IMG/VR virus record: IMGVR_UViG_3300044695_004236
Location: 1 to 28,207 of that record
Strand: one strand, 5' to 3'
Source of the DNA: a virus
DNA: 28,207 nt
Position 1 is the stretch's first letter; each line of letters opens with the position of its first letter. The position numbers and the translations under genes were made by a program. The notes beneath the pieces were generated by a model. That model did no database searches, was not told where the DNA came from, and worked only from the letters and a program-made list of their open reading frames with translations. Positions 1 through 28,207 of the stretch are shown here, one piece after another.

Positions 1-1839
1 GTTGAACTGGTGTGGAGCACCGGCGCCCAGGTGCGTCGTGCGAGCTGGGCTCGCGGCGACTACATCGAGGAGCTGAGCATGGCGCCTGGCGCTGTGCGGA
101 TGGAGCGACTGAACAAGGGAGCTCCGCTGCTCGATGCGCACGACTCCTATTCGCTGCGCAGCCAGATCGGTGTGGTGCAGCGAGCATGGCTGGACGGGAA
201 CGAGGGCCGCGCCCTGGTGAAGTTCAGCCGGCGGGATGAAGTCGAGAGCGTCTTCCAGGATGTGATCGACGGCATCTACCGCAACGTGTCTGTGGGCTAC
301 AAGGTCCACAAGACGGAGCGTGATGAGACCGGCGCAGTGCCGGTTGAGCGCGCAGTGGACTGGGAGCCGTATGAGCTCTCGCTGGTCCCGATCCCGGCTG
401 ATGCCGGGGCCCAGGTGCGCTCCGAGGAGCCGCCTGCAACCCAACCTTCCGAAAAGGAACGATCCATGACCCTTCCCGCGAATGGGGTGCAGGCTCCCGA
501 GCCCACCCAGGAGAACGAAACCCGGGCCGCTGCGCCTGTCGCGCCTGCTGCTGCGCCTGCCGCCCCTGTGGTGGATGCAGAGGCTGTGCGCGCCGACGAG
601 CGCCGCCGCGCCGCCGGCATCCTCGATGCCGCCCGCAAGCTGCAGGTGGGCGAGGACATGGCGCACAAGCTGATCGCTGACGGTGTGTCGCTCGACGAGG
701 CCCGCATGCAGCTGATCGACGCCCGCGCCACCGAGGAGCGCCAGACCCCTGGCCAGACCCGCATGGAGGTGCGTGAAGACCACGGCGAGAAGCGCGCCGC
801 CGCGAAGCTCGACTACCTGAAGGTCCGCGCCGGCCTGGCCAGCCTGGACGATGCGCCGGCCGCCCGCGAGTATCGGGGCAGCACCCTGCTCGACATGGCC
901 CGCGAATCCCTGGAGCTGGCCGGCGTCAGCCATCGCGGGATGGACAAGAGCGAGATCGCCGTGCGTGCCATGCACAGCACCAGCGACTTCCCGCTGCTGA
1001 TGGCCAGCATCCAGCGCGTGACGCTGAAGGCGGCCTATGCCGAAGAGGTGCAGACCTGGCGGCCGCTGGCGGAGCAGCGGAACCTGCCCGACTTCCGCGA
1101 GATGAAGGAGATCGAGGTGGGCGGCCAGATGCTGCCTGAGGAGATCCGCGAGGGCGGGGAGTACAAGGCGGGGACGCTGCAGGAGCAACAGGGCAGCTGG
1201 TTCCTGAGCGAGTACGGGAAGAAGCTGGTGATCGGCCGCCGGCTGATCATCAACGACAACCTGGGCTACATCACCCGCGCTGTGCAGGTGCTGGCCCGTG
1301 GCGTCTCGGTGTTCGAGGCGAACCAGATGTGGGGGCTGATCACTGGCAACGCCAAGTGCATGAGCGACGGCCAGGCCCTGTTCCACGCCAGCCACAACAA
1401 CACCGGCACCGGCGCGATCGGTGAGACCTCCATCTCGGAAGCGCGTCAGAAGATGCGCAACCAGAAGGACTTCACCGGCAAGAACCCGCTGTACGTGGTG
1501 CCGCAGTACATCCTGCTGCCGACCACGCTGGAGACGGCGTTCGACAAGTTCAACACCACGATCGTTCCCAACCAGACCAGCAACGTCAACATCTTCTCGG
1601 GCTACCTGCAGAAGATCGTTGAGCCGCGCCTGGATGCGAGCAGCACCAGCCAGTGGTACATCGTGGGCAACTACCCCGGCGTGGACAAGCTGGTGTACGG
1701 CTACCTGGAGGGCGAAGCAGGGCCGACGATCGAGTCGGAGATCAAGCGCGATCCCGATGGCATTACCACCTACCTGCGGCACGACTGGGGCTGCATGGTG
1801 AGCCAGCACCAGGGCTTCTACCGCTCCACTGGCCAGTGA
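1..1839 (+). CDS. Prohead protease / major capsid protein fusion (5' end off the window)
   Basis: The protein matures and builds the icosahedral shell. The first ~140 residues are a U35/S78-type prohead protease: a WSTGAQVRR start motif, a LLDAHDSYSL block holding the likely catalytic His, and an RNVSVGY block holding the likely catalytic Ser (H44 and S94 counted from the GTG at 10). A Pro/Ala-rich linker and a charged helical, scaffold-like stretch follow. From about residue 260 comes a Mu-like/HK97-fold capsid domain ending in a TTYLRHDWG motif. Frame 1 is open back to base 1 and relatives carry residues before the WSTGA motif, so the true start lies upstream and the GTG at 10 is not convincing. 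An internal ATG at 466 sits at the protease/capsid boundary. Terminase and portal genes are expected to the left. The fusion architecture is known in phages and prophages. Confidence 0.9.
   Translation, partial: VELVWSTGAQVRRASWARGDYIEELSMAPGAVRMERLNKGAPLLDAHDSYSLRSQIGVVQRAWLDGNEGRALVKFSRRDEVESVFQDVIDGIYRNVSVGYKVHKTERDETGAVPVERAVDWEPYELSLVPIPADAGAQVRSEEPPATQPSEKERSMTLPANGVQAPEPTQENETRAAAPVAPAAAPAAPVVDAEAVRADERRRAAGILDAARKLQVGEDMAHKLIADGVSLDEARMQLIDARATEERQTPGQTRMEVREDHGEKRAAAKLDYLKVRAGLASLDDAPAAREYRGSTLLDMARESLELAGVSHRGMDKSEIAVRAMHSTSDFPLLMASIQRVTLKAAYAEEVQTWRPLAEQRNLPDFREMKEIEVGGQMLPEEIREGGEYKAGTLQEQQGSWFLSEYGKKLVIGRRLIINDNLGYITRAVQVLARGVSVFEANQMWGLITGNAKCMSDGQALFHASHNNTGTGAIGETSISEARQKMRNQKDFTGKNPLYVVPQYILLPTTLETAFDKFNTTIVPNQTSNVNIFSGYLQKIVEPRLDASSTSQWYIVGNYPGVDKLVYGYLEGEAGPTIESEIKRDPDGITTYLRHDWGCMVSQHQGFYRSTGQ
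454..465 (+). promoter_or_regulatory. Internal Shine-Dalgarno before an in-frame ATG at the capsid boundary
   Basis: AAGGA at 454-458 stands 7 bases before ATG 466, which is in frame with the fusion and opens MTLPANGV just after the protease domain. Initiation here would give a 457-residue scaffold-plus-capsid protein without the protease. Seen: the motif, spacing and frame. Inferred: its use in vivo. Confidence 0.5.
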
Positions 1840-1879
1840 TCCTGGCCCTCTCAATCAACCATTCTCTGAGGACTGATCC

Positions 1880-2211
1880 ATGAAGAACCACGTGCAAGAG
1901 GGTCGCTACGTCGAAGTGACCCTGCCCTACGCCCGCAAGTCGGGCGAGGGTGTGCTGGTCGGCTCGCTGTTTGGTGTGTGCGTCGTGGATGGCGCGCAGG
2001 GCGATGTGGTGAACATCGACACCGAGAGCGTGTACGACCTGACCGCTGCGACTGGCGCCAGCACCGATGCGGCGCAGGGTGCGATTGCCTACTGGGACAA
2101 CTCCAGCGGCGCGCGTCGGGTGACGCCGGTGAGCACCGGCCACACGGCGATCGGCAAGTTCCTGGCGGCGAAGGCCACCACGGACGCGGTTGCGCGCGTG
2201 CGGCTCAACTG

Positions 2212-2212
<1 letters not shown>
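1880..2212 (+). CDS. DUF2190 capsid decoration protein
   Basis: This 110-residue protein matches the DUF2190 family, small capsid cement/decoration proteins encoded next to the major capsid gene. Diagnostic features are the MKNHVQEGRYVEVTLPYA opening, the GVLVGSLFGV block, an AIAYWDN turn and the ending VARVRLN, all at family-typical spacing and length. It probably binds the outside of the mature shell. The start is supported by GAGGA at 1868-1872, 7 bases before the ATG. Its stop overlaps the next start as TGATG, so the two are probably translationally coupled. The family is sometimes annotated as a RecA-like protein; nothing here supports that. Confidence 0.85.
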
Positions 2213-3572
<1,360 letters not shown>

Positions 3573-3574
3573 TC

Positions 3575-4186
3575 ATGTCTGACAACATCATCGTCAATCC
3601 TGAAACCTTGGTCCGCTATTACGAAAGCGGGCCACTCGAGGGCCGGTCAGTGGATCGGTTCGTACCATTGCGCGGAGACTTGCCAACAAACCCTGGAGGC
3701 GTCGAATGGCCGAACCGTTTTGGTAGGCCCTACGACGGCACCCAGATCAAGTTCTACCTGAGGCGCGAACCTCAGGTGCGCGAGTACGACTCTCAGATTT
3801 TCTACGAGGTGGCTAGCTGGGGGCCTGTGGACTATCCGAACCCGAAGATCGGAGGCCCTGCTGGGACATGGGAAGAGACGTTGGAGGTGCTCCGTCGGCC
3901 AGAGCAGGATCTGCTCAATCAGGTGGAGGCAGCGCGCCTGCAGGCCAACGCCCGGCTGTATCCGAGCAACGAAGATCCAATGCTGGCCGTGCTGCTGGCT
4001 GAGGCTATCCGGCGGGATCAGGAGGGCACGGCAACTGCCGCCATGATCGACCTGCTGCAGCGACATCAGGCACTGGTCGAGGCGGGCTACGGCAACATAG
4101 AGCGGGCGAAAGAGCTGCGCCAGCAGATCGAGGCAGGCCAGCCGTTTGACCTCTCTGCTGGATGGATCAATGAGCTGCCAGCATGA
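3575..4186 (+). CDS. Unknown protein of the head/neck fibre group
   Basis: A 203-residue protein I cannot assign. The N-terminal half (1-100) is mixed, with many aromatic and Gly/Pro residues (VRYYESGPLEG, FYLRREPQVREYDSQIFYEVASWG). The C-terminal half (~105-200) is strongly helical and charged (LLNQVEAARLQANARL, AKELRQQIEAG). That layout, and a place between two fibre genes, resembles accessory or chaperone proteins encoded beside phage fibres, but no motif proves it. I chose ATG 3575 over TTG 3569; the latter would overlap the preceding stop by a few bases and cannot be excluded. Confidence 0.6.
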   Translation: MSDNIIVNPETLVRYYESGPLEGRSVDRFVPLRGDLPTNPGGVEWPNRFGRPYDGTQIKFYLRREPQVREYDSQIFYEVASWGPVDYPNPKIGGPAGTWEETLEVLRRPEQDLLNQVEAARLQANARLYPSNEDPMLAVLLAEAIRRDQEGTATAAMIDLLQRHQALVEAGYGNIERAKELRQQIEAGQPFDLSAGWINELPA

Positions 4187-4207
4187 GTGGCGCAGGGGGC
4201 CTTATGC

Positions 4208-4214
4208 AGGAGGG
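4208..4214 (+). promoter_or_regulatory. Strong Shine-Dalgarno that sets the start of the adhesin-like gene
   Basis: AGGAGGG lies 6 bases before ATG 4221 and selects it over the in-frame ATG at 4170, which overlaps the previous gene and has no such signal. A 14-codon frame (ATG 4183, overlapping the previous stop as ATGA, ending TGA 4225-4227) terminates right at ATG 4221 and could feed ribosomes to it. Confidence 0.6.
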
Positions 4215-4220
4215 AATCGG

Positions 4221-4991
4221 ATGCTGATTGTTCAGAGACGGAGGGCGGCTGCCTACGACCCCGACGCGCAGGCGTACATCACTGCCGTCGAGGCAGCGGA
4301 TGGGCAGGCGCTGGAGACTGGCGTGCGTGATGGCATCAATGCGTTCGTGGTCGGCTGCAAGGCAGACGGCATCTGGAGCGCCATCAAGACGAGCTGCATC
4401 TTGGCCGGTGCTCGCACGCTGGCTGGTGCGCTGGTGCCGCTGGTGGGGGCGGCGCCGACAAACTTTAATTTTGTGGCGGGGGATTACAACAGGAAAACGG
4501 GGTTAGTGGGAAATGGGAGCACGAAGTATTTGAACAGCAACCGCAACAACAACGCGGACCCGCAAAATAGCTTTCATATGAGCTGCTATGTCACGGTGAT
4601 AGCGTCTGCGACTTCCGTCTACATGGGCGGTGGCGTGACAACGGCCGAGACTGGCATTAGCAACATGGGCCGATCCGCTGCGTCCACTTTTGCGCGCAAC
4701 AGAGCAGGCACAGCCGGCACAAGTCTGTCAGCTTTGCCCGTAGGGTTTGTGGCTACTGACCGATCCAGTTCAACAAATTATACACGCCGCGCAAATGGCG
4801 CCCAAGACTCCCGCACGGAAGCGAGCCAGTCGCCGTCGTCGTTTGATCTCATGGTGTTTTCCTCCACTGGCGGGGCCTTCCCTTCTAACGCCCGCCTCGC
4901 CTTCTACTCCATCGGCGAATCCCTAGACCTCGCCCTGCTCGACGCCCGCGTGACCGCTCTGATCGACGCCATCGCGGCGACGATCCCGTAA
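4221..4991 (+). CDS. Adhesin-like structural protein (possible head/neck fibre tip)
   Basis: A 256-residue protein. Residues ~13-75 are a helical segment (AQAYITAVEAADGQALETGV, then FVVGCKADGIWSAIKTSCILAGARTLAGALVPLVG). Residues ~80-240 are beta-rich, containing GDYNRKTGLVGNGSTKYLN and many Ser/Thr/Asn, compatible with a lectin-like (concanavalin/LamG type) jelly roll. I recall the same helix-plus-GDYNRKTGLVG arrangement from phage structural proteins, but this is memory, not a search. A short C-terminal helix (LDARVTALIDAIAATIP) could mediate trimerisation. Placement after the collagen-like gene suggests a shared fibre. Bases 4460-4560 are AT-richer than the surroundings. Confidence 0.62.
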   Translation: MLIVQRRRAAAYDPDAQAYITAVEAADGQALETGVRDGINAFVVGCKADGIWSAIKTSCILAGARTLAGALVPLVGAAPTNFNFVAGDYNRKTGLVGNGSTKYLNSNRNNNADPQNSFHMSCYVTVIASATSVYMGGGVTTAETGISNMGRSAASTFARNRAGTAGTSLSALPVGFVATDRSSSTNYTRRANGAQDSRTEASQSPSSFDLMVFSSTGGAFPSNARLAFYSIGESLDLALLDARVTALIDAIAATIP

Positions 4992-4995
4992 AGCA

Positions 4996-5169
4996 ATGAA
5001 CACACTTACCACCATTCAGAACACTCTGGCCCAGCGTCCGCCCGAAACGCTGCTTTCGTTCAGCATCGGCCCAGCCTGCGACCTTGCCGAACTGGACCGA
5101 GAGTTCAAGGCATGGCTCAGAACGCCAATCAAGCCTGAAGAAATCGAGAGGCCAAACCGTACCTCGTAG
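4996..5169 (+). CDS. Small unknown protein (57 aa)
   Basis: An open frame of 57 codons begins 4 bases after the previous stop and fills an otherwise empty gap before the tail terminator gene. It reads as a plausible soluble protein: an N-terminal helix (LTTIQNTLAQRPPETLLSF), then LAELDREFKAWLRTPIKPEE. There is no clear Shine-Dalgarno, so it would rely on coupling to the previous gene. No family recognised. Support is position and strand continuity only. Confidence 0.42.
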   Translation: MNTLTTIQNTLAQRPPETLLSFSIGPACDLAELDREFKAWLRTPIKPEEIERPNRTS

Positions 5170-5194
5170 TGTCCCCGACTACAACGCCCCACCC

Positions 5195-5794
5195 ATGACC
5201 TCAAGACGCACCGAGCTCCGCGCCGCATTCGTCGATCGGCTTAAGGATGTCACCCTGGCCGAGGAGCGCGTGCACGCCGGCCGGCTGATGCCGCTGGAAG
5301 ATGAGCAGCCGACACTGCCGGCGATCATCATTCACACGCGCGAGCCGGAGAAGATCCTGCGTCGCAGCCCATCAGGGTGGAACGGCTTCGAGAAGCGCCG
5401 CTGCATGGTCGCGGTGCAGATCGTCGCGCAGTCGTTCGATGATCTCGACGCCGACCTGGACGCGATCGCCAATCAGGTTGAGGCTGCCCTCCAGGCCTGG
5501 ATCATCCCAGGCTTCGAGTCGACGAACGCCTTCCTGGTTGACTCGGACATGGCGGACCCAGAGTTCGATGGCAGCCTGGCCACATCGGTGCTCACCCTGC
5601 GCTACAGCGTGGATTACATGACGCCCTACCGCGCCTGCAGCGATCCCTACGTCGACCTTGATGCTGACGACATCATGCGGTCTGGCGCCTATCCTGGTGG
5701 CCAGGTCATGCCGGGTTGCCCGGCCGACAACACCGGCGAGGCCTGCCCGATCGGCACGGCGGAGCTGTTCTCTGACCAAGAGCCGATCAACTAA
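5195..5794 (+). CDS. Tail terminator / minor tail protein U-like
   Basis: A 199-residue protein with the look of phage tail terminator proteins, which cap the tail tube and join it to the head. Seen: MTSRRTELRAAFVDRL opening helix, a LPAIIIHTREPE strand, a basic turn (EKRRCMVAVQIVAQS), an Asp-rich helix (DDLDADLDAIANQVEAALQ) and SLATSVLTLRYSVDY, in family order through residue ~141. Residues ~145-199 are an extra tail with three Cys (148, 175, 184) and many Gly/Pro, absent from the usual ~140-residue core. The frame is open back to 5084, but ATG 5195 gives the family-typical N-terminus. Confidence 0.68.
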   Translation: MTSRRTELRAAFVDRLKDVTLAEERVHAGRLMPLEDEQPTLPAIIIHTREPEKILRRSPSGWNGFEKRRCMVAVQIVAQSFDDLDADLDAIANQVEAALQAWIIPGFESTNAFLVDSDMADPEFDGSLATSVLTLRYSVDYMTPYRACSDPYVDLDADDIMRSGAYPGGQVMPGCPADNTGEACPIGTAELFSDQEPIN

Positions 5795-5820
5795 ACTGCT
5801 GAGGAAGGGGGTAGTTGCCT
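5791..5820 (+). promoter_or_regulatory. Leader with purine-rich ribosome site before the 35-aa mini-gene
   Basis: GAGGAAGGGGG at 5801-5811 precedes ATG 5822 and is the best argument that the short frame is translated. CTAAACTG at 5791-5798, overlapping the previous stop, resembles sequences in two other gaps (12746 and 18843) and might be part of a promoter. The promoter idea is weak. Confidence 0.4.
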
Positions 5821-5821
5821 C

Positions 5822-5929
5822 ATGCCGCTGAATCTGATCCGGCGACTGGTCAAGGGCGCACGCCTGACCAGCAACGACCACGACCACAACCTTCATGTGC
5901 TGGAAGCAGCGATCGAGGACATCGCCTGA
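5822..5929 (+). CDS. Small conserved-looking phage protein (35 aa)
   Basis: A 35-codon gene. The product combines a basic LIRRLVKGARLT segment with DHDHNLHVLEAAIEDIA. The pattern LVKGxxLTxxEHDxNLxxLExAI is one I recognise at the start of many phage tail-fibre and structural proteins, here standing alone. Its end (EAAIEDIA) resembles residues 23-29 of the collagen-like protein (DEAIEDIE). It may be a detached fibre-anchor peptide. The purine-rich site upstream and the fit between neighbours support it. Function unknown. Confidence 0.6.
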   Translation: MPLNLIRRLVKGARLTSNDHDHNLHVLEAAIEDIA

Positions 5930-5941
5930 CATCGATCAACC

Positions 5942-6307
5942 ATGGCCCCCACCCGCAAGCGCGCTCGCACCACTGCCGGTCAGTTTCAGGCTGACGACCC
6001 GGCCACCATCGAACGCAACGAGGCCTACATCGAAGACCTCCCGCTGAACGTCGACAGCCTGGCCGCCTTCATGACCCTGGAGCAGCCGGACTGCGCGCGC
6101 CTCCAGCAAGGCCTCGACCTCGCCACCCAGGCGGCCGCGGTCTACATCGGCCGGCCCATCACCGGCAACGAGCCGCACCCCATCCGCCACGGCATCCACA
6201 TGCTCGCCGCGCAGCTGCTCATCGCTGATCAGCTCGACAGCACCCCCCATGCCGCCAGCATCCCCGGCGTTGTGCGCTACCTCTGGAAAGCCAATGCTGG
6301 GCGTTAA
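5942..6307 (+). CDS. gp6-like head-tail connector (putative)
   Basis: A 121-residue protein. After a basic N-terminus (MAPTRKRARTT) it is largely helical: LDLATQAAAVYIGRPI, then PIRHGIHMLAAQLLIADQLD, and the ending GVVRYLW. This short all-helical layout, with a 'columns of Ala' helix and a final hydrophobic patch, matches the gp6-like connector family (Phage_connect_1), which forms a ring under the portal. Finding it after, rather than before, the terminator gene is unusual and leaves room for a tail-completion role. Its last 14 bases overlap gpV. Confidence 0.52.
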   Translation: MAPTRKRARTTAGQFQADDPATIERNEAYIEDLPLNVDSLAAFMTLEQPDCARLQQGLDLATQAAAVYIGRPITGNEPHPIRHGIHMLAAQLLIADQLDSTPHAASIPGVVRYLWKANAGR

Positions 6308-6842
6308 CCGCAGCGACCAGACCACCAGCGGCGTCGGCAGCGCAGAAGCAACCGACCATTCCCGCCGGCTGAACAACCTCGCCCGCTATGGCGTCGTCGC
6401 CGAGGTCGACTACACCGGCGAAACAGCAGGGTTCCCCGCCGTCCGCGTCGACATGCAAGACGGTGCGCTTCGCAGCGACTGGGTGCCATGGTTCACACCC
6501 CGCGCTGGCGCAGACGTGGTGTGGGATCCGCCAACAGTCGGCGAGGTGGTGATGCTCCTGGCCCCGTCCGGGGAGCTCGCCAACGGCGTCGCTATCCCAG
6601 GCATGTTCTCCGATGGCAACGCCAACGGCGACCGCGCAGCGCTCCATCGCCGCACCTACAGCGACGGCACCGTGGTCGAGCACGACAGCGACAACCACAC
6701 CCTCACGATCGACACCACGGCCAGCACCGGCAGCGTGGTGATCCGCACCGGCTCCGCCAGCATCGAGGCCAGCGGCGCCGTAACCGTCGAGGCCCAGGGG
6801 CAGGTAAGCATCACTGGCTCTGCCATCCACCTCAACCCCTGA
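6294..6842 (+). CDS. V: Baseplate spike protein gpV
   Basis: This 182-residue protein is the P2 gpV-type central spike that pierces the cell envelope. Residues ~30-115 form the OB-fold (ARYGVVAEVDYT, FPAVRVDMQDGALRSDWVPWF, PTVGEVVMLLAPSGELANGVAI), then YSDGTVVEHDSDNHTLTID leads into a short trimeric beta-helix of repeating strands to the end. P2 gpV ends in an iron-binding HxH apex; here the chain stops at HLNP without one, and a PAAR protein follows 2 bases later to serve as tip. ATG 6294 is preferred over upstream codons inside the connector gene because it gives the family N-terminus. Confidence 0.88.
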   Translation: MLGVNRSDQTTSGVGSAEATDHSRRLNNLARYGVVAEVDYTGETAGFPAVRVDMQDGALRSDWVPWFTPRAGADVVWDPPTVGEVVMLLAPSGELANGVAIPGMFSDGNANGDRAALHRRTYSDGTVVEHDSDNHTLTIDTTASTGSVVIRTGSASIEASGAVTVEAQGQVSITGSAIHLNP

Positions 6843-6844
6843 CC

Positions 6845-7102
6845 ATGGCCGACCTGATCCGCATCGGCGATTCAGGCTCCCATGGCGGCGCTGTCACCAC
6901 TGGCAGCCCCAACACCTTCTGCAACGGCATCGGCGTCGCGCGCGTGGGCGACACCTACAACTGCCCCATCCACGGGCCCAACCCGATCGTCACCGGCAGC
7001 CCCGACACCTTCACCAACAACCTCGCGGTCGCCAGAGTAGGAGACACCACCGCCTGCGGCGCCACCCTGCAGGCGGGCAGCCCCGACACGGAGGTGAACT
7101 GA
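6845..7102 (+). CDS. PAAR-domain spike tip protein
   Basis: An 85-residue protein covering one PAAR domain, the conical tip that sharpens phage and type VI spikes. Characteristic elements: IGDSGSHGG near the start, two VARVGDT strands, GSPNTF and GSPDTF turns, and CPIHG. H13, C40, H43 and C71 are well placed to bind one metal ion, probably zinc. No toxin or extension domain is attached. It starts 2 bases after gpV and overlaps gpW as TGATG, matching assembly order. Confidence 0.88.
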   Translation: MADLIRIGDSGSHGGAVTTGSPNTFCNGIGVARVGDTYNCPIHGPNPIVTGSPDTFTNNLAVARVGDTTACGATLQAGSPDTEVN

Positions 7103-7440
7103 TGGCCGGCATGAACCGAAACACTGGCAAGGCGCTCGGCGGCTTCGACCACCTCCGCCAATCCATCCAGGACGTCCTCACCACACCGATCGGCAGCCGC
7201 GTCCACCGGCGCGACTACGGCAGCCGCATCCCACGGGCCGTCGATCGCCCGATCAACCAGGCCTTCGTCGCCGACGTGGTGGCCGGCACCGCCGAAGCGC
7301 TCGACCGCTGGGAGCCGCGCCTTCGCCTAGAGCGCGTGATCATCGACAGCGTTTCGGCTGATGGGCAGATCGCCCTTAGCCTAGTCGGGTACTACCTGCT
7401 CAACGGTGAGCGGATCGAACTCCAGGGGCTGGTGATCTGA
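7102..7440 (+). CDS. W: Baseplate wedge protein gpW (GPW/gp25 family)
   Basis: A 112-residue protein of the GPW/gp25 family, the wedge component that starts sheath assembly. Key signature: the block DVLTTPIGSRVHRRDYGSRI, where the family's conserved TPxGxRxxxPxYG core is visible, followed by a helix with EALDRWEPRLRLERV and a beta ending. Length is normal. It overlaps PAAR and gpJ by TGATG at both ends, so translation is probably coupled. Confidence 0.9.
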   Translation: MAGMNRNTGKALGGFDHLRQSIQDVLTTPIGSRVHRRDYGSRIPRAVDRPINQAFVADVVAGTAEALDRWEPRLRLERVIIDSVSADGQIALSLVGYYLLNGERIELQGLVI

Positions 7441-8279
7441 TGGCCACGCTCGACTTCAGCTCACTCCCCGCTCCGGAGATCATCGAGGAGCTGGACTACG
7501 AGCAGATCCTGCAGGACATGATCGCCGACCTGCAGGCCCGCGACCCCTCCTACACCGAGATCCTCGAGTCGGATCCAGGCGTGAAGATCCTGGAGGTGGC
7601 GGCCGCGCGGGAGCTGCTGCTGCGGCAGCGGATCAACGACGCGCTGCAGGCCACCCTGCTGCGCTACGCACTGGCCGGCGACCTGGAGAACCTTGCCGCC
7701 TTCTACGGCGTCACCCGCCTGGTGGATGAAACCGACGAGGCGCTGCGGCTGCGCACCATCGAGCGGATCATGGGCAGCAGCACCGCCGGCGGCGCGGCCT
7801 GGTACCGCTTCCAGGCGCTGACCGCCAGCGAGCAAGTGCGTGATGCGGCGGTATCCAGCCCCGCCCCGGGGGAGGTGCTGGTCAACATCCTCTCGACCGA
7901 AGGCGACGGCACGGCGGACAGCGAGCTGCTGGAAGCTGTGGATGACGTGCTGCAAAGCGACAGCGTGCGCGTCATCACGGACACGGTGACCGTTGCGACC
8001 GCCACGATCAACACCGTCCCTGTGACCGCCCAGGTCTACCTCTACCCCGAGACCCCGATCGATGTGTTCAACAACCTGGAGGACAGCCTGACTGCTGCGT
8101 TCGCTGCTGCATCAGGCCTCGGCTGGGACGTCACCCGCTCCTGGCTGATCGCTCAGCTGCACCCCCCCGGCGTGCAGCGCGTCGTCTTGACTGCGCCTGC
8201 TGCAGATGTAATCTGCGCCTCCAGTCAGGCCCCAGCACTGGGCGCCATCACGCTCACGATGGCGGGGCGTGATCGATGA
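7440..8279 (+). CDS. J: Baseplate assembly protein gpJ
   Basis: A 279-residue Baseplate_J family wedge protein. N-terminal markers are FSSLPAPEIIEELDYEQIL, DPSYTEILESDPGVKILEVAAARELLLRQRINDA and LATLLRYA-type helices; GDLENLAAFYGVTR and the arginine-rich ALRLRTIERI follow. The central region (PAPGEVLVNILST...) and VPVTAQVYLYPE are the usual J beta layers. P2 gpJ is of similar length. Position between W and I agrees. Confidence 0.92.
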   Translation: MATLDFSSLPAPEIIEELDYEQILQDMIADLQARDPSYTEILESDPGVKILEVAAARELLLRQRINDALQATLLRYALAGDLENLAAFYGVTRLVDETDEALRLRTIERIMGSSTAGGAAWYRFQALTASEQVRDAAVSSPAPGEVLVNILSTEGDGTADSELLEAVDDVLQSDSVRVITDTVTVATATINTVPVTAQVYLYPETPIDVFNNLEDSLTAAFAAASGLGWDVTRSWLIAQLHPPGVQRVVLTAPAADVICASSQAPALGAITLTMAGRDR

Positions 8280-9250
8280 GTCGCTACGACCTGCTGCCGC
8301 CCAACGCGACGCAGCTGGAGCGTGATTTCTCCCGCGCCACTTCCCCCCTGGAGCGGCTGGCGTACACGAGCACTCAGGTGTTCAGCCCGGACGTCTTCGA
8401 GCCAGACGTCTTCGATGACAAGCAACCGGTCCCGAACATCCGCACGGCGAAGCGGATCGACATCCCGGATTCGGTCCTGCCGTGGTTGATCTATGAGTAC
8501 GGGTTGGGCGAGATCCTGCCCTATCTGGGCGACAACCAGCGGCGAGCCATCGCTGATGGCGTCCTGTGGCAGCGGATCCGCGGCACCCCCGAGGCGGTCC
8601 GCATCGCCCTCACCTGGATCAACCTGACCGGGGTGATCGAAGAATCGGAAGGCGGCAGCGCACGATGGGCCGAATACCAGCTGGGGCTCAGTGCTCCGAC
8701 AAGCGGCGATCAGATCATCGACGACATCGTTGGGGTGACGCGCATCAGCAGCCCGGTGCGGTCGCGGCTGCAACGGATCTATGCGGGCTACGACTTCCGC
8801 CGCTTCGTGCTGGACGACAGCAAGCTGAGCGACGGCGGGATCCTGTCGGATCACAGCGGCGTGCGGCCGCAGCCGGACTGGCCACAGATCAGCTACGGGC
8901 AGGTTCTTGGTAGCTATGTAGGGCAACTGGCGGCATTGTCGCTGGAGGATCGCCAGCTACTGCTGCAGGAGAGCGATGCCGAGATTCTGCTGGATGGATT
9001 CACGACCGTTGAATCTGTGTGTACATCACAGATTGCTGTGCACGTAACCGACCCCGACCTGTTCCTGCTTGATCATAGTTTGATAGATGAAGAATGGCAC
9101 AAGTTAAACTACCCTTCGCTGCTGACGACGCTGGAGGGCGTTGGGGCCAATTACGCTGGGCAAACCTGGTCGTCCTTCGGATGGCTTGAAGGCGAGACGT
9201 GGGCGAGCGCGAACGTGGTGATCAGCAGTAGCATGCAGACTACCAGCTAG
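8276..9250 (+). CDS. I: Tail protein gpI with C-terminal extension
   Basis: The N-terminal ~180 residues are a gpI-type baseplate protein: LLPPNATQLERDFSRATSPLERL, then the core LPWLIYEYGLGEILPYL and GVLWQRIRGTPEAVRIALTWI. In P2 this protein is only about 176 residues and carries the fibre attachment surface. Here another ~145 residues follow (from DDSKLSDGGILSDHSGV), with a beta-rich end rich in Asp, Leu and aromatic residues (DPDLFLLDHSLIDEEWHKL). Bases 9010-9115 in that extension are AT-richer. The start overlaps gpJ as ATGA. The extension may be a custom docking platform for the enlarged fibre set downstream. Confidence 0.85.
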   Translation: MSRYDLLPPNATQLERDFSRATSPLERLAYTSTQVFSPDVFEPDVFDDKQPVPNIRTAKRIDIPDSVLPWLIYEYGLGEILPYLGDNQRRAIADGVLWQRIRGTPEAVRIALTWINLTGVIEESEGGSARWAEYQLGLSAPTSGDQIIDDIVGVTRISSPVRSRLQRIYAGYDFRRFVLDDSKLSDGGILSDHSGVRPQPDWPQISYGQVLGSYVGQLAALSLEDRQLLLQESDAEILLDGFTTVESVCTSQIAVHVTDPDLFLLDHSLIDEEWHKLNYPSLLTTLEGVGANYAGQTWSSFGWLEGETWASANVVISSSMQTTS

Positions 9251-9262
9251 AGGGCCGGAATC

Positions 9263-10948
9263 ATGACGCTTCAACCCCGCCGAATTAGTGAATTGCCTTC
9301 GCTGACGGACCCGGTCACCGACGATCTGCTGCCGGTTATCGATGTCAGCGAGCCTGAAAGAGTAGACCGGAACAAAAAGATTGATCTTGGGCGACTTCGT
9401 TCGTTCATTCTGGCGCTTGGCGCGGTGCCGAACCATCCAGTCTACAAAACGATCTATGTATCACCTGACGGCAGCAATGCTGCCACCGGGCGGAATGAAG
9501 CGGCACCGGTCGCTCACATCGAACGTGCGCTAGAGATAATTGAAAGCCAGCCCGACCCAAATGGTTGGGCCGTCAAACTGCTCGGGGATGTTTATTCAGC
9601 CGGCGAAATTCCTACGCCCGATAATACTACGATCATCAGCCATAACATGCAGCGGCGGGCGACTGTGCGTCCGACTTCAGGCAATGAACAGCGCAATGTT
9701 TTTCTTTGCGGCAATGGTGTTCATATCTATGGCGTGAAGTTCGCCGGCTGGCGGATCGATGATTTCGACAACCCTACCAAGGGTTTCGCCATGACCTTCC
9801 GACCTGGCTCCGTCATCCTGCCAGGTGGTGTGCCGTATGGGCAGAACTGCGTGGTGTCGAGTTCTATCAGCGGCATTCCAACACCGCTGCCGATGGATGC
9901 GGTGAACGGCAACCCGGCTCACCCGCGCGGGGGTGGCTGTGTGCTGGCTGATGCCTCGGTGCTGTCGGCCTACACGGTCTATCCAAACATCATGACGTGG
10001 GGGTTCACCCCAAGCTCGCCTAATGGGATGGGCTATGTGGCCAGGAACCGCGGCTTTGTCAACCCGGTCAACGCTATCGGCGTCGGGGCTCACCGGCACT
10101 TCATGTGCCTCGATGGTGGGCAGATGGTGGTCAGCGGATCGAGTTCGCAGTTCGGCGATTACAGCTTCTGGAGCGAGGGCAGCACGCAGCAGGTGGTGCC
10201 CCTCAAGGTGGCCGCCGGTTCGATTGCCGTACAGGCCGGGGCCGCGGCTATAATCAACTCGCAAAGGACCGCGCTGATCGACAGCATGTGGGCGTTCCTG
10301 GTGGCGAATTACGGAGCCGGCTCGTGGCCAGCGTCCTATCAGCCCCTGACCCGAGCGGATGCAGGCCTGTTCCTCGATGCGCTGTCCGCCTGCCTGGTTC
10401 ACGGCTTCGACCGGCCGATGCGTAACTTCGCCGAGGGGATGTTCAAGTTTGATGGCACCTGCGTCTACAGCTATCCCTTCCACGCGGCCTTCAAGGCCAG
10501 CTGGGATCGGCTGGTGGTGCAGCTGATCGCCGGGGGGCAGCTCACCACCGCCGCCGCGGCCTTCACCAACGCCCTGGTGGCCCGGCTGAAGGCCACGCTC
10601 GACAACCACTGGTTTGAGGTGGGCCAGGGCCCGGCGCCGTCACCGGTGGAGCCAGTGCGGCGCAAGCTGCGCAGCCTCATCACGGCGATCAACCACCAGT
10701 GGACAGCACCGCTTTCCGGCGTGGAGTTCTACCGGGTGCCGCCGGCCAAGGCCGCCCGGCAGATCAAGCGCTCGATCGTGCAGAAGAACGGTGGCCAGGT
10801 GCGCTTCAGCGGCCAGGATGACGTCGGTAACGCGGTGTTCGTCGGTGGCCTGACCATTGACGCGCGCAGCGGCCAGCTGGGCGGCCCGCCGTTCGACTCT
10901 GCCATCCGCAGCCGCGTCACTCGCGCGATCATCTCCAGGAGCTACTGA
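9263..10948 (+). CDS. Beta-helix tail fibre/baseplate protein
   Basis: A 561-residue structural protein. Residues 1-45 carry a virion-attachment style opening (ISELPSLTDPVTDDLLPVIDVSEP, NKKIDLGRL). From ~64 a pectate-lyase-like beta-helix begins with IYVSPDGSNAATG and the helix AHIERALEIIE, passing through MVVSGSSSQFGDYSFWSEGS. Residues ~330-470 are helical. The end (VRFSGQDDVGNAVFVGGLTIDARSGQLGGPPF) reminds me of a C-terminal module in T4-like cyanophage structural proteins; this is recollection. It occupies the place of P2 fibre gene H. No enzymatic residues are evident, so a purely structural or receptor role is favoured over depolymerase. Confidence 0.7.
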   Translation: MTLQPRRISELPSLTDPVTDDLLPVIDVSEPERVDRNKKIDLGRLRSFILALGAVPNHPVYKTIYVSPDGSNAATGRNEAAPVAHIERALEIIESQPDPNGWAVKLLGDVYSAGEIPTPDNTTIISHNMQRRATVRPTSGNEQRNVFLCGNGVHIYGVKFAGWRIDDFDNPTKGFAMTFRPGSVILPGGVPYGQNCVVSSSISGIPTPLPMDAVNGNPAHPRGGGCVLADASVLSAYTVYPNIMTWGFTPSSPNGMGYVARNRGFVNPVNAIGVGAHRHFMCLDGGQMVVSGSSSQFGDYSFWSEGSTQQVVPLKVAAGSIAVQAGAAAIINSQRTALIDSMWAFLVANYGAGSWPASYQPLTRADAGLFLDALSACLVHGFDRPMRNFAEGMFKFDGTCVYSYPFHAAFKASWDRLVVQLIAGGQLTTAAAAFTNALVARLKATLDNHWFEVGQGPAPSPVEPVRRKLRSLITAINHQWTAPLSGVEFYRVPPAKAARQIKRSIVQKNGGQVRFSGQDDVGNAVFVGGLTIDARSGQLGGPPFDSAIRSRVTRAIISRSY

Positions 10949-10949
10949 C

Positions 10950-11453
10950 ATGCCCCGCATCAGAACCGATCAGCCAAGCAGCGGGAAGCCGTTGCTGCTG
11001 TTCATCCCGTCCACGACCAACGACGGCTTCGTAAACACCACATGGAGCACGATCGCCGAGGCGCCAGATTTCTCGATCCCCGCCAGCGGCGACGATGGAA
11101 CGGCGAGTGACCCGGCAGACAACGGCCGCGAGCTGCGACCTGGAGAGGTGTTCTTCGAGACGCCACTGCAGGCGATCAACACCACTGCCACGACCCGGTG
11201 GGTCGAGCTGCAGGTGCTGCTGCAGGGCGCCAGCGGTCAGGCGATTCGGGTGTCGCCGCAAGTGGCGGTGCCGGCGAACGAGTCGGTGTTCCTGCTGACG
11301 CAGGGCCTGCGGCTGCTTAAAACTGACCTGACCAATACGCAGCCAGGGGGGCGGCTGCAGATTCGGGCAGAGGTGGCGAACGCCATCACGATCATCGGCA
11401 CCGCCGTCGAGCTGGAGGCCGCCAACCATTCGCCCGATACGGAGGCACCCTGA
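10950..11453 (+). CDS. Unknown structural protein of the fibre cassette
   Basis: A 167-residue protein with a strong ribosome site (AGGAG at 10937-10941, 8 bases before ATG 10950). It is almost entirely beta: LLLFIPSTTNDGFVNTTWS, VFFETPLQAINTT, WVELQVLLQG and RLQIRAEVANAITIIG. Many Thr/Asn/Gly and no Cys fit a virion protein. No family recognised. Overlapping the following gene as TGATG, it likely joins the same complex, perhaps as a fibre collar or sandwich domain. Confidence 0.6.
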   Translation: MPRIRTDQPSSGKPLLLFIPSTTNDGFVNTTWSTIAEAPDFSIPASGDDGTASDPADNGRELRPGEVFFETPLQAINTTATTRWVELQVLLQGASGQAIRVSPQVAVPANESVFLLTQGLRLLKTDLTNTQPGGRLQIRAEVANAITIIGTAVELEAANHSPDTEAP

Positions 11454-12196
11454 TGACGATGGACAGGCTTAAGACCGGCTCTGGCAAACAACTGCGCACT
11501 GCAGCCCTCGCGGTAGTACAGCTGCCGGTGCCGTATGCCGCCGCTGCAATGCCTGGGGCGATAGTGCTGGGCAGCAATGGCAGGCTGCACGCCTCTGTCT
11601 TTACTGAAGCGGGCCTCTACACTTGGAGCCAAATCTGGACGAGCAACAGAAATCAGCTGATCAGGCTTGACAGAAACGATGCAACACCAGCGACAATCTT
11701 TTTAGAGAAACAGAGGTCTGACGCCAGCCTTGCTGTAGTTAATGACAACATTGGGAGCATCAACTTTGAGGCCCGCAATCAGTCGGGGCTGATTGCTCAG
11801 TGTGGCTCGGTAAATGTATTCGTCGATTCCCCTACGTCGCCGGATACGATCTCGGCCGCTATGCGTTTTTCGTACAGACCGCTGGCCCTAGCCGGGTCGA
11901 TACCAAATCTGCCGGTTGGCCTAATCATCTCCTCCTCTGGCAACGTCCTGATCAACAACACCAGCGGCACTGAGCGGCTCTCCGTCACCGGCAACATCCA
12001 ACTCACCAACACCGCCGACAGCTACAGAGTCGGCACCAACAACGTCGTCGGCTCCCGCAAGACCGGCTGGGGGCCGCCCACCGGCACCGCCACCCGCACT
12101 GCGTTCGCCACCTCCACCGTCACCTTGGCCCAGCTCGCCGAGCGCGTCAAAGCGCTCATCGACGACCTCACCTCCCACGGCCTCATCGGGGCCTGA
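11453..12196 (+). CDS. Tail fibre-like protein
   Basis: A 247-residue fibre protein. The N-terminus (LKTGSGKQLRTAALAVVQLP) precedes a variable beta region (45-150), then GNVLINNTSGTERLSVTGNIQL, a phrase typical of phage fibres, and YRVGTNNVVGSRKTGWGPPTGTATRTAF. The end (TVTLAQLAERVKALIDDLTSHGLIGA) is a coiled-coil often seen closing such fibres. Either ATG 11453 (overlapping stop) or ATG 11459 could start. Bases ~11640-11830 are AT-richer than the rest of the gene, suggesting an exchanged receptor segment. Confidence 0.68.
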   Translation: MTMDRLKTGSGKQLRTAALAVVQLPVPYAAAAMPGAIVLGSNGRLHASVFTEAGLYTWSQIWTSNRNQLIRLDRNDATPATIFLEKQRSDASLAVVNDNIGSINFEARNQSGLIAQCGSVNVFVDSPTSPDTISAAMRFSYRPLALAGSIPNLPVGLIISSSGNVLINNTSGTERLSVTGNIQLTNTADSYRVGTNNVVGSRKTGWGPPTGTATRTAFATSTVTLAQLAERVKALIDDLTSHGLIGA

Positions 12197-12210
12197 CACC
12201 ACCACTTGCC

Positions 12211-12384
12211 ATGCAAGACCAACTCATCACCATCGTGAACTCCTACGCCGCAGCACGGGCCAGCGGTGACACCGTGCTGCAGCAGTTCGCTGCCCAACAA
12301 CTCGGCGCCTTCCTGGAAGCTGTCGAGATCGTCCCCAAGGGCGACGCCAACCCCGCCCCTGAGGAGACCCCCGCCAATGACTGA
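12211..12384 (+). CDS. Small helical protein of the fibre cassette (57 aa)
   Basis: A 57-codon frame filling the gap after the fibre gene. The product is one long helix (LITIVNSYAAARASGDTVLQQFAAQQLGAFLEAVEIV) with a Pro/Glu-rich end. It overlaps the next start (ATG 12377) by 8 bases, a good sign of a real coupled gene. Function unknown; a fibre assembly helper or small coiled-coil adaptor is conceivable. Confidence 0.52.
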   Translation: MQDQLITIVNSYAAARASGDTVLQQFAAQQLGAFLEAVEIVPKGDANPAPEETPAND

Positions 12385-12733
12385 ACCGACCGTCACCAAC
12401 ACCTGGCGCATCGAGCGCCTCGATGTCGCACCCATCGAGGGCGCCCTCACCAACGTCATCCGCAAGATCCACTGGCGCCTGTTCGGCAGCGACGGCACCA
12501 ACACCCTCGACATCTACGGCGACGCGCTCTTGGGTGATGCCGACCCCAGTGCGTTCACCCCCTTTGAGGAGCTGACGCAGCCCGTGGTGATCGACTGGCT
12601 AGAGGCTGCGATCGACGCCCGCGCCGGTGATGAGGAGCCGACGGTGGCCCAGATGCGCACCGGCCTGGCAGAGATGCTGGCCGCAAAGCGCACCCCGTCC
12701 ATGGTGCCGATGCCGATGCCGTGGGAGCCTTGA
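12377..12733 (+). CDS. Small phage protein, possible fibre accessory
   Basis: A 118-residue protein with the pattern TNTWRIERLDVAPIEGALTNVIRKIHWRLFGSDG, a beta stretch, then PFEELTQPVVIDWLEAAI and a Pro/Met-rich end (MVPMPMPWEP). I recall this layout (WxIE..., V..VHWR..., L(T/S)..VV.W, ...PLPW) from uncharacterised phage proteins encoded beside fibres. It is not a known enzyme. The start overlaps the preceding small gene; other ATGs upstream in frame have no support. Confidence 0.6.
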   Translation: MTEPTVTNTWRIERLDVAPIEGALTNVIRKIHWRLFGSDGTNTLDIYGDALLGDADPSAFTPFEELTQPVVIDWLEAAIDARAGDEEPTVAQMRTGLAEMLAAKRTPSMVPMPMPWEP

Positions 12734-12773
12734 CGTTGAAAGCGATTAAACTGGGCGCACGCAAGGGGCGAGC

Positions 12774-13259
12774 ATGGCCGCAATCCTGACCACGTCTGGC
12801 CGTGTCCTCATCGCCTCGGCGATCAGGAGCCGCACCGCCCACCTGGCATGGGGATCTGGATCGTCCAGCTGGGGGAGCACTCCTCCGGCGCCACCCGCGA
12901 ATGCCACTGCCCTTCTCGCAGAGGTGGGTCGCCGCAAGGCTGCCCAGGTTGATTTCTGCGTCCCGGATTCAGCCGGGGCGATCAGTGTCCCGGATGGGAA
13001 GTTCAGCGTCACCAGCACGCCGACCAATAGCCTGTACTTCAAGTTTCACTTCGACTTCGCTGATGGGGTTGGGTCGACCATCCGCGAGCAGGCGATCTTC
13101 CTCGACACCGTTGCCATTGCCCCTGTCCCCGTTGGCCAGTTCTACCTGACCCCGGCAGAGATGGCGCAGCCTGGCACCATGCTGGTGATTGAGCGACGGG
13201 CGCCAATCATCCGAGAGATCACAACCCGTCAGCTGTTCGAGTTCGTGGTGACCTTCTGA
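12774..13259 (+). CDS. Stand-alone tail-collar-fibre domain protein
   Basis: A 161-residue protein resembling the N-terminal attachment domain of P2-like gpH/tail-collar fibres: MAAILTTSGRVLIASAI (TTxG helix), WGSGSSSW, ALLAEVGRRKAAQVDFCVPD, LYFKFHFDFADGVGSTIREQAIFLDT and a final strand LFEFVVTF. In P2 this module is fused to the long fibre; here it ends after the module, so fibres would attach as separate chains. AAGGGG at 12763-12768 supports ATG 12774. The next gene overlaps as TGATG. Family resemblance is by pattern only. Confidence 0.65.
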   Translation: MAAILTTSGRVLIASAIRSRTAHLAWGSGSSSWGSTPPAPPANATALLAEVGRRKAAQVDFCVPDSAGAISVPDGKFSVTSTPTNSLYFKFHFDFADGVGSTIREQAIFLDTVAIAPVPVGQFYLTPAEMAQPGTMLVIERRAPIIREITTRQLFEFVVTF

Positions 13260-15199
13260 TGCCTCTCGCTGGCTACTACAACCGCTTCAGCGCTGGCGAC
13301 CGTTACGACGAGTTGCTGTTCCGCGCCGGCAAGGGCCTGCAGTCGGCAGAGCTCAACGAGGTCCAGAGCACGCTGATCGACCGCCTGAAGCGGATCGCTG
13401 ATGCAGTGTTCAAGGATGGCGCTGTGATCAGCGGCACGCCGCCGACGATCAACGGCACTACCGCTGCCTGCCCGCTGAGCCTGATCTACCTGCGCGGCGC
13501 GATGCGTGAGGTGGCCGCGGCCAACCTCACCATCTCGCTGGTCGGCATTGTGCGGGTCGGCGTCTACCTGGTCGATGCAGAGATCACGGAGGTCGAAGAT
13601 CCTGACCTGCGCGACCCGGCCGTCAACACCCGCAACTACACCGAGCCTGGCGCTGGCCGTCTGCAGGTCACCGCCTCCTGGGGCCGCGAGGGCGACGGCG
13701 GCGCCGGCACCTTCTACCCGGTCTACACGATCATCGATGGCACGCTGCTCAACCCAGGCGGCGACAACTTCGGCGATGCGTTCACCGAAGCGCTGGCCCG
13801 CTACGACCGCGAGAGCAACGGCAACTACATCGTCACCGGCCTCAGCGTCACCGCCCTGGGCCTCGCTGCTGGCGTCAACGCCTTCTCGGTGAAGGACGGC
13901 ACCGGCAACATCTTCGGCTACAAGATCGACAAGCTGGCATCCACCCGGCTGAACTACGCAGAAGACCCCGATCTGGAGCTGGTCGACGCTGAGCCCGACA
14001 CCTTCACCGGCACGACCGGCGGCAGCGCCACCATCCAGCTGAACCGCTTCCCCGTCGAGTCGATCCTCGAGGTGGTGATCACCAGGCAGAAGACCGTTAC
14101 CATCACCCGCGGCGGCGCCAGCGGCGGTCAGGACACCCTGCCGGATGTGTCGGTGCTGAGCATCCAGAGCATCACGCAGGGCGGCACCACCTACACAGCG
14201 ACGACCGACTACTTCCTGAACGGCGACAAGGTGGACTGGTCGCCCGGCGGCGCTGAGCCAGCTCCTGGCTCTACCTACTCGATCACCTACCGCTACCTGG
14301 GCAACGTCACCCCAACGGCCGTGAACCTCCAGGCCGGCACGTTCACGGTGAGCGGCGCGGTGAACGGCACGCTGGTGCTCACCGACTACCGGTGGAAGCT
14401 GCCGCGTTACGACCGGCTGTGCATCGACCGCGACGGCAACTTCTCCCGGGTGAAGGGGATCAGCACCCGCTTCAACCCGCTGCCGCCTTCAGTGCCGCCT
14501 GGCCTGCTGAGCCTGGCGACGGTCGAGCAGAAGTGGGGCGAGACGCCGACCGTCAGCAACGACGGCATCCGCGCGCTGCCCTTCGACCAGCTGGAGCGCA
14601 TGCGCTCGTTGATCGTCGACCTGTTCGACCTGGTGGCGGTGGAGCGACTGCGCAACGACATCAGCAGCCGCGAGCCCAGCAGCAAGCGTGGCGTCTTCGT
14701 CGATCCATTCCTGGACGACGACCTGCGCGACCAGGGCATCACGCAAACCGCTGCGATCGTTGACGGCACCCTGCAGCTGCCGATCGCGACAACCGTCTAC
14801 CAAGCCGCGACGAACAACACCCAGGACTGGATGCTCCCCTACACCGAGGAGATCATCCTGGAGCAGACGCGGCAGACGGGCAGCAGCAAGATCAACCCAT
14901 ACCAGGCGTTCGATCCAATCCCTGCTGCGGTGGTGCTCACCCCTGCAGTCGATCGCTTCACGATCATCGACACGATCTGGTCGAGCCCGGTTGTGCAGCA
15001 GATCAACACCTGGCTCGGGTTGACCGGCCGGTTTGCGATCGACAGCGTAACCAGCACCACCCGCACCGAGCTGCTCAGCGAAACCGAGCGGCCGGCTGAG
15101 TTCCTTCGCCAGATCCAGGTCAACTTCACCCTTGAGGGCTTCGACCCTGGTGAGACCCTCACCGAAGTCAAGTTCGACGGGATCGACGTCACCCCCTGA
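13259..15199 (+). CDS. DUF4815 tail/baseplate protein
   Basis: A 646-residue protein with a clear DUF4815 N-terminus: YYNRFSAGDRYDELLFRAGKGLQSAELNEVQSTLIDRLKRIADAVFKDGAVISG. Beta-rich blocks follow, including a strand-turn module around residues 250-380 (TFTGTTGGSATIQLNRFPV... FLNGDKVDWSPGG), then a helical part with LERMRSLIVDLFDLVAVERL and a C-terminal region with WSSPVVQQINTWLGL. DUF4815 proteins occur in tailed phages between baseplate and fibre genes; they are structural, with no known enzyme. Coupled start (TGATG) to the collar-domain gene. Confidence 0.78.
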   Translation: MPLAGYYNRFSAGDRYDELLFRAGKGLQSAELNEVQSTLIDRLKRIADAVFKDGAVISGTPPTINGTTAACPLSLIYLRGAMREVAAANLTISLVGIVRVGVYLVDAEITEVEDPDLRDPAVNTRNYTEPGAGRLQVTASWGREGDGGAGTFYPVYTIIDGTLLNPGGDNFGDAFTEALARYDRESNGNYIVTGLSVTALGLAAGVNAFSVKDGTGNIFGYKIDKLASTRLNYAEDPDLELVDAEPDTFTGTTGGSATIQLNRFPVESILEVVITRQKTVTITRGGASGGQDTLPDVSVLSIQSITQGGTTYTATTDYFLNGDKVDWSPGGAEPAPGSTYSITYRYLGNVTPTAVNLQAGTFTVSGAVNGTLVLTDYRWKLPRYDRLCIDRDGNFSRVKGISTRFNPLPPSVPPGLLSLATVEQKWGETPTVSNDGIRALPFDQLERMRSLIVDLFDLVAVERLRNDISSREPSSKRGVFVDPFLDDDLRDQGITQTAAIVDGTLQLPIATTVYQAATNNTQDWMLPYTEEIILEQTRQTGSSKINPYQAFDPIPAAVVLTPAVDRFTIIDTIWSSPVVQQINTWLGLTGRFAIDSVTSTTRTELLSETERPAEFLRQIQVNFTLEGFDPGETLTEVKFDGIDVTP

Positions 15200-15204
15200 T
15201 AGCC

Positions 15205-16632
15205 ATGCCCCTTACAGCAAACCCAGCCGGTCAGATCTCGGGGTCGTTCACTATCCCCGCCAACGTGCCCGTCGGCACGAAGCGCGTCACCTTCCTGGGC
15301 AACCAGGGCAGCTTCGGCGCTGCGCGCTTCATCGGCTCCGGCACGATCCTCACCCGCACGCAGCGGCAGCTGACCACCATCGAGACGCGGTTCTGGGATC
15401 CGCTGGCCCAGACCTTCCGCATCGATCAGTCGCGGCATGTGACCGCTGTGGACTTCAAGTTCACCGCCGTCGGCAACACCGCCAACAAGGTCTACCTGGA
15501 GATCCGCGAGACAGAGGTGGGCCTGCCCAACGCCACCACCCTGGCAGAGGGGGTGCTGCAGGGCACGGCGATCACGGTGGGGCAGTGGAACAAGATCAGC
15601 CTGACCCGGCCGGTGTTCCTGCAGGCCGGCGTCGAGTATGCGATGGTGCTGCTCACCGATGACGCCAACCACGCGGTGGGCCTGGCCGAGCTCGGGAAGT
15701 TCGACAGCGCCGCCCAGCAGTTCGTCACCAGCCAGCCGTACACGATCGGCACCATGCTGAAGTCGAGCAACGCCTCGACCTGGACGCCGGTGCAGGAGTC
15801 GGACCTCACCTTCCGCATGTACGGGGCCCTGTTCTCCAGCACCACCAGGACCATCAACCTGGGCCCGGTGCGCGGGGCTGCGGTGTCTAGCCTGACCCGA
15901 TCGGGATCGACCGCAACGCTCACCACCAGCACGCCGCACGGCTTCGTAACCGGCCAGAAGGTGGTGGTCAGTGGCGCGGCGCAGACCGACTACAACGGCG
16001 CCTTCACGGTCACCGTCACCAGCCCCACGGTGTTCACCTACACGGTGGCCAACAACCCGGCCACGCCTGCGACAGGCACGATCCTGGCCGCCGCTGGCGA
16101 CACCACCGACCTGGTGGCGCTGGCCGGTGTGGAGCGAGTAAGCTCCGAGACCAACGCCGAGTTCATCTTCACTCGCCCTGATGGCTCTGAGATCCGCGGC
16201 GCGGACAATGCCCTGATCCGGTTGGCGGAAGATGTAAACGTGCCGCTGACCCTCTCGGCGGTGTTGCGCGGCACCACCACCCTGAGCCCCTACCTGTTCG
16301 CCGGCACGCAGACGGTCCTGGGCAACCTCGGAGAGACCGGCACCTATGTGAGCCGTGCTGTCCCCTGCGCCGCGGGCGCGAAGGTGAGCTGCACCTTCGA
16401 GGCGCTGCTGCCCGGTGCATCGAGCGTGCTGGTGGAGTTCGAGACCAGCACCGGCGCCTGGGAGACAGTGGCGCTGACCAGCAGCTCATCGGCGGGTGAT
16501 GGGTGGGTGGAGCGCATCCACACGGTCGCCAGCTTTGCGGCCGGCGGCACGACCACACGCGTGCGCCTGACCCTCACCGGCTCTGCAGCGGCCCGGCCGC
16601 AGCTGCGCCAGCTTCGCCTCGTGGTGATCTGA
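15205..16632 (+). CDS. Tail fibre/baseplate protein, partner of the DUF4815 protein
   Basis: A 475-residue beta-rich protein. Residues 1-60 (ANPAGQISGSFTIPANVPVGTKRVTF, GSGTILTRTQRQLTTIETR) and WDPLAQTFRIDQ at ~64-75 form a motif set I associate with proteins following DUF4815 genes. Residues ~85-210 look like a jelly roll (KVYLEIRETE... ITVGQWNKISLTRPVFLQAGVEYAMVLL). Residues ~225-295 are an inserted Ig-like module (PHGFVTGQKVVVSGA, YNGAFTVTVTSPTVFTYTV). The C-terminal ~160 residues are another beta-sandwich. It starts 5 bases after the previous gene. Probably a side fibre or baseplate arm. Confidence 0.72.
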   Translation: MPLTANPAGQISGSFTIPANVPVGTKRVTFLGNQGSFGAARFIGSGTILTRTQRQLTTIETRFWDPLAQTFRIDQSRHVTAVDFKFTAVGNTANKVYLEIRETEVGLPNATTLAEGVLQGTAITVGQWNKISLTRPVFLQAGVEYAMVLLTDDANHAVGLAELGKFDSAAQQFVTSQPYTIGTMLKSSNASTWTPVQESDLTFRMYGALFSSTTRTINLGPVRGAAVSSLTRSGSTATLTTSTPHGFVTGQKVVVSGAAQTDYNGAFTVTVTSPTVFTYTVANNPATPATGTILAAAGDTTDLVALAGVERVSSETNAEFIFTRPDGSEIRGADNALIRLAEDVNVPLTLSAVLRGTTTLSPYLFAGTQTVLGNLGETGTYVSRAVPCAAGAKVSCTFEALLPGASSVLVEFETSTGAWETVALTSSSSAGDGWVERIHTVASFAAGGTTTRVRLTLTGSAAARPQLRQLRLVVI

Positions 16633-16636
16633 TCCC

Positions 16637-18211
16637 ATGCCCATCGACGATCGGACGACGAACCGCAGCTACCAGCTGCCCAACTTCGCCAATCTGCTGG
16701 CGGATGACGTGGCGCGCCTGCGGGCGGCGCTGCAGTCGATCGATGCCGACATCTTCGCCCGGTACACCAAAGCCGAGGTGGATACGCTGGTAACGGGACT
16801 GATCCAGGGGGCGCCCGGTGCGCTCGACACCCTGAACGAGCTGGCGGCCGCGCTGGGCGACGATCCCAACTTCGCGGCGACGATCACCAACCAGCTTGCG
16901 CAGAAGGCCAACTCCGCAGACGTCTACACCAAGACGCAGAGCGACGCGCGCTACGTGCAGGGCCAGACCCAGGCGGAGATGGTGTTCATCGCCACCGCCA
17001 ACCAGTCGGTGTTCACGCTGTCGACGCCGGTGATCAACAAGCCATCGGCGCTGGTGACGGTGGACGGCGTGGTGCAGCCGACCAGCGAGTACAGCCTTAA
17101 CCAGGCTGGCACCTCGCTGACGCTGAGCGAGGGCGTTCCGGTCGGGACCGTGGTGCGTGTGCTGGCGTTGGGCGTAGCGTCTGCTGGCGCGCCGGCTGAT
17201 GACTCGGTGACGGAGCCGAAGTTCCGTACTGGCGCGGTCTCAACTCGGGCCCTGGCGGTGGGCATCGCACCAACGGTGGGCAGCATCAACGCTGGCCCGC
17301 TTGCAGGCTTCCGCAACGCAATCATCAACGGCCATTTCTGGCTTTGGCAACGAGGCACAAGTTTCACCGGCTCAGAGTACGGCGCGGATCGATGGCGGAA
17401 TCTTCGCAATGGCACCGCATGCACGATGAGCCGGCAAAAGTTCAGCCTCGGGCAAACTCAGGTGCCTGGAGACCCTGAGTTCTTCTGTCGGATGGTTGTC
17501 GCGTCTGTGACGGGAGCTGACAACTATTCGCTGTTGCAGCAACGCATCGAGTATGTGCGCACGTTCGCGAACAAGGAAATTACAATCTCGTTCTGGGCAA
17601 GAGCAAACGCGCCTGGCAGCATCAGCATCGAGCTGGAACAGATCTTCGGAACAGGCGGATCGCCAAGCGCTCCCGTGACTGGGATCGGCGTCGTGAAGAA
17701 GCAGGTGACTACTTCCTGGCAGAAGATTGAGCACACAGTGACGCTGCCTTCGCTCAGCGGCAAAACACAAGGCGCCGATGACGATTGCCTGGCCCTTAAC
17801 ATTTGGCTGGATGCAGGATCGAACTTTGCATCACGCACTGCCGAACTGGGCCACCAGTCCAACACCTTCAGTATTGGCCAGGTGCAAGTCGAGCTCGGGC
17901 CAATCAGCACGCCATTCGAGCGCAGGCCTGAGGCCGTCGAGTTCGTCCTGTGCCAGCGCTACTACCAGGCCGGCACGCGCGTCAACGTCGGTGGCGTCAC
18001 GGCCAATGGGGTCGGGCTCTACTCATCCGTGCAGCTCCCTGTGAGAATGCGGCGCACGCCGGCTGCCGAGCAAGAAAGCGTCGCGTTTGTCGGCAGCTGC
18101 AACGACATCTCTGTGCTGCCAGGCACCGGCCACATGGACGTGATTGTGTCCAACACAACTGGTGGAGCAGGCATTACAACTGCCTTCTACGCTTTGTCCG
18201 CTGAACTGTGA
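16637..18211 (+). CDS. Tail fibre with receptor-binding C-terminal domain
   Basis: A 524-residue fibre. Residues 1-110 are helical adaptor repeats (YTKAEVDTLVTGLIQG, GALDTLNELAAALGDDPNFAATITNQLAQKA, VYTKTQSDARYV), hallmarks of phage tail fibres. Residues ~115-180 form a small beta domain (FTLSTPVINKPSALVTVDGVVQ, SLTLSEGVPVGTVV). From ~226 begins a receptor-type jelly roll with RNAIINGHFWLWQRGTSFTG and ADRWRN, a phrase common in fibre tip domains. From about base 17310 to 18190 codon choice becomes AT-richer, pointing to exchange of the tip. Most likely the main host-range determinant. Confidence 0.8.
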   Translation: MPIDDRTTNRSYQLPNFANLLADDVARLRAALQSIDADIFARYTKAEVDTLVTGLIQGAPGALDTLNELAAALGDDPNFAATITNQLAQKANSADVYTKTQSDARYVQGQTQAEMVFIATANQSVFTLSTPVINKPSALVTVDGVVQPTSEYSLNQAGTSLTLSEGVPVGTVVRVLALGVASAGAPADDSVTEPKFRTGAVSTRALAVGIAPTVGSINAGPLAGFRNAIINGHFWLWQRGTSFTGSEYGADRWRNLRNGTACTMSRQKFSLGQTQVPGDPEFFCRMVVASVTGADNYSLLQQRIEYVRTFANKEITISFWARANAPGSISIELEQIFGTGGSPSAPVTGIGVVKKQVTTSWQKIEHTVTLPSLSGKTQGADDDCLALNIWLDAGSNFASRTAELGHQSNTFSIGQVQVELGPISTPFERRPEAVEFVLCQRYYQAGTRVNVGGVTANGVGLYSSVQLPVRMRRTPAAEQESVAFVGSCNDISVLPGTGHMDVIVSNTTGGAGITTAFYALSAEL

Positions 18212-18255
18212 TGAGTTCTGCGTCGCCACCGTTCTTCACTTCGCCTTCCTGACTC

Positions 18256-18825
18256 ATGCCACTGCAAAGGATCCCCGGCGCCATGGTGTCGGACTCGACC
18301 ATCACAGGAGCTGACGTTCAAGACAACAGCCTCGGCCGCAACGACATGGGCGAGTCGATGATCCGTCTCGGCACCCAGCAGGCCACGACCAGCGGCGTGG
18401 CCAAGGAGTTCACCGGCATCCCCTCCTGGGCCCGGCGGGTCACCCTGCACCTCTGGTTCGTCTCCACCAACGGCACGTCCAACATCCTGGTGCAGCTCGG
18501 CACCGGCGGCGCTCCCACCACGTCTGGCTACACCGGCCACAGCGTCTTCTCCTATGCCAGCGGGGTCGCGCCAGTGAGCTCCACCAACGGCATCCCCATC
18601 TTCAGCAACGCCGGCAGCTACAGCCAGTTCGGCACTCTCACCTTCAACAACATCGGCGGCAACTCCTGGGTCGCATCCGGCCAGCTGGTCTCGGGCGGCA
18701 CGGCTGGCGCGATTGTCGCCGGCGGCTTCATCGAGCTGGCCGGCGTGCTCAACTACCTGCGCATCGTTACCGCCAACGGCACCGACGCCTTCGACGCAGG
18801 CGCCGTGAACATCACCTGGGAGTGA
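18256..18825 (+). CDS. Beta-rich fibre-tip/adhesin protein
   Basis: A 189-residue protein. It opens with RIPGAMVSDSTITGADVQDNSLGR, an N-terminal phrase typical of phage fibre proteins, followed by a beta-sandwich (GTQQATTSGVAKEFTGIPSWARRVTLHLWFVSTNGTSNILVQLG) and Gly/Thr/Ser-rich strands to the end. It lies last in the fibre cassette, 44 bases after the receptor fibre, and may be a second tip or a co-adhesin. No chaperone-type features. Function inferred from composition and context. Confidence 0.65.
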   Translation: MPLQRIPGAMVSDSTITGADVQDNSLGRNDMGESMIRLGTQQATTSGVAKEFTGIPSWARRVTLHLWFVSTNGTSNILVQLGTGGAPTTSGYTGHSVFSYASGVAPVSSTNGIPIFSNAGSYSQFGTLTFNNIGGNSWVASGQLVSGGTAGAIVAGGFIELAGVLNYLRIVTANGTDAFDAGAVNITWE

Positions 18826-18842
18826 GACCCAGGCCGGCACCC

Positions 18843-18876
18843 CTAGAATCAACCAGACAGGAGGACCCTCCTACCT
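18843..18876 (+). promoter_or_regulatory. Sheath gene leader: hairpin over a strong ribosome site, possible -10
   Basis: AGGAGG at 18859-18864 is the best ribosome site in the window, suiting a very abundant protein. It faces its exact complement CCTCCT at 18867-18872, so a short hairpin (5 pairs, GACC loop) could partly mask it. TAGAAT at 18844-18849 matches a -10 box in 5 of 6 bases, but no matching -35 is seen. Confidence 0.35.
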
Positions 18877-20289
18877 ATGACAACGACCTTTCTCCACGGC
18901 GTAGAGGTCCTCCAGATTGACACTGGGGCCCGGCCGATCCAGACCGTTCGATCCTCGGTGATCGGCCTCATCGGCACTGCACCCGACGCGGACGATGAGA
19001 AGTTCCCCCTCAACACTCCGGTGCTGGTCACCCGCCGCGGCGAGATGGCCGGTCTGGGTGAAGACGGCACGCTGCAGCCGGCGCTCGACCTGATCTACGA
19101 CCAGGCCGGCGCAGTTGTCGTGGTGATCCGCGTCGAGCAGGGCGCGAACGAGGGCGCAACCATCGACAACGTGGTGGGCGGCATCGACGGCGCCACCGGG
19201 GCCTACGAGGGCGTGCACGCCTTCCTCGCGGCGGAGAACGCCGTCGGCTTCGCACCCCGCATCCTCATCGCTCCTGGCTTCACTCACCAGCGCACCAGCA
19301 ACGGCATCCTGTCGATCGCTGTCCAGACCCAGGGCTCGGGCTACACCACTGCCCCGGCTGTGACCATCACCGGCGGCGGCGGCTCCGGCGCTACCGCCGT
19401 GGCGGTGCTCGGCACCGGTGGCAACCACGGCAAGGTGGTGAGCATCACCATCACCAACCCCGGCAAGGGCTACACCACCAACCCGACCATCACGATCGGC
19501 GCCCCCCCGGCCGGTGGCGTGCAGGCTGTGGCCGGCACCGTCACCCGCGGCACCGTCCGCTCCGAGCTGCTGGCCGAGCTGGTCGGCATCGCCCAGCGCC
19601 TGCGCGCGGTGATCGTCGCCGACGGCCCCAACACCACCGACGCCGACGCCATCCAGATCGGCGACGACTTCGGTTCCGACCGCATCTACGTCGTTGATCC
19701 CTGGGTCCTCGTCGATGGCTCCAGCATCCCCGCATCCTCCGCCGTCGCCGGCCTGATCAACAAGGTCGACAACGAGCGCGGATTCTGGTGGTCCCCCTCC
19801 AACAACGAGATCAACGGCATCGAGGGCACGGCCAGGGCGATCGACTTCGCCCTCGGCGATTACACCTCCCGCGCCAACCTGCTCAACGAGCAGAAGATCG
19901 CCACCATCATCCGCGAGCAAGGCTTCCGCCTCTGGGGCAACCGCACCCTGGCGGCCGATCCCAAGTACGCCTTCCTCTCCGTCCGCCGCACGGCGGACAT
20001 GATCAACGAGTCGATCCTTCGCGGCCACCTCTGGGCCGTCGATCGCTGCATCACCGCCACCTACCTCGAGGAGGTGCAGGAATCGGTGCGCGAATACCTC
20101 CGCAGCCTCAAGGCCCGGGGCGCAATCCTCGGCGGCGACGTCTGGGTAGACCCTGAGCTGAACACCCCCGTAAGCATCAGCAACGGCCAGGTGTTCTTCG
20201 ACTTCGACTTCACCCCGCCGTTCCCGGCTGAGCGGCTCACCTTCCGCAGCCACCTGGTGAACACCTACATCACCGACCTGTTCGCCTGA
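18877..20289 (+). CDS. FI: Contractile tail sheath protein (gpFI)
   Basis: A 470-residue sheath protein. Family markers: MTTTFLHGVEVLQIDTGARPI and SSVIGLIGTAP at the N-terminus (the strand that is passed to neighbours), VVVIRVEQG, APRILIAPGFTHQ, then LVGIAQRLRAVIVADGPNTT, NEINGIEGTARAIDF, GFRLWGNRTL, FLSVRRTADMINESILR and the C-terminal FDFDFTPPFPAERLTFR. Residues ~143-224, exactly between ILIAPGFTH and the IAQRLRAVI helix, are an inserted Gly/Thr-rich tandem repeat absent from P2 FI, presumably exposed on the outside. The tube gene follows after a 33-base gap. Confidence 0.93.
   Translation: MTTTFLHGVEVLQIDTGARPIQTVRSSVIGLIGTAPDADDEKFPLNTPVLVTRRGEMAGLGEDGTLQPALDLIYDQAGAVVVVIRVEQGANEGATIDNVVGGIDGATGAYEGVHAFLAAENAVGFAPRILIAPGFTHQRTSNGILSIAVQTQGSGYTTAPAVTITGGGGSGATAVAVLGTGGNHGKVVSITITNPGKGYTTNPTITIGAPPAGGVQAVAGTVTRGTVRSELLAELVGIAQRLRAVIVADGPNTTDADAIQIGDDFGSDRIYVVDPWVLVDGSSIPASSAVAGLINKVDNERGFWWSPSNNEINGIEGTARAIDFALGDYTSRANLLNEQKIATIIREQGFRLWGNRTLAADPKYAFLSVRRTADMINESILRGHLWAVDRCITATYLEEVQESVREYLRSLKARGAILGGDVWVDPELNTPVSISNGQVFFDFDFTPPFPAERLTFRSHLVNTYITDLFA
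19303..19548 (+). repeat. Inserted tandem beta-repeat in the sheath protein
   Basis: Two related ~40-residue units: the first has GSGYTTAPAVTITGGGGSGATA, cut short here to GSGYTTAPAVTITGG, the second has GKGYTTNPTITIGAPPAGG. They share the pattern S-I-x-(4-6)-G-x-GYTT-x-P-x-(V/I)-T-I. The insert sits in the loop where P2-type sheaths carry no such domain. Confidence 0.75.
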
Positions 20290-20322
20290 TCCATCACACC
20301 GCTCACACTGCAGGACTGACCC

Positions 20323-20829
20323 ATGGCCACGATCCCCCGTCACCTCAAGAACTTCAGCCTGTTCGTCGACGGCCGCGGCCTCGCCGGCCTGATCCAGACC
20401 CTCACCCTGCCAACCCTCACCACCAAGATGGAGGAGTTCCGGGGCGGCGGCATGGATGCGCCTGTCGAGATCGACATGGGCATGGAGAAGCTGGAGGGCA
20501 CCTTCGAGCTGGCCGAGTACAACCCCGACATCATCGCCCTGTACGGACTGGCCTCGCCCAACACTCAGATGACCGCACGCGGGGCCATGCGCCGCGACGG
20601 TGAGGATGCCGTGCCGGTGGTGGTCAACATGACCGGCGTAGTGAAGCAGCTGGAGAAGGGCGACTGGGTGGCAGGCGATCCCACCTCGGGCACCTTCACC
20701 TACAGCCTGCGCTACTACAAGCTGACCATCGGCGGCCGCGAGCTGGTGGAGATCGACAAGGTGAACATGATCCGCCGGATCAACGGCCAGGATCAGCTGG
20801 CCACCATCCGCACCGCAATCGGGGTCTAA
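20323..20829 (+). CDS. FII: Major tail tube protein (gpFII)
   Basis: A 168-residue P2 FII-type tube protein that forms the inner channel for DNA. Markers: IPRHLKNFSLFVDGRGLAG at the start, LPTLTTKMEEFRGGGMDAPVEIDMGMEKLEGTFEL, YNPDIIALYGL, ARGAMRRDGEDAVPVVVNMTG and the ending YYKLTIGGRELVEIDKVNMIRRINGQDQL. Length matches the family (~170). A small AGGA site precedes the ATG. It follows the sheath gene as in P2. Confidence 0.94.
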   Translation: MATIPRHLKNFSLFVDGRGLAGLIQTLTLPTLTTKMEEFRGGGMDAPVEIDMGMEKLEGTFELAEYNPDIIALYGLASPNTQMTARGAMRRDGEDAVPVVVNMTGVVKQLEKGDWVAGDPTSGTFTYSLRYYKLTIGGRELVEIDKVNMIRRINGQDQLATIRTAIGV

Positions 20830-20832
20830 TCC

Positions 20833-21108
20833 ATGAGCAGCAAGAAGCGTCCTGAGGGCACCGCCAAGGTGCTCTTCGACTTCCCCGAGATGATCGGCGG
20901 TGTCGAGGTCGACTTCATCGTGATGCGCCGGCCCAAGGTCCGCGATCGCGTCGAGGCCGCAAAGGCCTCAACCAACGAGGGCGAGCAGGCCGTGCATCTC
21001 ATCGCCAACCTCTGCGAGGTTCCGGTGGACGAGATCATGCAGCTTGACGACGCCAACTGGGGCAAGCTGGAGGCCCAGGTCGTGGCTTTCAGGCAGGCCA
21101 GGTCGTAG
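20833..21108 (+). CDS. E: Tail assembly chaperone gpE
   Basis: A 91-residue phage tail assembly protein of the P2 gpE type, which coats the tape measure during tube polymerisation and is not in the virion. Pattern: a polar start, VLFDFPEMIGGVEVDFIVMRRPKVRDRVEAA (the usual 'two-strand plus RxPxxxD' core), then a helix ending DDANWGKLEAQVVAFRQ. It lies between tube and tape measure, the diagnostic place. The last ~60 bases also have an open -1 frame leading into E'. Confidence 0.82.
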   Translation: MSSKKRPEGTAKVLFDFPEMIGGVEVDFIVMRRPKVRDRVEAAKASTNEGEQAVHLIANLCEVPVDEIMQLDDANWGKLEAQVVAFRQARS

Positions 21109-21110
21109 CA
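21048..21110 (+). promoter_or_regulatory. Possible -1 ribosomal frameshift window (E to E-E')
   Basis: The frame -1 relative to gpE is open from 21048 (after TGA 21045-21047) into E'. A weak slippery candidate is GGCTTTC at 21084-21090 (gpE codons GCT TTC). No ideal heptamer is present and the downstream structure was not computed. In P2 and lambda the analogous chaperone pair is made by -1 frameshifting. Confidence 0.3.
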
Positions 21111-21263
21111 GTGGAGACCCTTCGCCGGGCCGTCATCGTCCTGGCGAAGGCTACCGGCTGGGGCCTGGCCGAGATCCTCGACATCGACCTGGACGACTTC
21201 TGGCTGTGGCTGGAGCAGGCCGAGCTGGTCGACAATGAGATCGCGGAGAGGATGAAGGCATGA
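21111..21263 (+). CDS. gpE' (GpE family) tail assembly chaperone extension
   Basis: A 50-codon frame starting at GTG 21111, just after the gpE stop, and overlapping the tape-measure start as ATGA-type (ATG 21260, TGA 21261-21263). The product WGLAEILDIDLDDFWLWLEQAEL resembles P2 gpE', whose core is a short helix, WPLSE-like turn and a Leu/Trp-rich helix. It lies in the frame reached by a -1 shift from gpE, so it may be made mainly as a gpE-E' fusion, the form that binds the tape measure. The independent GTG start has only a poor ribosome site. Confidence 0.72.
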   Translation: METLRRAVIVLAKATGWGLAEILDIDLDDFWLWLEQAELVDNEIAERMKA

Positions 21264-23635
21264 TCGGCGGCGGCCCCCAAAAGATCACGGTCGAGATCGG
21301 CGGCAAGATCGCCGCCAGCCTCGGCGCATCACTGCGCACCGCGCAGATGCAGGTGTCGTCGTTCGGGCGGAACGTGAACCGCACGATGAACGACGCGGCG
21401 CTGGCCGGCCGCAAAGGTTTCAAGGGCATGTTCGACAACGCCCTGTGGCAGCAGGCTGCCGTCGGCGCGGCGGGCATCGGCGTGGCCCTCGGGGCAAGCA
21501 TCCGCCAGGCGGCCAGCTTCGAGCTCATCCTGAGCGACATCGGCAAGACCGCCAACATCGGCCAGTCGGAGCTCAAGGGCCTGTCCGGTGAGCTGCTACG
21601 CCTGAGCGGCCGCAACCTCACCAACCTCTCGCCGGAGAAGCTGGCGGCCGGCATCCAGGACCTGGTGGCCCAGGGCCTGGAGCTGAAGGATGCCGTCGCA
21701 TCAATGGAGTCCCTGGGCAAGGTGGCGACCGCCACCAACTCCGACCTGCTCGACGTCACCAAGACCGGCTTCCAGCTGCAGAACGCGCTGAAGATCCGAC
21801 CGACGGAGCTCAAGGCCACCTTCGATGCGCTGGCCTTCGCCGGCAAGCAGGGCGCCTTCGAGCTGCGGGACATGGCGCAGTTCATGCCCACCATCGCCGC
21901 CGCAGCCGGCAGCCTGGGCATCCAGGGCCAGAAGGGGGCTGTCTCCCTGGCCGCCATGATGCAGATGGTGCGGAAGGATGCGCCCGACGCTGGCCAGGCC
22001 GCCACCCGCCTCACCGACGCGATGCTGAAGCTCACCGCCCCCGACGCGGTGAAGCGCTTCTCCAAGTTCGGCGTGAACATTGAGCAGGTGCTGAACGACG
22101 CCAAGGCCAAGGGCATCAACCCGATGGAGGCCGCCCTCGATCAGCTGCAGAAGGTGACCGGCGGCGACGTCTTCAAGCTCTCCCAGATCTTCGGGGACAA
22201 GGAGGCCAAGCTGGCCCTGATGTCCCTGATGAAGTACCGGAAGGAGTACGAGCAGCTGAAGGCCGAAGCCGGCGGGGCTGCCGCGGCCGGCACCGTGGAC
22301 AAGGACTTTCAGCGCAGCCTGGCCACCTTCCAGGGCACGCTGACCAGCTTCCAGAACTCTGCCCAGCGGCTCGGCATCGCGGTCGGCAACGCCCTCCTGC
22401 CCCCGCTCACGCGCATGGCGGAGATCATCACGCCGATCGCCGAGGGGATCGGCAACTGGGCGGCCGCCAACCCAGGCCTGATGACCGGCGTCACCGTGAT
22501 CGCTGCGGGCCTGGCCGGCCTGGTGGTGGCGCTGCCGGTGATCGCCGGGGTGGTCTCCGCCATCGGCACGATCGGCACGGCCATCGGTGCGCTCACCGCT
22601 GCATTCCCCGTCCTGGCCGGCATCGGCACCGTGCTGGCCGTGGCCGCCGGCCCGATCACCCTGGTGGTCGCCGGCATCATCGGCATCGGTGCAGCCTTCA
22701 CCTTCGCCTACCACAAGGTTGAGTGGTTCCGCACCGGCGTGAACGCCATGGTGGCCGGCATCAGCGCCACCTTCACCAGCTTCATCAGCGTGCTGCAAGG
22801 CGGCTGGACCATGCTGGTCGGCGTCTTCACCGGCGACACCAAGAAGATCCAGGCTGGTTTTGGCCAGATGATCGCCGGCGTCCAGGGCATGTTCACCTCC
22901 TGGTACGGCTGGATGACCTCGCTGTTCCAGCGGCTGGTCAGCCAGCTCATCCAAGGGTTCGCACGCTTCGGGCCCGGCATCCTCGGGGTGATCGGCGGCG
23001 TGCCGATGATGATCATCAGCCTTTTCAACAGGGCCGGCATCGGCCAGCGGATCATCACCTCGATCATCGATGGGCTGAAGGCCCGGGCCGGCGCGCTGTT
23101 CTCCTGGGTCGGCGGCGCGGTCTCCCGCATCGGCTCGATGGTTGGCGGCGGCGGCGACGGTGGCGGTGGCGGCCAGAGCTCCGGCGGCGGGGGCCGAGTA
23201 GCAACGCCCCCTGGCCGGGCGATCGGCGGGCTCGTGCGCGCCGGCTTCCCCTACATCGTCGGGGAGCGCCGCCGTGAGCTGTTCGTGCCTGGCTTCGACG
23301 GAGCGATCATCCCTCGCATCGCACAACCCCTCACCGCTGGCGCGCTGGCGGCACTGATGAGCGCGCAGCCAGCCGCTGCTCAAGCCGTTGCGCCGTTTGC
23401 CCCCGCCATCAACCTGTCGCCGCAGCTCGCCGCTCCTGCGCAGGCCCCCGTCAACATCCAGGCTCCTGAGCGGGCGCCTGCTGTGCCGGCACGGCCCGCC
23501 ATCACCATCAACGCCCCGATCACCATCCATGCTGGCGGTGGTGACGCGATGGAGATCCGCCGGCAGGTGGATGATGCCCTCCAGGATCTGGTGCGGCAGA
23601 TGGAGTCCGCCTACCGCACTCTGCTCAACGACTGA
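21260..23635 (+). CDS. T: Tail tape measure protein (gpT)
   Basis: A 791-residue tape measure that sets tail length and helps DNA entry. Residues ~85-290 match the phage minor tail/TMP core (QAASFELILSDIGKTANIG, LTNLSPEKLAAGIQDLVAQGLELKDAVASMESLGKVATATN, FMPTIAAAAGSLG). Residues ~408-485 are hydrophobic, enough for two or three membrane-spanning helices. A Gly-rich linker near 635-650 precedes AIGGLVRAGFPYIVGERRRELFVPG, the usual TMP C-terminal motif, and an Ala/Pro-rich end. By comparison with P2 gpT (about 815 residues) the tail should be close to P2's length. The long open frame on the other strand is a GC shadow. Confidence 0.93.
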   Translation: MIGGGPQKITVEIGGKIAASLGASLRTAQMQVSSFGRNVNRTMNDAALAGRKGFKGMFDNALWQQAAVGAAGIGVALGASIRQAASFELILSDIGKTANIGQSELKGLSGELLRLSGRNLTNLSPEKLAAGIQDLVAQGLELKDAVASMESLGKVATATNSDLLDVTKTGFQLQNALKIRPTELKATFDALAFAGKQGAFELRDMAQFMPTIAAAAGSLGIQGQKGAVSLAAMMQMVRKDAPDAGQAATRLTDAMLKLTAPDAVKRFSKFGVNIEQVLNDAKAKGINPMEAALDQLQKVTGGDVFKLSQIFGDKEAKLALMSLMKYRKEYEQLKAEAGGAAAAGTVDKDFQRSLATFQGTLTSFQNSAQRLGIAVGNALLPPLTRMAEIITPIAEGIGNWAAANPGLMTGVTVIAAGLAGLVVALPVIAGVVSAIGTIGTAIGALTAAFPVLAGIGTVLAVAAGPITLVVAGIIGIGAAFTFAYHKVEWFRTGVNAMVAGISATFTSFISVLQGGWTMLVGVFTGDTKKIQAGFGQMIAGVQGMFTSWYGWMTSLFQRLVSQLIQGFARFGPGILGVIGGVPMMIISLFNRAGIGQRIITSIIDGLKARAGALFSWVGGAVSRIGSMVGGGGDGGGGGQSSGGGGRVATPPGRAIGGLVRAGFPYIVGERRRELFVPGFDGAIIPRIAQPLTAGALAALMSAQPAAAQAVAPFAPAINLSPQLAAPAQAPVNIQAPERAPAVPARPAITINAPITIHAGGGDAMEIRRQVDDALQDLVRQMESAYRTLLND

Positions 23636-23637
23636 CG

Positions 23638-24582
23638 ATGGCCCGCCCGATCTTCCAACTCGGATCATTCCAGTTCGATCTGGCGAACGGTGTCCCCCAG
23701 TCGCTCGACCGCACGGCCGACTACCGGTGGGAGACCCAGGACCGGCTGCTGCGTGATCCGGCCGTTCAGTTCCTCGGCCCGGGCAGCCAGGAGATCACCC
23801 TCGATGGCGTCCTGTTCCCCGGCTTCTCCGGCCGGCAGACCACCGTCGAAGCACTCCGCACCCTCGCCGCCCAGGGACAGCCGCAGATCCTCACCGATGG
23901 CCTGGGGCGCAACTACGGCAAGTGGGTGATCCGCCAGGTGCGCGAGGGCCTCTCCACCTTCGCCCCCGGCGGCGGCGCACGACAGATCACCTTCAACGTC
24001 TCCCTGCTGCGCTACGTCGACGACAATCCAGGCCAGGCCGCCAGCCCCCTCAGCTTCTCTCCGGTCGCACTGAGCAGCAGCACCACGACACTGGGCAGCG
24101 CCACTGCTGTAGCCGCTGCTGTCCCGGCATGGACCGGCAGCGCCAGCGCATTCGACGCAACAGGCTGGGCATTCAACCCCGCCAACTCCACAACGGCGCT
24201 GGCGGCGCGCAACGCTGGCTTCAGCCTGGCCCAGCTGGGCAACATCTCTCGCTCGGTGGTGAACGGCGATTATGTGGGCGCAGCGCTCAACGCCTTCGGC
24301 CTCAACGGCCTCACCACCACGCAGACCTCCACCTGGGCGCAGCTGGGCATCGCCGGCGCGCGGATGGTCGAGGCGATGGTGGATCGCCGCGGCCCTGCAG
24401 CGATGACCGTTGCGCTCGAGGCGCTCCGCCCCGCCACCGCCGCGCAGCTGCAGGCGATCGGCGGCGGGGCTCCCGGCGAGGCCGGCCTGTCCAACCTGAT
24501 CCGCGACGCCGCCACCATCGGCACCATGCTCAACGTGGATCCCTTCATCACCGGCATCGTCCAACAGCTCGTGCGGCCATGA
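23638..24582 (+). CDS. U: Tail protein gpU with C-terminal extension
   Basis: Residues 1-130 match P2 gpU: FQLGSFQFDLANGVPQSLDRTADYRWETQDRL, VQFLGPGSQEITLDGVLFP, then GLGRNYGKWVIRQV and RQITFNVSLLRYVDD. P2 gpU is about 159 residues; this protein has 314. The added ~180 residues are Ala/Ser/Thr-rich and then helical (WAQLGIAGARMVEAMVDRRGP...), ending FITGIVQQLVRP. In P2 gpU ends up at the tail, probably as a completion factor. Overlap with gpX is ATGA. The function of the extension is unknown. Confidence 0.85.
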   Translation: MARPIFQLGSFQFDLANGVPQSLDRTADYRWETQDRLLRDPAVQFLGPGSQEITLDGVLFPGFSGRQTTVEALRTLAAQGQPQILTDGLGRNYGKWVIRQVREGLSTFAPGGGARQITFNVSLLRYVDDNPGQAASPLSFSPVALSSSTTTLGSATAVAAAVPAWTGSASAFDATGWAFNPANSTTALAARNAGFSLAQLGNISRSVVNGDYVGAALNAFGLNGLTTTQTSTWAQLGIAGARMVEAMVDRRGPAAMTVALEALRPATAAQLQAIGGGAPGEAGLSNLIRDAATIGTMLNVDPFITGIVQQLVRP

Positions 24583-24791
24583 CCCAGACCTACGTCACCC
24601 GGCAGTTCGATGAGGTGGACGCGATCTGCCACGCCTACTACGGGCGCACGCAGCAGACCGTCGAGGCGGTGCTGCTCGTCAACCCGGGCCTGGCCGACAT
24701 GGCGCCGATCCTCCCCGAGGGCCTGGCCATCCTGCTGCCCGACATCCCAGAGCCCAGCGTGTCTGAGGTGGTAAGAATCTGGGATCCATGA
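24579..24791 (+). CDS. X: Tail protein gpX
   Basis: A 70-residue protein matching P2 gpX: a TYVTRQFDEVDAICHAYYGRT opening (gpX has DTLDAICVRYYGRT), VEAVLLVNPGLADMAPILPEGLAILLPD, and an acidic/aromatic end. It has a LysM-like layout. It starts on the ATG overlapping gpU's stop and its own stop overlaps gpD, both ATGA. The length is normal. Confidence 0.92.
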   Translation: MTQTYVTRQFDEVDAICHAYYGRTQQTVEAVLLVNPGLADMAPILPEGLAILLPDIPEPSVSEVVRIWDP

Positions 24792-26623
24792 CCACACCCG
24801 CATTCCGTGTCGTCGCGGACGGCACCGACATCACCGACAAGATCAAGGATCGCCTGCTCAGCCTGCGCATCACCGACCAGGCCGGCCAACAGAGCGACAG
24901 CCTGGAGATCGCCGTCGACGACCGGGAAAAGCGGATGCCCGCTCCACGCCACGGGGCATGGCTGCGCGTCTGGCTGGGGTACAGCGCAGCCGGCCAGGCA
25001 CCGTCCTACATGGGCGCATTCGCCGTCGATGAGGTGGACTTCAGCTGCGGCCCACGCTCGATGGTCATCAAGGCGACCGCTGCGCAGACCGCCCCTGAGT
25101 TGACGAAGGAAAGCCGCACGCAGAGCTGGAGCAACAAGACCCTCGGCCAGGTGGTGCAGGAGATCGCCAAGCGCAACGGCCTCCAGCCGGTGATCAACAA
25201 GCCGCTCAGCGACATCCAGATCAAGCACGAGGACCAGACCAACGAGACCGACCAGGCCTTCCTCACCCGCCTGGCGGAGAAGTACAAGGCCACCATCAAG
25301 CCGGCTGACGGCAAGCTGGTGGTGGTGGAGCGCGGCAAGGGCGCGGCCAGCCCGGTGCCCAACCCAACCGGCCGCGTCACCGCCGGCCAGGCCACCGCCC
25401 TCGCGCGCCAGGCCGGCTTCACCGGCAACGACGCGGTGATCATGGGAGCAATCGCCATGGCCGAGAGCAGCGGTAACGTGCGGGCGCTCAACAGCAAGCC
25501 CCCCGACCTGTCCTATGGCCTGTGGCAGATCAACATGATCGGCCGGCTGGGGCCCGAGCGCCGCGCCCAGCTGGGCCTGTCGAGCAACGAGCAGCTCTAC
25601 AACCCTGCCACCAACGCCAGGGCCGCGCGGGCGATCTGGCAGCAGCAGGGCTTCAACGCCTGGTCGGTCTACAAGAGCGGCGCTTACCGTCGCTACCTCA
25701 ACGCTGCGCAGCAGTCTGCCGGCGCTGTCGGCAGCATCGATGGCCTGCTGAAGGGGAGCTTCACGATCAAGGAGCAGGAGGTGAGCACCTGGCGCGCCAC
25801 CCTCAAGGGCCGCGGCGCATACGATGCCGTCACGACGAAGTGGCTGGACCGCGCCACCAACAAGGAGAAGACGCACACCGCCGGCCAGGCGAATGGCCAG
25901 CTGCCCACCTTCGAGGAGAAGCAGCTCTACAAGACGGAGGAGGAGGCAACGTCGGCGGCGGACAGCAAGCTCCAGTCGCTGCGCTCAGGTGAGGTGCGGG
26001 TGTCGATCACCATGCCCGGCCGGCCGGATCTGAACGCAGAGGGCAACATCACGCTGGAAGGGTTCAGGCCTGAGGTCGACGGCACATGGATCGCCAAGAC
26101 CATCACGCACGACCTGGGCCCCAGCGGCTACAGCACCTCGGTGGAGTGTGGCACCCAGGGCGATGAGAACGATGGGTGGGTCAACGGTGAGGGCAGCGGA
26201 GCGAACAACGGCAAGCCGGCAGGCGAGAAGGCCCGCCTGGTGTCGCAGGCGGCCGAGCGCGCGCGCGGGATGAACACCAAGGGCGGCCCGGATGGTGGCA
26301 ACAATGCTTGCCTGTTCGCCGTGAACAAGGTACTCAGGAGCGCTGGCATCACACCACCCTGGGGCAACAGCAACTACGTCCCTACCGCACGGAGCACACT
26401 GGCATCTGGCGCTGGCACGCTGCTGTCTGGCCCCGAGCCTGGCGCCATCGCAATCATGCGCGACAACGGCAGTCCCCCTTACCCTCACATCGGAATCGTC
26501 GGCAACGATGGCCGCACCATCATCAGCAACAGCTCCAGCCGGGGGACCTTCTCCTGGGCGGCCGGCGAGGGGAGCTACACCAGCACCTACGGGCGCACTC
26601 CCGAATACTGGCGGCTGAAGTAA
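24788..26623 (+). CDS. D: Baseplate hub gpD fused to two wall-hydrolase domains
   Basis: A 611-residue hub. Residues 1-185 and ~318-460 are the two halves of gpD (late control D): FRVVADGTDITDKIKDRLLSLRITD, APSYMGAFAVDEVDFSCGP, WSNKTLGQVVQEIAKRNGL, FLTRLAEKYKATI; then FTIKEQEVSTWRATLKGRGAYDAV, ITMPGRPDLNAEGNITLEGFR and GYSTSVECG. Between them (~197-305) lies a transglycosylase-like domain: GAIAMAESSGN with likely catalytic Glu226, SYGLWQIN (244-249) and WSVYKSGAYRRY. After 480 comes a cysteine-hydrolase domain of NlpC/P60 or CHAP type: NNACLFAVNKVL (C508), PGAIAIM and PHIGIVGN (H567). P2 gpD has about 390 residues and neither enzyme. The start overlaps gpX as ATGA. Confidence 0.88.
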   Translation: MTTPAFRVVADGTDITDKIKDRLLSLRITDQAGQQSDSLEIAVDDREKRMPAPRHGAWLRVWLGYSAAGQAPSYMGAFAVDEVDFSCGPRSMVIKATAAQTAPELTKESRTQSWSNKTLGQVVQEIAKRNGLQPVINKPLSDIQIKHEDQTNETDQAFLTRLAEKYKATIKPADGKLVVVERGKGAASPVPNPTGRVTAGQATALARQAGFTGNDAVIMGAIAMAESSGNVRALNSKPPDLSYGLWQINMIGRLGPERRAQLGLSSNEQLYNPATNARAARAIWQQQGFNAWSVYKSGAYRRYLNAAQQSAGAVGSIDGLLKGSFTIKEQEVSTWRATLKGRGAYDAVTTKWLDRATNKEKTHTAGQANGQLPTFEEKQLYKTEEEATSAADSKLQSLRSGEVRVSITMPGRPDLNAEGNITLEGFRPEVDGTWIAKTITHDLGPSGYSTSVECGTQGDENDGWVNGEGSGANNGKPAGEKARLVSQAAERARGMNTKGGPDGGNNACLFAVNKVLRSAGITPPWGNSNYVPTARSTLASGAGTLLSGPEPGAIAIMRDNGSPPYPHIGIVGNDGRTIISNSSSRGTFSWAAGEGSYTSTYGRTPEYWRLK

Positions 26624-26646
26624 CCTGCATGGATCGAGGCGACGCT

Positions 26647-26934
26647 ATGCCTGAGCACGAAGTCTCCCACGGGGACATCTACCACAAGCTCGGGGCCCTG
26701 GAGGGGAAGCTCGATGCTGTGATGGTCTCCGTCGCCGAGAAACGAACAGACCTGGCCGATGCCTTCAAGCGACTGGTTGAGGTCGAGAAGCGTGTCGCCC
26801 AAGGTGTAATCCTGGCAGTGGTGATCAGCTTCATTGCGCCGGTGATCTGGTCCGCAGTTGGCGCACGGCTACACTTTGCTGGACCACCGGCTGAGGTCAG
26901 CAGCCATGACCAACGACCCGGGACTGCTCCCTGA
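26647..26934 (+). CDS. Holin-like/XhlA-like membrane protein
   Basis: A 95-residue protein with an N-terminal coiled coil (HGDIYHKLGALEGKLDAVMVSV, then LADAFKRLVEVEKRV) and one hydrophobic segment at ~53-72 (GVILAVVISFIAPVIWSAV). This layout resembles XhlA/holin-associated proteins next to phage lysins. GAGG at 26636-26639, 7 bases before ATG 26647, favours this start; ATG 26629 is the alternative and would add 6 residues. Directly upstream of the C39-like gene, with a 29-base overlap, it fits a lysis module. A holin role is likely but unproven; a spanin or signalling anchor is possible. Confidence 0.68.
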   Translation: MPEHEVSHGDIYHKLGALEGKLDAVMVSVAEKRTDLADAFKRLVEVEKRVAQGVILAVVISFIAPVIWSAVGARLHFAGPPAEVSSHDQRPGTAP

Positions 26935-27649
26935 CATCGTTCCGTTCTTCGAGCACTGGAAGGGCCTGCCCCATCAGCGGGCCGGTGCTCAGCAGTTCTG
27001 GGAGGCGGTGCCCGCCAGCCTGAAGCGCCGCGACGCCAGCTGGTATCAGACCTGGCAGGGCGCCGGGAAGCAGGAGCAGCCGCGCACCCTCAGCAATCCG
27101 CTGCAGGTGCCCTACTACAGCCAGCGCGACTCCACCACCGCGCACGCCCTCCGGATGTGCTTCAGCAGCTCCTGCGCCATGCTGCTCGAGGCGCTCAAGA
27201 CCGGCACCCTCAAGGGGCCCAACGGTGATGACACCTACCTGGGCCGCGTGTTCCGCTACGGCGACACCACTGAGGCCCCGAACCAGATCAAGGCGCTGGC
27301 CCACTACGGCGTCACCGCCCACCTGAACCAGACCTGCACGCCGGCGGACGTGAAGGCCCAGATCGACAAGGGCATCCCCGTCCCCCTGGGCTGCATCCAC
27401 AAGGGCGGTCTCGGCAACCTCCACGGCGACGGGCACTGGCTGATCGCCATCGGCTACGACGCCACCAACTTCATCGTCCACGACCCGTTCGGCGAGATGG
27501 ACGTGCTGAATGGCGGCTACGTCAACAACTGGGGGGCCAGGCTGCGCTACTCGCTTCGCAACTTCTGCCGTCGCTGGGAGGTGGTGCCATCAGGCAACAG
27601 CTACCGCTACGCGCCCGGCAACGGCTGGGCCATCATCGCCACACGCTGA
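26906..27649 (+). CDS. C39-like cysteine peptidase (probable endolysin)
   Basis: A 247-residue protein with a papain-like C39 peptidase fold. Residues 66-72 (LQVPYYSQ) start the domain; C85 in MCFSSSCAM is the likely nucleophile, H177 in GDGHWLIAIGYD the base and D193 in FIVHDPFGE the third member. The block QIKALAHYGVTAHLN and GIPVPLGCIHK fit between them. An extra N-terminal part (1-60) has aromatic residues and Lys/Arg. Lying behind a holin-like gene it probably cuts peptide cross-links at lysis. The GAGG at 26893-26896 supports ATG 26906. There is no signal peptide. Confidence 0.75.
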   Translation: MTNDPGLLPDIVPFFEHWKGLPHQRAGAQQFWEAVPASLKRRDASWYQTWQGAGKQEQPRTLSNPLQVPYYSQRDSTTAHALRMCFSSSCAMLLEALKTGTLKGPNGDDTYLGRVFRYGDTTEAPNQIKALAHYGVTAHLNQTCTPADVKAQIDKGIPVPLGCIHKGGLGNLHGDGHWLIAIGYDATNFIVHDPFGEMDVLNGGYVNNWGARLRYSLRNFCRRWEVVPSGNSYRYAPGNGWAIIATR

Positions 27650-28203
27650 TGCAACTCTCCGACCTGGTGCGCGTCTACCCTGGCGCGCTCACCCGCAAGA
27701 GCTGCAACGAGCTGATCACCGGCTTCGAAGCCCTGCAGGGCGAGCACATCATCCGGCAGGATGATGGCCCTGGCGCACCCCGGTTCGTCGAGCTCAACCT
27801 GACGCAGCAGTGGGAGCGAGGGCACGAGATCGCATTCGAGGCCATCTTGCCGCTGTTCGAGGCCTACAGCCGCGACCTGCAGATCAACACCGCGCAGTGG
27901 CCCGAGGAGCTGGCGTTCGAGGAGCTGCGGATCAAGCGCTACCAGCCCGGTGGCGATGACGAGTTCCCCGATCACGTCGATGTGGGCGACCATGCCAGCG
28001 CCCGCCGCTTCCTGGCCGCGCTGCTCTACCTCAACGACGTCGATGATGGCGGGGCCACTGAGTTCCCGCAGTGGGGCCAGCAGATCCAGCCGCGGGCTGG
28101 GTCGGTGGTGGTGTTCCCGCCGCTGTGGCCATGGCTGCACGCTGGCCAGCCGCCAGTGTCCGGGCCGAAGTACATCCTCAGCACCTACCTTCACTACACC
28201 TAG
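27649..28203 (+). CDS. 2-oxoglutarate/Fe(II)-dependent oxygenase
   Basis: A complete 184-residue gene. It is a cupin-fold dioxygenase of the prolyl-4-hydroxylase/PiuC type: the iron triad is H109 and D111 in FPDHVDV and H164 in WLHAG, with K174 in the place of the 2-oxoglutarate-binding basic residue. ELRIKRYQPG, RFLAALLYLNDVDDGGATEFPQ and RAGSVVVFPP are the usual strands. Such oxygenases are recurrent in cyanophages and other marine phages; their substrate (protein side chains, nucleobases or others) is unknown here. Overlapping the peptidase gene as TGATG, it belongs to the late transcript and may modify a virion or lysis protein. Confidence 0.88.
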   Translation: MQLSDLVRVYPGALTRKSCNELITGFEALQGEHIIRQDDGPGAPRFVELNLTQQWERGHEIAFEAILPLFEAYSRDLQINTAQWPEELAFEELRIKRYQPGGDDEFPDHVDVGDHASARRFLAALLYLNDVDDGGATEFPQWGQQIQPRAGSVVVFPPLWPWLHAGQPPVSGPKYILSTYLHYT

Positions 28204-28207
28204 CCTG

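Follow-up and report, generated by a model that had tools for sequence, protein, structure and literature searches.

The hub gp15 of the Anabaena myophage A-1(L) (PDB 8KEA, GenBank OR360731) is reported to contain a lysozyme domain (residues 56–265), an endoglucanase domain (266–430) and a peptidase domain (736–899). In vitro, host cells were lysed by the endoglucanase domain and by the peptidase domain; exchanges of catalytic residues gave mutants with poor expression or significantly reduced activity (PMC10966104). In the 581-aa hub-hydrolase CD1368 of diffocin (PDB 8V3W), the hub is extended in the same chain by two enzymes arranged in tandem, a lytic transglycosylase (residues 338–458) and an NlpC/P60 endopeptidase (465–581). 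Its transglycosylase was likened to MltA, with a Tyr-Asp-Asp triad, its target is Gram-positive, and both enzymes are reported there as assigned from structure (PMC10996793). For the Herelleviridae hubs Deep-Blue Gp189 and Vp4 Gp110, the available sections of the report describe a C-terminal NlpC/P60 peptidase with measured lytic activity and mention no glycosidase insert (PMC11406892).

We analysed a viral sequence of 28,207 nucleotides (IMG/VR record IMGVR_UViG_3300044695_004236), termed the window below, in which a baseplate hub carries a glycosidase-type domain inside the hub and a cysteine peptidase-type domain at its C-terminus. The first-pass annotation of this sequence had regarded a gpD hub with both types of enzyme as an unfamiliar form. 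This view was given up: since A-1(L) gp15 and diffocin CD1368 have been published, the class is already known. The hub of the window differs from the described ones in the entry site of the glycosidase, the glycosidase family, the CHAP tail and the exchange of modules among close relatives. What is new here is the topology and the modularity, i.e. the insertion site and the exchange between close relatives.

The gpD-type hub and its gene neighbourhood

The hub ORF (24788–26623, plus strand) encodes 611 aa, in which Glu226, the motif GLWQIN (residues 244–249), Cys508 and His567 were found at the places named in the first-pass annotation. Pfam Phage_GPD scored 54.9 bits (curated cut-off 30.1), the PHROGs tail protein family phrog_52 matched with E 5.5e-105, and the four NCBIfam matches of the protein were all under cut-off. 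Together with P2 gpD, the pyocin R2 hub (6u5h, 329 residues) belongs to the same hub sequence family. It was matched in two stretches, by residues 3–188 and 377–455 (E 2.9e-47), which agrees with the earlier reading of a P2-type hub split by an insert. The N-terminal part (residues 1–188; 24788–25351, plus strand) corresponds to 6u5h residues 2–181 and gave Z 12.5 to this structure in VIA. Within the C-terminal part (residues ~325–458; 25760–26161, plus strand), residues 377–455 correspond to 6u5h residues 244–322, and the segment 25721–26170 alone matched Phage_GPD profile positions 194–301. The insert falls between 6u5h residues 181 and 244, and the tail domain has no counterpart there. A profile of 34 relatives, most of them without the insert, ran with its positions 3–321 along 6u5h residues 2–322 as one continuous alignment (E 3e-64). 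Because this profile covers 6u5h without a break, the two stretches represent one hub, as had been proposed; the full-length model itself reached only pLDDT 69 and pTM 0.45, with low confidence for the insert region in that context.

The top VIA match of the window hub was the A-1(L) hub (Z 13.7, 177 residues, rmsd 3.0, matched by the N-terminal part), which ranked 20th in Foldseek, and BLAST of the window hub against A-1(L) gp15 gave no meaningful similarity (best E 2.3). Both hubs, that of the window coming from a probable cyanophage, have extra domains within the chain and a C-terminal peptidase-type domain. Pfam assigned the second A-1(L) domain to DPBB_1 ('Lytic transglycolase') and the last to Peptidase_M23. 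Whereas the published extra domains of A-1(L) lie at residues 56–430, the glycosidase of the window enters near residue 190. Residues 1–186 of the window model align to A-1(L) hub residues 1–555, from which we infer that the A-1(L) domains would enter the fold well before the insertion site of the window. Seen alongside the A-1(L) and diffocin hubs, the window hub suggests repeated origins of dual-enzyme hubs, at differing sites of a shared fold.

The gene order is P2-like (Pfam, PHROGs), with the tape measure gene, a gpU-like tail protein gene (23638–24582, plus strand; Phage_P2_GpU E 1.6e-33) and then the hub, and with sheath and tube genes further upstream. A small LysM-like gene, recognized from its translation only, lies between gpU and the hub. 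The window also encodes W, J and I proteins, a short spike (6249–6842, recognized by PHROGs only) and a PAAR protein (within 6488–7102); no lysozyme was among the matches listed for the spike and the PAAR protein. A separate C39-like gene downstream of the hub (26858–27649, plus strand; Peptidase_C39_2 E 7.1e-10, phrog_10051 endolysin E 3.4e-59) is likely the lysis enzyme. With lysis covered in this way, the hub enzymes would be available for entry.

Three further observations concern the window as a whole. A small ORF between hub and endolysin (26647–26934), with one membrane-like stretch by eye and no PHROG match at E 0.001, is possibly a holin. An ORF with collagen-like triple-helix repeats (2493–3572) lies between the capsid and tail genes. 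An open frame of 655 aa antisense to the tape measure gene (21701–23668, minus strand) probably results from the GC-rich codon pattern. A search of the window for tRNAs found none.

The inserted glycosidase-type domain

The insert is a predicted lysozyme-superfamily (SLT_3) domain comprising residues 196–313 (25373–25726, plus strand). It is flanked by linkers (~25352–25372 and ~25727–25759, plus strand), so that domain and linkers together span residues ~189 to ~324. Pfam SLT_3 matched residues 204–293 with 67.5 bits (cut-off 27; E 1.5e-18), and the Pfam family SLT also exceeded its threshold, with 24.9 against 21.3. When the domain was modelled by itself from 39 sequences, it reached pLDDT 94.3, in line with the earlier expectation that it folds independently. 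Its best VIA match was 2fbd (Z 13.1, rmsd 2.9, 111 residues), and the best 50 VIA rows contained C-type lysozymes at Z 12.3–13.1, values near 13 that are not decisive for mostly helical models, in which chance matches come more easily. In Foldseek, 2fbd (E 7.8e-4) was the only match below 0.001 among those listed. Taking the best 50 matches of each program, all solved neighbours were c-type lysozymes or alpha-lactalbumins, and GH23 enzymes were absent from both sets, which does not exclude a GH23 relationship. A profile search with the insert likewise placed c-type lysozymes at the top (best 60 of 167 matches).

Residue conservation was counted in the 73 complete rows of an alignment of 82, window included. 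Glu226, the predicted catalytic acid (codon 25463–25465, plus strand), was conserved in all 23 aligned insert-bearing rows, and the corresponding domain position E31 in 39 of 39 SLT domains. Conservation of this degree, here and at the C-terminal residues described below, makes a chance occurrence of the motifs improbable. At what we take, by its motif, to be the place of hen lysozyme Asp52, the window has Ser242, which was serine in 23 of 23 insert-bearing rows; the nearby Asp240 was also invariant.

The insert is therefore best described as a predicted glycosidase that may be either a muramidase or a lytic transglycosylase. Since the nearest solved folds are C-type lysozymes, the name transglycosylase, used in the first-pass annotation, denotes one option only, and of that assignment the glycosidase type was retained. 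Whether the domain is a hydrolase (muramidase) rather than a lytic transglycosylase we regard as evenly balanced. The SLT score over cut-off and the serine at the presumed place of Asp52 argue for the transglycosylase. The lysozyme folds, the lysozyme-led profile search and the finding that the SLT domain of PrgK is a muramidase (PMC11323569) point to the hydrolase.

We also looked for related glycosidases on other carriers. Among the best 80 of 329 SLT relatives, 57 lay beyond the known hub contigs; 33 of these loci were examined and none matched the hub (0/33), several of their frames being cut by contig ends. Pfam was run on four of these loci and on two further CHAP loci. SLT_3 was combined with M15 in L104 and with M23 in L113, all over cut-off; L219 had a phage lysozyme domain ahead of a CHAP match below cut-off, and L218 had SLT and CHAP matches, both below cut-off. 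Pfam found no peptidase in L116 and L117, and no gpD hub domain in L219. These results indicate that proteins other than the hub, too, repeatedly combine a glycan cutter and a peptide cutter. A further candidate, the 'lysozyme C' of DSL-LC03, was set aside, as it came without a hub domain.

The C-terminal domain and its M23-like alternative

The C-terminal CHAP/NlpC-P60-type domain comprises residues 477–611 (26216–26620, plus strand). CHAP (PF05257) was not listed in the Pfam scan of the full-length protein at E up to 1; the C-terminal segment alone scored 22.7 bits, under the cut-off of 26, and the homologue in L062 scored 30.1 bits, over it. NCBIfam TIGR02594 gave 15.5 against a cut-off of 70.55, and a PDB profile search with the CHAP alignment returned eight matches (E 0.31–2.7), none of them a cell-wall enzyme. 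In VIA, the predicted fold of residues ~480–611 matched the NlpC/P60-type enzymes 7cfl (Z 10.7, 118 residues, rmsd 3.0), Tae3 (Z 9.9), CwlO (9.8) and Tse1 (9.5). A cysteine, a histidine and a third polar residue occur in the order of CHAP/NlpC-P60 enzymes. Among the rows with a CHAP domain, the predicted nucleophile Cys508 (codon 26309–26311) was conserved in 55 of 55 and the predicted base His567 (26486–26488) in 54 of 55; Asn581 (26528–26530; all on the plus strand), found in 55 of 55, is a candidate third member of a C-H-N triad. The fold matches and the conserved Cys/His pair uphold the earlier assignment as an NlpC/P60- or CHAP-like domain, with the CHAP score itself under cut-off in this protein. 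The only row without the histidine is L060:1606–2997, in which a gap removes the His stretch and leaves Cys and Asn in place; this hub is a candidate for a natural inactive form or an assembly error.

Part of the C-terminus (residues 478–541) matched phrog_34252, which is called an endolysin (E 8.8e-13), and the records of some Synechococcus phages give that name to related CHAP proteins as well. Both would fit hub enzymes that serve host lysis late in infection. We consider this very improbable: the enzymes are fused to a structural hub that follows the tape measure and gpU genes, the separate C39 endolysin comes after it, and the related CHAP of Synechococcus phage ACG-2014e lies on a gene amid baseplate genes. 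The ACG-2014e protein is the nearest relative of the window CHAP among phage records (44.5% identity) and is annotated as 'late control gene D protein' (L220:5690–8596). As a second instance of the same architecture it was rejected, no Pfam family being found at E up to 0.1; its gpD annotation may have been transferred via the shared enzyme domain.

Some relatives carry a different tail domain, here represented by L065:5003–5392, L021:3499–3879 and L077:4010–4399. In the last ~115 residues of these three proteins and their relatives, STGPHL(D/H) precedes YGPR, HxGIDFG and LLHL, and a PDB profile search matched M23 chains as two segments whose order is exchanged (for 6smk, query 56–88 to chain 10–42 and query 13–31 to chain 94–112). 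Rotated versions of the sequences aligned with higher scores. With the M23 domain of L113 they gave 98 instead of 62 (L077), 97 instead of 60 (L065) and 91 instead of 68 (L021), and with the M23 domain of A-1(L) 81 instead of 49, 67 instead of 44 and 70 instead of 48, respectively. Every rotated score exceeded its 300 shuffles, as did, less clearly, the unrotated scores against L113. The whole domain remained under the Pfam M23 cut-off, and Pfam found nothing in its C-terminal half alone (L065, L077). Stretches with the same motif order, 37% identical, occur in tail or tape measure proteins of at least three Acinetobacter phages. P2 gpD matched L065, which lacks the insert, at 31%.

Judged by motif order and rotated scores, this tail resembles an M23/LytM domain that has undergone circular permutation. 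The literature found on circular permutation, M23 peptidases and phages, as far as available, contained no description of such a form; the paper listed for that combination deals with the lipocone superfamily. The term 'permut' is absent from the available text of an M23 review (PMC9662197), and 'circularly permuted' in the accessible part of PMC6403190 refers to NlpC/P60 relatives. If the assignment is true, it would be a peptidase form without a description in that literature. Its activity is unsure, because where M23 enzymes have HxH, of which the second histidine is a zinc ligand (PMC9662197), 18 of the 19 motif-bearing loci have HLD and one has HLH.

Exchange of the enzyme modules and the proposed role of the hub

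From a scan of viral sequences we kept the best 80 of 92 relatives, which represent 79 distinct loci (L002–L080), and a pattern scan of genomes from 84,980 species added two close relatives (L081, L082). L002–L004 are 99–100% copies of the window. The insert and CHAP were called by tblastn (E up to 1e-3) and the M23-like tail by the GPHL motif. All four combinations of insert and tail were found among the 81 related loci: insert with CHAP in 19, insert with the M23-like tail in 4, CHAP without insert in 39 and the M23-like tail without insert in 15, one of these incomplete; the remaining 4 loci end before the tail. L025, at 88% identity to the window, shares its layout except for the missing insert.

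A hub tree was built from 82 rows including the window, reduced to 73 by dropping incomplete rows and to 41 by dropping near-copies. On the 41-row tree the insert needs six changes, and a tree with all insert-bearing hubs as one clade was rejected (p 5.8e-5); these results have to be read with the long branches of L061, L062, L018 and L053 in mind, and with the capacity of recombination to mimic repeated gain. The same test for the M23-like tail gave p 0.037, a weak result. L021 and L044 are 85–92% identical over the N half and 53–76% over the C half, with the switch at the insert; the fall from about 89% to about 65% across this site likely marks a recombination breakpoint. From the sequence comparisons, we read the insert as a module that moves, whether by repeated gain or by recombination.

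All dN/dS ratios computed, for each pair and each domain, stayed under 1 (maximum 0.80), showing purifying selection on the hub and the enzyme domains. Compared with the hub, the ratio was not raised for the insert in 27 of 28 pairs and for CHAP in 18 of 21. A recent spread of the insert on its own was considered and dismissed: of 28 pairs, 14 had lower synonymous divergence in SLT than in the hub and 14 did not, a split that does not show a sweep.

For 17 of the 81 loci, those with the longer records, the underlying sequences were searched for SLT. Each of the five insert-bearing virus records had one SLT match, in the hub frame. The idea that insert-less relatives carry SLT on another gene was not borne out in any of 11 virus records (0/11; the records may be incomplete), and the MAG behind L081 had one SLT match, on a different contig. 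PF18013 was over cut-off in 0 of the 17 records and under cut-off in one (G001). When 201 genomes around G001 were scanned across the family, two gave a match, namely G001 itself and G121, the latter with the C-terminal part only. Since many close relatives lack the insert and all 11 tested have no SLT match elsewhere, the glycosidase is not essential.

The absence of the insert from many relatives could also mean that only one of the two domains is an active enzyme, with the other serving for binding or regulation. A precedent is PrgK (SLT, LytM and CHAP), in which only the SLT domain is reported to be active, while CHAP and LytM down-regulate it (PMC11323569). The CHAP score under the Pfam cut-off fits this possibility, as does the reported activity of A-1(L), which concerns the endoglucanase and the peptidase and not the domain named lysozyme (PMC10966104). 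We nevertheless consider a single active domain unlikely in view of the conservation of Cys508, Asn581, His567 and Glu226 and of dN/dS ratios that are not raised over those of the hub in nearly all pairs.

Both genome-collection matches came from cyanobacterial assemblies, a Cyanobium MAG (L081) and a Synechococcaceae MAG. Inspected by eye, the L081 contig looks like phage only over its first 20 kb, with portal, terminase and recombination-like ORFs, so this contig may be a mis-binned phage. Among phage records, 21 of 30 insert relatives were cyanophages (17 of them near-identical Prochlorococcus phage strains), as were 10 of 10 relatives of the CHAP domain. The host is probably an aquatic (pico)cyanobacterium, a reading drawn from the MAG binning only.

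Taken together, we think it quite probable that the window encodes a contractile-tail baseplate hub that doubles as an entry lysin with glycan- and peptide-cutting domains, probably in a picocyanobacterial phage; the activity, the bonds, the timing and the host are what we infer. Hubs of this protein family assemble in threes into a ring connecting tail tube and spike, and the hub of the window would do the same. The loop near residue 190 would present the lysozyme-superfamily glycosidase, which, with Glu226 as the acid, would cut the sugar strands of peptidoglycan. The C-terminal domain, a predicted cysteine peptidase or amidase with Cys508, His567 and Asn581 as its triad, would attack the peptide bonds in the wall. 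Contraction of the sheath would drive the tube through the outer membrane, and both enzymes would then breach the wall locally so that tube and DNA can pass. The cutting of two bond types at injection, as put forward in the first-pass annotation, thus stands as a plausible purpose, with catalysis, the contact between Cys508 and His567 and cooperation of the domains as its conjectural part.

The distribution of the modules raises the prospect, to which we give even chances, that the hub is a chassis with two sockets: the loop near residue 190 would repeatedly gain or lose a lysozyme module, the tail would swap CHAP for a permuted M23 domain, and wall chemistry would be tuned independently of the hub. 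Close phages provide a natural two-by-two set that combines presence or absence of the glycosidase with either CHAP or the apparently permuted M23 domain. Within it, the layouts of the window and its 88% identical relative L025 differ by one clean domain insertion. Such a set would allow direct testing of whether a phage requires the cutting of one or of two wall bonds at entry.

Follow-up and report, generated by a model that had tools for sequence, protein, structure and literature searches.

Genomic setting of the oxygenase gene

The window, i.e. the whole stretch of DNA analysed, was a virus record of 28.2 kb. A 2OG-Fe(II) oxygenase of 184 aa (PF13640/phrog_61) was encoded at 27649..28203 on the plus strand. 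The preliminary description had placed such a gene here, and the call was upheld by a complete ORF with an ATG start and a TAG stop, the contig ending 4 bases past the stop. In profile searches, PF13640 scored 46.7 bits against a curated cut-off of 27 (E 6e-12) and phrog_61 matched residues 1-183, the full length, with E 3e-39. These values put the assignment far above chance. NCBIfam held no model for the protein. PADLOC matched only with its generic 'CRISPR-associated 2OG' model, which spanned the same PF13640 stretch, and a defence role was discarded.

The genes upstream were encoded on the same strand. The final structural gene before the lysis cassette was a gpD-like baseplate hub (24788..26623) whose profile matches comprised an SLT lysozyme domain and one more domain at the C-terminus. 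Several relatives matched a single hub ORF in parts only, so the hub may be split or its middle replaced. A small protein (26647..26934) with one hydrophobic segment, recognised by eye, and a weak match to phrog_5225 preceded the endolysin; it might be a holin-like part of the cassette, which is a weak assignment. The endolysin (26906..27649) was of the C39 type according to profile matches to Peptidase_C39_2 (PF13529) and to phrog_10051, a cyanophage endolysin family. Its stop codon TGA and the ATG of the oxygenase overlapped by one base (TGATG). A search for promoter-like and terminator-like sites at 26400-28207 found none, which is weak evidence, and Rfam found nothing in the window. The oxygenase had been described as a late-operon gene translationally coupled to the lysis gene. 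The coupling agreed with the TGATG overlap and the lysis-cassette context was conserved across relatives; late expression is suggested by gene order only.

Other genes in the window encoded a contractile sheath, a gpU-like protein, a DUF4815 protein and several fibres, and relatives showed the same gene order on contigs of 42-50 kb. Prohead protease and major capsid protein formed a single fused gene (window 10-1839; NF045541, phrog_4523). Four fibre-region genes for proteins of 561, 198, 247 and 155 aa were located between gpI and a gpH-like gene (9263-12733). Among the relatives compared, they had matches in one contig only (G022) and thus look like a variable tail-fibre module. Copies of the oxygenase were present in Synechococcaceae and Cyanobium genome assemblies, a scan of genome contigs yielding four loci only, and many relatives carried an integrase-like gene downstream on the opposite strand. 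Based on these two observations, the phage is probably temperate, and its genes point to a P2-like myovirus of freshwater picocyanobacteria (Cyanobium/Synechococcaceae). In two relatives, the integrase adjoined a tRNA-Met (CAT) gene (L217, 16418-18723; L053, 12472-13907), a possible attachment site.

Catalytic residues, predicted fold and family affiliation

The metal ligands H109, D111 and H164 and the 2OG-binding K174, listed as intact in the preliminary description, were found at these positions and were invariant in all 45 sequences compared. PF13640 was matched by all 24 members of alignment A1. Pairwise dN/dS among eight lysis-cassette copies ranged from 0.19 to 0.64, indicating that the protein is maintained by purifying selection. 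Together with the predicted fold, the intact residues and these ratios suggest an apparently active enzyme.

The structure model had a pLDDT of 83, with values of 54-60 at residues 101-120, the segment holding F106, H109, D111 and R120. It showed a double-stranded beta-helix of the prolyl-hydroxylase type. The viral collagen prolyl hydroxylase (vCPH) of PBCV-1 was the top match in the fold comparison (Z 16.4, rmsd 2.9, 164 residues aligned), followed by the Pseudomonas P4H (Z 15.7) and PHD2 (Z 15.5). Foldseek was also run on the model, and the PBCV-1 enzyme was the closest solved fold. The earlier remark that this enzyme family includes prolyl hydroxylases was therefore borne out at the level of fold class. 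No AlkB structure stood near the top among the fold matches listed, an absence that by itself proves nothing.

According to a structural study, an arginine that holds the substrate proline (Arg161 in CrP4H, Arg322 in PHD2) is found in every prolyl 3- and 4-hydroxylase, and a tyrosine is also common to all P4Hs (Tyr140 in CrP4H, Tyr310 in PHD2; PMC4396695). R120, at the active-site opening, aligned with the P4H arginine and was conserved in 45 of 45 sequences. The tyrosine position, read from aligned P4H chains, lies three residues before the first iron histidine and was occupied by F106, with phenylalanine in 44 of 45 sequences. Hydroxylation at proline C-4 is thus not assured, and the oxygenase was not filed as a P4H. 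By its residues and modelled fold, it is best described as a putative prolyl-hydroxylase-like protein hydroxylase, presumably acting on peptides but not necessarily at C-4 of proline.

Several characterised enzymes resembled the protein. PBCV-1 vCPH (5c5t/5c5u) was similar in fold, in the HxD...H...K arrangement and in the conserved arginine; it differed in sequence (18-19% identity) and in having tyrosine in place of phenylalanine three residues before the first histidine, and the window oxygenase had no consistent collagen-like partner. The Pseudomonas putida P4H (4j25, and 4iw3, solved with EF-Tu) shared the prolyl-hydroxylase fold with Z 15.3-15.7 (15.3 for 4iw3). The Bacillus anthracis P4H (3itq; 5v7y, 'modifies EF-Tu') was a sequence match with E 3e-6. 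Identity of these bacterial P4Hs to the window oxygenase was about 18-20%.

Among 50,697 phage records, 451 matched the oxygenase, nearly all of them T4-like cyanophages, with a best identity of 47.8%. The nearest isolate relatives were the phrog_61 oxygenases of the cluster named T4-GC 104 in GenBank notes, e.g. in S-8S56, S-PRM1, Syn33, P-SSM4 and syn9. They were of equal length and 34-48% identical across the entire protein, and they shared the invariant residues, among them R120, K174 and F106 (syn9 has Tyr at this last position). These phages are large and lytic, and most of their copies are located in the uvsX-gp41 replication operon; the window copy, by contrast, is a lysis-cassette gene of a temperate P2-like phage and falls into a clade of its own. 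In 12 of 16 annotated regions examined, the relative adjoined a uvsX/recA or gp41/primase-helicase gene, usually between both; an OM43 phage showed the order recA-oxygenase-primase. The Pelagibacter and Rhizobium relatives, as well as two genes at greater distance (Sf-CH1a and P-SSM2), were away from uvsX/gp41-type neighbours, and an additional record carried no annotation. With endolysin and GH24 lysozyme as neighbours in place of uvsX and gp41, the window gene, although homologous to T4-GC 104, was not filed as its orthologue.

Distant paralogues, whose terminal branches measured 2.7 to 10 changes, were taken out of the first tree. Fifteen lysis-cassette oxygenases formed one clade with 100/100 support, and its sister sequences, in the phylogeny proposed by the preliminary description, came from the replication operon. 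Testing the uvsX-linked sequences as a single clade gave a p-AU of 0.07. The family is not new as such, being well documented in viruses of marine cyanobacteria. For cyanophage 2OG oxygenases, DNA repair and 2OG/nitrogen signalling have been put forward, in neither case from experiments with the genes themselves (PMC3037559, PMC2984593, PMC9602691, PMC9146016), and the literature reports no substrate or activity for any family member (PMC9602691).

Lysis cassettes with and without the oxygenase

In relatives, the endolysin gene was followed by the oxygenase and then by GH24 lysozyme and integrase, with a small membrane-type protein encoded ahead of the lysozyme in some. The succession of endolysin, oxygenase and GH24 recurred in about 14 loci. 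The TGATG overlap was present in 8 of 16 oxygenase-bearing sequences, the window included; the other eight junctions had a gap of 6-13 nt, most of them with an SD-like AGAAGG or AAAAGG. About half of the close relatives had no oxygenase, and their endolysin ran directly to the GH24 part. The gene was absent even from phages with 93-95% identical endolysins. On the endolysin tree, its presence requires at least three gains or losses.

The oxygenase tree sorted by junction type and not by the endolysin tree. Sequences L041, L003, L046, L125, L213 and L204 grouped by junction, either with a gap of 10-13 nt or with TGATG, across two deep endolysin clades. This grouping suggests recombination inside the lysis cassette, and the oxygenase can be read as an optional gene inserted into a recombining cassette.

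Candidate substrates and roles

The preliminary description had guessed that the enzyme acts on the collagen-like fibre encoded at 2592..3572 on the plus strand, which has 46 Gly-X-Y triplets. DNA repeats with a 36-nt period occurred at 2592-4991, where a fibre cassette of variable content separates the head-decoration gene from the tail terminator. This cassette was collagen-stalked in the window, G011, G022 and G023, lacked the stalk but had the same C-terminal domain in G024, G031, G032 and G037, and was absent in G009, G015 and G017. Nine oxygenase-bearing contigs included the fibre locus. The Gly-X-Y repeat was present in the window and G011 and missing from the stretch examined in the other seven, namely G009, G010, G015, G024, G031, G032 and the Cyanobium contig (examined from 20 to 59.5 kb). 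The oxygenase thus persists without collagen. Contigs that lack the oxygenase and include the fibre locus numbered two only (G017, G004), and the collagen-bearing G022 and G023 ended short of the lysis region. Of the 29 prolines in the repeats, 28 were at position X; only 1 of the 46 triplets had proline at Y, so Gly-X-Pro sites were nearly lacking, and enzyme and partner did not occur together consistently. Given the comparison of carriers and the proline positions, the collagen pairing was rejected as a general explanation.

A prolyl or lysyl hydroxylase that stabilises the triple helix of the phage's own fibre is accordingly very improbable. Both genes occur together in the window and G011, the closest solved fold is that of a viral collagen prolyl hydroxylase, the fibre has three X-Lys-Gly sites, and the B. 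anthracis P4H is able to act at X and Y (PMC8968730). These points are outweighed by the seven carriers without the repeat, three of which retain the fibre C-terminal domain minus the stalk, and by the missing P4H tyrosine. Moreover, the collagen P4H site is Y (PMC4543633), which holds a single repeat proline here, and bacterial collagen-like proteins do not need hydroxyproline for stable helices. In this one phage, the enzyme may act on collagen as well.

The AlkB family carries a C-terminal R-x5-R motif in which arginine binds 2OG. An AlkB-like role in repairing, protecting or modifying phage DNA or RNA is proposed in the literature for the uvsX-linked relatives and is consistent with the uvsX-oxygenase-gp41 order of most T4-like cyanophage relatives and with the recA-oxygenase-primase order in the OM43 phage. 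The R-x5-R motif was absent from the oxygenase, however: K174 took this place in 45 of 45 sequences with no arginine after it. Prolyl hydroxylases headed the fold list, the Pfam search gave no AlkB match, and the gene was away from repair genes here and in the Rhizobium and Pelagibacter relatives, which makes such a role unlikely. Little probability was likewise given to a metabolic moron that consumes 2OG or hydroxylates a small molecule, thereby shifting the 2OG/nitrogen signal or host metabolism in favour of infection or lysogeny. 2OG oxygenases normally require their prime substrate, the arginine contacting the peptide proline was invariant, and a single late lysis-linked copy is badly placed to change metabolism. 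These arguments stand against the optional presence of the gene, its recombination-like pattern and the 2OG-signal hypothesis for cyanophages (PMC3037559). A function in lysis itself, in which hydroxylation of the endolysin, the lysozyme, a holin-like protein or a protein of the cell envelope would set the timing of lysis or assist it, would fit the location between the endolysin and GH24 genes in these phages and the overlap found in half of the junctions. It was judged rather improbable, given the discordant oxygenase and endolysin trees, the absence of the oxygenase next to 93-95% identical endolysins and the location of relatives in other phages far from lysis genes.

The explanation preferred here, at about an even chance of being correct, is a late phrog_61-family Fe(II)/2-oxoglutarate oxygenase that hydroxylates a protein side chain, encoded by an optional insert in the endolysin-oxygenase-GH24 lysozyme cassette of a temperate P2-like myovirus. 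The catalytic residues, predicted fold, conserved position, purifying selection and single clade were obtained by sequence analysis and comparison. The enzyme would be made late with the tail and lysis proteins through read-through and, in this phage, translational coupling. It would use O2 and 2OG, releasing succinate and CO2, and most likely modify a prolyl residue. The target would be a protein present in all carriers. Candidates that seem likelier than the collagen-like fibre are a conserved phage protein and a host protein, the latter of the translation-factor type by analogy with the Pseudomonas and Bacillus enzymes. The phenylalanine in place of the P4H tyrosine, the uvsX-gp41 location of most relatives and the low pLDDT at residues 101-120 count against this explanation.

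2OG oxygenases are among the most frequent auxiliary genes of cyanophages. As a gene family, the oxygenase is ordinary, and its setting in the lysis cassette is somewhat informative. The idea of DNA repair draws on uvsX as the neighbouring gene. This argument is weakened by a copy that is stably kept under selection in so different a setting, a temperate phage's lysis cassette. Members of the phrog_61 family occur in two unrelated operons, in T4-like cyanophages that are lytic and in P2-like ones that are temperate. The conserved residues, among which the classical P4H tyrosine is missing, argue for protein hydroxylation. In this phage group of ~45-50 kb the gene is present once, which makes tests simpler than in T4-like cyanophages with their 1-24 paralogues. 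A speculative and unlikely extension is that the family constitutes a distinct kind of peptide hydroxylase, with the prolyl-hydroxylase fold and arginine and with phenylalanine for the P4H tyrosine, which modifies one conserved host protein, e.g. a translation factor, during infection. If true, this would to our knowledge make it the first protein hydroxylation encoded by a bacteriophage for which the target is known.
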